From assembly GCA_034521495.1 (NCBI GenBank), contig JAXHMK010000004.1, forward strand, positions 248,001-312,000: a stretch of DNA of 64,000 nucleotides, in the 5' to 3' direction. Position 1 is the first letter of the stretch. Every line of letters begins with the position of its first letter. The DNA comes from Balneolaceae bacterium (lineage in GTDB: Bacteria; Bacteroidota; Rhodothermia; Balneolales; Balneolaceae). Shown one piece after another: positions 1 to 64,000 of this stretch. The notes under the pieces were generated by a model. That model saw nothing but the letters and a program-made list of their open reading frames with translations. It was not told the origin of the DNA and made no database searches. The position numbers and the translations under genes are program-made.

Positions 1-397
1 CCTGGCGGGCTCGCTCAAATTCTGTCATATCCACATAGAGAAAAACTTTTTGTGTATTGATCTCCATCTGAAGTGGATGCGGAGTTGTCAGCTCTTTTTC
101 TAAAATTTGTTCGGCTTCTTCAAGGATCTTTTCAGACGACTCAAAATTCCGATTAACACGGGCGATATCAGAAAGGTAGGTCTTCGCGTCAATACAAATT
201 TCGGCCTGAACCGGGGCTTTGCAGAGGTTCTCCGATGCCTCTATAAACATCTTTTTTGATTGCTCATAATCACCAGCCTGGAAAACTTCTTCTGCTTGTT
301 CAAAAAGATTTTTGGCATCTGTTACAGGTTGGGCAAATAGAGATTCCGAAGTCAAAAACAGTGCAGCCAGCAATAAAAGTTTTATGCAGTGAGACAC
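1..397 (-). CDS. Secreted helical-repeat (TPR-like) protein, N-terminal part
   Basis: This reading frame runs off the left edge, so only about the first 132 codons are visible. It begins with a hydrophobic signal-peptide-like stretch (KLLLLAALFLTSESLFAQ). Alternating helical segments follow that resemble tetratricopeptide repeats, for example NLFEQAEEVFQAGDYEQSKK and a second helix pair ending in TEFERAR. The start is taken as GTG at 397, because an in-frame TAA lies upstream and no ATG is available. The next gene in this direction lies outside the window. The likely role is a periplasmic TPR scaffold or the N-terminus of a TPR/CHAT protein, but nothing specific can be said without the rest. 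Confidence 0.6.
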   Translation of the reverse strand, partial: MSHCIKLLLLAALFLTSESLFAQPVTDAKNLFEQAEEVFQAGDYEQSKKMFIEASENLCKAPVQAEICIDAKTYLSDIARVNRNFESSEKILEEAEQILEKELTTPHPLQMEINTQKVFLYVDMTEFERARQ

Positions 398-1244
398 AAA
401 CGAACCCAGATTTTAAACGAGAACAGGTTGAGAAGTACTAAAATATCTTGTTCACATTACTAAACGATTCCCTATTTGTAAAGAATCAGAGCATTTTTTT
501 AATCTTGCTGAAGTTTTTCCATCACGAAATAACAACAGATGGTGCAAGTGTCTCACATCAGCCAAGGATAACGGGTTAGCTAACTGTTATACGCCGGACA
601 GCCTGTCCGGCTGTGAGAACGCCTTTTTGAATGGATAAAAAATTTTTACAGTTTGATTCTGAAATAGCGCGAGCGAGACGATCAAGCTATCAGATTTATT
701 AAAACTTCCAGATATTTTGATACCAGAAAATCAAGGGAAGGAGTAAGAATAGCGTTTATAGGTAACGGGTCAGCGTCCCGTTGTACATGTACGCCGGACA
801 GCTTGTCCGGTACTAAAAGCCTAAAATCCTATACCGATTGGAGTTCGGGGATGTACACCCCACCCGACTAAAGTCGGACTCCCCTCAAGGAGTGAATTCT
901 TCCTTTTCCGCAAGCAAGAGTACGAGGCAGGCAGGATGAGAACAAAAACTCGAAATCAATTGAACTGCTCTTCTGAGGTAACGGGTCAGCGACACGTTGT
1001 ACTTTTATTTCCCAAACAAGGCCTTTACAAACGTTTCTTTAAGATAGCGCAAGCGTCTCGCTTGTGCTTGTACTTAATGTTTATTACAAAAAAAGAGCGA
1101 CTTAACTACGTTAAAACTTAGCAGACCGAATAAGCTCGCCCCAGCAGGTGTTTTTATTGTTTGGTTGATAGGTCACAAAGCAAAAAACCTGGAATCCAGT
1201 GAGAATAACGTTTACAGGTAACGGGCAAGCTGCCCGTTGTACTT
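398..1244. repeat. Gene-free stretch with REP-like hairpins
   Basis: No convincing gene was found here. Three kinds of short imperfect palindrome occur. One has the core GCCGGACAG/CTGTCCGGC (593-611; a variant at 791-810). A second is AACGGG..CCCGTTGTAC (763-786, and again at 1219-1242 on the edge of ftsY). The third is GCGCAAGCG..CGCTTGTGC (1046-1067). All three motifs reappear near 4.8-5.4 kb, so they are dispersed repeats. The block at 977-1040 also resembles 1214-1279, the end of ftsY plus flank, and is discussed as a finding. Confidence 0.7.
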
Positions 1245-2198
1245 TTATTCCCCAAACAGTGCCTTCACAAATCCGTCTCGTTCAAACACCTGGAGGTCTT
1301 CAATCTGTTCTCCCACGCCGATATATTTTACCGGCACATTCAGTTCGTTTGAGACTCCGATCACAATTCCGCCTTTGGCCGTGCCATCCAGTTTAGTAAG
1401 TACAAGCCCGGTAATATCTACTACGTCTGTAAATGCGTTGGCCTGCTGCATGGCGTTTTGTCCCGTGGAAGCATCGAGTACGAGGAGAATTTCGTGAGGA
1501 GCGCCGTCCACCACTTTGCCCATTACCCGTTTGATTTTGGCGAGCTCTTCCATCAGTGATTTCTTGTTATGAAGTCGGCCGGCTGTATCCACCAAAACCA
1601 CATCGGCCTGTCTTGATTTTGCAGCAGCTACTGTATCATAGGCCACAGCAGAAGGATCGGCATTTTGTCCCTGTTGAATGATCGGCACATCCGCACGCTC
1701 ACTCCAGATCTTAAGCTGATCCACCGCTGCTGCGCGAAATGTATCAGCAGCTCCGAGCATTACGTTCTTACCGGCTTTTTTATAGAGGTGTGCCAGCTTC
1801 CCAATGGTCGTTGTTTTCCCGACTCCGTTCACACCTACAATCATTATTACATGCGGTTTTGCAGGAAAATCGGCATCAAACTCTGCGGGCTGTTCGGGCC
1901 GGTTCTCCTTCAGCAGCGCCGTAATCTCCTCCCTCATAATCTGCTGAAGCTCATTTTGTGTGATAAACTTATCGCGGGCCACACGGTTTTCAAGCCGGTC
2001 GATAATTTCAATTGTTGTTTTTACGCCTACATCTGATGTAATCAGCGCATCTTCCAGATCATCGAGAGTAGCGTCGTCAATTTTATCTTTCCCGGCAATG
2101 CTTTTACCGATCTTGTTGAGCAGTCCTTCACGGCTCTTCTCAACTCCTTTATCAAGCTTCTCTTCCTTTTTTAAACCAAGTTTATCTAACCAGCCCAT
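1245..2198 (-). CDS. ftsY: Signal recognition particle receptor FtsY
   Basis: FtsY is the membrane-associated GTPase that docks SRP-bound ribosomes at the Sec translocon. The 317-residue product has a short NG-type N-terminal helical region (about 1-95) and then the SRP GTPase domain. The P-loop GVNGVGKTTT is at residues 122-131, followed by the DTFRAAAVDQL insertion-box segment, DTAGR (G3) and TKLDGTAKGG (G4). The C-terminus (FVKALFGE) is typical. It lacks the long acidic A-domain of E. coli FtsY, as many Bacteroidota proteins do. The start MGWLDKLGLKK is conserved in style for short FtsY. The terminal codons lie inside a REP-like hairpin flank. It is monocistronic as seen. Confidence 0.97.
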   Translation of the reverse strand: MGWLDKLGLKKEEKLDKGVEKSREGLLNKIGKSIAGKDKIDDATLDDLEDALITSDVGVKTTIEIIDRLENRVARDKFITQNELQQIMREEITALLKENRPEQPAEFDADFPAKPHVIMIVGVNGVGKTTTIGKLAHLYKKAGKNVMLGAADTFRAAAVDQLKIWSERADVPIIQQGQNADPSAVAYDTVAAAKSRQADVVLVDTAGRLHNKKSLMEELAKIKRVMGKVVDGAPHEILLVLDASTGQNAMQQANAFTDVVDITGLVLTKLDGTAKGGIVIGVSNELNVPVKYIGVGEQIEDLQVFERDGFVKALFGE

Positions 2199-2694
2199 TC
2201 GTTCGTCTCGTTTCAGGTATCAAATTTCGTTAGGTAGAATATACGATGATTACGGGTAGACGTGAAACGGCAAAAAACTCATTCAAGGACCAGGGAACTC
2301 ATCACATGAGCGGACAAGTAAAAATACTGAAAATAGACCCGTCGGATTTTTTTATGACTTGAGCTGTGCGTAAAAATTACGAGTTGCACCTGCACGGGAA
2401 ACCTGACCGGTCTTTCGCGCAGCACAGCAAAGAGCGACTCATCGGCTGACTTAATGTGGAAAACAAAATACGAAAGGGCTTTGCAAAACCGTGGTTATTG
2501 GTCAATCTGAACTCAATTCAGATTCTCCATTCGTCTTTATAGCCAGTATCTGGAGATCCTGAATTAAGCCTGCCCGTGCTAAGCTTCTGAAGACAGGTTC
2601 AGGATGGCGTTCAGAGTTTTGCAAAGCCTTCTACGAAAAAGTTAGTTGTCAGTGGTGTTGAATTGGTGTAAATTTGCATCAAAAAGGAATCACT
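2199..2694. repeat. Intergenic region with family C repeat (copy 1)
   Basis: There is no gene in this gap between ftsY and parD. Positions about 2472-2631 form a repeat element. Its ends are inverted copies (GGGCTTTGCAAAAC at the left, GTTTTGCAAAGCC at the right), and it contains inner hairpins of the form TCTGAAC..GTTCAGA and TCCTGAA..TTCAGGA. A second, shorter copy in the opposite orientation lies at 37985-38113. No ORF is present in either copy, so it is a non-coding, structure-forming repeat. The rest of the gap (2199-2470) shows nothing recognisable. Confidence 0.7.
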
Positions 2695-2946
2695 ATGACA
2701 CGACAGAGCATAACTTTTACCAAACCCAATAACGATTGGTTGAAATCTCAGGTTGACAAAGAGGAATATTCCAGCAAAAGTGAACTTGTTAATGACTTAA
2801 TCCGCCAGGAGAGAAAGCGTCATGATCAATTAGAATGGATTCGGGCTAAATTAATAAAAGCAGAACAAGAAGATTTTACTGATCAATCGTTCGAAGAAAT
2901 TTTGGCCGAGTCTAAAAAAGAGTTACGAGAGGATGGCCAATTATAG
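2695..2946 (+). CDS. parD: ParD-like antitoxin
   Basis: This is an 83-residue ribbon-helix-helix type antitoxin of a type II toxin-antitoxin pair. The N-terminal MTRQSITFTKPNNDWLKSQV resembles the ParD/CC2985 beta-strand and first helix, and the polar C-terminal tail (EEILAESKKELREDGQL) would wrap the toxin. An ATG at 2674 is also in frame, but 2695 is preferred because AAAGGAA lies just upstream and the family starts there. The gene overlaps the toxin gene by 14 bp, which fits translational coupling. Such antitoxins normally repress their own promoter. The promoter would lie in the repeat-rich gap upstream. Confidence 0.88.
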   Translation: MTRQSITFTKPNNDWLKSQVDKEEYSSKSELVNDLIRQERKRHDQLEWIRAKLIKAEQEDFTDQSFEEILAESKKELREDGQL

Positions 2947-3217
2947 GCTGAACAAACAAGCCAAAAAAGATCTGATACGTATTCATCAATATGGAGTCTT
3001 GAAATTTGGTGTAGATCAGGCAGATCAATATCTGAGAGATTTTTTTGATCAATTTGAAGTGATCGCTCGCTATCCTGAACGATATCCAAAAGTAGACTTT
3101 ATACGAAAAGGATACCGAAGATGTGTATGTGGAGTGGATAGCATTTATTACAGAGTTCAACACGAGATTGTTGAGATTATGGCAATTGTGGGCCGACAGG
3201 AGATGGATCTTATGTAA
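2933..3217 (+). CDS. parE: ParE/RelE-family toxin
   Basis: This 94-residue toxin of the ParE/RelE superfamily is paired with the overlapping parD. Family features are visible: an N-terminal AKKDLIRIHQYG helix, the YPERYPKVDFIRKGYRRCVC strand region, and a C-terminal IYYRV..EIVEIMAIVGRQEM block, where ParE proteins have the conserved IlaVgHrR/Q-like strand. ParE proteins poison DNA gyrase, whereas RelE relatives cleave mRNA. The ParD partner favours the ParE mechanism. The gene appears intact, so the module may be active. Confidence 0.88.
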   Translation: MANYRLNKQAKKDLIRIHQYGVLKFGVDQADQYLRDFFDQFEVIARYPERYPKVDFIRKGYRRCVCGVDSIYYRVQHEIVEIMAIVGRQEMDLM

Positions 3218-3296
3218 GCTTTTTTATAAAGTCACCGAGGAAAGATGCAATGTGATTCGGCAGGCGAAAGACCCAATCGCCAGCCGAAGTCCTGAT

Positions 3297-3327
3297 CGTC
3301 TCACGTCTCACGTCTCACGTCTCACGT
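3297..3327. repeat. Heptamer tandem repeat (TCTCACG)n
   Basis: About four tandem copies of the heptamer TCTCACG sit just downstream of the phosphatidyltransferase stop codon, between parE and that convergent gene. A related heptamer array (TCTCCCG)n occurs at 8114-8141. No coding role is apparent. Confidence 0.85.
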
Positions 3328-3332
3328 AAAAC

Positions 3333-3926
3333 TTAATTAAACTCCGCCCCGGCCATAATCTTATTGTAGCGAATGGTGTATTCAATAAAGGAGTAGACCA
3401 TCAATATCACGGAAAGAGTCATCAAATAGAAATGAACCTGGGTGGCATCCGGGAAGAAGAAGATACTCATCCAGTAAAGTGCCATGCCATTCACGGAGAT
3501 CTTGCCCGACATGATAGACATCGCCACTTTCCCTGTTTTTTTCTTGATACGGGCTGATCCCCACATAATCATCAGATCGCGAGTTACACCCAGGAAAAAA
3601 TACCAGAGAGGAATCCAACCTAAAACAACTGTGTACAGAAACAGGAAGAAGGCCATCAGTTTATCTGCAACGGGGTCAAGCATTTTTCCAAGTTCAGATC
3701 TCTCATTTCTAAGCCGTGCCACGAGTCCGTCAAAATAGTCCGAAACACCACCGTAAACAATCAGGGCAACAATAGCGAAATTTGTTTCATAATCATTTTG
3801 AATATGCAGGTAGATAACCGGTGCAGCTACTAACACCCTTGTAAGAGAGATAAAGTTCGACCACGTGTAAATGTGCTTGGTAACCAATACCTTTTCACCA
3901 TCGATATTTGATGTAGTTTCTCTCAT
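3333..3926 (-). CDS. CDP-alcohol phosphatidyltransferase (PgsA-like)
   Basis: This integral membrane enzyme transfers a phosphatidyl group from CDP-diacylglycerol to an alcohol. The closest role is phosphatidylglycerophosphate synthesis. The family signature D-x2-D-G-x2-A-R-x8-G-x3-D-x3-D is complete: D63, D66, G67, A70, R71, G80, D84 and D88 (SDYFDGLVARLR then ELGKMLDPVAD). Several hydrophobic segments flank it (about 25-60, 90-115 and 145-185). Its length (197 residues) is usual for PgsA/PgsA2. A cardiolipin- or other alcohol-specific relative cannot be excluded. The gene is transcribed divergently from the Nudix gene. Confidence 0.9.
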   Translation of the reverse strand: MRETTSNIDGEKVLVTKHIYTWSNFISLTRVLVAAPVIYLHIQNDYETNFAIVALIVYGGVSDYFDGLVARLRNERSELGKMLDPVADKLMAFFLFLYTVVLGWIPLWYFFLGVTRDLMIMWGSARIKKKTGKVAMSIMSGKISVNGMALYWMSIFFFPDATQVHFYLMTLSVILMVYSFIEYTIRYNKIMAGAEFN

Positions 3927-4227
3927 TTAGGTTGCTTCAATACGGTTGATTAAAATGTTGCATGAATTCTATAAAAAATGACTGCAATAAAAAAAGTGCA
4001 ATTGTCCTTAATAAATATGTAATTCTGAACTCTATTCCCCATGGGAGTCCTTTAGACATTATTTCTATTTCAAAACCCGGAGATACCGGATCAATATCCG
4101 GGAAAACAATATAAAGTTTATGGATTTTTCCAACATCCTTTTAGTACAGTCTCAGCGTAATATTTACTATTCTTATATTGAGGTCATGGCACTCTAATAA
4201 TACAGTTTATAAAACAGATAATTAGGA
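3927..4227. other. Divergent intergenic region, no gene
   Basis: This 301-bp gap lies between two divergent genes and must hold both promoters. A short palindrome (CCCGGAGATACCGGATC.. to CCGGG, about 4077-4103) is visible, and the region is AT-rich on the Nudix side. I could not assign a promoter with confidence. Confidence 0.5.
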
Positions 4228-4830
4228 ATGAAATATAAAGATTTACGCAGCATCGAGCAGGCTGATGCAAAACTCCGAGAAAAAAAGTTAACCTCAAAAA
4301 AAGTATTTGACGGTAAATTGCTTCACGTCTATTCCGACGAAGCCGAACTTCCCGACAACTCTACTTCGATCCGCGAGTGGATTAAACACCCCGGTGCCAG
4401 CGCTGTGGTACCTGTTTTTGAAGATGGAACCATCATGCTTTTACAGCAATTTCGGTATCCTCCCAAAAAAACCTTCATCGAAGTTCCGGCCGGGAAAATT
4501 GATCCGGGTGAAGATAAAAAAAGAACAGCCGAACGGGAACTGTTTGAGGAGAGTGGTATCAAATGCGAACAATTGGAAAAAGTTGGTTCCTTTTATCCTG
4601 CTATCGGCTATGCGGATGAAATTATTTATGTATACGCCGCGTGGGGTTTAACAGAAGAAGCACAATCCGTGGATGAGGATGAATTTCTGTTGAAATACCG
4701 CATTCCATTTTCTAAAGCTCTGGAGATGATCAAAACCGGAGAAATTACGGACGGGAAAACAATCTGTTCGCTGATTCAAACCTCGATGTGGTGGAGAGAG
4801 AATACTCCGTTTGAGGTGGATTTGGGATAA
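4228..4830 (+). CDS. Nudix hydrolase, ADP-ribose pyrophosphatase type
   Basis: The 200-residue protein has a complete Nudix box at about residues 89-111 (GKIDPGED..RTAERELFEESGI), which binds the catalytic metal. The N-terminal part (residues 20-50) resembles the dimerisation domain of NudF/ADP-ribose pyrophosphatases, and the segment GSFYPAIGYADEIIYVY after the box is typical of that subfamily. Such enzymes hydrolyse ADP-ribose and related nucleoside diphosphate sugars in the cytosol. The gene is a single unit. A REP-like hairpin follows its stop codon immediately and may act in transcript end formation. Confidence 0.92.
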   Translation: MKYKDLRSIEQADAKLREKKLTSKKVFDGKLLHVYSDEAELPDNSTSIREWIKHPGASAVVPVFEDGTIMLLQQFRYPPKKTFIEVPAGKIDPGEDKKRTAERELFEESGIKCEQLEKVGSFYPAIGYADEIIYVYAAWGLTEEAQSVDEDEFLLKYRIPFSKALEMIKTGEITDGKTICSLIQTSMWWRENTPFEVDLG

Positions 4831-4832
4831 AA

Positions 4833-4980
4833 TTGTACGCCGGACAGCTTGTCCGGCTCCCTACCTAAAAAATAAAGCCCTACGCCTACCGCGTTGTTCG
4901 AGGATAAACGTTTGTACAAACACATATCGAATTGAAAGTGAACTACAATTCTGAGGGAACGGGCAAGCTGCCCGTTTTAC
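4833..4980. repeat. REP-like hairpins downstream of the Nudix gene
   Basis: Two of the dispersed palindromes recur here: GTACGCCGGACAGCTTGTCC at 4836-4855 and the AACGGGCAAGCTGCCCGTT type at about 4958-4976. They are near-identical to copies at 591-611, 790-810 and 1219-1240. Confidence 0.8.
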
Positions 4981-4994
4981 AATGGCAACCGTAC

Positions 4995-5285
4995 TCAATC
5001 TTCTTTAATCACACCCTCACTCAACGCCAATTCATAAAGCGACTCATGCAAATTCTCCCGATCCAGGTCCCCGCGGTTGATAAGGGATTCAATCTCCTCA
5101 CCCGTAAACATCATCAACATTCCATGCTGACGAAATTCCTGATCAATGTTTCTTGGATTTGTTAATCGCATTTTACCAAGGTCCAAGCCATTGGGGCTTA
5201 CTTTTAGATTCACCAGACAGTAGTACTGATCTGCCGGTTCATCCCCGAAATCAATGCGTTGCAGTTTTGTGTCTTTAAATTTCAT
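4995..5285 (-). CDS. Conserved hypothetical protein, 96 residues
   Basis: I do not recognise this small soluble protein. It begins MKFKDTKLQRIDFGDEP, contains a hydrophobic-polar strand pattern (YYCLVNLKVSPNGLDLGKM) and ends with an acidic helix (SLYELALSEGVIKED). There is no signal peptide, membrane segment or obvious metal-binding cluster. Clean start and stop codons, normal composition and a flanking gene in the same orientation make it likely to be real. A function cannot be assigned from sequence alone. Confidence 0.6.
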   Translation of the reverse strand: MKFKDTKLQRIDFGDEPADQYYCLVNLKVSPNGLDLGKMRLTNPRNIDQEFRQHGMLMMFTGEEIESLINRGDLDRENLHESLYELALSEGVIKED

Positions 5286-5302
5286 AAATAATTAGATTTT
5301 TT

Positions 5303-5403
5303 TGCGAAAAGACCTGTCAGCGTCCGAAGGTCCTGACAGCGTCGGATGGCCAAATTAATGAGAAAATGTTTTAAAAGTGATGGCGCAAGCGTCTCGCTTG
5401 TGC
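5303..5403. repeat. Hairpin repeats between two minus-strand genes
   Basis: A CTGTCAG..CTGACAG palindrome lies at about 5312-5338. The third REP-like motif (GCGCAAGCGTCTCGCTTGTGC core, 5383-5403) also occurs at 1046-1067. They separate the DNA-binding protein from the hypothetical gene downstream. Confidence 0.75.
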
Positions 5404-5421
5404 CTTTATTGTGGGGATGGG

Positions 5422-5829
5422 TCACTCAGAATATCGTTCAATAAAATCCCTTGCCTTAACAATCTCCATGATTTCGCCGCTTTCTGCATTGGTGATTTGC
5501 ACCTGGAACAAGCTGATGATCGCTTGATTATTCAAACACTCCAGAGTTTCGGGAATTGTTTCACACTCTTCAGTCTCACTGACCAGATCGTTCACCCCCT
5601 GAACCACATATTTCAGGTTTTGTTTTTTCTTTTTCTTGGGCGTTTCCTCATCCGGCGGATTAAAGTAATCACGAATGGCTTCTTCGGTAACAAACCACTG
5701 AACCCCCAGCTTTCGTCCGCGGATTCGTCCTTCGCGAAGGTACTTTCGAAGAGTCATTTTGCTGATACCCAAACGTTCGTGCAGATCGTCAATGGAATAG
5801 AGCGTTAGTGAACCTATTTTTCTCGGCAT
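5422..5829 (-). CDS. Small DNA-binding protein, MerR/excisionase-like winged helix
   Basis: This is a 135-residue protein with an N-terminal HTH_17-type domain (about residues 12-58). The pattern is YSIDDLHERLGISKMTLRKYLREG, then GRKLGVQWFVTEEAIRDYF, the usual helix-turn-helix plus wing of excisionase/MerR-like proteins. A lysine-rich linker (PKKKKKQ, about 64-70) leads to a C-terminal alpha/beta part of unknown role. No integrase or phage gene lies nearby, so a chromosomal regulator is more likely than a true excisionase. The target is unknown. Confidence 0.75.
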   Translation of the reverse strand: MPRKIGSLTLYSIDDLHERLGISKMTLRKYLREGRIRGRKLGVQWFVTEEAIRDYFNPPDEETPKKKKKQNLKYVVQGVNDLVSETEECETIPETLECLNNQAIISLFQVQITNAESGEIMEIVKARDFIERYSE

Positions 5830-6260
5830 TTCAATCTTTAATTAACAACTATTACTTATCATTAGTTATATAAAGAAAAACAATAAAATAATATTAACGT
5901 TCTTTATCAAGACAATATGAATTTCATTTGGAGTGAATACCCTCAACCCTGTATATTGTAAGTAATTGATCAAAACAAAAAGCCCTTCTCTGATCAGTTT
6001 TCCATTTTTACCTGCCTCTATGGTTTCAATAAATACGACTCTGCTTAATCTTTCTAATCAATCGGAAACTCTTATAAAATGTGCAGTACAAACCCCTCAA
6101 CTATTAATAATGGGTAGTAATTTCTGTGTTGCTCTTCAACTCTTATCGATTGGGAAAAGGGTTTAAAATGTTTTAACGGCCTATTCAATAGAATCTCTCC
6201 AATTTTGGTTAAAATATGAACCCTATTTGCAAACTATCATTTTCACGCTGACCAGTTCCT
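5830..6260. other. Divergent intergenic region, no gene
   Basis: This 431-bp AT-rich gap lies between the divergent DNA-binding protein gene and the YdjM-like gene. No RNA gene, palindrome or conserved ORF was recognised. It should contain promoters for both neighbours. Confidence 0.5.
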
Positions 6261-7283
6261 ATGGACTCAATTACACAAATAACTCTCGGAGCGGCTGTGG
6301 GTGAATTGCTTCTGGGAAAAAAGATTGGATATCGCGCGGCGGCTTGGGGAGCACTGCTTGGTACTGTACCCGATCTGGATATACTCGCGAATCCTTTTTT
6401 AGACAACGCGGCGGAGATCCGTTTCCACCGCGGTTTTACTCATTCAATTCTCTTTTGCCTGCTCGCATCCCCAATGTTTGGATTTGCCATCAACTATCTT
6501 CAAAAAAAGTGGGAGGTGGGATGGAAAAAATGGACTCAGCTTGTGTTCCTGGTCTTCTTTACACACATTCTGCTGGACGTACAGACCACCTATGGCACGC
6601 AGATTTTTTACTTTTTCTCAGACTGGCCGGCAACAACAGATTCCATCTTTATCATCGATCCGCTGTACACCTTTACACTACTCATTGGATTGGTACCAGC
6701 GCTTTTTATGAACCGCCGGTCAAAAGCACGCTCACTTTTCAACAAAACCGGACTACTCCTTAGCACGCTCTACCTGGTCTGGGGATTGGGAATTAAAGCG
6801 CATGTTCACAGCGTGTTTGATGCGTCGTTTGAAAATCAATATGGCTATTACCATCAGATTAAAACCACACCCAACGGCCCCTCTACATTTTTATGGACGG
6901 GCTATATTATCCGCGAGGATACGGTCTATCAATCCATCTATTCCATTTTTGATGAGGATACCGACTTGCAATTCCGGACCATCCCAAGAAATACGGAGTT
7001 CATTGAGAAGATTAAGAACGATCGGCCAGTTGAAACACTGCTCTGGTTCTCCCGGGGATATTACACTGTTGAGAAAGAGCAGGGCGAGTTGTTTTTTTAC
7101 GATTTGAGATTTGGCCGAAGTGACCTTTGGCTAACCGACAGTGAAGAACCTCCATTTGTTTGGCAAAACCAGATCCTCTTTGATGAGTATGGAAATGCAA
7201 CCAACATTGAACAACAAACTCCCTCTTTTGAAACAAGATCTACCATCTTTTCACGTTTTATTAACCGTATAAAAGGTGAATAA
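6261..7283 (+). CDS. Membrane-bound metal-dependent hydrolase (YdjM/DUF457 family)
   Basis: This 340-residue polytopic membrane protein shows the family signature at its N-terminus: MDSITQITLGAAVGE, then GTVPDLD (about residues 35-40) and FHRGFTHS (about 55-62). The Asp and His residues are the presumed metal ligands. Three or more hydrophobic segments follow up to about residue 180, and then a soluble C-terminal half. Relatives include E. coli YdjM/YbcI. The substrate is unknown in the family. It stands alone, with the thioredoxin gene about 140 bp downstream on the same strand. Confidence 0.85.
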   Translation: MDSITQITLGAAVGELLLGKKIGYRAAAWGALLGTVPDLDILANPFLDNAAEIRFHRGFTHSILFCLLASPMFGFAINYLQKKWEVGWKKWTQLVFLVFFTHILLDVQTTYGTQIFYFFSDWPATTDSIFIIDPLYTFTLLIGLVPALFMNRRSKARSLFNKTGLLLSTLYLVWGLGIKAHVHSVFDASFENQYGYYHQIKTTPNGPSTFLWTGYIIREDTVYQSIYSIFDEDTDLQFRTIPRNTEFIEKIKNDRPVETLLWFSRGYYTVEKEQGELFFYDLRFGRSDLWLTDSEEPPFVWQNQILFDEYGNATNIEQQTPSFETRSTIFSRFINRIKGE

Positions 7284-7426
7284 ATCTTTTTATATTTGAG
7301 CGAGCAGGGGGATGATAACCGGTTGCTATTTTAAACACGGAAACTGATTTTACAATTATCACGAATCATCCCCCATAACCCCCTTCGTAGGGGGACACAC
7401 TTTACCATTATTTTGAACAAGATATT

Positions 7427-7909
7427 ATGTCCAGAAAAGTAATTATCGGATTGTTGATTGCCGGTTTCATCGGTGTTTATGCATTCTATTCGTTTCAGCA
7501 GGTTCAGCCGGATGAAATTGAAAACGCACCCGAATGGATGCCACTGGAAACTGCCCAACAACAGGCCTCAGTCGGAAATAAACTCATTATGATCGATATC
7601 TTTGAAGTTGGCTGCCAATACTGCCGTGCAATGGAACGGGAAGTATATCCCTCCCCAAGCGTTCGCGCCATTTTGGACCGCGATTTTTATCCCGTAAAAA
7701 TTAACGGCCATTCTGAAAGTATGATCACCTACAAAGGAGAGGAGATGACCGAACAACAATTTGCCAGTGAAATGGGCGTAACTGCCTATCCATTCACCGT
7801 AATTATGGACGGCGAAGGAAACGTCATTGACAGCCGCCGGGGCTATATGAACATTGTGAATTTCTCTCGTTTTTTGAAGAGTACGGTAGAGAAGAAGGCT
7901 CAGACCTGA
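7427..7909 (+). CDS. Membrane-anchored thioredoxin-fold protein
   Basis: The 160-residue product has an N-terminal hydrophobic segment (about residues 5-22) acting as signal or anchor. The thioredoxin-like domain carries the redox pair C63-x-x-C66 (VGCQYCRAME). A cis-proline position follows in VTAYPFTVIMDGEGNVI. The layout resembles the DsbD C-terminal domain and SoxW-like thioredoxin_7 proteins that shuttle electrons or reduce disulfides in the periplasm. No cytochrome c maturation or dsbD gene lies nearby, so the partner is unknown. Confidence 0.85.
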   Translation: MSRKVIIGLLIAGFIGVYAFYSFQQVQPDEIENAPEWMPLETAQQQASVGNKLIMIDIFEVGCQYCRAMEREVYPSPSVRAILDRDFYPVKINGHSESMITYKGEEMTEQQFASEMGVTAYPFTVIMDGEGNVIDSRRGYMNIVNFSRFLKSTVEKKAQT

Positions 7910-8113
7910 ATCCGGTTAAACTTTTTTGAATAGATTTGAAGATTTCGAAAGTCATTAGTAGAATGAGATAGCTTGTATTAATTTTTAGCAAGACCACTCC
8001 TCCGATGGCTCCTGTCCGCCATGATAACTAAAACGAAACTCAATGAATTATCTGCGGAAATCAGCCAGAGAATAGACTGGAGATTCTGAATTAAATTCAG
8101 AATGACGGTTTTC

Positions 8114-8141
8114 TCTCCCGTCTCCCGTCTCCCGTCTCCCG
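8114..8141. repeat. Heptamer tandem repeat (TCTCCCG)n
   Basis: Four tandem copies of TCTCCCG lie downstream of the dehydratase stop codon. Just before them (about 8076-8105) is a hairpin of the ATTCTGAATT..AATTCAGAAT type that also occurs inside the family C repeats. It differs by one base per unit from the array at 3297-3327. Confidence 0.85.
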
Positions 8142-8193
8142 TCTAAAAATCTGATATCAAATATCGCATATCTCCAATCTCAAATCACGCTTA

Positions 8194-9480
8194 CTACTCA
8201 AAAAACGGATATCCTTCCGTAGCGTATTTCCGCATTCCCTCTTCGTTGATCTCTACACCAATACCCGGTTTTTCTGATAAAGGAATAAATCCATCCACCA
8301 CTTTTTCGCCGTCGTAGGTTACAATCTCATCAAACATTGGGTCTTCGTGGAAATAGATCTGCCACTCCATAATCATAAAGTTCGGGACAGATGCACATAC
8401 ATGAGCGCATGCCATCGCTCCCAAGTAAGACGATACCATATGCGGAGCAAACGGTATGTAGTAGAGCTGTGCCAGGTTGGCAATACGCTGGCCCTCTCCG
8501 AGACCGGCCGCTTTTTGAAGATCCGGCATGATGATATCCACCGCTCCGATCTCAAAAAGCTCGCGAAAATCGTGTGCCAGGTAGAGATTCTCACCCGTAC
8601 AGATGGGCGTGCTGGTCTCTTCCTGTATATGTTTATAAGCTTCCGCATTTTCCGCCGGAATTGGTTCCTCCAGCCACATCAAATTCAGCGGCTCCATTTT
8701 TTTTGCTACTTTTTTGGCACTTGGCAGATCATACCTTCCATGCATATCCGCACAGATATCAACATCATCCCCAACCTGTTCACGGGCGGCAGCCATCTGG
8801 TTGTACATTCGCTCGATCTCGGCATGGCTGGCCGTCCAGTTGTATCGGTCGTACTTATTGGGATCGTTCGCCTGGTCCAGGTCGAACTTAACGGCAGTCA
8901 TTCCGTAATCCACGGCTTTTTGGGCACTTTGGGCAAACTCTTCGGGAGAGGGTTGATTGGATTGATACAGAGCCGTATCCATGTACACACGCATTTTATC
9001 ACGAAATTTGCCGCCCAAAAGCTGATACACCGGCAGATCCAGCGCTTTACCCGCCAGATCCCACAATGCTGTTTCTACTGCTGCCAACGCCGCAAGGTAC
9101 ATTCCGGATTGAGCTCCTCCGAACACGCCACCACGGCGAATCTCATAAAACAACCGGTGGATATCTAACGGATTTCTACCATTGAGCCATCCGGCCCATC
9201 GCTGAACAAGTTGATCGGTTCCATGCACCGCGTCTGCCCCCTCGCCATGACCTACAATATCCTGGTTGGTATAGATCTTCACGAAAAGATGACTACCACC
9301 ACGAATAAATCCGGTTTTTATATCTGTTATTTCAAGGTCGGTGGGACGCGAGTATCTTTTTTTATTACCAACCGCATTTTCAAGTCCCATTCCTGCAGCG
9401 GCAAACGGAGCAGCGGCCATCGTTCCGGCTCCTAATACACTTTTCTTTAAGAATGATCGTCGTGACTGTTTTTTATCCAT
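8194..9480 (-). CDS. Tat-exported enolase-superfamily sugar-acid dehydratase
   Basis: This is a mandelate racemase/muconate lactonizing enzyme family protein of 428 residues. It starts with a twin-arginine signal (SRRSFLKK, then an Ala/Gly-rich hydrophobic stretch to about residue 30). The metal ligands fit D245, E271 (WLEEP) and E297 (TGENL). The ADMHGR motif at 244-249 resembles the D-F-H-G-R motif of D-galactonate dehydratases, with the His as general acid, and H347 in FAPHM is the second catalytic His. It probably dehydrates an aldonic or uronic acid outside the cytoplasm. It lies 107 bp downstream of an RraA-family gene, probably in the same operon. Confidence 0.88.
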   Translation of the reverse strand: MDKKQSRRSFLKKSVLGAGTMAAAPFAAAGMGLENAVGNKKRYSRPTDLEITDIKTGFIRGGSHLFVKIYTNQDIVGHGEGADAVHGTDQLVQRWAGWLNGRNPLDIHRLFYEIRRGGVFGGAQSGMYLAALAAVETALWDLAGKALDLPVYQLLGGKFRDKMRVYMDTALYQSNQPSPEEFAQSAQKAVDYGMTAVKFDLDQANDPNKYDRYNWTASHAEIERMYNQMAAAREQVGDDVDICADMHGRYDLPSAKKVAKKMEPLNLMWLEEPIPAENAEAYKHIQEETSTPICTGENLYLAHDFRELFEIGAVDIIMPDLQKAAGLGEGQRIANLAQLYYIPFAPHMVSSYLGAMACAHVCASVPNFMIMEWQIYFHEDPMFDEIVTYDGEKVVDGFIPLSEKPGIGVEINEEGMRKYATEGYPFFE

Positions 9481-9587
9481 GGTTGTTCCTTTTAATGTTT
9501 TAATTCATATCAGGTTCACCGGAAGGGATGTACATCCCCCTGCTCACTCTGCTCACTCCGTTCGCTTACCCTTAAATCAAAATTTAC

Positions 9588-10535
9588 TCACCAGGTCCTC
9601 GTTTCCAACAGTTCCTGGATCTGTTCTTTCGGAACCGGAAGTTCATCAATATGCTCTTCCAGCCACTGAGAGAAATCCCGCTCAATTTCATCCGACCACC
9701 GGGCATCGATCTGGCCGGAGGAATATACCCCTTCGCGTATCCGTTGCTGACCAAACATATCCCGAAGTCGTACAATCTCTGATGTTTTTACAACTCGTTC
9801 TGCCAGATGCGGCGGTATAAAAATTACTCCGCCATCCCGGCCAAGCACTACATCACCAGGCATTACCATTACCTTACCAATTCGAGTCGGCGCATTCATA
9901 CTGACCAGTGTGGTATTCAGTTCACCGTCGGGATTATTCAAATGATGGGAGGGATGATAGCTCTTATAAAAAGCAGTGAAACCCTCTATCTCCTTTAGAC
10001 CTGCTACATCACGAATGGCACCATTGTAAACAATGCCGTTACCAGAATTGGTGTAGATGGCATTCCCCACATTATCACCGATAGTGGGGCCATCTATGTG
10101 AGCCCCGAACTGATCGGCCACATACACATCCCCCTGTTGCAAGATCTCAACCGGCCAGGAGTTTTGAGATCCGGTTCGTCCGGCTTCTTCTCCTTGCTGA
10201 TCAATAACACGGTGAACATCCGGGCGGCCCGGCATAAATGTTGCCGTTAGTGCCCGCCCCACCAGAACGCTGTCGGGATTTAAAATCTCCCAATCTTCGG
10301 CATATTGGTGTTCAAAATTCTCTCCGCGCAGAACTGCCCAGGCTTCCTCGAGAGTTACAAGTTTCATTCTCTTTAAAATACCGCCAGATACTTTGGGGCG
10401 TCCGTCAGGCAACCGTTCACCATCCCATTCAGGGGTCAGAGCAATCACTTCATCGGGTGAAAGTTGTTGACTATTGGCGGTTGGAATGACTAAAAAAAGA
10501 AATAAAAGAAAAGACAGAATGGTAGAAATCTTCAT
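9588..10535 (-). CDS. Exported RraA/HMG-aldolase-family protein
   Basis: The 315-residue protein has a clear signal peptide (MKISTILSFLLFLFLVIPTA) and then an RraA-like fold. The family's GAxRD metal/substrate motif appears as NGAIRDVAGL, and GDVVLGRDGGVIFIP matches the usual GDVVvaDxDGVvvvP strand. A longer in-frame extension to 10694 exists but is discarded because 10535 begins the signal peptide. RraA-fold proteins are either RNase E inhibitors or 4-hydroxy-4-methyl-2-oxoglutarate-type aldolases. Export and the neighbouring dehydratase argue for the lyase role on sugar-acid products. Confidence 0.87.
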   Translation of the reverse strand: MKISTILSFLLFLFLVIPTANSQQLSPDEVIALTPEWDGERLPDGRPKVSGGILKRMKLVTLEEAWAVLRGENFEHQYAEDWEILNPDSVLVGRALTATFMPGRPDVHRVIDQQGEEAGRTGSQNSWPVEILQQGDVYVADQFGAHIDGPTIGDNVGNAIYTNSGNGIVYNGAIRDVAGLKEIEGFTAFYKSYHPSHHLNNPDGELNTTLVSMNAPTRIGKVMVMPGDVVLGRDGGVIFIPPHLAERVVKTSEIVRLRDMFGQQRIREGVYSSGQIDARWSDEIERDFSQWLEEHIDELPVPKEQIQELLETRTW

Positions 10536-10806
10536 ATTTTTTATTGAAATCCTTTGAAATTGAGTCCTGTAAACAGCTTCAAATAAGCAATATAGCAGAA
10601 TAGACTCTAAAATCAATGGTGACGGACACAACCGTAACCGGCTACTCTCTGATGATACACAAATCTGAAAGTCAACGTGCAAGGTAGATGACAATTCCGA
10701 AGTCTTTCAAAACAAGATCAATTCTTCCTCCATTGTAATGGGAAGTTAACTTTAGCAAGATTTCGACAGAGTTCGGAAGTCTACCTATATCTTCAATCTG
10801 AAATCA

Positions 10807-12243
10807 TCACTGTTGCGCGTAAGCACGCACATTTGCCATATCTACCATCAGATCGAAGAGGTCTGTATTTTTAACGAAGTTCGGTAAACGGTCGCTGCCC
10901 GGACCCCAGGCGGCAAGTTCTACATAGTCAGCGGTATGGTTGGTACTCATAAAGTAGATCCCGTTGTAGTTGGCAAGTACTCCGGATAGTACAGCACCTG
11001 CTCCCGACCGATACCGGAACGGCGCCTCAAATTGTCCCCGAAATGCCTGCCGTACCATTCCAGCTTCTTTTCCTGTAATTTGAGTCTGGGTAGCAACCTC
11101 AACAGCGTTGCGAATCTGAGAAGCGGTGGGGGTGCCGGTACTCAACTCATCATACAACCACTCAAAGCTGTGTTTGTAATCAAACAGCGTTTCCAGGCTT
11201 TCATCAGAATCTAAATATCGGTCTCCCATTCCGCTTAAACCAGGATTCGAGTTTCCGTGATCGGTTGCTAATATCACAAGAGTATCGTCTCGGTTTTCCG
11301 TGTAATCCATCACAACCTTTATGGCATCATCAAAAGCGATCTGGTCGTAGACTAAACCGGCGGCATCATTTGCATGAGCGGCATGATCAACCCGGGCCCC
11401 TTCAATTTGAATCAGAAATCCATCTGAATTTTGTTCAAGACGCTCCAGTGCTGCCGAGGTCATCTCTGCAAGTGTAGGAACATTTTGCTGCAATTGCGGA
11501 ATTGTTTGATGGTCGATGGTATAGGGCATATGTGAATCAGAAAAAATACCCAGTAATTTCCCGTTTCGCCCTGCACTTGAAAGTTGAGATTTATCTTTGA
11601 CAACTGTATATCCGTTTGCTTCAAATTCACGATAAAGATCAATACCGTCGGCACGCATACCCGGATCAAAATGACGATTTCCTCCACCCATCAACAGATC
11701 GTAACGTCTTTCGGCATACTGTTCGGCGATCTCATCCTCCATGTTTCGGGATGACATATTTATACCAAATCCGGCCGGGGTGGCATGAGTAATACGAGCA
11801 GTGGTGACGAGTCCGGTAGATTTTCCTGCATCTCTGAATATTTCACAGATGGTTTTGTACTCCTCATCGTTTGGGCCCCAGTTTACAGCACCGTTATTAA
11901 TTCTCTGGCCCGATCCCCAGGAAGATGCTGCCGCTGCAGAATCGGTTACAACGGAATCTAAAGATGCCATATCCATCAACCCGCGGTGGTATTCACGGTC
12001 GGATTCATAAAGCTGTATCCAGTTTGTTTTTTCGCCAAATTGCTTCTGTTTTACGATATCAGCAAGTGCCATCGTTCCGGAACTCATGCCGTCAGTAACA
12101 AGAAAAATCACATTTTTTGCATCACCGAATTCGGAACTTATTTCCTTTTGTGCATTGTTTTTCCCCAACAACCCACTGCCTAATGCCAGGCTTGAGAGGG
12201 CTCCTGTTTTTAAAAAATCACGGCGGCTAAATTGATTACTCAT
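10807..12243 (-). CDS. Alkaline phosphatase (PhoA superfamily, Tat-exported)
   Basis: This 478-residue secreted phosphomonoesterase has a twin-arginine signal (SRRDFLKTG, then a hydrophobic segment to about residue 28). The catalytic centre is recognisable: metal ligand D51 in VIFLVTDGMSSG and nucleophile S102 in TDSAAAASSWGSG. The downstream metal ligands are EGARVDHAAHAND and ATDHGNSNPG. It likely releases phosphate from organic esters in the periplasm or outside the cell. It is 271 bp upstream of the RraA-like gene on the same strand. No Pho-box-like sequence could be identified with confidence. Confidence 0.93.
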   Translation of the reverse strand: MSNQFSRRDFLKTGALSSLALGSGLLGKNNAQKEISSEFGDAKNVIFLVTDGMSSGTMALADIVKQKQFGEKTNWIQLYESDREYHRGLMDMASLDSVVTDSAAAASSWGSGQRINNGAVNWGPNDEEYKTICEIFRDAGKSTGLVTTARITHATPAGFGINMSSRNMEDEIAEQYAERRYDLLMGGGNRHFDPGMRADGIDLYREFEANGYTVVKDKSQLSSAGRNGKLLGIFSDSHMPYTIDHQTIPQLQQNVPTLAEMTSAALERLEQNSDGFLIQIEGARVDHAAHANDAAGLVYDQIAFDDAIKVVMDYTENRDDTLVILATDHGNSNPGLSGMGDRYLDSDESLETLFDYKHSFEWLYDELSTGTPTASQIRNAVEVATQTQITGKEAGMVRQAFRGQFEAPFRYRSGAGAVLSGVLANYNGIYFMSTNHTADYVELAAWGPGSDRLPNFVKNTDLFDLMVDMANVRAYAQQ

Positions 12244-12592
12244 CAGATATTTATTTTAGTTTCAGAGGTTCGATTCATTACATTTAATCGGTTTCAATAC
12301 AGGCTGACAGTTCGCCCTTTTTCCAAACAAAAAAAGATTTAACCATTTAGCAATTAAAGATTATTTGACTGAAGCACTCAGTTTGGACAAGAGCTTGAAT
12401 GTGGGTGTTCCATTTGAATAAAAATTCACCCTTCATGCTCAAACTAACATTTAGATCACTTTTTTGGTAACTGCAAAGCATGATACATATTGCAGAATAA
12501 GGACCAGGTTTAAAGAAATCATTAAGAGATCTGAAATTTTCTTTTATTGTTTTGAACTTAACTAAAAAATCATCTATAAATTATTCCATCTT
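12244..12592. other. Divergent intergenic region, no gene
   Basis: This AT-rich gap of 349 bp lies between the divergent alkaline phosphatase and S9 peptidase genes. I see no RNA gene, repeat copy or small ORF with support. Both promoters must lie here. Confidence 0.5.
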
Positions 12593-14656
12593 ATGAATAA
12601 GAAAAATTTGCTCTTTTTCAGGCTCTTTAACATTCAATATGTATATGGGCTGCTCGCATCTGTTTTTCTGACTTCATCTGCGGCCTTGGGCCAAAATGTA
12701 GTTACTCCGCAGCATATCGCCGAGATGGAGACAGTTACAAGTTCTCAACTCTCGCCGGATGGAGAATATATTGCATATACTGTCAGCACTCCTGCTGATC
12801 CTTACGTGGAAAATGTAGAAAACAGTATACACCTCTACCTGTTAAATGTATCTGAAGGAACCACAACACCCTATTTCACGACCGGATCTGTAAGCTCGGT
12901 CCAATTTCGGCCAGGCCAGGAAGCTATCACATTTTTAACCAAACGGCCCGGCGATGAAACCCGCTCGATCTATCAAGTTCCGGTTACGGGTGGAGAAGCT
13001 GTTAAAATATTTAGTTTTGATCAGGATATTCTCAGTTATTCATGGCACGATGATGGCAACCAGATCGCTTTTATGGCATTTGAGAAAGCTGAAGAATCCG
13101 ACTCCCCGCTGCCATACAGTGCTAATGTTTTTGAAGAAAACAAACCACAACAGCGGGGATATATTACTAACATAGCCATGACCAGCCGGGTAGCTCGGAA
13201 ATTACCTGTTGATGGATCCGTGTATAATATGGTTTGGAGTCCAGAAGGAGATCGTCTTGCAGTGTCCGTAGCGCCAACTCCCTTTGTGGACGATCAGTTA
13301 ATGAATCAGCAGATTATAGTTGTAGATGCAAATAATGGTGAAATATCAGCGGAAATAAACAACAAAGGAAAACTCGACCAGATTGAATGGAGTCCGAACG
13401 GGCAGAGACTGGCATTGCTTGCAGGTTCAAATATTAATGACCCAACTGCCGGTCGAATCATGATTGTTACTTCCAGAGGAGGAGTTCCTCAAATTATAGA
13501 CAGGCAATTCCGGGGTGCCTACGATCAGATTGAGTGGATAGAGGAGAATTATATTCACTTTTTGGCAAGTGAAAGTACGGCTTCACGAATTGGAAAACTT
13601 CGGTTTGACAGCGGCGAAAAATTGACATCATTCTACTCTGATGAACATCATATCTCTTCCTTTTCCATCTCAGATTCAACCACATATACATTTATAGCCA
13701 GCAGGTCCAATCATCCCGGTGAGGTATTCTATTTCTCAGGCGAGGAGAATGATATGCATGAGCGGATGACCTATCACAATGAGTGGCTGAACAGTGTTGA
13801 ACTGGGCGAGCAAGTTGTTGTTAGTTATCAAACAAGAGACGGAGAATACGAAATTGATGGTTTGTTAATCTATCCTGTGGGTTATGAAGAAAACTCAACA
13901 GTTCCTGTGATTGTTCATGTGCACGGCGGACCAGAATCTCACTATAATAATGGGTGGCTGACCAATTATTACATGCCCGGACAGGTTGCCGCCGGAAAGG
14001 GATACGCTGTTTTCTATCCCAACTACCGCGGAAGCACCGGGCGTGGAATTGATTTTGCATTTAGCAGCCAGGCTGATATTGCCGGCGCTGAATTTAATGA
14101 TATTATAGACGGCGTTGATTTCCTTATTAAAATTGGTATTGCTGATCCCAACAGAATTGGAATTACCGGTAAATCTTATGGCGGATATGCCGCTGCCTGG
14201 ATGAGTACCTACTATTCCAGCCGTTTTGCTGCATCCGTAATGTACGTTGGAGTAAGTGATAATATCTCAAAATGGGGCGAGAGTGATATACCGGAGGAGC
14301 TCTATCTTGTTCACACCCGTAAGCGGCTTTGGAACGACTGGAGCTGGTTCCTGCGGCGGAGTCCCATCTATCACGTAGCAAATGCACAAACACCCATTCT
14401 GATCATTCACGGAGCCGATGACACCCGGGTACATCCATCCCAATCTCTTGAACTGTATCGGCACCTGAAAGTTCGTAAACCTAATCTGCCCGTAAGGCTT
14501 GTAAACTATCCGGGAGAAGGTCATACAATATCAAGCGCATCCGCTAAGCTCGACTACAACTACAGGATGTTCCGGTGGCTGGACACATATTTAATGACCG
14601 GTAACACCTCCGCTGAAAAACCACACTGGGATGCCCCTATTCCGGGAAAAGAGTAG
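12593..14656 (+). CDS. S9 family peptidase (acylaminoacyl/dipeptidyl peptidase type)
   Basis: This 687-residue secreted serine peptidase has an N-terminal hydrophobic signal (about residues 15-35). A beta-propeller of WD/PD40-like repeats follows (YSWHDDGNQIAFMAF, MVWSPEGDRLAVSV, IEWSPNGQRLALLA). The C-terminal alpha/beta-hydrolase domain (about 420-670) has the nucleophile S528 in TGKSYGGYAA, the acid D610 in HGADDTRVHP and H644 in GEGHT. The oxyanion-site segment HVHGGPESHY is present. Such enzymes trim peptides in the periplasm. Lasso-peptide isopeptidases belong to the same family, but this gene is 10 kb from the lasso locus, so that link is only a thought. Confidence 0.93.
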   Translation: MNKKNLLFFRLFNIQYVYGLLASVFLTSSAALGQNVVTPQHIAEMETVTSSQLSPDGEYIAYTVSTPADPYVENVENSIHLYLLNVSEGTTTPYFTTGSVSSVQFRPGQEAITFLTKRPGDETRSIYQVPVTGGEAVKIFSFDQDILSYSWHDDGNQIAFMAFEKAEESDSPLPYSANVFEENKPQQRGYITNIAMTSRVARKLPVDGSVYNMVWSPEGDRLAVSVAPTPFVDDQLMNQQIIVVDANNGEISAEINNKGKLDQIEWSPNGQRLALLAGSNINDPTAGRIMIVTSRGGVPQIIDRQFRGAYDQIEWIEENYIHFLASESTASRIGKLRFDSGEKLTSFYSDEHHISSFSISDSTTYTFIASRSNHPGEVFYFSGEENDMHERMTYHNEWLNSVELGEQVVVSYQTRDGEYEIDGLLIYPVGYEENSTVPVIVHVHGGPESHYNNGWLTNYYMPGQVAAGKGYAVFYPNYRGSTGRGIDFAFSSQADIAGAEFNDIIDGVDFLIKIGIADPNRIGITGKSYGGYAAAWMSTYYSSRFAASVMYVGVSDNISKWGESDIPEELYLVHTRKRLWNDWSWFLRRSPIYHVANAQTPILIIHGADDTRVHPSQSLELYRHLKVRKPNLPVRLVNYPGEGHTISSASAKLDYNYRMFRWLDTYLMTGNTSAEKPHWDAPIPGKE

Positions 14657-14779
14657 TTCAGGTTTTCAATAAAATATTTTTGAAACCCCATTCTCTGTAT
14701 TGGGAGTGAGGAACTTCTTTTTTTCATACCTGAAATGCATTATATATAGGTCATCATCTTTGATCATTGAATGTTCTAA

Positions 14780-15619
14780 ATGCTTTCAGAAATTATAAAA
14801 TATTTAGGCACCACGGTTTTGGTGATTGTGCTGCTGGTCATTCTCACCATCTTATGCCTCAGATGGGTGAACCCACCTTTTACTGCATTTTCTTTGCAGG
14901 CAGACTGGGAGCAGCTGGACAAAGAATCGTATGATCTGCGGACTGAATGGGTGCAATATGAAGATATTCCCGGACACTTGATCTGGGCTGTGATTGCTGC
15001 GGAAGACCAGCTTTTCTTTGAACATTTTGGATTTGATTTTGAATCGATGGAGGAAGCCTGGGATGAACACCAAGAGGGAGTGCGAACCCGCGGAGCCAGT
15101 ACAATTTCTCAACAGGTGGCAAAGAATCTTTTTCTGTCACCGGCTCAGTCATACATCAGGAAGAGTGTGGAAGCCGGGCTAACTTTGGTCATTGAACTTC
15201 TATGGCCAAAAGAGCGCATCATAGAGGTCTATTTAAACATTGCCGAATTTGGTCCCGGCATATTTGGCATTGGGAAAGCATCGAAAATCTATTTTAACAA
15301 GCCTGCTCCTCAACTTACACCTGAGATGGCTGCCCTTTTTGCAGCCGTACTCCCAAGTCCTAAACGCATGCGGGTAAATCCTCCATCGCCATATACAAAG
15401 GAACGCAGCCAATGGATTTTAAAACAGATGACTCAACTAACAGGAGAAACGTATATTACTACGGATAACAACTCACCAGGTAAAGCAGATTCGGTTGGAA
15501 CAACCCCAAAAGCAAAAGACTCACCTGTTGAACCGGATACAACGTACAACAAAAATCAGCCGGACACCCTTATCCGTTCTATCCCCGATACACAGGAAAT
15601 TCCGAATGATTCTATTTGA
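14780..15619 (+). CDS. mtgA: Monofunctional peptidoglycan transglycosylase
   Basis: This GT51 enzyme polymerises lipid II into glycan strands at the inner membrane. The 279-residue product has one N-terminal transmembrane helix (about 10-28). The GT51 motifs come in order: AAEDQLFFEHFGFD with catalytic E75, RGASTISQQVAKNLF, then KERIIEVYLNIAEFG, and finally a GIGKASKIYFNK segment. A low-complexity polar tail (about 220-279) is extra. No transpeptidase domain is present, so it is MtgA rather than a class A PBP. Confidence 0.95.
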   Translation: MLSEIIKYLGTTVLVIVLLVILTILCLRWVNPPFTAFSLQADWEQLDKESYDLRTEWVQYEDIPGHLIWAVIAAEDQLFFEHFGFDFESMEEAWDEHQEGVRTRGASTISQQVAKNLFLSPAQSYIRKSVEAGLTLVIELLWPKERIIEVYLNIAEFGPGIFGIGKASKIYFNKPAPQLTPEMAALFAAVLPSPKRMRVNPPSPYTKERSQWILKQMTQLTGETYITTDNNSPGKADSVGTTPKAKDSPVEPDTTYNKNQPDTLIRSIPDTQEIPNDSI

Positions 15620-15835
15620 TCATTTTATGGAAAACTCAATACATTCTATCTTCCTATATGATAGACTGTTAAATAAATAGAGTTTTTCAAAACTTTAGAA
15701 TATCTTAATGTAAAATTCTGATTGTTTATCAGCCAAGGCACTTCTTCCACAGAGTTTCCTTACGGAGAAGTTCTCTTTTTTTACTCAATCTATAAACACG
15801 TTACCCTGTTAGGGATCAGTGATCTTTAAACTATC

Positions 15836-17968
15836 ATGCGATTAATTACGACTCTTCTCATCATCATCCTCTTTGTTCTGCAGGGGCATGGAATGAGTCT
15901 GGCAGATCTCAGTACCAAGCAACAAGAGATCACTGAAAAAGATACCAGTTATGTTCGCGAGTTAAACAACAGGAGTATAGATTTGATCAACGAAGGCAAA
16001 CTGGACTCTGCCTATACGTTGATTGAAGAAGCGCAAACCCTGGCTGAATTTCTGAATGATATTGAAGGTGAATCTTATGCAGTTTCTAACCTGGCAAAAT
16101 ATTATGATACGAAAGGACTTCCTGATTCTGTAATAACTTCTATCGCCCCCAGATTAAATCGCTATAAGGGAACAGAAAAATACACCCGAATGGGTAACCT
16201 GCTGGCAACGGCTCATCATGAAGTGGGTAATTTCCAGGAATCCCTGAAACTCTATCGGGAGATGCTGGACATTGCACGCGCGGAAAATGACACTCGAATG
16301 CAGATGGGGCTTACCCAAAACATGGGAAACAGCTATAGTTCTCTTGGGGATATGCCCTCTGCCATAGACAGTTATCTTTCCAGCCTTGAGATGGCCGAAG
16401 AACAACAAGACACCCTTGTTATTGCCGTAGTGCTGGACAACCTTGCCTCTGTAAATGTTGATCAGGAGAATTTCGAACTTGCCGAAGAGTACCTGTTCCG
16501 TGCGCTGGATCTAAACAGGGAGATCGATAATTTGAGGAACCAGATCACCAATCATATCAGCCTGGGAGTTTTGTACAAGGAGTGGGATAAATTTGAATTA
16601 TCTGAGGAGCATTACGAACGTGTACTTGAACTTGCAGAGCAGACAGGGAATGTCCTTAGCCGAATACAGGCCATTTATAATCTCGGAGTATTATATACTG
16701 AAATGGAACAAACCGATAAAGCTCTTGAGTTTTATCGGGAATCACTCCGCCTTAGTGAAGAGAATAATATTCCTATTGGATTTTTCTATAACCGCGCAGG
16801 TATGGGAGATCTGTATGCATCGCAGGGAGAATACAATCTGGCTATCGAAAATTACCAGGAAGCACTGGAGATTGCCGAAATGATACAAGCAACAGATATG
16901 GTGAAAAATGGCCTCCGGAATCTGTATGAAACTGCTGAAGAAGCAGGAGACACAACCCTGGCTTTCAGCTACTTAAAAAGGTATTCATCTCTCATCGACA
17001 GTCTTTCTCAAACAGAACGAGAAGAAGCCCTTGCAAGACAAGAGGCTATGCTGGAACTGCGATCCGAACAAGAGAGAACTGAGCTCCTGGAGGAAACAGT
17101 GAGTACACAGCGCACTAATACGATTCTTATTTCTGTAATTTTGGGAATCCTGGCGATTGCATCATTCTGTCTTGTAATCATGTATCGTAAACAAAAGAAG
17201 GCCAACACCCTCCTGAGAACCAAAAAGAAAGAGTTGGAGGATGCCAATAATGTAAAAGATAAACTGCTCTCTGTGCTTGCTCACGACCTTCGAACGCCGA
17301 TCTCTAATATTCAGGGAGTGGTTTATATGATTCGTGAGAATCTTCTCGACAAGGAGGATATTGACAACGCCTTGACTCATATTGATTTTCAGTTGCAGCA
17401 GGGAATTAACACTCTTACCAACTACCTGGAATGGGCACAGGATCACCGGAGTGGTATTACGGCAGATATGGAAGATTTTCTGATTTTGGATGCTGTCGAG
17501 GAATCTATCCACGAAATTCAAAAAAGTGCCGAGAATAAAGAAGTTGAACTTGTGAACCGTGTGGATCCTGATATCTCGGTCCATGCCGATAAGCACATGA
17601 TAAATGTAATTCTCAGAAATTTGCTTTCAAACGCCATCAAATATGTTGACACCGGAGATGTAGTTACGGTTGGTGCGAATGAAACGGAAAGCGCAGTTGA
17701 ATTATATGTTAAAGATACCGGGAAAGGGATTCCCAGGGATAAACTTAATAATCTATTCAAACCCTTTAACCGCGTAACTCGCGGGACGAAAGGAGAGATC
17801 GGTACCGGCCTCGGGCTTTCACTGTGTAAAGAATTTAGTGAAAAACAGGGAGGAGACATCCGTTGTGAGAGTGAGGTTGGAAAGGGAACAACATTCACAG
17901 TTGTTCTCCAGAAACCAAGGGAAAAAGTAAACTCACAAACTGTCTCAAAACAAGAAGAAGTGCAGTAG
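15836..17968 (+). CDS. TPR-containing sensor histidine kinase
   Basis: The 710-residue protein starts with a signal peptide. Periplasmic tetratricopeptide repeats run from about residue 40 to 390, for example SLGDMPSAIDSYLSSLEMAE and GVLYTEMEQTDKALEFYRES. A coiled coil and a single transmembrane helix come next (about 425-445, ILISVILGILAIASFCLVIM). The HisKA phospho-acceptor is H483 in SVLAHDLRTPISN. The HATPase domain has the N box NLLSNAIKYV, G1 DTGKGIP and G2 GTGLGLSLCKEF. No response regulator is adjacent, so it is an orphan kinase. This architecture is common in Bacteroidota. Confidence 0.94.
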   Translation: MRLITTLLIIILFVLQGHGMSLADLSTKQQEITEKDTSYVRELNNRSIDLINEGKLDSAYTLIEEAQTLAEFLNDIEGESYAVSNLAKYYDTKGLPDSVITSIAPRLNRYKGTEKYTRMGNLLATAHHEVGNFQESLKLYREMLDIARAENDTRMQMGLTQNMGNSYSSLGDMPSAIDSYLSSLEMAEEQQDTLVIAVVLDNLASVNVDQENFELAEEYLFRALDLNREIDNLRNQITNHISLGVLYKEWDKFELSEEHYERVLELAEQTGNVLSRIQAIYNLGVLYTEMEQTDKALEFYRESLRLSEENNIPIGFFYNRAGMGDLYASQGEYNLAIENYQEALEIAEMIQATDMVKNGLRNLYETAEEAGDTTLAFSYLKRYSSLIDSLSQTEREEALARQEAMLELRSEQERTELLEETVSTQRTNTILISVILGILAIASFCLVIMYRKQKKANTLLRTKKKELEDANNVKDKLLSVLAHDLRTPISNIQGVVYMIRENLLDKEDIDNALTHIDFQLQQGINTLTNYLEWAQDHRSGITADMEDFLILDAVEESIHEIQKSAENKEVELVNRVDPDISVHADKHMINVILRNLLSNAIKYVDTGDVVTVGANETESAVELYVKDTGKGIPRDKLNNLFKPFNRVTRGTKGEIGTGLGLSLCKEFSEKQGGDIRCESEVGKGTTFTVVLQKPREKVNSQTVSKQEEVQ

Positions 17969-17993
17969 ATTTAATCTATATCCGGTAATTCTT

Positions 17994-18680
17994 TCATTTT
18001 ACTTCTCTTTTTAATTCACGCAGATATTCTTCCATAAACTGTACCCGACGTTCAGCCTCTTTTTTTGCTGTCTTGGTATGCATCAAACCGGGCAGCTTAA
18101 AAAGCTTTTCGTAAAAATGGTCGATGGTCCATTTGCCATCATTTGGCTCTCTGTTTTCTGATAGCGGGTCCTCCGGATCATACAGCGGCCGATCCAGCTT
18201 TCCGCCCACCATCAGGCAGCGCGCAATCCCAATTGCGCCGATAGCATCCAGCCGGTCGGCATCCTGTACAATTTTCGCTTCAATGGTTTTTGGCGGAATT
18301 CCTGCAGAAAAACTGTGTGCTTCTATCGCATGTTTCACCCCTTCAATTTTGTCTGATGGAAACACAATGCCGGATAAAAATTCACCCGCTTTTTCAGCCG
18401 CAAACGCTGAGGCTTTTTTACGCTCGGGATGATCTTTGGGGAGTATTACACAATCGTGAAGCCATGCAGCGGCAATTACAATCTCAGCATCGGCAGATTC
18501 GTTTTCCAGGATCTGCTTTGCGTTTGTTACAACGCGTAGAATATGTTGGATATCGTGGGCAGAATCTCTTGAGCCGATTAGCTCACGTTCGATGAATGTT
18601 TGGCAATGTTCTTCGAGGTTTTTAATATTTGGTTTTTCTGATTCCTGCATTGGACATCTTAAATCGTAAGGGTAATTCAT
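17994..18680 (-). CDS. HD-domain phosphohydrolase (YedJ/YpgQ-like)
   Basis: This 228-residue cytosolic metal-dependent phosphohydrolase shows H42/H46 in AHDIQHILRV, the HD pair at 75-76 in AAWLHDC and a later Asp in VQDADRLDAIGAIG. Downstream segments (KWTIDHFYEKLFKLPGLM) match the YedJ/YpgQ family, which hydrolyses nucleoside phosphates. Two starts are possible, 18680 or the internal ATG at 18650. The 18680 ATG overlaps the 8-bp target duplication of a family A element at 18687, so the insertion now separates the gene from its old upstream DNA. It converges with the histidine kinase gene, 25 bp apart. Confidence 0.88.
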   Translation of the reverse strand: MNYPYDLRCPMQESEKPNIKNLEEHCQTFIERELIGSRDSAHDIQHILRVVTNAKQILENESADAEIVIAAAWLHDCVILPKDHPERKKASAFAAEKAGEFLSGIVFPSDKIEGVKHAIEAHSFSAGIPPKTIEAKIVQDADRLDAIGAIGIARCLMVGGKLDRPLYDPEDPLSENREPNDGKWTIDHFYEKLFKLPGLMHTKTAKKEAERRVQFMEEYLRELKREVK

Positions 18681-18686
18681 GAATTA

Positions 18687-18838
18687 GTATGTGTTTAGCG
18701 ACCTGGCAGAGTGCGATAGCTCCTGCCAGAGTCGCGGGTTGCAGTTTTTGAAAATATTGCCTTGATCCACAACTCTGACAGGAACCGAAAAGCACGGCGC
18801 TCTGTCAGGTTGTTTGACTCAAACCGCTAAACACATAC
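18687..18838. mobile_element. MITE-like element, family A (copy 1)
   Basis: This is a 152-bp non-coding element with inverted ends GTATGTGTTTAGCG and CGCTAAACACATAC. It is flanked by a perfect 8-bp direct repeat ATGAATTA (18679-18686 and 18839-18846), the mark of transposition. Inside are two stem-loops built from CTGGCAG..CTGCCAG and CTGACAG..CTGTCAG. A second copy in the opposite orientation lies at 50317-50457. No transposase ORF is present, so a partner transposase elsewhere would have mobilised it. Confidence 0.92.
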
Positions 18839-18867
18839 ATGAATTACCCTTACTACACATATATTTA

Positions 18868-19770
18868 TTATTCTACTACGGAATCTTCTCTGTTTCCATA
18901 CTCCGCCCATGAAGCCTCATACGGACGAACGGAATCATAACCCATCAAACGAAGTGTAAAATAAGCATGAGCCCCGCGATTATTGGTTTGACAATGCGGA
19001 ATGATCTCTTTGTCGGGTGTCAAACCCGCTGCTGAATACAGCTCCTGGATTTCATTTGCTGATTTAAAATAAGGCACTCCTTCCGATTCAATGACTTGAC
19101 TCCACTCCAGGTGGATTGCGTTGGGAATATGTCCGTTCTTCTCGGCTCGTTCAGTTTCACCTGTATATTCTCCTTCTGATCGAACATCGAACACAATTTT
19201 ATCAGGATCTGATGATGCGGCCATGACCGTTTCAAAATCACAAAATCTGGATTCCTGCACAGTTGTGGTAAAATTTCCCTCCATTGACACATTTCGTGAT
19301 TCTTCAACTGTTGGATAATCATTTTCCATCCATGCAGCATACCCTCCATTTACCAGCGATGCATTAGAAAAACCGTAATATTCCAGTGCATAAAAAAGTC
19401 TCGATGCAGCCAGGCTATTCCCCTCATCCATGATAACCACTCGATCTTCTTGATTCAGGCCAATGCTTCTCATTTTTTCCTGGAATAATTCCGGTCCGAT
19501 TAAAAAATTGGGTATTGGATGATTCGGATCGGCAAGTTCAGGGATGGCTGCAAAATGAACGGCTTCCGGGACAAAGGGCCCGGTTGTATTTGAACGGGCA
19601 TCAATCAACAACAGGTTTTCATCCGATAGCATGGTTTGCAATTCATCAGCTTCTACCAAAAGATCAGCATTGGGATAATGTTCGAGGCTCTCAGTTTCGT
19701 TTGTTGAACCGGAACAACCTGTATAAATAAAAACAAATAACAGAAGGATAAATGTGTAACTCTTTTTCAT
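18868..19770 (-). CDS. Rhodanese-like sulfurtransferase lipoprotein
   Basis: This 300-residue protein has a lipoprotein signal ending at a Cys (FIYTGCSGS, about residue 19) and two rhodanese domains. The N-terminal domain (about 38-150) has LLLIDARSN in place of an active site. The C-terminal domain (about 170-295) carries the likely catalytic Cys in PHCQTNNRGAHAY. The arrangement matches 3-mercaptopyruvate/thiosulfate sulfurtransferases, here exported to the periplasmic face. The loop CQTNNR differs from the usual CxxGxR of MST enzymes, so the substrate is uncertain. Confidence 0.88.
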   Translation of the reverse strand: MKKSYTFILLLFVFIYTGCSGSTNETESLEHYPNADLLVEADELQTMLSDENLLLIDARSNTTGPFVPEAVHFAAIPELADPNHPIPNFLIGPELFQEKMRSIGLNQEDRVVIMDEGNSLAASRLFYALEYYGFSNASLVNGGYAAWMENDYPTVEESRNVSMEGNFTTTVQESRFCDFETVMAASSDPDKIVFDVRSEGEYTGETERAEKNGHIPNAIHLEWSQVIESEGVPYFKSANEIQELYSAAGLTPDKEIIPHCQTNNRGAHAYFTLRLMGYDSVRPYEASWAEYGNREDSVVE

Positions 19771-19869
19771 AACGATGTTTACTGGTTTTAAATGGAAGAT
19801 TTGTTTTTCTATTAATTATTATTTCAACAATTGGAGGTTGATAATTTATCTGTGCGACAATTCTTAATA

Positions 19870-20208
19870 GATAACCTACCCCTTTTTTATGATGTAAACT
19901 TGTTGAATGTACTTTGTTCTTTTGTCTTGATACAAAAGAACGAAAAAAAATCAAGGCTGTGAATACTTGGCGGCGGACACGAGTTCACCGTGGAATCCTT
20001 TCAATGGTCCATATCGCCCAAAAACTTTAAAATTCGCTACTCGCCGGTATGAAAGGATTCTCCTCACGGTTCAATCGTTGTCCTTTTACCCGCCAACTAT
20101 TCAAGGCCAATAACTCTTCAATAATTATCATTTTCATTAAAAATATTATAAACCATCGATTATATTCACCTTAAATAATTTAATTTAAAGTTAATGGAGT
20201 AACTTCTT
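19870..20208. mobile_element. MITE-like element, family B (copy 1)
   Basis: This 339-bp non-coding element has ends GATAACCTACCCC and GGAGTAACTTCTT (inverted, imperfect). It is flanked by 9-bp direct repeats TTCTTAATA (19861-19869) and TTCTCAATA (20209-20217), one mismatch. It contains a GTTCTTTTGT..ACAAAAGAAC hairpin followed by an A-run, then a long inverted repeat (TGAATACTTGGCGG .. CCGCCAACTATTCA) enclosing CCGTGGAATCCTTTCA and TGAAAGGATTCTCC arms. Related copies lie at 59534-59867 (complete, reversed) and 37703-37955 (truncated). Confidence 0.87.
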
Positions 20209-20439
20209 TTCTCAATACAGTCACCCAATTTAAGAATGCGAATTTAGATTTCCAGTCAGGAACCTAAGAAACTTAGTTTTTCTTACTCAGAATGCAGAAT
20301 AAGTAATTGGTTAAGGTGGCAGTCACAATTTTCCAAAATAAGCATTATAACTTCATAAACCGTCCTTTTCTACCTCTTTCCTATTACCTTTTGACCAGAA
20401 TTAGAGACTGTCAGTCGCAGATCAACATTACTAAATATT

Positions 20440-21612
20440 TTACTCGGACAGGTTAAAATATAACCTGGGGCGAAAGGGATTTCCCATACTGCTGCCGGGG
20501 TAAAAAGAAGCATGCAGAGGCCCAAGCGGGTAAAGGGCAATACCTTTGGTTCTGCCGTTGAGCATTCGCTGTATCACAGGCCTGGGGATGTGAATATAAC
20601 GCGGGGTGTCTTCTTGTAAAGGTATGTCAATATCAATAATCATCTGGGTGTTGAGCACCTGTTCTATCGGTTCATTCATTGTGAATGAGTGATAAGTTAC
20701 TTCTTCGCGAATCCAGCTTTCATCTCCACTCAAAATTTCAACAAGTCGAATCCGGTTGAGTTCAGGCAGGGCGGTTTCCTCGGTATACGAAAAAGAGTAA
20801 GGCACGAGCTCCAGCATTCCATAGCCCTCAGCAGTTCTGTTCCGGTATCTATTTAAATTCCATCGCAAGAGAATAATTTTAGAATTATCAACGGACAGAA
20901 TTGGTGTGCCTCCATCTGCCCAGCTTCTAAAGTTAACTTCGGGGTACTCGGCATCAATCATTCCGGTTTCAAGGGCTGGCACTGAATAGGCAAACTCCTC
21001 TGGCTGCGGAACTGGTGGCGGATATGGTACCTGCTCACCCTTATCGGGTGTTGTGTCCGAGACATTCACAATATCTACTCTCACGTAATCAACGTCCAGG
21101 GTATACACAAGCGGCCCCCAATCCATAAGCGCTATATGGGCGTTAATTTGATCTCCCGGTTTTACATCAAATTGGCGGGTCGTCATACTGATGGTGTGCC
21201 ATTTATCAGAATGCGGAATATCGAATTCCATTAAATGAGCGTAATTATCAGTTGTACGCTGTGTCCGCAGTTGCATGTTTAGCCGCCGAGGAGCGTGGCT
21301 TGATCTTACCCTGGCTTCCATTTTCAGTTCATAACCTGGCTTCGCAAGTTCTTCATAATCCGAAATATCTGCTGACAGTGTTCGCATGATGGCCCACCAT
21401 ATATTGTGTTTGTCATTTGTGGCATCCACTACAAACCGGGCAAAACCATCGTGCCACTCCAGCGAACTTACAGCTTCGCCATCACCCGTAAATGTGACCC
21501 ATTCCGATTTCGGTTCGCCATCAAACGTTTCCAGAAACTGGCTGTGAGAGGCTGTAGCTCCGAGTAGAAACAACACCATCAAAGATGAGAACCATCTGAA
21601 TAGTGAAATCAT
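20440..21612 (-). CDS. Secreted beta-sandwich protein, probable carbohydrate-binding
   Basis: The 390-residue protein has a signal peptide (about 1-25) and two regions. The first (about 28-185) looks like a jelly-roll binding module (WHDGFARFVVDA, SDKWHTISMTTRQFDV). A proline-rich linker follows (QVPYPPPVPQPEEF). The C-terminal region (about 225-390) resembles DNRLRE/CBM96-type domains, ending GIALYPLGPLHASFYPGSS and RPRLYFNLSE. No catalytic motif was seen. It sits next to a CE15 esterase on the same strand (222 bp apart), so polysaccharide binding is a reasonable inference. I do not recognise a named family with certainty. Confidence 0.65.
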   Translation of the reverse strand: MISLFRWFSSLMVLFLLGATASHSQFLETFDGEPKSEWVTFTGDGEAVSSLEWHDGFARFVVDATNDKHNIWWAIMRTLSADISDYEELAKPGYELKMEARVRSSHAPRRLNMQLRTQRTTDNYAHLMEFDIPHSDKWHTISMTTRQFDVKPGDQINAHIALMDWGPLVYTLDVDYVRVDIVNVSDTTPDKGEQVPYPPPVPQPEEFAYSVPALETGMIDAEYPEVNFRSWADGGTPILSVDNSKIILLRWNLNRYRNRTAEGYGMLELVPYSFSYTEETALPELNRIRLVEILSGDESWIREEVTYHSFTMNEPIEQVLNTQMIIDIDIPLQEDTPRYIHIPRPVIQRMLNGRTKGIALYPLGPLHASFYPGSSMGNPFRPRLYFNLSE

Positions 21613-21834
21613 AATCGTACAATAGTTTTAAGATTTGGGTATCAACCCAAAAGATAAGAGTCAAAAATTAAAAATTTATTTATTGTGAGTGGATCGTTAG
21701 AGAGCCTGGCCACAAGGCACACCACTGACAAATATCGATCGCCCGATCGCTGAATGAGGGATCAAACGTATTAATTCTTAAGATACCCATCGGACGGTAA
21801 ACCCAACCGTCTGATGGGGTTTTCAAAACCATTT

Positions 21835-23046
21835 TTAATCCCTGCTAAAGTGATAGTCAGCAAATTTTATGTATTGATCCCAATCATAGAGTGAAAGGTC
21901 GTGCTCGCCGCTGCGAATATGATACCCGGTATACGATTCGATGATCGGCTGATTTACGGGTGGCATCTCATCCGGTACATTCACCGGAAGCTGATAGATT
22001 TTTTCATACAGATCCGAAGCGTGTTTCAGTGCTAAGAACTCGCCTTTGGGATCGGCTCCCGGATCTTCTTCCGCGCTTCCTACATAGACCGGGCGGGGAG
22101 CTATTGTAGAGATCAGCATATGTTGATCCACCGGTAGGTCTGCTTCGCGATTGTTGTATTGCTCAAGGTTATCGCAAAACCAGTGCGGTCGTACATCATT
22201 CAAAAGCTTAATAGTTTCACTGAATTCACGCTTATAAAGAGCCGCACCGCCGCAACCCGACTCATTTGATACCACTATTGCAAATCGCTCATCGTTAGCT
22301 GCCGTCCACAGCGCAGACTTTCCGCCTCTTGAATGTCCGATTAGAACCACCTGATCTTCATTGATCGCAGGATCTCTCTCAAAATAATCCATGATACGCA
22401 TAGCACCCCATCCCCAGGCACCGAGCGCTTTCATGCCGTCCGGCTGATTGAGCTGCTCCGGGTAGAGTTGATCCACGATATCGTGGTGCCATGTTTCCTT
22501 GTCATCGTCGGCTACATCTCCAACGTGAAACGCCGCCATCGCATAGCCTTTTGGAATCACCCGCTCAACCGGCCAGAAATCCATCTGTACTTCACGAGTT
22601 GGATCGATATTTTCAACCGGGCGGTGATTGATCAAAAGAAAAGCGGGAGCCGGTCTTTCTGCAGCTTTTGGAAGAAAGAGATTCAAGCGGATTGTGATGC
22701 TGTTACTATTCCTGCGAACCGTAATATCCACCTCTTTCAGCGTGGCGGTTCCGTTTATAGCTGTTGGATCTTCATTAATCAGATCAAATTCGATCGCATC
22801 AAAATGATCGGGAATCTGTCCATATACCAACTCCTCGTAAAGAGCTATAATTTCAGGGCGCCGGATATTTCTCCAATCGCGAACCGTTGTAACCCGATCA
22901 CCGTTTTCAGTTTCCAGGATAGACGGCAGAGTATAATCAGGGACTTTCGATTCATCGTAGTTGAGCTCGTAATCCTGGCTGAAACCCATATTTACAGCTA
23001 TCAAAAAGAGCAATAAAAAAAGTAAAAAAGAACCGATTTTTTTCAT
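21835..23046 (-). CDS. Secreted glucuronoyl esterase-like hydrolase (CE15)
   Basis: This alpha/beta hydrolase would cut esters between glucuronic acid in xylan and lignin alcohols, or related esters. The chosen start at 23046 gives a clean signal peptide (KKIGSFLLFLLLFLIAVNM); an in-frame extension to 23100 is less likely. CE15 hallmarks are present: LIGHSRGGKSALWTAANDER with the nucleophile Ser, NESGCGGAALYKR just after, and the C-terminal His in RSGEHDLSLYDWDQY. The mature protein is about 380 residues, usual for bacterial CE15. The beta-sandwich protein gene follows it in the same direction. Confidence 0.9.
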   Translation of the reverse strand: MKKIGSFLLFLLLFLIAVNMGFSQDYELNYDESKVPDYTLPSILETENGDRVTTVRDWRNIRRPEIIALYEELVYGQIPDHFDAIEFDLINEDPTAINGTATLKEVDITVRRNSNSITIRLNLFLPKAAERPAPAFLLINHRPVENIDPTREVQMDFWPVERVIPKGYAMAAFHVGDVADDDKETWHHDIVDQLYPEQLNQPDGMKALGAWGWGAMRIMDYFERDPAINEDQVVLIGHSRGGKSALWTAANDERFAIVVSNESGCGGAALYKREFSETIKLLNDVRPHWFCDNLEQYNNREADLPVDQHMLISTIAPRPVYVGSAEEDPGADPKGEFLALKHASDLYEKIYQLPVNVPDEMPPVNQPIIESYTGYHIRSGEHDLSLYDWDQYIKFADYHFSRD

Positions 23047-23230
23047 GGCTTTTGTCTCATTTTCAACTTGTTTTTGATTAAAGTACATTTTTATTATCAA
23101 TAATGTACATATTCGGGTACCACCCGCGAATATCTGGTAAAAACTATTTAAGATTCAGAAATCGTTACAATTACAGAGCGGTTAAAATTATTTCCAAGTT
23201 CCTATTGTTATGTAATATAAATGGATGATT

Positions 23231-23668
23231 ATGAAGTCAAAAAAGCTTTTACTGCTAACATGTTTTGCCCTCATATCTGTAATAGCTATGGGCCAAAGCA
23301 ATAAAGCTACTGTTCTTTTAAATGGTGTTGAAAGAGTACCCAATGTTCATACACCAGCTACGGGAACAGCCGAGGTATGGATTGAGTCTGACTCACTTTA
23401 CGTGAAAGGAGAATTTTCTGATTTACTAAACAGGTATTTTTCGAGCAACATCCATTTTGGCAAAAAAGGCGAAACCGGAAATCCTATCTACAAACTTCAG
23501 CCGGATCTCTCAGAAAATTACAGGAGCGGAACATTCGACCCGGAAAAGAATAAATTTCCGCTGAGCGATGCCACGCGGGAGGCGTTCAATAACGGGATGC
23601 TCTATATGATTGTAGCCTCCTACGATCACCGGCGGGGAGAAATACGCGGACAAATCAATCCAAATTAA
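23231..23668 (+). CDS. Secreted CHRD-domain protein
   Basis: This 145-residue exported protein has a signal peptide (KSKKLLLLTCFALISVIAMG) and one CHRD domain. The typical start is ATVLLNGVERVPNVHTPATG and the typical end is the strand RGEIRGQINPN. CHRD domains (first noted in chordin) are all-beta modules of unknown biochemical role, found in many secreted bacterial proteins. A start six bases upstream (23225) is also in frame. The SDR gene begins 39 bp downstream on the same strand. Confidence 0.88.
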   Translation: MKSKKLLLLTCFALISVIAMGQSNKATVLLNGVERVPNVHTPATGTAEVWIESDSLYVKGEFSDLLNRYFSSNIHFGKKGETGNPIYKLQPDLSENYRSGTFDPEKNKFPLSDATREAFNNGMLYMIVASYDHRRGEIRGQINPN

Positions 23669-23707
23669 AATTCAGTCATTTTTAAATAAACCGATCAGAT
23701 TATAAAC

Positions 23708-24355
23708 ATGAAGATTACAATTGTTGGCGCACACGGAAGTATTGCCATGTTACTGCACCCAATGTTAATTGAAGCAGGGCATTCAGTCAGAGGAATCATC
23801 CGAAAAGAGGAACAGGCAGATGATCTGCGTGAACTCGGGGTTGAACCTGTTGTTGCAGATATCGAAAAACTGGATGACATTTCGGAAGCAGTGGGAAACG
23901 TAGATGCTGTTCTTTTTGCCGCAGGAGCAGGGCCGGGAAGTGGCGCAGCCCGAAAATGGACGGTAGATCGTGATGGCGCCATCAAACTGATGGAAGCCTG
24001 CCACAAAAACGGCATTGACCGATATCTCATCATCAGCGCGATGGGACTCGACGAACCCCGCGGAAGTGAAGTGTTTAAAGTCTATCAGAAAGCAAAAGCA
24101 GAAGCCGACAAAGCCCTTCGAAAGAGCGGCCTGGATTACACTATCGTAAAACCGGGACGGCTGACGGATGAACCGGGTACCGGAAAGGTTTCTATCGGTA
24201 AGAATTTAGAACGTGGTGAAATTCCGCGGGAGGATGTAGCTGCGGTTTTGGCAAGGGTTTTTGAATCGGACGAAACCATTGGTATGGAGTTTGATTTGGT
24301 GAAGGGAGAAAAGCCTATCGATAAAAACCTTTTCAGCAAGACAAAAAATTTATAA
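23708..24355 (+). CDS. NAD(P)-binding SDR protein (YtfG/atypical SDR)
   Basis: This 215-residue single-domain Rossmann-fold protein has an N-terminal dinucleotide-binding loop (MKITIVGAHGSIAMLL, about 5-15). An Asp strand (PVVADIEKLDD) and the AVLFAAGAGPGSG region characteristic of atypical short-chain dehydrogenases follow. The catalytic YxxxK-like motif appears as VYQKAKAEADK, preceded by ISAMGLD. Relatives include YtfG-like and SDR_a5 NAD(P)H-binding proteins. The substrate is unknown. It precedes the lasso-peptide locus by about 107 bp but is not a known part of such loci. Confidence 0.85.
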   Translation: MKITIVGAHGSIAMLLHPMLIEAGHSVRGIIRKEEQADDLRELGVEPVVADIEKLDDISEAVGNVDAVLFAAGAGPGSGAARKWTVDRDGAIKLMEACHKNGIDRYLIISAMGLDEPRGSEVFKVYQKAKAEADKALRKSGLDYTIVKPGRLTDEPGTGKVSIGKNLERGEIPREDVAAVLARVFESDETIGMEFDLVKGEKPIDKNLFSKTKNL

Positions 24356-24462
24356 AGAGTAAAAAAATGAAATTCTCTTGTAAAACCGCCCTTTTTTAAC
24401 TAATCTTTCTTGCGGTAAAGAAAAATAAACTTGGCTAATTATCTAACTTAATTCTATTTCTT

Positions 24463-24618
24463 ATGGGCGTACAAAAAACATCTACAGAAGACATTAAAAA
24501 ATGGGAATCTCCGACAATCATAGAACTTGATATTTCTGATACAAAATTTGGCGAACAGGGTGATGATGACGGAGATGGCTTTGGGGAAGGAGATATCAAT
24601 CCTCCTCCACGAAGTTAA
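24463..24618 (+). CDS. Lasso-peptide precursor (A)
   Basis: This 51-residue peptide is too short for usual gene calling. It begins MGVQKTSTEDIKKWESPTII, a lasso leader with the aromatic-x-x-Pro pattern (WESP at 14-17) that binds the PqqD-like RRE. A Thr at residue 27 would be the conserved -2 residue of the leader. Cleavage after Lys28 would give a 23-residue core starting FGEQGDDDGDG and ending PPPRS, with Asp at core positions 6, 7, 8 and 10 as possible ring acceptors. A start at Gly30 is the alternative. It is identified chiefly by position, directly upstream of the B2 protease, cyclase and B1 genes. Confidence 0.82.
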   Translation: MGVQKTSTEDIKKWESPTIIELDISDTKFGEQGDDDGDGFGEGDINPPPRS

Positions 24619-24702
24619 TAAAGTTATTGGCCGGCCTTTTTATATTGAGGTGCTCTGTTGGGTTTTGTTTGCTTTTATCTCATTGCTCAATAAATTCCCT
24701 GT

Positions 24703-25137
24703 ATGAAATGGGAAGCTCTAAAAATCTTTATCAAAAAACCAATTTATGAGAAATTTCATCTCATAAAAATCAGTGCATACGTTGCCTGGTATCGTTTTTT
24801 CATTTTGAGCTTTTCTTTTAAGAAACTTTCCAAAAAACTTGGGGAACTGAATACGATACCTCTGCAAGCCGATAGCAAACCGGAAACTTTCAACCTTGCA
24901 GACAAGATAAGGCATGTCAGCCAGGTTGTGCCGTGGGAGTCAAAATGCCTGGTTCAAGCTGTCGTTGCAAAAATTTTGTTACGAAAAAGGGGGATCGAAA
25001 GCACTCTCTATCTCGGAGTTCGAAAAGCAGAAGATGGTTCATCGCTTGAAGCACACGCCTGGCTGGACGTGGGCAATCAAACCATTCTGGGTGGAGATGT
25101 CTCCGATCAGTTTACTGTGGTTTCGAGTTATACGTAA
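24703..25137 (+). CDS. Lasso-peptide leader protease (B2, transglutaminase-like)
   Basis: This 144-residue member of the Transglut_core3/lasso B2 family removes the precursor leader. The catalytic triad fits C82 (PWESKCLVQAVVAKILL), H118 (LEAHAWLDV) and D122. The surrounding motif RGIESTLYLGVRK is typical of B2 proteins. It lies 84 bp after the precursor gene. The cyclase gene starts 18 bp downstream, so they form one transcription unit. It appears complete. Confidence 0.92.
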   Translation: MKWEALKIFIKKPIYEKFHLIKISAYVAWYRFFILSFSFKKLSKKLGELNTIPLQADSKPETFNLADKIRHVSQVVPWESKCLVQAVVAKILLRKRGIESTLYLGVRKAEDGSSLEAHAWLDVGNQTILGGDVSDQFTVVSSYT

Positions 25138-25155
25138 GTCAACGATGGAGATTTT

Positions 25156-27096
25156 ATGAGTGCAATCTTTGGGTTCTGTTCTTTTGATGATTTACCGACA
25201 TCGCATATCGAACAGAACATTCAAAAAATGAAGGAAGCACTCGATCTATGGGCTCCCGATGGTTTCAAAACCATTATTACCGATTCGGCTGGTTTTGGTA
25301 TTGCTGTCCAGGCTTTGCGGGATGTAGATCAACATCATGCTGCCCCCGATTTCATATCAAAAATCAGATCTCATCCTGTTTACCGCTTACCGCACGTCTT
25401 GATAACCAGAGAAGAATTGATTGAACGGTCCTTACATCAAAAAATCAAACCAAAGCACGATTCAGAACTGATTCTGGAACAATATCTTCAAAATGGATAA
25501 AATGCTCCTCAGACATTGATGGGCGACTGGGCATTTGCCGCTTTCGACTCAAGAAAAAAACAATTGACTCTTGCCCGCGATCACATCGGGAATACGGCCG
25601 TTTATTACACGCGAAATCGTTCGTTTGTTGCATTTGCACCTACGCCTCATGCACTGCTTGCCCTCGAGGGTGTTTCAAATGAACTGGACGAATGGAAACT
25701 TGCCTGCGACATGGCCCGGTTTCCTCAACCTGAAACGGCCGATCATACTAAATGGAAAGAAATACGGCAGCTTTTACCCTCTCATCAATTGTCAGCCGAC
25801 TCCCAAAATCTCTCTGTGGAGCGTTATTGGTCGTTTGATGAAATACCCTCTGTTCGTTTCAATTCTGATGAGGAGTATTATGAACAATTTCGAAAAGTGA
25901 TGAGCCGGGCTGTTCAAACCCGAATCGAGGGATATAGAAATGTAGGAACCACCTTAAGTTCCGGTTTTGATTCCGGTGCTGTAACTGCCTTTGCCGCAAA
26001 ACTTCTTGGCGAAGAAAACAGATCGCTTTCTGCCTACACCTCAGTACCCCTCTACAAAAATGTAGAAGGTATGCGGGAAAGTGTGGTTGATGAATGGCCG
26101 ATTGCACACAGCCACACTCGTTTATATCCCAATATCAAGCATATACCGGTTGACGGTCAGAGCTCCGCTCCGCATCAGGTTTTGAAGAAAATTGTGTATG
26201 AATACGGGGAAACCGTGCTTACAACGGGGAATGCATTTTGGATTGAAGAGATCCTTCAGGAAGCCAGCGAAGATGGAATACAGGTTTTGCTGACCGGTCA
26301 GATGGGGAATGGCGGTATCTCCTGGAATGGCAGCCGAAACCAAATTTTGTACCATTTTTTAGAAGGCCATTGGAAAACGGGAATTACTTCAGTGAAAAGT
26401 TTTAAAGCAAACTACGGTGTAAGCTGGTACAAGGTTCTAAAGTACCTTTTTTTATGGCAGCTTTTATCACCTGTCAAAAAAACGTTGAAGCAGATTGCAA
26501 ACCCAAATAAACCTCTTTGGAGCCCTGCTGCTCCCATAAATCCAGATTTTGCCGAACGCATGAGTTTAAACACTGCGATCCGTGGATCATTATTGACCGA
26601 ATATAAACACACACTGGAAAGTCCCGGCAAGAGCAGAGTTCAAATTATGGATGTAAATGCTCCTATCGTCTGCGCAACCTGGCATCGAGACGGAGCTAAT
26701 CATACTATGGATATTCTTGATCCAACGGCTGATCTCCGATTATTAAAGTTTTGCTTTGGGATTCCGGATGAGCTTCACGCAAAAGAAGGAAGGCAACGTC
26801 TCCTAATCAAAAATGCACTGAAAGATATTGTCCCTGATGAGGTTTTAAACTACAAATACAAAGGCCGTCAGGCAGCGGATATTGGCCTGCGGTTGCTGGA
26901 TTATAAAGAGGAACTGAAATCCGAGATCGATTCTATATCAGACATCCCAGCTGTTCAGGAGTATCTTGATATTTCCTCCCTTTACAAATCTTTGGAAAAT
27001 TTATCTCCGGATTTATCCTATTCAGAAAGCTATCAACATTCCACTCGTTTGTTATCCGGTCTGATGTATGGATATTTCCTGGATAGATATGGGTAA
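25156..27096 (+). pseudogene. Lasso cyclase (C, asparagine-synthetase-like) interrupted by an in-frame stop
   Basis: Read through, this is a 645-residue asparagine synthetase-like macrolactam synthetase that would adenylate an Asp side chain and close the lasso ring. A TAA at 25498-25500 stops it after residue 114, but the frame is unchanged and homology resumes at once (LQNG, stop, NAPQTLMGDWAFAAFD). The N-terminal domain starts MSAIFGF, with Ser where glutamine-dependent synthetases have Cys2, as in lasso cyclases. The pyrophosphatase motif reads TTLSSGFDSGAV at about 265-276. TAA is one substitution away from AAA, GAA or CAA. Restart at the ATG at 25516 would give a 526-residue protein lacking most of the N-domain. 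Confidence 0.88.
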
Positions 27097-27191
27097 GAGA
27101 AATCCCATCAACTAAATAAACCTGCTTGGCAGTTACGTTTGTGATCAGTATTATTCAGCAAATAAACAGATGAGCTTTAAGTAATCTATTC

Positions 27192-27467
27192 ATGAATCGG
27201 GATACAACAATCATTCGAACCAACAAAGCACTGGTCTCATCCATTGAGGATGAACTGGTGATGTTTGATGCAGAAGCCGGCCAATACTACGGGCTGAACA
27301 ACGTCGGTACTGCGGTTTGGAATCACCTTGAAACGAAAAAAACGGTTGACGAACTCGCGGAGGTTCTCACCACAGAGTTTGACATCACCGTAGATGAATG
27401 CCGCAAGGAGTTAATTGAGTTTCTGCCCGAGCTTGAGGAGAAAGGGTTGATTGAGGTTGTAGAATAA
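27192..27467 (+). CDS. PqqD-like lasso leader-binding protein (B1/RRE)
   Basis: This is a 91-residue winged-helix RiPP recognition element. Family features are DELVMFDAEAGQYYGLNNVG, then AVWNHLETKKTVDELAEVL and a C-terminal helix FLPELEEKGLIEVVE. In lasso pathways this protein captures the leader peptide and presents it to the B2 protease. It lies 95 bp after the cyclase, giving the order A-B2-C-B1. No ABC transporter (D) gene follows. The next gene is on the opposite strand. Confidence 0.92.
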   Translation: MNRDTTIIRTNKALVSSIEDELVMFDAEAGQYYGLNNVGTAVWNHLETKKTVDELAEVLTTEFDITVDECRKELIEFLPELEEKGLIEVVE

Positions 27468-27600
27468 TTCTCTCCCTGAGAAGAGACTGATGACGGAGCG
27501 TTGAGCAAAGTCAACAAATTCGATTACTTTACGAAACACAATCCAGGTTCATTCACTAATCTTTCATAGATTTCAGATTACTTTATTTCGTCTACAATAA

Positions 27601-27879
27601 CTAATCACAACGCCCCATAAATAACTCCCGAAACGCCAAAACCGCCAACCATCCCGTTATCACTGCCCCGAATCCGAACATAACTCTGCCAATCACCTGG
27701 TTCGTAGCCTCCGCGATAAAGGGAATTCCACCCTGGATATCCTCTCCATTTACGGCGACCCAAAACCCAATGATGGATAAACTCAGGCAGATCAATCCGC
27801 CAAACACAGAGCGCCATTTTGCTGGCTTGGTTTTATGATCCTGTTCTTTTTTGGTGATTTTTATGGGCATGGGCAGCAA
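27601..27879 (-). CDS. Small membrane protein, unknown
   Basis: This is a 92-residue protein with a basic N-terminus (KITKKEQDHKTKPAKW) and two hydrophobic helices (about 28-46, FGGLICLSLSIIGFWVAV; about 62-85, VIGRVMFGFGAVITGWLAVL). I recognise no family. It converges with the lasso locus and probably has no role in it. An internal Met at 27870 is an equally good start. Confidence 0.6.
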   Translation of the reverse strand: MLPMPIKITKKEQDHKTKPAKWRSVFGGLICLSLSIIGFWVAVNGEDIQGGIPFIAEATNQVIGRVMFGFGAVITGWLAVLAFRELFMGRCD

Positions 27880-28030
27880 TTATTATTTTTTGCCAATATA
27901 GGTTGGGAGCGGAGTTCTTGTAAAGCATTCCTGAATGTTGATCTGAAATCTCTTATCCTTTTATAGATAGTCAATTTCCTTATTAAAAAGTGGAAGAACC
28001 TTTCAACCAAATTGTTTAAAAAAAGAGATT

Positions 28031-28990
28031 ATGAAAAAAATTCGAATTGGAGTTATCAGTACCGCAAAAATTGGCGTTCAAAAAGTGATCCCGGCGATGC
28101 AGCAAGCCGAACGTTGCGAAGTTGCAGGAATCGCATCCCGAAATTTGAAAAGAGCAAAATCTACAGCCGATGAACTTTCCATTCCCAAAGCGTATGGATC
28201 GTACGAAGATCTTCTTGAAGATCCCGATATCGATGCGGTCTATATACCCCTTCCCAATCATCTGCATGTGCCGTGGTCAATTAAATCTCTTGAAGCTGGT
28301 AAGCATGTACTCTGCGAAAAACCTATTGGAATGGACGCTGAGGAGGCACGAACATTGTTGGCTGTCTCCAAAGAATATCCGGATCAAAAAATTTCTGAAG
28401 CCTTTATGTATCGTCAGCATCCCCGGTGGAAGCGAACAGCTGAGCTGGTCCACTCGGGTGCCATCGGAGAACTTAAAGCGGTTCACTCCTTCTTCTCCTA
28501 TTACAATGATGATCCTGAAAACTATCGCAATAGTGCCGAAATGGGAGGCGGGGGATTGATGGATATCGGGTGTTATTCGATCTCACTGGCCCGTCTTCTG
28601 TTTGACAGCGAGCCACTTAGTGTTCATGGCGAACTGGAGTACGATCCCGAATTTAAAACCGACCGATTGGCATCCGGATTACTGCGCTTTGAAAACGGAA
28701 CATCTGTTTTTACATGTGCTACTCAATGCTTTAAAGATCAGTATGTAAAAGTGTTTGGTACCAAAGGAAAAATCGAAATGGATTGGCCGTTTAACCCCGA
28801 CTTTACAAAAACCCAACGACTACAGGTTGTAATCGACGATGAGGAAACCATTGAGGAGTTTGCCCCTGTTGACCATTTTACACTTCAGGCTGAGGCATTT
28901 GCGAAAAGTATTTTAGAAGACGGCCCCGTTCCCGTTTCGCTGGAGGATTCCATCAAAAATATGGAAGTAATTGATAAGATGAGGGCGTAG
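28031..28990 (+). CDS. Gfo/Idh/MocA family oxidoreductase
   Basis: This is a 319-residue NAD(P)-dependent sugar dehydrogenase-type protein. It has an N-terminal Rossmann fold (MKKIRIGVISTAKIGVQKV), the family's PLPNHLHVPW segment and the conserved catalytic-Lys motif CEKPIGMDAEEA (about 97-108). A C-terminal GFO_IDH_MocA_C domain follows, containing GGGLMDIGCYSISLARLLF. Cytosolic and single-gene. The substrate is probably a sugar or polyol but is not determined by the sequence. Confidence 0.93.
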   Translation: MKKIRIGVISTAKIGVQKVIPAMQQAERCEVAGIASRNLKRAKSTADELSIPKAYGSYEDLLEDPDIDAVYIPLPNHLHVPWSIKSLEAGKHVLCEKPIGMDAEEARTLLAVSKEYPDQKISEAFMYRQHPRWKRTAELVHSGAIGELKAVHSFFSYYNDDPENYRNSAEMGGGGLMDIGCYSISLARLLFDSEPLSVHGELEYDPEFKTDRLASGLLRFENGTSVFTCATQCFKDQYVKVFGTKGKIEMDWPFNPDFTKTQRLQVVIDDEETIEEFAPVDHFTLQAEAFAKSILEDGPVPVSLEDSIKNMEVIDKMRA

Positions 28991-29342
28991 TTGATTGCAA
29001 AACTTACTGACTTGTTCTGAAGGTCCTTTTTGGAACCTAGAGAGAAGCTCTTTCAAGTTCAGTTCGAAGACAGCGGAGATTCGGACAATCCGAGTCTGGC
29101 CAATATTATCATTGTCGTTTCGCGATAAGCGGTTCAGATTGTATAATATTTATTGCACTTGATACAATAATTTGTTCCGCTTAATGAACATTGTATCGCA
29201 ACGAAAAAGGACACAATTGATTGAAGCCTAACTGAAAATCCAAACATACTGAGCAATAATTATAGTGTTGCAATATCCAGTTGCCATGTTTCATTGCAAG
29301 AAGCACTGGTTTCCTGACAGATGTTTTGAGTATAGAGTTTCG
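28991..29342. other. Intergenic region with a large inverted structure
   Basis: No gene is seen. About 29124-29203 forms an imperfect inverted repeat: CGCGATAAGCGG faces CCGCTTAATG, and ATTGTAT faces ATACAAT, twice. It could be an operator or a fold-back repeat; no second copy was found in the window. Confidence 0.5.
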
Positions 29343-30002
29343 GGAACTGTAATAAACTCTCCTTCACAGAGATAATTTAACCAGCCAAATCCAGTCCAAG
29401 GATAAAGTCTCGTCTGCCTGCCTACATTTTTCCTTCGAATGGAATAATTTTTTTGACTGCTGATCCGACCTTGAAATTCCTCGATATGCCGTTGTCCATC
29501 TGCCTTTTAACCGTAGTAAGCTTTTGGTTCTTTCAATCCTGTCTTTCACCCCGTTAACTTCATCATACCTGATCATCTCTCGTTCTTTCTGCTACATATG
29601 TCAGCTTCATGTCGCCGAATGCTGTGGCTGCGTTGAAGGATTTTTTTCAAGAGCGGCTGTTGCAGTTTCTCAATATATGCAGGTACAATCTGGTCGTCAT
29701 GCGGCATAATGAAATACGATACTTTCCCATCTCAACCGCCTTTTCCATCAGAAAATTAATGTTTTCGACCCAACCTAAGTTTTCATTTCTGCCGAATCAG
29801 ATAAAATCTCTCGTCTTCATTGAATAAAAGATTGAATAACCTGACACTGTATTGTCATTTGAGCAGTCATCTGAAATTAAAACTGTCAAAATTAGGATAG
29901 TTTTGGCTTTTGCAGGCAAAGAAGCGTTTTTGTGATAAACTTCTCTGCATTATAGGAAGGCAGGCAGGCGATAACTTTAGGATGTGAGGAGTTCATACCC
30001 AT
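29343..30002 (-). pseudogene. Degenerate family 2 glycosyltransferase
   Basis: The ATG at 30002 follows the stop of the FAD oxidoreductase by two bases. The frame reads MGMNSSHPKVIACLPSYNAE and FITKTLLCLQ, then stops. Homology continues in shifted frames: NYPNF, then VLISDDCSNDNT (the GT2 nucleotide-sugar motif), then RNENLGWVENINFLMEKA, then FIMPHDDQIVPAYIEKLQ. At least three frameshifts are needed, so the gene is dead. The C-terminal part (to about 29343) is too degraded to place exactly. In its intact form it would have been co-transcribed with the oxidoreductase. Confidence 0.85.
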
Positions 30003-30004
30003 TA

Positions 30005-31241
30005 TTAAAGTTGTTGATACACATTTTCAACATGATCTGCAGTATCCATTGCAAACATAGGCGCAGTTGTTAGTTTTCCGGTTTCTACGGAATGGTAGCC
30101 GTCGTACGATGTAACACCAATGTTTGATCGTTCATGGAGCCGGCTGTTTTTATTATCAACGTCTGTTCTTCCATGTGCAACAATAATGCCTGCATCTACA
30201 ATTTTAGGAGTGCAATTTCTAATGGCCGGGTACCATTTTTCTGTTTCACCAATCAATTTTTCTGATATTTCATCAAAATCCTTCTTCGGCACATCTCCCC
30301 GGCTTGGCTCATTCCACGATTCCGGCGGTTCAATACTGCTCGACCAACCACGGCACGCATCCGGATACCAAGATATATAGGCGGTGTTATCCGGCCTAAT
30401 AACAACATCACCAAATTTGCCAATCACCATAGTTGCAGAGGGACAGTTATTCATCTCTTCAGGAATATCAGCAATGACCCTGTATTTAAGCCGATGTAAA
30501 ATTTCCTTCGGCGGCGATATTCCTAACGTTTCATCTAATCGATATTTAGAGGTCCATGTAGCATTTACAACCTGTAGCGACTTTTTTTTCCATGTTCTTT
30601 TTTGATGTTCCCCCTCAATCACATAACCGTTCCCGTTTTTTGAGATTGCCTGAATTTTGCGGCCTCCCAAAAAAGTAATATTTGAATGATTATATATAGC
30701 TTTTCGAACATGTTTAGCGAGTATAAATGTATCTATGGCCAACTCACTGGTGCTAAATCCACCTTGTAGGTGATCAGTGTTAAAGTGTTCCGCAAGGGTC
30801 TCTTCAGAACATCTGTGAACCAAGCAATCCGGTGTTCTTCCTAAATAGTGCAACGATTCTTTTTCTGCTCTCTCCCTGTACAATTCCTCCAGTTGATGAT
30901 AGCGTTCTTCAAGCTGTTCGGTATCCAAAAAAGACTGGTTTGATACCAGAGTAGTAGAATGGCGTGCCAATATTGAGATCTTTTGCTTCTTTTCCAATCC
31001 ACCTCGACATGTAAGGAGCAAATCGTAGAGATGCTTTAAGCATAAGTTTCGGTGTTTCAAATTCAGGATCATTTACATACACCAACCCCAAATGAACCTT
31101 TCCCTCATTTCGAAAACTTGATCGGTTGAACGGCACCGAGTCCTGATCTAACAAATCAACGGAGTATCCCCGATTTGCCAGTTCCAGGGCAATGCAGCAC
31201 CCTTGTACACCCGCACCAATAACAGTTATTTCTTTCTTCAT
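30005..31241 (-). pseudogene. Frameshifted FAD-dependent oxidoreductase (DAO family)
   Basis: The gene starts MKKEITVIGAGVQGCCIALE, an FAD-binding GxGxxG fold with ELANRGYSVDLLDQD after it. It reads normally to about residue 97 (LNIGTPFYY), where the frame is lost near 30950. The continuation in another frame (LVSNQSFLDTEQLEERY..) runs uninterrupted to 30005. The joined product would be about 410 residues. One indel explains the break. It resembles D-amino-acid-oxidase-like proteins found beside glycosyltransferases, and the decayed GT2 gene directly downstream fits that. Confidence 0.85.
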
Positions 31242-31380
31242 AAAGCCAACATATTTCTGTATCTAATATCCGCTATCAAATGAACAGGCGCTTGATTGAT
31301 TCCAAAGGTTCCACTCGGAATCTTAAGAGCGATGCTCTGCTTCAGGTTCACAACCCATCAGAAGCGGAGCTTCTATTGGG

Positions 31381-31406
31381 CGTTCCGAAGCAGGAGCTTC
31401 GGAACG
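31381..31406. repeat. Perfect short palindrome
   Basis: CGTTCCGAAGC and GCTTCGGAACG form an 11-bp stem with a short loop, just downstream of the phosphoglucomutase stop codon. Weaker relatives of the motif lie at 31300-31370. It may serve as a bidirectional transcription end or be another dispersed hairpin repeat. Confidence 0.7.
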
Positions 31407-31433
31407 AGTATTAAATAAAATTATCCCAAAAAA

Positions 31434-33080
31434 CTATTTTCCTAACACCGAATCCACAATTGCCTTCGCCTCTTCCTGGATCTGTTTGAGGTGATCGGTT
31501 CCTTTAAAGCTCTCCGTGTAAATTTTGTAGATATCTTCCGTGCCAGACGGGCGAGCCGCAAACCAGCCATTTTCGGTTTCAACTTTCAGCCCGCCGATAG
31601 GCGCATCATTTCCGGGTGCTCGGGTGATCTTCTTCTGAATGGGTTCTCCGGCCAGTTCATTCGCCTGAACCTGGTCAGGGGAGAGATCTTTCAGAATCGA
31701 TTTTTCCTCGATAGTTGCGGGTGCATCCAACCGTTCGTACACCGGGCTTCCAAACCGGTCTTCCAGATCTTTATAGTGCTCATCCGGGCTTTTGCCGGTT
31801 TTCGCTGTTATTTCAGCAGAAAGAAGACACAAAATAATTCCGTCCTTGTCGGTGGACCAAACGGTTCCATCTTTTCTTAAGAAGGATGCGCCGGCACTCT
31901 CTTCGCCGCCAAATCCATAAGATCCGTCTTTTAGTCCATCCACAAACCACTTAAAACCAACAGGTACTTCAGCCAGCTTTTTGTTGATCGATTTCGCCAC
32001 ACGGTCAATCATACTGCTGGATACAAGCGTTTTCCCAACCGCAGCTTCATCACTCCAGCCCGGCCGGTTTTGAAACAGGTAATTGATGGCCACCGAGAGA
32101 TAGTGATTCGGATTCATCAAGCCGGTTTTAGTGACAATTCCGTGGCGGTCGAAATCGGTATCGTTTCCGAAAGCGATGTCGTATTTGTCCTTCAGATCAA
32201 TCAGGCTGGCCATGGCGTAGGGTGAGGAACAATCCATGCGAATTTTTCCGTCTTTATCCACCGTCATAAAACTGAAAGTCGGATCTACCCGCGGATTTAC
32301 GACCTCAATATTCAAGCCGTATTTCTCAGCAATCGGCTCCCAATATGCAATTCCCGAACCTCCCATGGGATCGGCACCGATTCTCAATCCTGATTCTGCA
32401 ATAACCTCTAAATCGACTACATTTTTAAGATCATCAGTATAAGGTTGAACATAATCATGAATTTGGGTCGTACTTTTTTCGAGCGCTTTTTTAAGCGGAA
32501 TTCGGCGCACTCCCTTTAACCCGGTTTTTAAATACCGGTTCGCCGCGTTTTGAATTTCATTTGTAATTTCTGTTCCTGCCGGGCCCCCGTGGGTAGCATT
32601 GTATTTGAATCCTCCGTCAGATGGGGGGTTGTGAGAAGGGGTAATGACTATACCGTCAGCCTTATGCCGGGAATCAGATTTATTTCGATTCCAGGTTAAA
32701 ATTGCATGCGAAACGGCAGGTGTCGGCGTGTATCCAAAACCATCCTGATATCGGATTTCAATACCGTTTGCCGCCAAAACTTCAATGGCGGAAACCATAG
32801 CCGGTTCAGAAAGTGCGTGGGTATCCATTCCCAGGAAGAGTGGGCCGTTAATGCCTTTCTTATTTCTAAAATCAGCAACGGCCTGGCTGATAGCTAAAAT
32901 ATGATTTTCGTTAAAGGTAGAATCATTGGCCGACCCCCGGTGACCCGATGTTCCAAAGGAGACAGCGTGTTTAGAGTTACTACTATCCGGAATTCGGCTG
33001 TAGTACGATGTAATCAGTCGTGGTATATTCTCAAGAATTGTGTGCGGTGCCGGTTTACCTGCAAGTTCGTGATTGGACAA
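31434..33080 (-). CDS. pgm: Phosphoglucomutase (alpha-D-glucose phosphate-specific)
   Basis: This 548-residue enzyme interconverts glucose 1-phosphate and glucose 6-phosphate in the cytosol. All four domains are visible: FGTSGHRG near the N-terminus, the phosphoserine loop [13 protein letters not shown] with S149, the metal loop [10 protein letters not shown], the sugar-binding loop [12 protein letters not shown] and the phosphate-binding loop [13 protein letters not shown] at the C-terminus. The length matches the Pgm (rather than PgcA/ManB) subfamily. It provides precursors for polysaccharides such as the glucan at 50-59 kb. Monocistronic. Confidence 0.96.
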
Positions 33081-33436
33081 AATAAGCCTCCCGTTTCGTT
33101 CTAATATGTTTTAGTTATCAAAAATTTTTCTCTACCCGAAAATGATTGATAATACTATTAATGGCAAGTTACTGTACTCAACTTACAGGAATATTTTTTG
33201 AGGAATTTGGAGTGGTATTCTCCCTTTCAGGGAGACAGAGTTTTTCAACCGTTCTTGAAAAACTCAGAGGGGTGTCTCGTGCTGGTGGTATCATCAGTGT
33301 TGAATTGCCACTAAAACATAAAATCAAAAAATTTTTTTTGAATAGACTTTAGAAAGAAAGGTGCTCTGAAGATATTTTAGAAGAAAGGGCTACACTACAC
33401 CTAATACACTTCTTTCGTGATTTTGTGCTTTAGTGG
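33081..33436. other. Intergenic region, nothing recognised
   Basis: This 356-bp stretch upstream of pgm has no supported ORF, RNA or dispersed repeat. A weak CTCCCTTTCAGGGAG palindrome lies at about 33220-33234. Confidence 0.5.
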
Positions 33437-33955
33437 CTAAAGAACTTTACGATCCCGGGAGAACTTTTTATAAGCTCTTACAACCTCCTCAGGTTCATCT
33501 GAGGAAAAGTACACCGGTCGGCCTGCTCTTAAATAAACTTTCACTCCTTTCTTTCCACTGATGATATACCCCTTGCCTTTTCGTCCCCATCGAATTCCCC
33601 ATCCGCCAAAATCTAAAATGGGGCGATAAGTAACCGTCTCCATTGATTCGATATCAGCTAACCGGTACGAGTGCATTCTGAGATGCAGCGGAAACAGCCG
33701 ATAGTAAAAATTTTCCGAATCTATCTTAATGATCAGTTTCATGCTAAAAAGTGCAAGAGGGAATCCAATGCCAATAACAATCCAAATAATAATCATTACT
33801 GAATCGGGAGCGGAATTACTGCCAACCGGATTATCCAGGATAAACTGCTGATAGGTTAAATACCAGATGAGAGCAGAAACACCGATTATGAGAATCCACA
33901 TGAAAGGTTGCTTGCATTTCTGAACCGATTTGAACTCTTTGGGTTGATTTATCAT
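33437..33955 (-). CDS. Two-helix membrane protein with PH-like C-terminus
   Basis: This is a 172-residue protein with two transmembrane helices (about 19-38 and 52-72) and then a soluble beta-rich part. The latter contains [19 protein letters not shown] and [20 protein letters not shown], the pattern of bacterial PH-like/DUF6141-type membrane proteins. The function of that family is unknown. It overlaps the nitroreductase stop codon by 4 bp (ATGA), so the two are translationally coupled. Confidence 0.72.
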
Positions 33956-34617
33956 AAAAACGTAGCGATTTCTTTGAGTGGTTTTTTTGTGATGTCGGGA
34001 ACTTTTGCATCCTCAGCCGGGTAGCCGGTTACCAAAATCAAATAAGCACGTTCGTTTGAAGGACGATCCAAAATATCATTCAAAAATTTCATGGGATTTG
34101 GGGTGTGAGTCAGAGTAACCAGACCCGAGTGGTGAAGCGCAGTTATCAGCATTCCGGTGGCAATTCCCACCGACTCTTTTACATAATAGTGCTGAATTTT
34201 CTCTCCGCTTTCGGTCACCTCATAATTTTTAGAAAAGATCACAATGAGATAAGGGGCAGTTTCCAGGTACGGTTTATGTTCATCCGTACCGAGAGGTTCC
34301 AACACTTCCAGCCATTCATTGGGTGCTTTCTCGTTATAAAACTCTTTTTCTGCCTTCTCGGCTTCAATCCTGATTTTCTTTTTTACTTTGGGATCAGACA
34401 CCACCACAAAATGCCACGGTTGCAGGTTGGCCCCATTTGGTGCTGTACCCGCCGCTTTAATGGCATCTTTGATAACCTCGACAGGAACGGATCGATCCGA
34501 AAAATCGCGAACAGTCCGGCGCCGTTTGATATCTTGGTAGAATTCAGATGCCCGTTTTTTCATTTCGTCGGGGGGGTATTCGCGATAGTCGGGTAGGGGG
34601 ATGAATTTTGGCGGCAC
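33952..34617 (-). CDS. Nitroreductase-family flavoprotein (iodotyrosine deiodinase-like)
   Basis: This 221-residue FMN-dependent reductase shows [14 protein letters not shown] at about 32-45, then [19 protein letters not shown] and [23 protein letters not shown] near the C-terminus. The last segment and [12 protein letters not shown] resemble bacterial homologues of iodotyrosine deiodinase, a branch of the nitroreductase fold that reduces halogenated aromatics. General nitroreductase activity is the safer label. It is the first gene of a two-gene unit with the membrane protein that overlaps it by 4 bp. Confidence 0.88.
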
Positions 34618-34693
34618 TCTTTTCGATAATGATCGTATCTGCGTATTTAATTATCTCATATCAGTACAAATAACAAAATCAAGTAAAATGGAT

Positions 34694-35251
34694 TTAAATG
34701 AATCGCTCGAATACAATATCTGAAGTTTCATGTGGCATATAGCGATAATGATAGCGGATGATTTCTGATTGTAAACTATTATCTGATAGTCTCCTATCGG
34801 CAATATGTTGATCAGCATCTTTATCTGGATTGAATAGCATGAGACCATCAAACCAAAAATTATCTTTTATTCGCTTGATGTATATAGAAATATCAGGCTC
34901 AACACCGATCTTAGAAATTATATTCATAATACAAATCCCTTCAAGTATTACAATACTATAATCTCGACATGAACTCTCATAATCTTTGTACAGATCATTA
35001 AACCGAATGTGTTTTGAATAGCCATCTTTATTTTCATTTACATACTGGTCTATCTCTAAATGTTCTGCGTCAAGTGCATTTGCCAACGAAATTGCTAAAG
35101 TAGATTTTCCAGAGCCATCCCGCCCATCAATTGTGATTAAGCCAAATTCGCCAGAAATAAGTTTTTTTCTAACCGTTTTTTCTATTCCTGAAAAGTCTCC
35201 ACAAACCTGTGCAGCCATTTTATTAAAAACCTGTTCTTTTTGGGGCATCAT
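34694..35251 (-). CDS. P-loop kinase, uridine kinase-like
   Basis: This 185-residue NTP-binding protein has Walker A ITIDGRDGSGKSTLAISLAN at about residues 39-58. An Asp after the second strand (LEIDQYVNEN) and a Walker B-like strand SIVILEGICIMN follow. The arrangement resembles uridine kinase/phosphoribulokinase-type small-molecule kinases. The substrate is unknown. It overlaps the upstream frameshifted membrane gene by 29 bp and is the only intact member of a decaying four-gene cluster. Confidence 0.78.
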   Translation of the reverse strand: MMPQKEQVFNKMAAQVCGDFSGIEKTVRKKLISGEFGLITIDGRDGSGKSTLAISLANALDAEHLEIDQYVNENKDGYSKHIRFNDLYKDYESSCRDYSIVILEGICIMNIISKIGVEPDISIYIKRIKDNFWFDGLMLFNPDKDADQHIADRRLSDNSLQSEIIRYHYRYMPHETSDIVFERFI

Positions 35252-35693
35252 CCTTTTCAGCTAAATAGTTTGCGATATATCTAATCACTATGACAAAAAT
35301 CGCAGATACAGCTATTCCAAATGCAAGTCCAAAATATCCTTGAAAAAGAGTACCAAAAAAAGCCACGAGAACAACTCCGAGCCCAGCTAACAGTAAACCT
35401 ACTATTAACCAAAACCAACCTAATAATGCAAAAGCTATTCCCGCTGAATAAATCCAAACCGCAAAACCAAATACGCAAGAAATTATAAATCAGGAATCGC
35501 AGAAAAGCCACGGGTTTTATCGGGAAGGACCAAGAGGGATAAGAACACGAAGATTGCAGATAAACAGATATACCCGAGCAGTGGATAAATGAACTCATAA
35601 ATATAAAATGCAGTTTCAACTATCCATTCTCTGATATCATTATATTTTGGAATAGGTTTAAAAATATTTTGGATATTAAAGTTCTCATTTCAT
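35223..35693 (-). pseudogene. Frameshifted membrane protein
   Basis: Coding signal is spread over frames. MK from the ATG at 35693 is followed by a shift into ENFNIQNIFKPIPKYNDIRE and two hydrophobic helices (YIYEFIYPLLGYICLSAIFV). A TAA near 35489 ends that frame, and the protein continues in another as FIISCVFGFAVWIYSAGIA, GLLLAGLGVVLVAFFGTL and FGIAVSAIFVIVIRYIANYL. At least two single-base indels are needed. The intact protein would be about 155 residues with four or five membrane helices. I recognise no family. Confidence 0.75.
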
Positions 35694-36250
35694 TCTTTTT
35701 TTTTCGAGAACTCTGACAGCATCTAAGCTGTTTTTGCCTTTCTTGTTTTCAATTTAATGGATCAGGCCTTCTTTATCCAATAACATTTTTGCAATCTGTG
35801 GTATCACCATTTAATACGGCATAGCATTAACGGCCGTATTTCCAAGCCCATCTTGTATATTCACGTCGATATGATTCTCTTCTTTGAAAATATTTTCAAC
35901 CGCAGGGGAATTTCCATCTTCGACTGCTTTGAAAAAGGCATTTTTCCTTCTCTTCTCACCTTTATTTTTGGCAAGAGACTTTGTGAAGCTCTCTATTCAA
36001 TCTTTTCCTGAGTTTTATAATCTGCTTTTTTGTACGGTCGAATGAATTGTCTCTTTGTAATTCTTGTAGGTTCAATGGTTTTTTCGTTTTAAGATTGTTG
36101 GCTGATATCCTCTGGCAATCAACAGGCGTTCCGTTTGATATTTCTGAATCAATTTGCACTGTAAAGATTTTCAATAATTACCGTTATCATACCAAATCTG
36201 GAGAGTATTGGATTGCCATCATTAAGCAGCTTAGACAATTTACTCTGTAC
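35685..36250 (-). pseudogene. Degenerate ankyrin-repeat protein
   Basis: An ankyrin-like repeat is visible in one frame (FFKAVEDGNSPAVENIFKEE, then VNIQDGLGNTAVNAM), followed by a stop. The continuation in another frame reads IAKMLLDKEGLI, then ENKKGKNSLDAVRVLEKKRM, ending at 35685, 9 bp inside the next gene. The 5' half (to about 36250) is broken by several stops; fragments such as RGYQPTILKRKNH and ESFTKSLAKNKGEKRRK are recoverable. The exact start cannot be fixed. Confidence 0.65.
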
Positions 36251-36260
36251 TTTTTCAGAC

Positions 36261-36702
36261 TCAACGATGCCAAAATTTTTTAATAATTTCAAGAGCTTCT
36301 TTTTCTTGTTCTTCCTCCTTCTCGAGCAATTCTTCCATAAATATTTTGTATATCAGAATTAGTCCTCTCAACCAATAAATCTCTTGATACTTTATAATTA
36401 TTAGAGGTTTTATTTAAAATACTCAGTGCCCGTTTGCTGATCACAAATGTTTTCCTTTTCTGTTCTTTATGATCAGGATGATTATGATCTTTTAAAGATT
36501 TGATAGTAGCTTTAGAAAGCTCGTTCTCAGTAGTAATTAAATCGAACACTTCTTTTGCTGTAAAATTGAACGTTTCAGTCATCCAATTTATAGCCTGAAT
36601 ACTCTCAGTACTCAGCTTAAATGTCGTACGCTTAGATTCCTTTTTTGCCTGTGTAGATTTTCAGCTATCAACTCCGAAAGCTTTGTCTTTTGAAAGTTTC
36701 AT
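36261..36702 (-). pseudogene. Broken small coiled-coil protein, unknown
   Basis: From the ATG at 36702 the frame reads MKLSKDKAFGVDS, then an in-frame TGA, then KSTQAKKESKRTTFKLSTES and MTETFNFTAKEVFDL. Near 36350 the frame shifts and the end reads LILIYKIFMEELLEKEEEQE to KFWHR, stopping at 36261. A helical, charged, coiled-coil-like protein of about 145 residues is implied. A restart at the ATG at 36582 would give an intact 97-residue ORF with the wrong C-terminus. Function unknown. Confidence 0.6.
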
Positions 36703-36893
36703 ACGATTAATTTTTTACTAATGATTACTGCCCATAGAATAGCTATATCCGCTATCAGATGCAAATAAGTAATCTTGATTACTTTATATATTTATATATA
36801 CTTATAGTAATCTATTAGTTGTCAACAATCTCATCTTCCATTAACCGACATTATGAACTTAATCCAAAGATTCTCCGGTTCCGGCGAGCCGGG

Positions 36894-37664
36894 TTACGTG
36901 GGCATAAACGATCCCGGATCAATATTATAAAACGATTTTAAAACATCGTAAAGCTTCGGAAATTCCTCCCGGAGTTGATGAGGATGCAGAAAAAAGGATT
37001 CAGTGGCTACTGAAAACAGTTCGGCAGGATCTGTTGCGCCATAGAAATCCAGCACAGAATTTATTCTCCGCCGCTCTTTGTATTGCAATGTTTTGTAAAC
37101 GTGAGCCAGGATTCGCGTCCACTCATCGTCCCGAAAAATTTCACCATATTCACCGATGCCAGCCGTAAGTCCATACTGATGGTCCAATTGATGGGCAAAC
37201 TCATGAAAGATCAAATTGTGGACTGAAGATTGGTTTTTAATATTTTCGCGGATATCATCCCAGGAAAGCACAATACTTCCCAAATCCCAGGATTCTCCCT
37301 TCCGCGCTTGTGTCCCTTCACTGATGACGCCACCCTCCCTTTCCTCCCGGACAGGTGCCATATAATCATCCGGGTAAACAAGAATGGATTGCAAATCAGA
37401 ATAGTATCCGGCCGGCTCCCCCAAAAGAAGAACACAGGCATACGCAGAAATAATCACTTTTTTCTTTTCTGTCATCTCCAGTCCATTGCACCCTTCAAAC
37501 AATTTTTCATCCATAAAAATTACCAGGTGGTTGCGAAGCGTCTGTTTCAGGTTATCCGGAAGCTGACTGTAATAGGGAACTTCTGTGTACAGTATCTCTT
37601 GCCACGATTCGGGAAACGATTGGTACAGCAGCCATTTTCTTCGAAAAAATTGGAATATCGGCAT
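36894..37664 (-). CDS. mtfA: MtfA-like zinc metallopeptidase (M90)
   Basis: This 256-residue peptidase carries the HExxH zinc motif in FHEFAHQLDHQYGL and a downstream Glu in DPAELFSVATESFF. Both are typical of MtfA, which in E. coli interacts with the glucose regulator Mlc and cleaves small peptides. The start at 37664 (MPIFQFFRRKW) is preferred. A longer frame to 37838 reads through a family B repeat and is spurious. The truncated repeat begins 38 bp upstream of this start, so the promoter may lie within it. Confidence 0.88.
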   Translation of the reverse strand: MPIFQFFRRKWLLYQSFPESWQEILYTEVPYYSQLPDNLKQTLRNHLVIFMDEKLFEGCNGLEMTEKKKVIISAYACVLLLGEPAGYYSDLQSILVYPDDYMAPVREEREGGVISEGTQARKGESWDLGSIVLSWDDIRENIKNQSSVHNLIFHEFAHQLDHQYGLTAGIGEYGEIFRDDEWTRILAHVYKTLQYKERRRINSVLDFYGATDPAELFSVATESFFLHPHQLREEFPKLYDVLKSFYNIDPGSFMPT

Positions 37665-37702
37665 AATGCTGGGTGTATATACTATTGAACAGGATGATTC
37701 AG

Positions 37703-37955
37703 GAGGACTTACCCCATTTTTATGATGTAACCTTGTTGCACATACTTTTATTCTTTTGTCCTTGATACAAAAGAACGAAAAAATCAAGGCTGTGCAATAG
37801 TTGACGGCGGACACGAGTTCACCGTGGAATCCTTTCAATGGTCCATCTCGCTTATAGCCCTTTAATTCCGTTTCTCGCCGGTATGAAACGGATTCTTCTC
37901 AGCGGTTCAATCTGTTCGTCCTTTTTTCCGCCAACTATTCAAGGCCGATCTAACC
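37703..37955. mobile_element. MITE-like element, family B (truncated copy 2)
   Basis: The left end GAGGACTTACCCC, the GATACAAAAGAACG hairpin and the paired TTGACGG..CCGCCAA arms match copy 1. The last about 80 bp and the right terminal repeat are absent, and a family C repeat begins 30 bp further on. It lies in the promoter-proximal DNA of mtfA. Confidence 0.85.
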
Positions 37956-37984
37956 GGATTATTCACGAGAAGCATAAAATATAT

Positions 37985-38113
37985 GAAGGCTTTGCAAAAC
38001 TCTGACCGTCATCCTGAACTTGATTCAGGATCTCCAGATAAAGGCTATAAAGACGAATGGAGAATCTGAATCGAGTTCAGATTGACCGATAACCACGGTT
38101 TTGAAAAGCCTTC
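37985..38113. repeat. Family C repeat (copy 2)
   Basis: This 129-bp copy has inverted ends GAAGGCTTTGCAAAAC and GTTTTGAAAAGCCTTC, with inner hairpins TCCTGAA..TTCAGGA and CTGAA..TTCAG. It matches 2472-2631 in opposite orientation; copy 1 carries about 30 extra bases. The stretch from 38114 to the exonuclease gene (38421) holds nothing else recognised. Confidence 0.8.
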
Positions 38114-38421
38114 TATATATGAGACAGTTCTGGATAAGAGCGGCCTTTCCAAAAAAAGATATAATTTCTGCCTTCCTATCACAGTGTATTTAGTTTTCGG
38201 GATGACACAACCTGTCACTCAGCCTGCCTATTTTGCATCTGTATTGAAATTTTAGTATTTCGACTTAATAACTACATAAGCAGAGGGTACTATTTATGAG
38301 CCTGAATTCAAGAATGAGGCCAAATACAGAGACAATTCTATTTTCGAAACCAACTATCAAGAGTTCTTTATAAATGGTTGAGTTTAAGCTATCAGAAAAT
38401 GATTTATGAAGCCCATACCTA

Positions 38422-38988
38422 ATGAAAGCAAATTCATATTTTATTCAAGAAATCAGGCTAAACAAACCCGGCGGATCAAAATCTGTTGAGCTGGCAAATC
38501 TCATCTTCTTTGATATTGAAACAACTGGTTTAAGGCCAGATAGAGGTGCAAAAGTAACTGAGATTGCTATAATTGATCGAAACAATTGTTTGTTTAATTG
38601 GATGGCAGAAGCAAAACACAATAATGATGCATTCACTAAACAATTGTATGAAACTTTAAAACACCTGAAAAATGGAGTGGTTATAGGCCATAACCTCTCT
38701 TTTGATTTTTGGTTTATTTCTTATGAGTCTGACAGACTTGGACTTGCAGGACCGGATATTCGATTTATAGACACTCTCAGTCTTGCCCGAAAAATACTTC
38801 CCGACAGGAATTGCTATCAATTAGGAAGTCTGTTGAAGGAATTTGACATCAAGATAAGTGGTGAATTGCACACTGCAATCACAGATGCTGAAGCAACAAG
38901 AGCGCTTTTCTGGAAATTGATAGAAAAGGTGGGCATCTCAACCGTAGGAGAAGCCGGACTGAAAAAACTCAAATGGTCAAGTTTTTAA
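38422..38988 (+). CDS. DnaQ-like 3'-5' exonuclease (DEDDh) leading the cas operon
   Basis: This 188-residue protein has all DEDDh exonuclease motifs: Exo I FFDIETTG (D31, E33), Exo II VIGHNLSFDFWF (D95) and Exo III LHTAITDAEATRA (H150, D155). It ends 15 bp before the Cas3 start with AGGAGAA between them, so it is the first gene of the cas operon. DnaQ-family exonucleases trim prespacers for type I-E adaptation and occur fused to Cas2 in some species. A stand-alone copy here suggests an adaptation helper. It is intact although much of the operon is broken. Confidence 0.88.
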   Translation: MKANSYFIQEIRLNKPGGSKSVELANLIFFDIETTGLRPDRGAKVTEIAIIDRNNCLFNWMAEAKHNNDAFTKQLYETLKHLKNGVVIGHNLSFDFWFISYESDRLGLAGPDIRFIDTLSLARKILPDRNCYQLGSLLKEFDIKISGELHTAITDAEATRALFWKLIEKVGISTVGEAGLKKLKWSSF

Positions 38989-39003
38989 ATAGGAGAAATA
39001 GCT

Positions 39004-41634
39004 ATGAAAGGAGAACCAACCAGTTTTTGGGCAAAACTTAATCAAAATGAAGAGGGTGAAATCCTGGAATGGCATTCATTAATAGCTCATTCAGCAGATG
39101 TGGCCGCTGTAACGGAATCACTTTTTACCCGGACCATTTTAAACCAACGTATAGCGTCACTCATTGGCTGGGAAAAATTATCCGATGCGCATGTCGCTCG
39201 TCTTTCGGTTCTTGCAGCTATCCATGATGCCGGTAAGGTTAATCACGGTTTTCAGAATAAAATGTACAAATCCAAACAACCGAAGGCCGGACATGTTTCC
39301 CCAATTGTTGAGTTGCTTGATGCGGATCTCAAATACCAAGAAATGTTTTTGATTCCCCTTGGTATTGATAAGGTCTTGCAATGGTTTCCTGATCAAATTC
39401 CCGCCATTCATTTTTTGCTTGCTACGTGGGGCCATCACGGGCGACCGGTTCCTATTCAACATCATTTTAAAGCTACCTTATGGAAAGAAACCGATGGCAG
39501 AAATCCTAGAAAGGTTTAAAGGAATTGGAGAGGCCGTTCAGCATCTGGTTCCCAAATGCTTTTAAAGAGAATATTCGAGCCATTTCCTGCAGATCCGGTT
39601 TTTCAGCATACTTTCAACGGACTGCTTGACTTTGGCTGATTGGCTGGGTTCAGATCCAAAGTTTTTCAAGTTTTCTGAAACTGAAGATCATTACATAGAT
39701 ACAGCTCGTAAAAACGCAGAATATGCAATAGAGAAACTGGCGCTTGATCCTCAAAAACCGAGAAAACAGCTTGAGGCAGATCCAATTCAGTTTAACCGAA
39801 TAGCAGATTTTAAACCGTTCGACATTCAACAACAGTGTCTTGATCTACCGATACATAAGAGTGGCAGTCTTTCAATTCTGGAATCGGATACAGGGTCCGG
39901 AAAAACGGAGGCAGCGATTGCGCGATTTGTCCGTTTGTACCAGGAAGGATTAGTTGACGGAATGTATTTTGCAGTCCCTACGCGGAGTGCGGCCACTCAA
40001 CTTTATGAACGGGTGGTTGAAGCAACACGGAATGCATTTCCGGTTGAAAAGACAAGGCCACCGGTAGTACAAGCCGTTTCAGGATATATTAAAGCAGATG
40101 CAGAAGAAGCACAGGCTCTGCCAGATTTTAAAGTTCTTATGGCCGGAAGATAAACGCGATCTTCTTCGCGAAAGAGGGTGGGCGGCAGAACATCCCAAAA
40201 GATATTTGGCAGGTGCAATCGTGGTGGGTACTATTGATCAGGTATTTCTTTCCACATTGCAGGTAAACCATGCGCATATGCGGGCCGCAGCACTGCTTCG
40301 ACATTTTCTTGTAGTAGATGAGGTGCATTCTTCCGATGCATATATGACCAAATTATTGGATCGAGTTTTGGATTATCACCTGGCTGCGGGTGGACATGCA
40401 CTTTTAATGTCAGCCACCCTCGGTACAGCCTCACGGATTCACCTGACTACAAAAAAACGAAATAAAGTTCCTGCACCGGATGAAGCTAAAAATATTTCTT
40501 ATCCGCTTCTCACGCATGTCGATTCCACAAGAAAAAATCCCGAAGAATATCACGCATCCTCCTCCGGGAAGCAGAAGAAAGTGAAAATAGAGACGAAGGG
40601 TTTTGCAGCTTCAGAAGATGAAATTGCAACGATTGCGATTGAGCAAGCAAAAGCCGGAGCCAGAGTACTCATTATTCGAAACCTTGTGAAGGACTGTGTG
40701 AAAACTCAAAAAGCGCTGGAGGATAAATTAGGAACAGAATCCGACTCACTTGTTTCAAAGTAAACAACATTGCCGCACCCCATCACTCGCGGTTTGCCCC
40801 GGATGACAGAAAACGCCTGGATCATGAAATTGAAAAAACCTTTGGAAAGAAAACTGAGACAAACATTCTGTTATTAGCCGTGGCCACTCAAACGGTTGAA
40901 CAGAGCCTGGATATCGACGCGGATATTTTAATTACCGATCTATGTCCGATGGATGTATTGCTGCAACGAATTGGGCAGGCTCGCATCGTCACGAGCGAGA
41001 CCGTCCTGAAGGATTTGAAACGGCCAGATGTGTAATTCTGACTCCGGGAGATCGGCGATTTGACCGAATCCATTGATCATAATGGAAAAGGCTCAAAAGG
41101 AAAACATGGATTGGGCACCGTTTATCAAGACTTGCGGACGATTGAAGCCACCTGGCAGGTGCTGGAAGATGAAAATATGGAATACTGGAATATTCCGGAA
41201 CACAATCGTGAACTGGTGGAACGAGCCACACATCCAACTCATCCTCCGGTCATTGGTTGAAAGAGTTTGAAGGAAAATGGGTTCAGCATCAGGAACATAT
41301 AGCAGGACAGGAATTTGCCGACAAACAACTGCCCGGACTGGTGGGAATCGACTTCAACAAACCGTTTGGTGAGTCGGGATTTGCAGAGGATCTAAAGCAA
41401 GTAAAAACACGGCTTGGAAGAGACGACTATAGAATTTCTCTACCGAAAAATATCGATGGGCCATTCGGGGAGAAAGTCAGTGAATTGAAAATTAATGAGT
41501 GGCAGTTAAGCGTGGTTCCTGAAGAGACCGAACTTGAGGAAGACGCCATTCAACCGTTTGAAGGAGGATTTAAATTTTCCTATTACGGAAAAAACTTTCG
41601 GTACGACCGCTTCGGACTGGATTTGGAATCTTAA
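39004..41634 (+). pseudogene. cas3: Type I-E Cas3 nuclease-helicase, multiply frameshifted
   Basis: Cas3 degrades DNA bound by Cascade. The HD nuclease domain is readable at the start (LEWHSLIAHSADV, AAIHDAGKVNHGF with H74-D75). The helicase follows with Walker A SDTGSGKTEAA (about 39885), the DEVH box VVDEVHSSDAYM (about 40315), SATLGTASRI and a motif VI region broken near 40975. Frame changes lie near 39519, 39560, 39625, 40140, 40760, 40975, 41050 and 41250. The last segment, ending FRYDRFGLDLES, resembles the Cas3 C-terminal domain. No ORF could make a functional enzyme. Confidence 0.9.
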
Positions 41635-41655
41635 CACTTTTAAAAAACCGCTATT

Positions 41656-43202
41656 ATGAGTTCAGATATGCACTATTCACTTTTAGATGGTTCGGTTATC
41701 ACTGCCCGTTATCGAAATGGAGAAACGTCAACAACCAATCTTGCCCGAAATCTTCTGTGGGCTTCTGGATGATTCTATTGTAAGTTTTGAAGCATTGCAA
41801 CCGCACCAGCAGCAGGCCTGGTACAGTTTTTTGGTCCAACTGGCAAGCATGGCCGTTGCTCGTGAAAATAGCGGAGAGATACCAAACCAGCCAGAGAATA
41901 TGGAAAGATGCTACTGATAAGCCTTGCTGACGGCAGTGAAGCCGCCTGGCACCTAGTGGTAGAGATGATTCCCAGCCTGCATTTATGCAGCCGCCAATCC
42001 CGGAAGGTTCTTTGAAGGAGGCCGGTTACAGTTCAGATATTCAAACACCGGATGAGTTGGATATGCTGGTGACATCGAAAAATCATGATTTGAAGGGAAA
42101 CCGGATTCTTAGACCCGATCCTGAACATTGGTTATTTGCACTATTAACATTGCAGACCATGGAAGGCTTTTTGGGAAGAGGGAATTACGGCATTGTAAGA
42201 ATGAATGGTGGTTTTGGGAACCGCCCATTAGTTGGATTAAGTCCTGAAAAAAGTTGGGGAAAACGATTTTTGAGAGATGTAACAGTGTTGTTGAAAAACA
42301 GATCAGGGTTATTGAATTTATATACTTCAAATGGGCAAACTTTGCTTTGGCTCCCTCCTGGATGGGAAGAAAACAAGTGGAATTCCTTTAGAGGAATGTG
42401 ATCCCTTTTTTATCGAAATTTGTCGGCGAATTCGCCTTACAAAAAATAACGATCAAATCTTATGTCTTCGGACAAATACGAAAGCAGGACGTGTTTCAAC
42501 ATCGGATGATCTAAATGGAAGAACTGAAGATCCGTGGACACCTATAGAAAAAAAAGGAGTAAAAGCGTTAACTCTTGGAGAATCAGGTTTTACCTATGAG
42601 TTAATTCAACAACTTTTACTTGGCGAAGAGTATGCTACTCCCATCGCACTTGAATTTCAGCATGATGAAAAAGATGGAGCCTTTCTGATTTGCAAAGCCT
42701 TAGTAAGAGGTCAGGGAAAAACAGATGGACTTCACCGTAGAATTATCCCCATTCCACCAAAAGTTACTGCCTCTCTTTTCAGCAAATCTTCTACGAAAGA
42801 GAGATATTAGCTAAACGAGCAAAAGGACGAATCTCTTCACCTATGATGTCCAACGAAAAATATTACGCCCTGCCATATCCAGCCTCTTAAGCAGTGGTAC
42901 TGAACAGCGTGTAGAGTATGATAAAGTAGCTCCATGGATAAACCGTTTTGACCGTGAAATCGACCGACGGTTTTTTGAATCACTTTGGGCTTCAGTTAAT
43001 ATGGAATCCGAAGAGGCAAAACAGCAATGGGAAGAGATTTTGCTCGAAGAAGCGGAAAAAATATTTAAGGAAGCGGAAGCGAAGCACTCCCATTGCCCAG
43101 CTTCGGCGGCTCCGGGCCGTCAGCAAAGCCCGCTCCATGTTTTATGGACAGGTACGCAGAATATTTGAATACGCCGGAAAACAAGAAACAGCCAACCAGT
43201 AA
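41656..43202 (+). pseudogene. cas8e: Type I-E Cas8e (Cse1/CasA), multiply frameshifted
   Basis: This is the large Cascade subunit that recognises the PAM. Fragments in order are YSLLDGSVITARYRNGE, LPEIFCGLLDDSIVSFEALQ, FMQPPIPEGSLKEAG, LKGNRILRPDPEHWLFALLT, NGGFGNRPLVGLSP, CDPFFIEICRRIRL, VEYDKVAPWINRFDRE and RSMFYGQVRRIFEYAGKQE. These match the Cse1 order, but frame changes occur near 41735, 41915, 41968, 42370, 42780, 42830 and 43075. The joined length of about 515 residues is normal. The gene follows cas3 after 21 bp. Confidence 0.88.
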
Positions 43203-43216
43203 TTTTAGGAACAGTT

Positions 43217-43783
43217 ATGAGTACTGAAATCAACACGGAGACCAATGAAATGAAACAGGAATCGAGTAATCGAATCGAGTATGGAAAAATCGTCGGCAAG
43301 GTATCAGCTATGATGCAACAAGATGGAGCCCTCTCGACCGGGGAGATGGCAGATCTTCGCCGTATATCTCCTGATCAGCCCTTTACTCCTGCCCTGTGGC
43401 GGCTATTGCTAATGCAGGATTTGGATCACTCTCCGGGCTGGATTCGGCAGGAGCGGTGGGAGCGCCGGTGGGCCACGCTTTTCATGGGAATGGCGCATTG
43501 TGCCGGACTTCACAATTATAACCTATCCCTGGGTGAAGCACTTGCCGAGGCGGGATGGTCCGAGTTGCGGTTTGTTCAACTGATGAGAGCAACGGATGAA
43601 ACTCTTGAAACCCACCTTAGACGTGTTGCACAGTTTTTAGCGGGGAAAAACCAGGAGGCAAACTGGACCGATGTTGCCCGGTTGCTGTTTTATCAAAGCG
43701 GAGAGGCCGGGGAAAAGATACGCCTGTCCATCTCGCGCGATTACTATTCCAAAATCTACAAGCAAGAACAGGAAGCAAAATAA
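43217..43783 (+). CDS. cse2: Type I-E Cse2 (CasB, Cas11e)
   Basis: This 188-residue small subunit of Cascade is all-helical. Family features are RRISPDQPFTPALWRLL in the N-terminal half, RWATLFMGMAHC and FVQLMRATDETLETHLRRVAQ, then DVARLLFYQSGEAGEKIRLS and the C-terminal ISRDYYSKIY. It forms the belly dimer that stabilises R-loops. Unlike its neighbours the frame is intact. It starts 14 bp after cas8e and is followed by cas7e 38 bp later. Confidence 0.93.
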   Translation: MSTEINTETNEMKQESSNRIEYGKIVGKVSAMMQQDGALSTGEMADLRRISPDQPFTPALWRLLLMQDLDHSPGWIRQERWERRWATLFMGMAHCAGLHNYNLSLGEALAEAGWSELRFVQLMRATDETLETHLRRVAQFLAGKNQEANWTDVARLLFYQSGEAGEKIRLSISRDYYSKIYKQEQEAK

Positions 43784-43821
43784 ATTTCAAAAGTAAACTT
43801 TCAATTAATCAAACCACCATT

Positions 43822-45113
43822 ATGAGCCAACCAAAATTTCTTCAATTTCTACACACTGACCTCTTACCCGGAACCCTTTTAAACCGCGATGATGCCGGTT
43901 TTGCAAAAAGGTTACCATTCGGGTGGTGCCACACGTACCCGTGTCTCCTCGCAATGCCTGAAATACCACTGGCGTAATTTCCAGGGAGAAAATGCCCTAC
44001 ATGATATCGATGAGTTTGAAAAAACATTTCGCTCCAGGGAAACCTTTCAGCGAAAACTGGCACAACCCTTAATTGATGAGGGATACCCGGAACCCTTGGT
44101 TCGGGCCGGAACAGGTGCGCTTAAAGAGTTTTTGTTAAGTGGTAAAAAAGCAAGTAAGTCTGATATCGAAAAACTAATTAATCCCGGTGAAGATGATGAT
44201 CCTTGGGAAGAGCTGGAAACAAGCCAGATTACCATATTTGGTGAACCAGAGATGCGTTATTTACGTGAGCTTGTTAAATCGCAAAATCGATGAGTTAAAA
44301 GATGAATATTCGGTTTTTTGGGAAAATGATGAAGTGGCGGACAAAGAGGTTGTTTCCGAAGCCGCAGATTTAATGAGAGATTTTAACAAAGGTGATCTGA
44401 AGAAGAATCTAAAAGGTCTGAAATCGGCATCGGGGCTTGATGCGGCTATGTTCGGTCGAATGGTAACCAGTGATATTCTTGCCCGCGGTGATGCTGCAAT
44501 TCATGTTGCCCATGCGTTTACCACGCACTAAGAAGAGAGCGAAAGCGACTACTCTTGCAGCCGTGGATGAACTCCGCCGGATGAGCCGGAAGAGAAGTGG
44601 AGAATTGGGGGCCGGACACATTAGGACAGTACAGAACTTTCAAGTGGACTTTTCTACAATTACGTTGTTGTGGATATCCCGCTTCTGATCTCAAACCTGG
44701 AAGGTGTTGAGAGAAATGAGTGGAAGAGTGTTGACAAGTCGATGGCTGCGGAAGTGGTGAACCGCCTGATTAAAATCGTTGCTACCGTATCTCCCGGTGC
44801 AAAATTGGGTTCAACAGCTCCTTATTCCTATGCCCAATGCCTCATGGTTGAAACTGGAACTTCTCAGCCGCGAACTCTGGCGAATGCATTTCAACAACCC
44901 GTTTCCAAAAACAGCAACGGAGTATTAGCGAATAGTTACCATGCACTCGGTTCATATATCAAAGATATGGATGAAATGTACGGAAACAGTACAGAACGAA
45001 AATTAGCTGCAACCGGTCCTAAGGAGACTCTTTAGAAAATATTGGAATTGGATGGTGTAACCTCTGTACCAGAAATAGCTGACTGGGCTGCAAATCAAAT
45101 AAAAAGAGTATAG
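43822..45113 (+). pseudogene. cas7e: Type I-E Cas7e (Cse4/CasC), frameshifts plus two in-frame stops
   Basis: This is the backbone subunit of Cascade. It begins MSQPKFLQFLHTDLLPGTLL, then NRDDAGFAKRLPFGG, where the frame breaks (about 43910). GATRTRVSSQCLKYHWRNF matches the family's R-x-S-S-Q-x-x-K motif. Other breaks lie near 44280, 44555 and 44600. A TAA at 44530 follows HVAHAFTTH, and a TAG at 45033-45035 is followed in the same frame by KILELDGVTSVPEIADWAAN up to the true stop at 45111. The joined product is about 420 residues, larger than E. coli CasC. Confidence 0.88.
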
Positions 45114-45846
45114 ATGGATATCCTTATCCTTCGGTTAGATGCTCCCTTAATGAGTTTTGGAGCTCCTATCATTGACCGTCATGGTAAAGTACAGCCCTAT
45201 CCTGCACTATCGATGCTTGCAGGAATGCTGGGGAATGCATTTGGGTATGATCACAGCGATTTTGGAAAACTCGAGGCCCTCCAAAAACGGTTGAGATACG
45301 CATCTCGGCAAGATCGGGCAGGACAGCAGATTCAGGATTATCAAACCGTAGATCTTTCCCAGGAGTTTATGCTGGATCATAATGCCTGGACAACTGAGGG
45401 CTGGCTGGATAAACGAAAAGGAGGTTCTTCCAGTAAAGGAACCCATATTCGTCTTCGGGATTACCGGGCAGATTCCATTCACACCGTTGCCGTAACCCTT
45501 CAACCTGCAGATGAAAAACCAACCATTGAAGATCTGCAACAAGCCCTTCAATACCCGGAACGACCGCTTTTTATCGGACGTAAAACCTGTCTGCCGGCCA
45601 CTCTCGGTTTTGTCAATAAAATGGAGTGCGAATCCCTGACGGAAGCTTTGCAAAAGGCACCACTTTCTAAGCGGGCGGATCAACGAGTACCGGTTTCCCG
45701 CCTGGTGGCCTTTAGATGAAAATGAAAGACAGCCCAAAGCAGATTTCGAAGAACCTGTTACAGATCGGCGCGACTGGCAAAATCAAATCCATGTGGGTGA
45801 ACGGTGGATTGCCCGGGGCGAAATTGAAATTCAAACAGAAGAGTGA
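45114..45846 (+). pseudogene. cas5e: Type I-E Cas5e (CasD), one frameshift near the 3' end
   Basis: Cas5e caps the 5' handle of the crRNA. The start MDILILRLDAPLMSFGAPII and the TRDYQTVDL-like segment QDYQTVDLSQEF, then KGTHIRLRDYRAD and RPLFIGRKTCLPATL, are characteristic. Near 45685 the frame shifts from RADQRV to FPAWWPLDENERQP, which runs to a TGA at 45844-45846, overlapping the expected domain end. Without the shift the ORF ends at 45719 with an unrelated tail. The start codon abuts the cas7e stop (TAGATG). Confidence 0.88.
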
Positions 45847-45850
45847 TTCC

Positions 45851-46624
45851 ATGAGTGAGATTCAAACAAAAACAAATTATATGATACAGATGTGGCTCGA
45901 TTCCCGGCAGCTCATGCAATTGGGACGCATGCTGCATCTGCCGCTGAAAAAGGTGGGGAATAACTACCTTGTGCACTGTGCGCTTTCTGAGCTGTTTCAG
46001 GATCAGGCTCCCAAACCGTTTAGCGTGGAAGACCATCACAGGCAGATTGCAGATTATAATGGGCAGGCGATTCGGGTATTATGCTATTCCGAACTGGATT
46101 GGGAAACCCTGCAAAATCTTGCCAAAGGTTTTGCCAGTCCAACGATCTATGAGATTGTGGACTGGGAACGGATGGCTTCTAAACCAATGCCCGCCGAATT
46201 TCCGGATGGAATGGAACTGGGATTTGAGCTAAGGGTTTGTCCAGTAGTGAGAAAAGCATCCGATGGTCCTAAATGGCGAAAAGGACAAGAACTTGATGTA
46301 TTTCTATCCAAAGTCTGGGAAATTGACGATAAAACAGTGGAAGTTGACCGTGAAAAAACATACAAAGAGTGGTTGATCCATTACTTTGAAAAACAACATA
46401 GCGCTGACCTGATTTCACTGAGTGTGAAGCGGTTTTCCATTGAGCGAATGTCTCGCAGAAATCACCAGCAGAATCGAAAAGTAAAAATCATTCAACGTCC
46501 GGACGTAACCTTCACCGGTACTCTGAAAATACGAAATGGTGAAGAATTTAAAGAGTTGTTGTACAGCGGCATCGGCCGCCATAAAAGTTTTGGGTTTGGG
46601 ATGCTGAAAATCCGAAGGGCATAA
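45851..46624 (+). CDS. cas6e: Type I-E Cas6e (CasE) crRNA endoribonuclease
   Basis: This 257-residue enzyme cuts pre-crRNA repeats. The start MSEIQTKTNYMIQMWLDSRQ is chosen at 45851; a longer frame from 45716 only reads through the cas5e 3' end. Family hallmarks are the N-terminal ferredoxin-like strand, LGFELRVCPVVRK and the C-terminal glycine-rich loop LLYSGIGRHKSFGFGMLKI. A His in the first domain (LVHCALSELF) may be the catalytic residue. It is intact. No CRISPR array is present in the window for it to process. Confidence 0.92.
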   Translation: MSEIQTKTNYMIQMWLDSRQLMQLGRMLHLPLKKVGNNYLVHCALSELFQDQAPKPFSVEDHHRQIADYNGQAIRVLCYSELDWETLQNLAKGFASPTIYEIVDWERMASKPMPAEFPDGMELGFELRVCPVVRKASDGPKWRKGQELDVFLSKVWEIDDKTVEVDREKTYKEWLIHYFEKQHSADLISLSVKRFSIERMSRRNHQQNRKVKIIQRPDVTFTGTLKIRNGEEFKELLYSGIGRHKSFGFGMLKIRRA

Positions 46625-46749
46625 ATGGTTACGATATATTGAGGCGTTTAGAAACTTTCGCAATACATAAACCTTGGGATTGTAAAATTTCCAAGTCGCC
46701 CGGTCGTTGCCTATATTACTCAATCAACAATAACTTTTCTTCCATTAGA

Positions 46750-46965
46750 ATGGCTTCCTATAGTAATCTTATCGAAAGGCGTAAAGACATTCTTGGTGGC
46801 ACACCTGTTTTTAAGGGTACACGTGTTCCTGTTAGCACCTTTTTGGAATATCTGGAAGCCGGGCATTCCCTTAATGAATTTCTGGAGGATTTTCCCACGG
46901 TAACCAGACACCAAGCTGTTCAGGTGCTTGAAAAGTTTAAAGATCAACTTCTTCAGCCACAATGA
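46750..46965 (+). CDS. DUF433 antitoxin
   Basis: This 71-residue protein of the DUF433 family has a winged-helix-like fold with the signature GGTPVFKGTRVPVSTFLEYL and TRHQAVQVLEKFKD. DUF433 proteins are antitoxins paired with DUF5615 toxins. The ATG at 46750 is chosen; a longer frame to 46639 covers the gap after cas6e. It overlaps the toxin gene by 4 bp (ATGA), so they are coupled. It lies between cas6e and cas1, an unusual place for a toxin-antitoxin pair. Confidence 0.88.
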   Translation: MASYSNLIERRKDILGGTPVFKGTRVPVSTFLEYLEAGHSLNEFLEDFPTVTRHQAVQVLEKFKDQLLQPQ

Positions 46966-47294
46966 TTAACATTTTGCTGGATGAATGCCTGCCAAAAAAA
47001 TTAAAGTACAGAGTTGAAGAGTTAGATTCGACCTTTTTTGTACAAACAACTCCCGACATGGGATGGGCAAGTTTATCGAATGGAAAGTTATTGTCTGTTG
47101 CTGAGAAAGAGTTTGATGTTTTTATAACCAGTGACAAAAACCTCAGCTTTCAACAACCTATCCGATCTTCATCGATTCAGGTTGTACTTCTGAAAGCCAG
47201 AACCAATACATATGAAGATTTATTGCCATTGGTCAAGAAGTTACCTTCGGTTATCAAAGCCCATGTACCCGGTAAGTTTATAGAAATCGCGTAG
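46962..47294 (+). CDS. DUF5615 PIN-like toxin
   Basis: This 110-residue PIN-like protein begins ILLDECLPKKLKYRV with the first acidic residues (D8, E9). It continues FFVQTTPDMGWASLSNGKLL and carries the second acidic cluster in FDVFITSDKNLSFQQ. This is the DUF5615 pattern, predicted to be a ribonuclease toxin. It is the second gene of the DUF433-DUF5615 pair. The frame is intact, unlike the surrounding cas genes, which suggests selection or a later arrival. Confidence 0.88.
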   Translation: MINILLDECLPKKLKYRVEELDSTFFVQTTPDMGWASLSNGKLLSVAEKEFDVFITSDKNLSFQQPIRSSSIQVVLLKARTNTYEDLLPLVKKLPSVIKAHVPGKFIEIA

Positions 47295-47454
47295 ATATCT
47301 GTTTAAAAAATGACTATCTGTTAACTGGCAATTATGACTTGCTGCTATTGGAAAAATTGGTGAAACAGAAATCAAAACCATTTCTGAGTTTTTGGATGAA
47401 TTCAGTAATAAGCACACACCTCAACGAGATAATCTCCTCATCATAACAAGATAT
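47295..47454 (+). pseudogene. Remnant of a second PIN-domain toxin
   Basis: A fragment in two frames reads DICLKNDYLLTGNYDLLLLE, then IGETEIKTISEFLDEFSNKH. This resembles the C-terminal third of COG1569-type PIN toxins (the DxxvTgDxDLL and SPxEFl segments). Its N-terminal part and antitoxin are missing. It lies between the intact DUF5615 gene and cas1. Confidence 0.65.
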
Positions 47455-47458
47455 CAAT

Positions 47459-48076
47459 ATGGTACTTAAGGGCAGACTTGGTCTGGAAACAGCGCGTGTT
47501 CCTCACGCAGACAGGCACGGATTGCTGTGGCTGGAGAGAGGAAGGCTGGCAGTTGAAGATGGAAATCTTGTGTTTACCACCGCCGGCAATGATAAACTGG
47601 ATGCCGGAGCTTATGAGATCCCATTTCAGCAGATATCAAGTTTGTTACTCGGGCCCGGCACGGTAATCAGTCACGATGCTCTTCGGTTACTTGCTCGTCA
47701 GCAAACAGGAGTACTTGCCGTAGGTTCAAAAGGCATACGATTATACGCTTTCAGCATGCCTTTTGGACCAGACCGTTCTGCACTTGCAAGAAAACAGGCT
47801 CTTTTATGGAGTGATGAAAAGACACGGATTGACGTCGTGCGAAAAATGTATGCCTACCGATTCGGTGAACCTCTGCCTGATTATGCCCGTGATATTGCTT
47901 CACTCCGGGGAATTGAAGGGAAACGAATCAAAAAAGTGTATGAACGTCTCGCCCAGCAATATGGGGTTGAATGGAAGGGAAGGAGATTCTGTGCCATGTC
48001 GGGCGCACTAAAAAAATCCGCCCCGGTAATTCAGGGCGGATTCACTCTTAACCCCCCACGAAAAAGCCAAAATTAA
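47459..48076 (+). pseudogene. cas1: Type I-E Cas1, 3'-truncated
   Basis: Cas1 with Cas2 inserts new spacers. The first about 177 residues are good Cas1e: LKGRLGLETARVPHADRHGL, LLGPGTVISHDALRLLARQ and LRGIEGKRIKKVYERLA with the first metal ligand E153. Matching sequence ends at about 47987 (EWKGRRF). The frame then runs 29 codons through the terminator of the opposing stress-protein gene. The last 100 or so residues, with the catalytic His and two Asp, are missing, so it cannot integrate DNA. No cas2 follows. A deletion probably removed the end of cas1, cas2 and the array. Confidence 0.9.
48015..48042 (-). terminator. Rho-independent terminator of the stress-protein gene
   Basis: The stem AATCCGCCC/GGGCGGATT (48015-48023 and 48034-48042) with a 10-base loop is followed on the minus strand by a T-run, the layout of an intrinsic terminator. 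It lies about 60 bp after the universal stress protein stop codon and inside the tail of the truncated cas1 frame. Confidence 0.85.
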
Positions 48077-48102
48077 GGCTATACAAACAGTAAGCATCCC
48101 AT

Positions 48103-48957
48103 CTATGGACTCAGAAAAAGCGGACCTTCGCTTTTTGTAATCATAAAGTGAGTTGTTGAACCAAAGGTTGCTCTCCTGAGTGCCGAAACTGAATGCGCAC
48201 CCATCACAACCAAATCCGGCTTCTTGCTCATCTGTCTCTCGAGTAAGCGTTTCCCTACATCTCCGTGATCCAAAACCACTTTGGTTATATAGCTAAAATG
48301 ATGTTCTTTCAGGAAACTCTCTGCCTGACTCAAAACCACTGATGCTTCACCTGCATCTTCACTGGAATTACTTTTGGGAACATTGACAAGCTCAATGTCC
48401 AGGTCGCTTCCGTATGGTAACAGATGAACAAAAGCCTGCAGAGATCTTGCGGCAGGCGAACTACCGTCGAAGGCAACCATTAACCTTTCCACATCATGAT
48501 AGGTATCCGTTACAACCAGGGTTGGTGCCACACCATTTTTTACAACATTGGCAAGTGTTTTGGTATCCATGTCGGGTTCATTATAGAAAAAATGAGAATC
48601 TCTGCCTACAACCAGCAGATCGTGATATTTCATCTCTTCAACAATCATCTCAAAAGATGCTCCATGCCGGGTTACATTCCGGTGTTTTACATCAGCTTTC
48701 TGAACAGCATTGCTAAATGAGTCTAACAATTCTTTGGCTACTTCTCGGGTTTCCTCGGTCAATTCCTCCCAAATATAGTGTCCATACATCTCCGTTCCGG
48801 AACTGCCAACACCAATCACAGGCTGAATATTGGATGTATCCACAACAGCTAAACCCGTGAGACTGGCATCAAATCTTTTTGCCAAACGAATGGCATAACG
48901 GGTTGCTATGGGTGTATCCTGATCGGGATCGAGTGCTACTACTATTCGTTTAATCAT
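48103..48957 (-). CDS. Universal stress protein, tandem UspA domains
   Basis: This is a 284-residue cytosolic protein with two UspA domains (about 1-148 and 155-282). The first begins MIKRIVVALDPDQDTPIATRYAIRL. The ATP-binding signature G-x2-G-x9-G-(S/T) is clear only in the second (VVMGAHSVSALRRATFGSTTHFMI). Tandem Usp proteins are often linked to membrane stress, redox or osmotic responses. The CheB-like gene lies 67 bp upstream on the same strand and may be co-transcribed. Confidence 0.92.
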   Translation of the reverse strand: MIKRIVVALDPDQDTPIATRYAIRLAKRFDASLTGLAVVDTSNIQPVIGVGSSGTEMYGHYIWEELTEETREVAKELLDSFSNAVQKADVKHRNVTRHGASFEMIVEEMKYHDLLVVGRDSHFFYNEPDMDTKTLANVVKNGVAPTLVVTDTYHDVERLMVAFDGSSPAARSLQAFVHLLPYGSDLDIELVNVPKSNSSEDAGEASVVLSQAESFLKEHHFSYITKVVLDHGDVGKRLLERQMSKKPDLVVMGAHSVSALRRATFGSTTHFMITKSEGPLFLSP

Positions 48958-49024
48958 CGCCTTACCTCCATCTTGTTCTCTTTAATTTTCTCTTCCTCAA
49001 TACTGTGATATCAAATCTTCTCTT

Positions 49025-50203
49025 TTAATGATTGGGGACTTTTGAATGAACAGCGGTTTTTGCAGACTTCTTTGGCCTCATGATCCGTTTTAAGATTTCT
49101 CTGCCCAGTTGATGGCTGTGATATTGTGGAATAGAACTGTCTATGGATTGCACATTCCCCGGCAGATCCCAAATCCTTGAACTTTTTCCACTTTCCAACA
49201 AAACTTCTCCACCGGCCGCCAGAAGTTTCTCCGCTCCGCGAACGCCGTCTTCCCCTCCTCCGGATAAAAACACTCCCAAAACACGGCCCTGATAAAAATT
49301 TACAGCCGATTTCAAAAGAACATCAATTGACGGCCTGAATTTCATCTCCCTGGGGCCTCTGTGCTTATTTATTACCTGTCTTCTGCCTCTGTTTTTTATA
49401 ACTGTATGAAAACCACCGGGAGCCACATATACCTGTCCCGGCAATAAAATACTGTTTTGTTCCGCCTCCCTGACATTAAGCGGAGTTATCAAATCAAGAT
49501 CTGCCGCAAATTCCCTTGTATATATTTTGGGCATATGCTGAACGATAATGACAGGAACCGGAATTTGATCGTTCAGTGAAGAAAGCAGTTCATAGAGTGA
49601 CTGAACGCCCCCCAAACAACCGCTTATAACAATTAACTCAAATGGCCCTTTTTGTGTTGATTTACTTTGTGTGCTTACACTCGAAGTTTGTGAAAGAAAT
49701 ATTTGATTCCCGATACCGGCCCGCATATTTATTTTTGGTAAAGCCTTTATTAAAGGCACTATTCTCTTTCTGAAATGTCTCTCTGCAAGCACAACTCCAT
49801 GGTTATTTTCGGGTATGGTGATATAATCAAGAGCTCCCATTTTTAAACCAAAAAGTGCTGCCTGTGCGCCTTGAGAATTTAAAGGAGTCAACAGTACAAC
49901 CGGAATTTCGGGATGCATGTTGATGATGCTTTTCAGCAGCCAAATTTCTCTTGAATGAACTGAATCCAAGCTCAAAAACAACAAGTCCGGACTCCTTTTT
50001 TCAATTTCCAAAAGCGTAGTATCGTTTTCGGAATTGCCCATTGCGTACAGGTCAGAAATGTTGCGTTCACCCTTCAGAATCCGCGACAGCATTTGTCTAA
50101 CCAAAACACTCGGAGCAACAATCATTACGTTTATATGATGAGAATTGGCTGACATCTTTCCGGATTTTAATGTTTGATTTGTATGTAAAATATCAGCTTC
50201 CAT
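49025..50203 (-). CDS. Orphan CheB-like methylesterase with altered active site
   Basis: The 392-residue protein has an N-terminal receiver-like domain (about 23-140) and a C-terminal CheB methylesterase domain (about 185-385). The receiver lacks its acidic pair (VMIVAPSVLVR instead of VDDS) and the phospho-Asp position is Ser (LLFLSLDS). In the catalytic domain the His (H223, VQHMP) and Asp (D319, GGGEDG) are kept. The nucleophile serine of GASTGG is replaced by Cys196 (ISGCLGG). No cheR, receptor or other chemotaxis gene is near. A role in methyl-accepting signalling is doubtful; it may be a regulatory or divergent thiol enzyme. An internal Met17 is an alternative start. Confidence 0.85.
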   Translation of the reverse strand: MEADILHTNQTLKSGKMSANSHHINVMIVAPSVLVRQMLSRILKGERNISDLYAMGNSENDTTLLEIEKRSPDLLFLSLDSVHSREIWLLKSIINMHPEIPVVLLTPLNSQGAQAALFGLKMGALDYITIPENNHGVVLAERHFRKRIVPLIKALPKINMRAGIGNQIFLSQTSSVSTQSKSTQKGPFELIVISGCLGGVQSLYELLSSLNDQIPVPVIIVQHMPKIYTREFAADLDLITPLNVREAEQNSILLPGQVYVAPGGFHTVIKNRGRRQVINKHRGPREMKFRPSIDVLLKSAVNFYQGRVLGVFLSGGGEDGVRGAEKLLAAGGEVLLESGKSSRIWDLPGNVQSIDSSIPQYHSHQLGREILKRIMRPKKSAKTAVHSKVPNH

Positions 50204-50316
50204 TGAACCTGTCCGTATGCAAACTATTGAATGATTAGTAATCTATAGTTAAGAATCGATGTAGTGTTTTCCACTACACCATAATGCACATGCTTTTACA
50301 ACATGCTGCCGGTTAC

Positions 50317-50457
50317 GTACATGTTTAGCGGTTTGAGTCAAACAACCTGACAGAGCTCCCGACAGGCTTGTCGGGATCCTGTCAGATTTCCCTCGAAAAC
50401 CGATCCACGCGACTCTGGCAGGAGCTATCGCACTCTGCCAGGACGCTAAACAGATAC
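50317..50457. mobile_element. MITE-like element, family A (copy 2)
   Basis: This 141-bp element, reversed relative to 18687-18838, has ends GTACATGTTTAGCG and CGCTAAACAGATAC. A perfect 8-bp direct repeat CCGGTTAC flanks it (50309-50316 and 50458-50465). The right duplication contains the stop codon of the GH94 gene (50462-50464), so the element landed exactly at the gene end without truncating it. Inner stems are GACAGG/CCTGTC and CTGGCAG/CTGCCAG. Confidence 0.92.
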
Positions 50458-50461
50458 CCGG

Positions 50462-52951
50462 TTACTCCTTTTTCATACTCAGTATAATCTCGTGTTGACA
50501 ACCATCTTTATTGAGAGGAATCTTTAACGGTTTCTCTTGCTTTCCAATCGGTTCGCCATTTATCTCTCCGTATAGTTTTCCTGTTTCAACAGACTCCGGA
50601 TTTTTGACAATGATGTGACAAGTAGTCTCATTGTCATCCAGCGTAATAGTTATTTCAAACTCATCCCAATCAGACGGAATTACCGGGTTTAGCTCAATAA
50701 AATCCTTGCCGGGCCGGTATCCTAATATGGATTCCAGGGCTACACGATACATCCAGCCTGCTGATCCGGTATACCAGCTCCAACCCCCGCGGCCGGTCAA
50801 TGGCGGCTCACCATACACATCTGCAGCTACCACATATGGTTCAACTTTGTAGTTCTCTGCGGCATCCCGGTCCAAAGCATGATTTATTGGATTGATCATT
50901 GAAAAATAGCGCATCGCTTCATCCCCCCGGTCACTTTCTGCAAATGCCCGAACCACCCATAGAGCACCATGTGTATATTGTCCGCCATTTTCACGAACAC
51001 CGGGTATATAACCTTTAATGTATCCCGGATCTTTTTCTGTCCTGTCAAACGGTGGTGTCAGCAGTTTTATAATTCCATCTTTTTCTGATATGAGATGTTC
51101 TTTTATAGCTTTCAACACCTGTACTCTCCTTTCCCTGGAAGCCACACCCGACAGGATAGACCACGCCTGGGAAATCGCATCTATGGAACACTCCTTATTT
51201 TGGGCTGATCCAAGCGGCGAACCGTCATCATAAAACGCACGCAAATACCAGTCTCCGTCCCAGCCGGTGGTATTCAAATTCTTCTTCAGTTTTGCGGCCT
51301 CGTCACGGTATCTCATCGCCCGATCCGGATCATCCATTTTTTTACAGATCTCTTCAAAATCGACCAATATTTTGTAGAGGAAGAACCCAAGCCAAACACT
51401 TTCACCTTCTCCTTTTTCCCCGACAAGATTCATCCCGTCATTCCAGTCTCCGGTACCTATCAGCGGTAGTTCATGTTTGCCAAATTTCAGTGATATTTCT
51501 ATCGCTTTACAACAGTGTTCATACAATGATTCTTTAGTACGTGATATTTCCGGCTGCAGGTATGCTTCATGTTCATGTTCCTCAAGTGCTCTTGCCTGAA
51601 TGTATGGTATCTGCTCGTCCAGGAGAGGCCAATCATCCGTAATTTTCAGGTAATAATGAGTCACAAATGGCAGCCACAGCCGATCGTCTGTAATTTTTGT
51701 ACGCACTCCGCGCCCTGTGGGCGGATGCCACCAATGTAAAACATCGCCTTGCGGAAACTGGTGTTTTGCATGAAGTAAGATCTGATCACGAACCATCTTC
51801 TCATCCACAAAAAGAGCTGCCATTGAATCCTGGAGCTGATCCCTGAAACCATACGCTCCTCCTGCCTGGTAATATGCCGTTCGTGCCCACATCCTGCTCG
51901 ATAGATTCTGATACATCAGCCATCCATTCACTAAAAGATCCAGTGATTTGTCCGGCGTTTTTACTTGAATACGAGATAGTTTCGAGGACCAATATTGCTG
52001 AATATTTTTAAACTCTTCACCCGCATTTTTTGGTTTTCTAAATCTGTTTACCAGTTTAACTGCAGCTTTGCGACTTGTTGTCTCTCCATCCAAAAAAACC
52101 AGTTCAGCAGTTTCTCCGGGATCAATAGTTACAACCTTTTGAAGAGCGATGCACGGGTCTTCACCTTCAACCATTTTATTCTTTAATGAATTATAAAATT
52201 TTAGAGCAACCGGCGAACTGAGGTCACGATTTCTCCCAATAAACTCCTCGCGGCTTGTTGTATAGAAAAACGAATCCTTACCTGCCCCTGGCCCCATTGA
52301 AGCAAACATCACCCGGTCGGAGAATTCATTGTTATAATGATTTTGCAAAAGCAAGATCTGTTCATCATCCACAAGATCGGGAATTACAAATCTCGAAGAA
52401 CTTGCCCGATCTACTCCAAGCACTGTTTCCAAATAATGAAATACAGACAATCTGCGTGTTTCATTACCCAAATTGGTAAGCGTGAGCTTTGAAATTTTCA
52501 CCGGATCATCTTTCGCAACAAATTGCAGCAACTCTTGTTTGATCTCTGCCGAACTGTGCCCGAACCGTGTATATCCAAATCCGTGTGAAACGGTATATAT
52601 TCCGTTACCGGGAACGGGGCCGGGTGTGGGCGACCAGTACTCTTTTCGGTCTTCATCGCGGATGTAAAATGCTTCGGAATGGGGATCTTTCACCGGGTCA
52701 TTCGACCATGTGGTCAATTTATTCTCCCTGCTATTTTCACTCCATGTATAACCGGCACCCCGTTCGGTTGTCATAAATCCAAAATCCCGGTTGGAAATAA
52801 CATTTATCCATGGTGAGGGTGGTAATAAAAGCTCACCTGTTTCACGATCTCGTTTAACAATAATTCGATATTCATCTCCATCCTCCGAAAAACCACCATA
52901 ACCGTTAAAGAACTGAAGCCCTTTGCTTTCGCCTTCAACTTGATCAGCCAT
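50462..52951 (-). CDS. Cyclic beta-1,2-glucan synthase, C-terminal half (GH94)
   Basis: This 829-residue protein carries the GH94 beta-sandwich and (alpha/alpha)6 catalytic domain that, in NdvB/Cgs proteins, trims and cyclises the glucan. Key segments are WSPTPGPVPGNGIYTVSHGF, GGAYGFRDQLQDSMAAL, LLHAKHQFPQGDVLHWWHPP and TGDWNDGMNLVGEKGEGESV, whose Asp is the expected acid/base. The C-terminal region has GGWSWYTGSAGWMYRV. The start at 52951 (MADQVEGESKG) overlaps the preceding gene's stop by 8 bp (ATGGCTGA), implying coupled translation. Together the two genes equal one canonical synthase of about 2,900 residues. The longer in-frame ORF to 53053 is not used. Confidence 0.92.
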   Translation of the reverse strand: MADQVEGESKGLQFFNGYGGFSEDGDEYRIIVKRDRETGELLLPPSPWINVISNRDFGFMTTERGAGYTWSENSRENKLTTWSNDPVKDPHSEAFYIRDEDRKEYWSPTPGPVPGNGIYTVSHGFGYTRFGHSSAEIKQELLQFVAKDDPVKISKLTLTNLGNETRRLSVFHYLETVLGVDRASSSRFVIPDLVDDEQILLLQNHYNNEFSDRVMFASMGPGAGKDSFFYTTSREEFIGRNRDLSSPVALKFYNSLKNKMVEGEDPCIALQKVVTIDPGETAELVFLDGETTSRKAAVKLVNRFRKPKNAGEEFKNIQQYWSSKLSRIQVKTPDKSLDLLVNGWLMYQNLSSRMWARTAYYQAGGAYGFRDQLQDSMAALFVDEKMVRDQILLHAKHQFPQGDVLHWWHPPTGRGVRTKITDDRLWLPFVTHYYLKITDDWPLLDEQIPYIQARALEEHEHEAYLQPEISRTKESLYEHCCKAIEISLKFGKHELPLIGTGDWNDGMNLVGEKGEGESVWLGFFLYKILVDFEEICKKMDDPDRAMRYRDEAAKLKKNLNTTGWDGDWYLRAFYDDGSPLGSAQNKECSIDAISQAWSILSGVASRERRVQVLKAIKEHLISEKDGIIKLLTPPFDRTEKDPGYIKGYIPGVRENGGQYTHGALWVVRAFAESDRGDEAMRYFSMINPINHALDRDAAENYKVEPYVVAADVYGEPPLTGRGGWSWYTGSAGWMYRVALESILGYRPGKDFIELNPVIPSDWDEFEITITLDDNETTCHIIVKNPESVETGKLYGEINGEPIGKQEKPLKIPLNKDGCQHEIILSMKKE

Positions 52952-55900
52952 TGCGTTCTCCAGTGTTAAACTGAGAGGGCTTATATGGCGCTGTATTCTG
53001 ATCATGATTCCAAGATTGAACGTCCATATCACTTCCTTTCTGTGGTAAATCATGCAGTTTATTATTCAGTATAACATGAGCTACACTCAATAGAAGCGTA
53101 AGGTCGGCCGAAGGAATCTGGTCGGTTCGGCGGAAGAAAATACCTCCCCGTTTATTTATCATATCCCGTGCCATCGAGGATTCACAGGCTGTTTGAATAG
53201 CTTCCTGAACTTCGTCGGCATAACTTGGCGGATGGTCATTTAAAAAGAGCATTTCAGTGTCCAGCCCCTTCATTCTCCAGAATGTATGTGCCTTCAGGAG
53301 AAGCCGAACATGTTTTATCTGATCGGTCTCATCAAGCCTGAAAATGACCAATGGCAGATCTCCGGAAATTCCGTAAGCCCACAAATCCTGCTGTTTTTTC
53401 CGGTTCTCTTTTAACGTGTTAAAATTTATCCGCAGTTGTTCATCGGCATATAACAGAAACGATTTTAGTTTTTGAAAATAGTGTGCTTGCCTGGCATTGA
53501 GCCCAATATGATTTAACTCAACAAGGCTGTAGACGGAAGCCATATCTATCGCTCTATTCACAGCATATTGATTGTCGTACATATCGGCAAGCTGAACGGC
53601 ATCTTCGCGGCTTTCAGCATATCCCAACCCAAATGTACATTCAACTTTCTCTCCGGATTTAATTACAAATGATTTGCGAAGGCTTACAATCGGGTCTGAA
53701 ATATTTCCAAGTGTTCCATGTAGCGTTCCATTTTCGTCCATGGCAGCCGGATGGCTCAACGATCTTCCTCTTCCAAGAAAAACGGCCCGATCTGTTTCAT
53801 ACTGCAATGGTTCGGAGTCGTCGGAATACAAAGTTGCAAAACTGTGTACCATCCATTTTTCGCTTTCTTTGTCACTTCTGGGGCGTCGTTTAACAATCAG
53901 CGAATGTTCTTCCGGCAGAAAGTCCGTTTGAATAAATAACTTGGAAAATGCAGGATGAGATTTATGATGTTCATAATCATTTAAAACAACTTCGGCGTAG
54001 CTGGTCAGTTCAATTTTTCTTGGTTCTTGAGAATAATTGGTTAGTGTAATCTTTCGCAGCTCAATAGGATCATCCGGGGCTACGCTGATCTCCGTTGTCG
54101 TTTCGATCCAGTTATCCACTCTTGATGTTACCAACTTCCCATTGTGAAACCAGGTGTCGTAACGATCCGGTTTTACTCTCACGGGCTGGTGCATGGCCGA
54201 CCAAAACTTGCCGGTTTCCAAATCTTTCACATAAACAAACACGCCCAGCGGATCTTCCGTAGGATCTGAAATCCAATTATTCAGAGAGATACCGTTCTTT
54301 TTAGCCATCCCCGTACCGGCATGAGTTACAAATGTTGAGAAACTGCCATTGGAGAGCAGTTGCAATCTTGGCGGACTCTGATCCAGCTCTTCAATTCCTG
54401 CATGCTCCACAATATCCTGTACAGATTCTCTTTCTCCGGGCTCCAGTTCAACATCAATTGGGTGCGGTTCTTTAATGGGCACTCCCCTGGGTATTTTCTC
54501 CTGCAAAATAAGTTCACAAGACCTGATGTAGGCATCTGAATGGAAATAACGGTTCACAGACCAGTTATTTAACAGATTTTCTATGGCCAGCAAGCTCATC
54601 CCTTGATGATGCACCATATATGTTTTAACCACATTGTAAGCCTGACCCTCCTGAAGATGAGAAGTGGTGAAATCTACAGCATCGTAAAAACCAAACAAGC
54701 CTTTTGCCCCGATTTTTTCGAGTTCCTGCAAGTTCTTAAAAGATGCTTTTGGGTCTATCATCATTGCCAAAACGGAAGCGTAAGGTGCAACTACGTATGC
54801 ATCGGCTAATCCACGTTTTAGCCCGAGTCCCGGAGCTCCAAACGCCCTGTATTGATAATGCATATCCAGGTTCAGAAAACTGTAAGCACTTTCGGAAAAT
54901 CCCCAGGGGCGGCCTCTTTTATTTCCATATTCCCGCTGCCACTCTATCACATTGTGGTAGGTGTGTGAAATCAATGTTTCGGGATAGGAGCGCATGAAGA
55001 GCAATGGCATTAAATATTCAAACATAGTGCCACCCCAGGAAAGTAAAATTTCCTGCTGATTCAGACTCGTCAGCCGGCGGCTCAACCTGAACCAATGCTT
55101 CACCGGAATATCTGCTTTTGCTATTGCAATGTACGATGCAATTCGTGCTTCACTTGCCAGCAGATCATAAGTCGCTTTATCTGGCTGGGCTTTCTCCACA
55201 TTATACCCTACATAAAACAATCCTCTTTTTTTCTGATAGAGAAATGAGAAATCCATATTATGAACGAATCTCTCACTACTTGAAATGATCTCTCCGGCCT
55301 GTTTTTGCCATCGTTTTACAAGAGTTTTCTTTTTCGGTTCATTTCCAAGATGCTTGATCTTTTTACTGAGCTCAGAAGGCGAGAATTGATTTAAATTCGG
55401 CAGATCTACCTTCAAAAGTCCCCTGTACTCTTCGATAATTTTCTCCATTTGCCGGAGAGGGCTCTCCATCCAGAATATCAGGTCATTCAAAACTTTGTCG
55501 CCCAAACGATTTCGTAACGACATCAAATCGATAGAGCACATTTCTTTGGCATACTTCTTACATTCCTTTACCAGTTCATAGGATTCAGCAAGGGATAAAT
55601 CTTCACCATTAGCAAGCATCTTCAGGATCTCTGACGTGTGCTCATTTACGTTCTCATGACAATCCTCAGGCAGAATTCCCTTTTCCCAATATTCATTTAG
55701 AATTTCCCGCACCGTACGGATTGTGATCTGTAATCCCTCGAGATATTTTTTATTAAAGCCGGGAGTTGTCATTGACTCTTTAATCGCTTCCTTCACGACT
55801 ATTAAACACGCGGCAAGATTCCCTGAATCTACGGTAGATATATATTTTGGACTTAGTATCTCTCCAAGTTTTGTATCGTACCAATTGTAAAAGTTCCCCC

Positions 55901-58900
55901 GGTGCAGCTCAAGTTTTTTCATGGAGTGAAGAGTATTCCTGATTCTCTCTAAAAACTCGGTATATGTGATAAATCCCATATTATAAGCCACTACCACAGA
56001 TCCTAATGCCAGTCCTATATTCGTGGGAGAGGTGCGGGCAGCAGCCGGAAGCGGCGGATCTTCCTGGTAATTATCGGGAGGCAGCCATGAATGTTCTTCA
56101 TTTACAAAACGCTCAAAATAGAACCATGTCTGCCGTGCATACTGTTCTAAAATCTCCTGGTCTGGTTTGTCCAGGCTCTCTGTTTTTAATTTGATGGGTT
56201 CGCTCATTTTTTTCAAAATAATGGGCGATCCTGACCATAGCACAAAAAATGGTAACGCTACCCACAAGTGCGTCATTTGCGTATAGATCGGTATTATTAG
56301 AATCCCCAGCCCCAGCAGAACAGGAACAATCATCATTCGCATATAACTTAACAAGGAAAACCTGCTCATCTGCTCAGTCTGAAGAGCTGATGTCCATTCT
56401 AACAACGATTTTTTTGAAATGTATAGCCTGTACAGAGTTCGGGCTATGGCATCAAGGTTAAGAATGGCCTGGTGAGGCAGTATGATGAGCGTACTGATTG
56501 CCTGAAGAGAGTTAATTTTTAGATTTGCTTTCACTTTAACAATGTAGAGCTTCCACTGAACGCGGGCAGGACGGTTCACAATATCAGCAGAGAGGCTCAC
56601 ATATATAGGAAATGCCAGGATTCCGAATGCAGCAAGTGTCCAGACCCATGCAGAACCCGGTAACCAGAACCAACCGGCTAAAAAGAACAATGTTAGAAAG
56701 AATGGATTGAGCGACCGGCGTAGATTGTCAAAAATTTTCCACTTCGATAATTGATTGATGGGATTCTCTTTCTGCCCATTTTTACCCGGAACTTTAGAAA
56801 ACAACCAGGCTGCAATTTGCCAGTCTCCCCGGATCCACCTGTGATTTCTTTTACTGAAACTAATATATGTTGACGGGTAGTCGTCAAACAATTCAATATC
56901 TGTAGCCAGCCCCGCCCGCAGGTAGGTACTCTCTATCAAATCATGCGATAAAATCCTGTTCTCCGGGAAGCGCCGGTCAAGAACTTTGTGAAATGCCTCT
57001 GCATCGTAGATTCCTTTTCCTGTAAAAACTGCTTCGCCTGCAAGATCCTGGTAAATATCGGAAACAGCAGTTGAGTAGGGGTCCAATCCAACATGACCTG
57101 AAAAAATTCTTGAAAACCAGGTGTTTCTTGATGATTCGGGAGGGATGGATATGCGCGGCTGAATAATACCATAACCCTTTGTAATGCATTCCTTTTCTGA
57201 ATTGTAAATAGCTTTGTTTAAGGGATGCGATATGGTTCTTATGAGATCCCTGGCACTGTCTGGTGGTAGTTTTGTATCAGCATCCAGTGTTATTACATAC
57301 CGTACAGGTTTGACTTTTACAGACTTAAAAAAATTACCCTCAATCCAGTGATAACTGGTTTTTTCATCTGCATTTTGCAGGAGCCTGTTAAACTCTTCGA
57401 GTTTTCCGCGTTTACGCTCCCAGCCCATCCAACAGTTTTCTGTCCCGTTCCAAAGGCGTTCCCTGTGAAGAAGAAAATATTTATCACCAAATTTAGAGTG
57501 AGCGCTATTGTTTAACTTTCGTATTTCGCTTTTTGCCGCTTCGATGATGTCAAGATCTTCACGTCTTTCTTTTTTGGATGCATCCCTGAAATCAGACAGC
57601 AGCGCAAACTGTATAGACGCATCTGGATTTGCCAGTGATTTTATTTCCAGCTCTTCTACTTGCCGAACCACATCTTCAACCGAACTAAAGAGGGTTGGAA
57701 CCACAACCATCGTGCGTGATTCATCCGGAATAAACTCTTTAAATCCCATTTTAGGAAGTATTCTTGGAGGCAACAGAAATGCAAAAAAACGATTCACAGA
57801 AGAGACCGAAAGATCCAGGGCAGGAAAAAAGGTAATTACTACAAGAATGGTTATGGTTATAGATGAGGCACTAAATGCACCGATCGTGAGCCAAAGAATC
57901 AGCATTAATACCAGGGTATGAAGAGCAATTGCCAGTGTGTACATCCCCGTGTGCGACTCTAAAAAATGTACTATCCTTTCCATCATTGGCATTCTGTAAC
58001 CAACCTCATCAACCAGTTCGAAGTATCCATCACCCATTAAATAATACCCTATATGGTTTTTTAGCTCTCCGTTTTCTCTCTTTGAACTCTTTTGCTCTTT
58101 TTGCGATGATTTTTTTTCAGCGAGTATAAGTACCTGTTCGGCCGTTTCTGTCTCAGACAGTTCGCAACGCCGGCTTAGTCTTTCAACTGTTTGACGATAG
58201 GTATCGCGGGTTTTAAAATCCATTTTTTTATAGATGCCGGCCGGATCGAGGCTTAATATCTGCTCTAAAATGGAGCACTCTTCCACAAATTCCGACCAGT
58301 CCATCTCCGAGGAAAGGCGCAGAGATATCACGGCATTCTGTATGCTCACCTGGATTCGCGATTGTTTCTGAGCTTCTATTCTCATTGCATCTTCCAGGCT
58401 CATATCTAACTGCCTGAACCTGTAACTGAACCATCTCTTTTGATCCTCGAGCAGTAAACCGGCCTGTTCTAACTGCTGGTATAACTCAATAAGCTGAATA
58501 TTTATACCCTCTTTAGGCTGGTCTTTGAGCCAATTTGACAACAGATTACTTGTTACTCCCGGCTCTTTATTTTCAACCTGTTCCAGTTTTTTGATAATAC
58601 TCTGAACACTTTTACGAATCTTTTTTCGATAAATGATTCTTGAAGCTTTTTCGGCAAGCCTTTGGATCAATATCAGGCGAATCATAATCGGAATTGCCCA
58701 AATTTCCCCAATCATCAACGTGTTAACCTCTTGATAGTTCTTCAGGTAAACAGCCAGAACATCGGGATCCAGCAGATTGTCGGTCAACGTTAAATAATCG
58801 AGTATCAGCTCATACACACGGGGCAATCCCTTGAATTCTCCATCAGTTATTGAGGGGATACTCACTTGATATTCCCGGGGGAAATCTACTTTTACCTGGA

Positions 58901-59150
58901 CAATCTGCTCCTGGATGATGTAGAAATTGTCAATCAACCATTCGGCCGCCGGGGAAAGATCCTGTTCTTTTTTGGCCAATCTTGAAAGTAGCCGGTAAGC
59001 GTCAGTCAATGTTTTCCTGGAATCATCAAGAATAGACTTTACGCGTACTACATCAGTCCCGTAAATTGCTGAAATCTGACTCTCCGCCAGGTTTACAGCA
59101 CTTTTTTTTAATTTTTTATGGCTATAAGAAACGGTTTGATTGTCTGCCAT
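52944..59150 (-). CDS. ndvB: Cyclic beta-1,2-glucan synthase, N-terminal GT84 half (NdvB-like)
   Basis: This is a 2068-residue multi-domain membrane protein. The order is an N-terminal helical region (about 1-380), membrane helices (about 395-460), and the GT84/GT2 catalytic domain with DADTKLPPDSA (about 624) and the QxxRW-like RNHRWIRGDW (about 770). More membrane helices follow (about 820-1010), then a glycoamylase-like domain (about 1250-1530, with GFYDAVDF and YMVHHQGMSLL). The C-terminal part is the first GH94-type sandwich (FSTFVTHAGTGMA). NdvB makes periplasmic osmoregulated beta-1,2-glucans. Canonical enzymes keep GH94 in the same chain; here it is a separate overlapping gene. Confidence 0.92.
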   Translation of the reverse strand: MADNQTVSYSHKKLKKSAVNLAESQISAIYGTDVVRVKSILDDSRKTLTDAYRLLSRLAKKEQDLSPAAEWLIDNFYIIQEQIVQVKVDFPREYQVSIPSITDGEFKGLPRVYELILDYLTLTDNLLDPDVLAVYLKNYQEVNTLMIGEIWAIPIMIRLILIQRLAEKASRIIYRKKIRKSVQSIIKKLEQVENKEPGVTSNLLSNWLKDQPKEGINIQLIELYQQLEQAGLLLEDQKRWFSYRFRQLDMSLEDAMRIEAQKQSRIQVSIQNAVISLRLSSEMDWSEFVEECSILEQILSLDPAGIYKKMDFKTRDTYRQTVERLSRRCELSETETAEQVLILAEKKSSQKEQKSSKRENGELKNHIGYYLMGDGYFELVDEVGYRMPMMERIVHFLESHTGMYTLAIALHTLVLMLILWLTIGAFSASSITITILVVITFFPALDLSVSSVNRFFAFLLPPRILPKMGFKEFIPDESRTMVVVPTLFSSVEDVVRQVEELEIKSLANPDASIQFALLSDFRDASKKERREDLDIIEAAKSEIRKLNNSAHSKFGDKYFLLHRERLWNGTENCWMGWERKRGKLEEFNRLLQNADEKTSYHWIEGNFFKSVKVKPVRYVITLDADTKLPPDSARDLIRTISHPLNKAIYNSEKECITKGYGIIQPRISIPPESSRNTWFSRIFSGHVGLDPYSTAVSDIYQDLAGEAVFTGKGIYDAEAFHKVLDRRFPENRILSHDLIESTYLRAGLATDIELFDDYPSTYISFSKRNHRWIRGDWQIAAWLFSKVPGKNGQKENPINQLSKWKIFDNLRRSLNPFFLTLFFLAGWFWLPGSAWVWTLAAFGILAFPIYVSLSADIVNRPARVQWKLYIVKVKANLKINSLQAISTLIILPHQAILNLDAIARTLYRLYISKKSLLEWTSALQTEQMSRFSLLSYMRMMIVPVLLGLGILIIPIYTQMTHLWVALPFFVLWSGSPIILKKMSEPIKLKTESLDKPDQEILEQYARQTWFYFERFVNEEHSWLPPDNYQEDPPLPAAARTSPTNIGLALGSVVVAYNMGFITYTEFLERIRNTLHSMKKLELHRGNFYNWYDTKLGEILSPKYISTVDSGNLAACLIVVKEAIKESMTTPGFNKKYLEGLQITIRTVREILNEYWEKGILPEDCHENVNEHTSEILKMLANGEDLSLAESYELVKECKKYAKEMCSIDLMSLRNRLGDKVLNDLIFWMESPLRQMEKIIEEYRGLLKVDLPNLNQFSPSELSKKIKHLGNEPKKKTLVKRWQKQAGEIISSSERFVHNMDFSFLYQKKRGLFYVGYNVEKAQPDKATYDLLASEARIASYIAIAKADIPVKHWFRLSRRLTSLNQQEILLSWGGTMFEYLMPLLFMRSYPETLISHTYHNVIEWQREYGNKRGRPWGFSESAYSFLNLDMHYQYRAFGAPGLGLKRGLADAYVVAPYASVLAMMIDPKASFKNLQELEKIGAKGLFGFYDAVDFTTSHLQEGQAYNVVKTYMVHHQGMSLLAIENLLNNWSVNRYFHSDAYIRSCELILQEKIPRGVPIKEPHPIDVELEPGERESVQDIVEHAGIEELDQSPPRLQLLSNGSFSTFVTHAGTGMAKKNGISLNNWISDPTEDPLGVFVYVKDLETGKFWSAMHQPVRVKPDRYDTWFHNGKLVTSRVDNWIETTTEISVAPDDPIELRKITLTNYSQEPRKIELTSYAEVVLNDYEHHKSHPAFSKLFIQTDFLPEEHSLIVKRRPRSDKESEKWMVHSFATLYSDDSEPLQYETDRAVFLGRGRSLSHPAAMDENGTLHGTLGNISDPIVSLRKSFVIKSGEKVECTFGLGYAESREDAVQLADMYDNQYAVNRAIDMASVYSLVELNHIGLNARQAHYFQKLKSFLLYADEQLRINFNTLKENRKKQQDLWAYGISGDLPLVIFRLDETDQIKHVRLLLKAHTFWRMKGLDTEMLFLNDHPPSYADEVQEAIQTACESSMARDMINKRGGIFFRRTDQIPSADLTLLLSVAHVILNNKLHDLPQKGSDMDVQSWNHDQNTAPYKPSQFNTGERNG

Positions 59151-59251
59151 CTAATTCCCTTCTCCATGAATATTTTGGGATATCTTCAATATCGGGAAAA
59201 CTCTTCATTCTGTTTAAAAGAATTCTATGACAATTTTTGAGGGGGAAAATA

Positions 59252-60373
59252 TTACATCATATCACGAAATGAATCATGCCTGCGGTGTAACAGCCAAACG
59301 ATTATTACACCGAAAAGAAATGTAGAGGATGCCGTTTCAATCAAGTGGCTCATACGAACACTCGCATCAGGAATAAGAGGATTGGCCAGCAGGTGTCCCA
59401 CATTTTGGGGTACGCTTAAAAACAGCCCGACAAGGAGTGCCGTCCACCAAACATTAACTCCGGATCCCCGAATGATTGGAATCGCGCAAAGTGTCCACAA
59501 CAACGCCCTCAATGCCTGGAAGGGAAATAGTCCAAGAAGTTACCCCGAAATTTTAAGTTTAAGCATGTTAAAATAATAAATAACAGTAGTTTAATATATT
59601 TAACAAGTGGAAATGGCGATTTTGGGAAAATAACCGACCTTGAATAGTTGGCGGGAAAAAGGACAACGAGAGAACCGTGAGAAGAATCCTTTCATACCGG
59701 CGATGAGCAAAATTTAAGGACTGAAAACCTGATGGACCATTGAAAGGATTCCACGGTGAACTCGTGTCCGCCGCCAAGTATTCACAGTCTTTTCGTTCTT
59801 TTGTATCAAGACAAAAGGACATACAACATGCAATAAGTTTACACTTTCAAAAATGGGGTAAGTCCTCAAACAGTCCCGGATCACTTTGAAGGATATTTAC
59901 CGTGTGTTCAAAGAATGGTGATATCTCTCCCGGTGAACCATAAAATGCACGCAATGACGGGTTCTGCCACGCAATAAAATAACCGGCCATCCAATAGAGG
60001 GTTATATAAACCAACATAATTACAGTTAATTTCCAAACCCACTTACAGTAATTGATGAAAGAAAATACCACGTTTCAATTTGGGTGAGAATGGTCATCGC
60101 ACCATAATATGAAAAGGAGAGTACCGCGGAGAGTTTTAACCCTTTCCAGCGTGATGTCAGAATTAAAAAGAGAATCACGGCAACGTGGGTAGAAGTATAG
60201 ATCAACAAACCAATTCTATCTGAAACCTGACCAGCGTGATGTCAGATAGAGAATCATGGCACGTGGAAAAGCAGTCATGAACCGATAGAGCCGAGCATAA
60301 AAAACACAATAAACAGAACAAGCAGAAGTGCAAGTTTTAAAGCCCATGCCAAAATTGACCTTATTGTTTTCAT
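59252..60373 (-). pseudogene. Membrane-protein gene interrupted by a family B element
   Basis: The 5' part starts at 60373 (MKTIRSILAWALKLALLLVL) and is broken by a TGA, a small duplication (GACATCACGCTGG at two nearby places) and a frameshift. It then reads THVAVILFLILTSRWKG, WKLTVIMLVYITLYWMAGYF and FFEHTVNILQSDPGLF. There a 334-bp element (59534-59867) is inserted. The 3' part resumes with FPFQALRALLWTLCAIPIIR and ends HRRHDSFRDMM at 59252. Joining across the target duplication restores ILQSDPGLFPFQALRALLW. The intact protein would be about 270 residues with six or more helices. I do not recognise the family. Confidence 0.85.
59534..59867. mobile_element. MITE-like element, family B (copy 3, within a gene)
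   Basis: This 334-bp element, reversed relative to copy 1, has ends AAGAAGTTACCCC and GGGGTAAGTCCTC (inverted). Nine-base direct repeats AAATAGTCC (59525-59533) and AAACAGTCC (59868-59876), one mismatch, flank it. The internal hairpins are the same as in copy 1. It splits a membrane-protein gene, which proves it moved into coding DNA. Confidence 0.9.
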
Positions 60374-60808
60374 ATGTATCCCTGATCCTTTTGCTGAAAC
60401 GAGATAGTTGTTAGAAGGTATCTTAAACCTCTTTTATGAATATAACGTGAGTTCGATATAAGAAAACTGATGAAGAATTGAACCAATTCTCCCCTAAAAA
60501 GGGGAGACTAAGAGGGGTGTCCATAGGATTTTTCATCATTTCTGATGAACATCCCCCTGAATCCCTCTTTGTTTAAGTGGGACTTTCAATTCTAAACCTT
60601 ATCTCGAATTGACATTAATGTAAATCAATTTTTAAAAAAAGACGCTCATAACATCTGTAACTTTTAAAGTTTATTAATTCTAATAAACTATTGTTTTTAC
60701 TACTCCTTTATCAAATTCACAACTTTTTTTTCTTTATGAGTAAAATGATTTTGGATAAATAGGTATAAATATCATAATTTATTTTTTAAACGAACTAACT
60801 TTAAACAG
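60374..60808. other. Intergenic region upstream of nuoA
   Basis: No gene is seen. At about 60490-60600 there is an imperfect inverted block (CTCCCCTAAAAAGGGGAG; then GGATTTTTCATCA facing TGATGAACATCCCC). The last 200 bp is strongly AT-rich and should contain the nuo promoter, but no consensus could be assigned. Confidence 0.5.
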
Positions 60809-61261
60809 ATGATTACAGATTTTGGTTATGTCCTTCTCTTCATTGTAACAGGTGCCCTGTTTGTCGGAATAGCTCTGTTTGCATCAAAACTTATACGACC
60901 TGACCGGCCGAACGACACCAAACTAATGACTTATGAATGTGGTGAGATACCATTCGGAGATGCCAGGATCCAGTTTAACAACAGGTTTTACATCATAGGA
61001 TTGATGTTTCTGATTTTCGAAGTTGAAATTCTACTTCTATTCCCCTGGGCGGTTGTATTTAAAGATATTGGATGGTTCGCCTTTCTGGTAATGTTTGTTT
61101 TCGTATTCCTGATTTTCATCGGATTTATTTATGAACTCGGGAAAGGCCATTTAAAATGGGATATACCGGCCCCCCTTATTCCTCGATATGAAGAAAACTT
61201 TGGGGTTATTGAAGATGAGGATAAAGAGAAGGGAGTCGTTCAATCAGCTAAAAAATTATAG
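60809..61261 (+). CDS. nuoA: NADH-quinone oxidoreductase subunit A
   Basis: This 150-residue membrane subunit of respiratory complex I has three transmembrane helices (about 5-27, 66-88 and 92-115). The family's YECGEIPFGDARIQFNNRFY segment and FLIFEVEILLLFPWAV are diagnostic. The extended charged tail (NFGVIEDEDKEKG) is variable in the family. It opens a nuoA-B-C-D-H run of genes spaced 9-105 bp apart on the same strand. Confidence 0.97.
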   Translation: MITDFGYVLLFIVTGALFVGIALFASKLIRPDRPNDTKLMTYECGEIPFGDARIQFNNRFYIIGLMFLIFEVEILLLFPWAVVFKDIGWFAFLVMFVFVFLIFIGFIYELGKGHLKWDIPAPLIPRYEENFGVIEDEDKEKGVVQSAKKL

Positions 61262-61293
61262 ATAGAGAAAATTATAAAGTAAGTACCTGAATT

Positions 61294-61797
61294 ATGGGAA
61301 TGCTCGATAAAAAATACCACGACAGCAACATCATCATCGTATCGCTTGAAAAGGCGTTGAACTGGGCAAGGAAAAACTCCCTCTGGTACGAACAGTTTGG
61401 GCTTGCCTGCTGCGCAATAGAGATGATGGCCACGGCGGCATCCCGTTACGATTTTGACCGATTTGGTATCATACCCCGCTCTTCACCGCGGCAAGCCGAT
61501 GTTATGATTGTGGCCGGAACGGTAACCATGAAAATGGCATCGCGAATTAAACGGCTCTACGAACAGATGTCGGAACCCAGATATGTAATTAGTATGGGAT
61601 CTTGCTCCAACTGTGGCGGGCCATATTGGGAACATGGATACCATGTTTTAAAGGGTGTAGACAAAGTGATTCCTGTAGATGTGTATGTGCCCGGATGTCC
61701 ACCCCGGCCTGAAGCACTGCTTGAAGGTTTTTTGACACTTCAACAAAAAATCACGGATGAAACCATCATTGAAAACAAAAAGGAAACCGGCACCTGA
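61294..61797 (+). CDS. nuoB: NADH-quinone oxidoreductase subunit B
   Basis: This 167-residue subunit holds the N2 iron-sulfur cluster, the last redox centre before quinone. The four cysteine ligands are present: the tandem pair in [12 protein letters not shown], one in [12 protein letters not shown] and one in [36 protein letters not shown] is the quinone-pocket loop. It sits 32 bp after nuoA. Confidence 0.98.
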
Positions 61798-61817
61798 ATT
61801 GACAGATTGAAATTAAT

Positions 61818-62303
61818 ATGAAACGACCTGAAGAGATTTTTAACTATCTGGAAGAAAACTTTAGTGATGCCGGGCTTGAATATCAAACTGGTGATGTTGG
61901 AGAACCCTGGATTTTGGCTGAGGCCTCCTCTCTGAAAATGATCATGAAAATGTTACGGGATGATCCGGAGCTATCCTTTGATGTGTTAATGTGCTTAAGC
62001 GGCGCTCACTATCAAAAAGAAGAGGAGTTGGGCGTAACCTATCATTTAAACTCTACAAATATTGGCCATAAACTGGCTGTTAAAGTCCGTGTGCCGATCG
62101 ATCATCCGCATGTGCCATCAGTTGAATCGATCTGGAAAACGGCGAACTGGCACGAACGGGAAGCGTTTGATATGGTTGGAGTAATTTTCGATGAACATCC
62201 CAATCACAAAAGAATTCTCTGTCCTGACGATTGGGAGGGCCATCCGCTCCGAAAAGATTACGTTCAACAGGAATTTTACCAAGAGATGCCAACCGGCGAA
62301 TAA
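61818..62303 (+). CDS. nuoC: NADH-quinone oxidoreductase subunit C
   Basis: This 161-residue peripheral-arm subunit is separate from nuoD, unlike the fused NuoCD of E. coli. The 30-kDa subunit signature is present: SIWKTANWHEREAFDMVGVI, DEHPNHKRILCPDDWEGHPL and RKDYVQQEFYQEM. Spacing to nuoB is 20 bp. Confidence 0.97.
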   Translation: MKRPEEIFNYLEENFSDAGLEYQTGDVGEPWILAEASSLKMIMKMLRDDPELSFDVLMCLSGAHYQKEEELGVTYHLNSTNIGHKLAVKVRVPIDHPHVPSVESIWKTANWHEREAFDMVGVIFDEHPNHKRILCPDDWEGHPLRKDYVQQEFYQEMPTGE

Positions 62304-62312
62304 GGAGATCTT

Positions 62313-63461
62313 ATGGAAGTGATGATGAACGAAGTTGATAAAAGTAGCGAAAAAAGAGAGATGGTCATCAACATGGGGCCACAACATCCGTCTACTCACG
62401 GGGTACTTCGGCTGGAGCTTGTTTTAGATGGCGAAGTGGTTAAAGAAGCTCGTCCCAATATTGGGTACCTGCACCGTTGTTTTGAAAAATACGCAGAGAA
62501 GTTGGGCGACTATACCAGCGTAGTTCCTTACACCGATCGTATGGATTACGTATCAGCTATGAACCAGGAATTTGGATATGTAATAGCCATAGAGCGAATG
62601 CTTGAATTAGAAATTCCCGAACGCGTGGAGTATATCCGGGTAATCATGGCGGAATTACAGCGAATTGCAAGCCATCTTCTTGGAATCGGGGCATTCGGAC
62701 TCGACCTCGGCGCCTTTACTCCGTTCCTCTATCTTTTTACCGAGCGAGAGAAAATCTTGAATATTTTTGAAAAAACCAGTGGTGCCCGGCTGCTCTATAA
62801 TTATATGACAGTGGGCGGCTTGATAAAAGATGTTCATAAAGATTTCAAAAAAGATACGGCTGAATTTGTTAAAACCTTCAGGCCAAAAATTAAAGAGCTG
62901 AATGACCTGCTCTCATATAATAAGATTTTTATAAACCGGACAGCTAATATTGGAGTATTGCCTGAAAAGGTAGCGCTCAATTATGCCGCATCAGGACCTG
63001 TATTGAGGGGGTCTGGCAAGAAGTGGGATCTTCGAAAAGATGATCCCTATTCCATCTACGACCGGTTTGATTTTGACATTCCCACAGGCAGTGGAGAGAT
63101 GGGAAGCCTCGGCGATTGCTGGGACCGCTATATGGTTCGTGTTCGCGAAATGGAGCAAAGCCTCCGAATCATTGAACAGGCACTTGATGGTTTGCCAGAA
63201 GAGGGAGATGTAACCGAAGCCGTGCCTAAACGAGTTCGGCTCAAGGAAGGTGAACTTTATATGCGAACAGAAACGCCCAGAGGCGAGCTTGGCTACTACA
63301 TCATAAGCGACAAGTCGGGCGGCCCGTTTCGTGTAAAAGCACGCGCACCAAGCTTTGTCCATCTGAGTGTGCTTCCCGCCATTTCGAAAGGAGCCCTCAT
63401 TGCAGATTTGGTTGCGATTGTAGGAAGCATTGATATAGTACTTGGAGAGGTGGACCGCTGA
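62313..63461 (+). CDS. nuoD: NADH-quinone oxidoreductase subunit D
   Basis: This 382-residue subunit forms the quinone-binding cavity with NuoB. INMGPQHPSTHGVLRLELVL (from about residue 19) contains the conserved His region. Later come ERVEYIRVIMAELQRIASHL and GELYMRTETPRGELGYYIIS, and the C-terminus ends DIVLGEVDR. A good AAGGAG site lies just before the ATG at 62313. Internal Met4/Met5 are less well placed. Confidence 0.98.
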   Translation: MEVMMNEVDKSSEKREMVINMGPQHPSTHGVLRLELVLDGEVVKEARPNIGYLHRCFEKYAEKLGDYTSVVPYTDRMDYVSAMNQEFGYVIAIERMLELEIPERVEYIRVIMAELQRIASHLLGIGAFGLDLGAFTPFLYLFTEREKILNIFEKTSGARLLYNYMTVGGLIKDVHKDFKKDTAEFVKTFRPKIKELNDLLSYNKIFINRTANIGVLPEKVALNYAASGPVLRGSGKKWDLRKDDPYSIYDRFDFDIPTGSGEMGSLGDCWDRYMVRVREMEQSLRIIEQALDGLPEEGDVTEAVPKRVRLKEGELYMRTETPRGELGYYIISDKSGGPFRVKARAPSFVHLSVLPAISKGALIADLVAIVGSIDIVLGEVDR

Positions 63462-63565
63462 AAAAAATTCAGAGATAACAACAGAGAGAATGGTTTGTAT
63501 GGATTAAATGAAACCATCTCTTTTGAAACAGATGAATAAGAGTTTAACAACTAAAATGATAATTA

Positions 63566-64000
63566 ATGATTGAGTCATACGGAAATATCAATCCTGTTCT
63601 GGCCACACTGATTCATGCTTTTATCCCGCTCACAATCATACTTGTATATGCACTTGTTGCAATTTGGGGTGAACGGAAAATTGCGGGATTTATCCAGGAC
63701 CGTCTCGGTCCCCATCGCGTGGGAGGATGGCACGGATGGGCACAATCCATTGCCGATTTACTGAAATTAATTCAGAAAGAGGACATTGTACCGAAAGACG
63801 CCAGCAGATTTTTGTTCAAATTTGCACCTTTTATGATGTTTGCGGCATCCTATGCGGCCTTTGCGGTTTTGCCCTTTAGTAGTTGGTATATCGGGAGTAT
63901 GATCAATATTGGGGTGTTTTACCTGATAGCAATTACATCCGTATTAACATTAAGTGTAATTATGGCTGGTTGGGCTTCAAATAATAAATGGTCGTTACTG
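63566..64000 (+). CDS. nuoH: NADH-quinone oxidoreductase subunit H, 5' part
   Basis: The first 145 codons of the membrane subunit NuoH are present before the window ends. IWGERKIAGFIQDRLGPHRV is the conserved quinone-channel loop, followed by GGWHGWAQSIADLLKLIQKE and DIVPKDASRFLFKFAP. The first transmembrane helix covers about residues 12-34. It follows nuoD by 104 bp, with no nuoE, nuoF or nuoG between. Confidence 0.97.
   Translation, partial: MIESYGNINPVLATLIHAFIPLTIILVYALVAIWGERKIAGFIQDRLGPHRVGGWHGWAQSIADLLKLIQKEDIVPKDASRFLFKFAPFMMFAASYAAFAVLPFSSWYIGSMINIGVFYLIAITSVLTLSVIMAGWASNNKWSLL

Follow-up and report, generated by a model that had tools for sequence, protein, structure and literature searches.

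A lasso-type precursor beside B2, C and B1 genes in a Balneolaceae bacterium and a possible shared B1/B2 hub for dispersed precursors

Introduction

HprK-like kinases and NTP transferases take part in lasso peptide pathways as well as in cyclase-free pathways to linear peptides with a common leader motif, [Y/W]xxPx[L/V/I/A/F/Y], as described in PMC13381572. According to the same paper, WxxP marks paeninodin-like precursors, RREs are less strict in other phyla, the linear polyphosphorylated peptides (LPPs) are cyclase-free and occur in Bacillota only, and the roles of both paeninodins and LPPs are unknown. In the Bsf system of Bradymonas, which yields a phosphorylated lasso peptide, B1 aids the kinase as well as B2 and an 8-membered ring is closed to Asp8 (PMC10368454).

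The window, meaning the whole stretch of 64,000 nucleotides analysed here, contains a cluster that shares with paeninodin-like lasso peptides the WxxPxI leader, Thr at position -2, the gene set A, B1, B2 and C, and cores ending in Ser, to which the related cluster of genome G064 adds an HprK-like gene. Different from paeninodin-like clusters, the core of the window type is rich in Asp and Gly and starts with Phe or Met, the C gene of the window is interrupted, and no kinase, NTP transferase or transporter adjoins the window cluster. The host is also not a member of Bacillota, to which paeninodins are restricted according to PMC13381572.

A second family of precursors, dispersed over the genomes, resembles the LPPs of that paper in its lasso-like leader motif, putative RRE, HprK-like kinase and NTP transferase and, in eight of the ten genus genomes that have it, in the lack of a lasso-type cyclase. 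LPPs feature a YxxP leader, an SpI-like signal peptidase and compact Bacillota clusters, whereas the dispersed family carries WxxP in 35/35 complete precursors (the search was keyed on W..P) and presumably uses a B2-type peptidase, its genes are scattered behind cargo genes of type IX secretion (T9SS), and its cores begin with Gln and end with Ser. The described Bsf system, for which an 8-membered ring and helper role of B1 are points of likeness, differs in Ile at -2, YxxP, Gly1 and a compact cluster. In the literature searched, no paper joins 'Balneolaceae' and 'lasso peptide' and none joins 'type IX secretion' and 'lasso peptide'; T9SS and RiPP occur together as whole words in four papers.

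Precursor A and its gene cluster

An unannotated lasso precursor encoded by a 51-codon ORF at 24463-24618, with WESP in the leader, Thr at -2 and a 23-aa core, had been proposed in an earlier note made from the letters of the window, and the sequence confirmed each of these points. The features of the locus are as follows.

23708-24355, + strand: NAD(P)-binding protein (PF13460), a neighbour that marks the common place and stands outside the pathway
24463-24618, + strand: precursor A, 51 aa, MGVQKTSTEDIKKWESPTIIELDISDTKFGEQGDDDGDGFGEGDINPPPRS, from ORF reading
24463-24546, + strand: predicted leader, residues 1-28, with W-E-S-P-T-I as the putative B1/RRE-binding motif and Thr27 at -2
24547-24615, + strand: predicted core, FGEQGDDDGDGFGEGDINPPPRS, with D8 as the predicted ring acid and a C-terminal Ser (from sequence and alignment, with a presumed cleavage site)
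24703-25137, + strand: B2, leader peptidase with a transglutaminase-like fold (NF033537, 84.1 bits, cut-off 33; PF13471, 79.8 bits, cut-off 26)
25156-27096, + strand: C, asparagine-synthetase-like macrolactam cyclase, interrupted (NF033535, PF00733)
27192-27467, + strand: B1, PqqD-like RRE protein (PF05402, 69.1 bits, cut-off 23.4)
28031-28990, + strand: Gfo/Idh/MocA protein (PF01408, PF22725), the neighbour on the opposite flank

The gene order is thus CHRD - NAD(P)-binding - A - B2 - C - B1 - Gfo/Idh, and neither a kinase nor an NTP transferase was found in the cluster at 24-29 kb of the window. WESP occupies residues 14-17 of precursor A, and W14-E-S-P-T-I19 fits [Y/W]xxPx[hydrophobic]. The catalytic residues Cys82 and His118 of B2 are invariant in 12/12 aligned B2 proteins. 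B1 narrowly missed the cut-off of the lasso-specific model NF033536 (73.2 bits against 80) and matched TbiB1 (5v1u) with an E-value of 5.7e-10. Together with the homologues described below, these profile matches support the proposal of a lasso-type precursor beside B2, C and B1.

A spurious ORF, arising from a chance pattern in the gap before B2, would be consistent with the lack of any Pfam or NCBIfam match to precursor A and with the frequency of the loose motif, which was counted 4 times in the whole 64 kb against a shuffled mean of 3.5 (40 shuffles); when core positions 7-9 had to hold an acid, 2 real occurrences compared with a mean of 0.475 and a maximum of 2. Since the loose motif is not special across 64 kb, the weight for precursor A lies on its place and conservation. 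When the 347-nt gap separating B2 from the gene before it was shuffled 4000 times (first order), a + strand ORF of similar leader and tail appeared in just 12 shuffles. Homologues occupy the corresponding position in G052 and G064, between which 7 codons of the A gene differ, 6 of them synonymously, and the two results make a chance ORF very improbable. The ORF at 24463-24618 genuinely encodes the precursor of a lasso-type modified peptide, and its sequence context is best explained if A serves as the precursor of a lasso-type A-B2-C-B1 cluster.

Core, ring size and threading

A core start at Phe29 places Thr27 at -2 and gives a core of 23 aa with Asp at positions 6, 7, 8, 10 and 16, of which those at 7 and 8 agree with the lasso criterion of Asp/Glu at 7-9, given cleavage two residues past Thr. 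The earlier note had allowed rings of 7, 8 or 9 residues. From Phe1 the first two are possible, through D7 or D8, and the third is excluded with Thr at -2, as position 9 is Gly and a 9-ring would require a core beginning at Gly2. Its expectation that the first core residue is not Gly held true, with Phe here and Met in G052 and G064; leepeptin, with Leu1, provides a precedent (PMC6856326).

Precursor A and its two homologues are 38% identical, and 14 alignment columns do not vary, among them W, P, T(-2), GE and D8-G. The cores of G052 and G064, MGEGEGSDGEGYS and MGEGEGTDGEGYS, have 13 aa and start with Met. In the alignment with MGEGEG(S/T)DGEGYS, the window core retains G2, E3, D8, G9 and G11, and Asp8 is the sole acid at ring positions 7-9 common to all three precursors, which points to D8 and hence to an 8-ring. 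Calcium binding by DDDGDG (DxDxDG) was rejected as an explanation, since the motif is not kept in G052 and G064.

In the proposed biosynthesis, B1 would bind the WxxPxI leader, B2 would cleave after the residue next to Thr(-2), and ring closure by C would connect the Phe1 N-terminus with Asp8, so that the predicted product would consist of an 8-ring and a Gly/Asp-rich tail ending PPPRS. An 8-ring leaves a tail of just 5 residues in the 13-aa cores of the relatives, which makes threading doubtful, for the product of A as well. The smallest known lasso peptides have about 14-15 residues.

The interrupted cyclase-like gene

The break in C that the earlier note had seen is one in-frame TAA at 25498-25500, with the frame identical on either side and the gene otherwise open across 646 codons. 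The second half of C scored 206.6 bits with NF033535 (lass_lactam_cya, the best NCBIfam model), below the cut-off of 525, and this curated cyclase cut-off was reached by C in none of 92 genomes. PF00733 matched with 69.1 bits, and the protein is 37% identical to its G064 counterpart, which is open (647 aa), matches the same family below cut-off and has a hydroxyamidotransferase (7ylz) as its best PDB match. Given the in-frame stop, the ring step may be lost in the genome of the window (G000). The stop may also be a sequence error, because further genes nearby are interrupted too.

Two overlapping ORFs in different frames at 30005-31241 of the window (- strand) are maybe one interrupted oxidoreductase, of which the N-terminal piece alone matches Pfam (DAO). 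Interrupted frames, either real lesions or sequence errors, were also observed on contig C4 of G000 at ~230.9-236.3 kb and 242.3-243.6 kb and at L300:3287-4973; the genes concerned encode a T9SS cargo protein, a GntP permease, split into two pieces that align with model positions 4-173 and 256-438, and a third protein, of ~561 aa in congeners.

The same place in congeners

The comparison set consisted of 92 genomes of the family, with 28 genomes in the genus. B2 like that of the window was detected in 12/92, namely 11/28 of the genus (G000 included) and G075. The NAD(P)-binding gene lies 5' of B2 or A at loci L016, L017, L018, L019, L020, L021 and L023, and the Gfo/Idh/MocA gene is found downstream as well at L016, L017, L020 and L021. 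In G052 and G064 the A homologue comes directly after the NAD(P)-binding gene, in the order A, two family-2 glycosyltransferases, an HprK-like gene (below Pfam's cut-off), B2, B1 and C. A profile of the three precursors re-found A in G000 with an E-value of 1.8e-21, A itself being one of its rows, and yielded just these three precursors at E below 0.03 in the 92 genomes. With glycosyltransferases and an HprK-like gene between A and B2, the products of these two loci (L018 and L019) are possibly glycosylated and phosphorylated.

The remaining B2 loci are organised as NAD(P)-binding - B2 - B1 in G066 and G068, as CHRD - B2 - B1 in G062, and as B2 - B1 - NTP transferase on a short contig in G047. 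At the loci of G053, G058 and G065, B2 accompanies the NAD(P)-binding gene and B1 is lacking, the two genes of G065 being separated by an opposite-strand ORF, and in G051 and G075 the surroundings of B2 are different. Neither A nor C was found at B2 loci outside G000, G052 and G064 (tblastn, E up to 1). Conservation of the ORF beside B2, C and B1 in relatives, a test that had been set in advance, was thus seen in G052 and G064 but not in five other congeners that share the neighbourhood (G053, G058, G065, G066 and G068), where A and C are missing.

A decaying, functionless cluster, in which C is broken, A would go next and B2 and B1 are remnants, with the process further along in congeners, would account for these missing genes and for the state of C, which is present in 3/11 genus B2 genomes and interrupted in two of the three (G000 and G052), at differing positions. 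However, the congener B2 and B1 genes without A and C are open, B2 retains its Cys and His, and C of the window is open apart from the one stop. The dN/dS ratios are also well below 1, at 0.10-0.20 for B2 in four pairs among G053, G058, G065, G066 and G068 (NG86, with saturated dS of 1.4-2.9) and 0.06 for B1 of G066/G068 (dS high). Decay is accordingly regarded as quite unlikely. As dN is 0.06 and dS 0.35 for C between G052 and G064, C has been under recent constraint there.

The B1 protein of the window is 82% identical to that of G068 and 78% to that of G066, whereas B2 is only 35% identical to that of G068. AU tests on the B2 tree gave p 0.16 for the window with G066/G068 and p 0.31 for the window with G052/G064. 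Since the position of B2 is ambiguous, yet B1 is so close to that of G068, the A-B2-C part may have a history different from that of B1. Replacement of an older B2 by A-B2-C, as suggested by the contrast between B1 and B2, is not claimed, because grouping of the window with G066 and G068 was not rejected.

A dispersed family of probably cyclase-free precursors

The window-precursor profile also gave weak leader-only matches, which led to a family of dispersed ORFs such as MNKTDWQTPQIIKLDITESTRQLPPPDEPVRS. A profile from seven dispersed precursors, termed A4, was run on 244 genomes of the class and matched in 20 genomes at E <= 0.1, of which ten in the genus (G000, G053, G057, G058, G060, G062, G064, G065, G066 and G068) and G099 were accepted. 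G059 (E 0.024, no precursor on reading) and G052 (E 0.07, lasso A itself) were left out, and the matches outside the genus in G005 and G008 (no precursor), G125, G131, G138, G146 and G231 were not counted. G099 belongs to another family; its precursor clearly fits the set and is preceded by a T9SS tail, and no B2 was found in this genome. In total, 39 places were read, 38 from A4 matches and one in G000 found by eye, and 35 precursors were complete; the four others were leader-only (L244 and L260), at a contig edge (L259) or without a precursor (L262).

The complete precursors have a WxxP...T(-2) leader and cores of 9-16 aa, with up to ten of them in one genome (G065). As 'complete' demanded W..P and Thr 13 or 14 residues further, and 7/35 were rows of the query profile, the free observations are Gln at +1 (35/35), Ser as the last residue (35/35) and PP (32/35). 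The N-terminal Gln could close to pyroglutamate. The window ORF was not among the A4 matches at E <= 0.1, and it has just the leader motif in common with the dispersed set.

Related sets were found in G075 and G125 (another family), where an HprK-like kinase (K), an NTP_transf_5, nucleotidyltransferase-like protein (N) and B2 accompany precursors that follow large genes and have the endings ..PGLPYSPQQVS, ..PPMLPNSPGDQGVS and ..PPMLPNAPEQVS, with no C in the stretch read. In G053, a similar precursor, N and B1 lie on one contig and B2 on another.

Several further groups were noted beside this family. A second Pro-rich group (L155:1714-1875, L024:6581-6745, L157:7074-7256 and 11745-11930) ends in ..FPGMPDAPDQGNS, ..PGLPYSPQQVS and ..PPMLPN(S/A)P..VS. 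The genes upstream are large, and two of them encode cargo of T9SS according to Pfam; K, N and B2 lie close by, and C is absent. Leader-only mini-ORFs without a core (..KKWHKPEIILLDQA, ..KEWQKPVIISLD and ..KEWQKPAIISLD; L305:5797-5901, L299:9313-9390 and G057:C108 near 26940-27000) are flanked in three congeners by the HprK-like gene on one side and a second, distant B1 on the other, and perhaps provide a leader in trans. Eight Bacillota loci (L067, L071, L072, L073, L083, L089, L091 and L092) combine B2 with B1 and kinase-like or NTP-transferase-like genes and mostly WxxP precursors ending in Ser, without a C match at 1e-4 within ~8 kb on each side, and are maybe cyclase-free sets with B2.

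Link to T9SS cargo genes

The ORF upstream of the precursor ended in a T9SS type-A tail for 24 of the 26 dispersed precursors having at least 700 nt upstream, the two exceptions being one precursor in G068 and one in G065, and Pfam and NCBIfam models identified several of the upstream proteins as T9SS cargo. The same tail pattern was seen in 0/239 ORFs of the window and 19 regions not picked for dispersed precursors, a background that refers to this tail type and not to T9SS cargo in general, since a 634-aa protein at L024 is T9SS cargo by PF18962 and was uncaught.

Co-occurrence with K, N, B1 and B2

Four dispersed precursors were located in G000, two on contig C4 (~220.0 and ~230.4 kb) and one each on C2 and C16; three had E-values of 0.0009 to 0.003, and the fourth, seen by eye, was unreported by the A4 search. 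One K (C4:216211-217023) and one N (C4:240900-241907) were found in this genome, upstream of A (C4:272463) on the same contig at distances of 56 kb and 32 kb, the HprK assignment of K scoring 22.6 bits, below Pfam's cut-off of 33.3. The only B2 and B1 found in G000 are those of the window (B1 search at E <= 1e-6).

Among the 28 genomes of the genus, all ten with dispersed precursors have K (11 genomes with K; hypergeometric p 8e-7), N (13; 2e-5) and a B1-like protein (14; 8e-5), eight have B2 (11; 0.002) and two have C (3; 0.28), where the p-values ignore common ancestry and the multiple genes compared, and most genomes are drafts. Lasso-type C is present in G000 and G064 and was not found in the other eight: NF033535 gave no match at 1e-20 in G053, G057, G058, G060 and G065, and only proteins starting with MCGI in G062, G066 and G068. 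These, and the match in G047, were not counted as lasso C, because they start like glutamine-hydrolysing asparagine synthetases. No B2 was detected in G057 and G060 (drafts 91% and 97% complete), which either speaks against common use of B2 or is an effect of draft assembly.

The window could also be taken as an ordinary self-contained lasso cluster, with the stop in C a sequence error and the dispersed precursors handled by a separate pathway that has a B1 and a peptidase of its own. Adjacency of A, B2, C and B1 in the window favours this, as do the open C of G064 alongside A, two glycosyltransferases, the HprK-like gene, B2 and B1, the other interrupted genes of G000, which hint at sequence errors, and a second, more distant B1 near K in G053, G056, G057, G058, G060 and G065, which could be the real partner of the dispersed precursors. 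Such a cluster is nevertheless rather unlikely, as no further B1 or B2 was found in G000, B2 is kept without A or C in five congeners, and dispersed precursors and B2 occur together in 8/10 genomes.

A proposed shared B1/B2 hub

The best reading as a whole, which we hold as probable, is a shared B1/B2 hub to which a lasso-type A/C pair is attached at the window. Judged from the genomes, B1 and B2 of the window probably also serve the scattered short Pro-rich peptides: they would act in trans on dispersed, cyclase-free precursors with a like leader, which is why they probably stay useful, and the absence of other B1/B2 matches suggests this pairing of enzymes and substrates. The dispersed HprK-like kinase and the NTP_transf_5 protein probably tailor the peptides, perhaps on the C-terminal Ser. 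The wider system around B1 and B2 is well supported as a gene family and as a co-occurrence, with a putative biochemistry.

More tentatively, the hub together with K and N might mature cyclase-free peptides that are each usually encoded behind, and co-made with, their own T9SS surface protein and act on or are attached to the surface layer, with the lasso A/C pair of three genomes as a side branch.

The gain from the window alone would be smaller, namely a further lasso-type precursor whose core is unusual and whose cyclase is damaged. If the hub is true, it would explain how lasso peptidases persist without cyclases, and mining tools restricted to the surroundings of B and C would overlook the majority of the products. 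A connection with T9SS cargo, if true, would be the first testable link of a lasso-like pathway to the bacterial surface.
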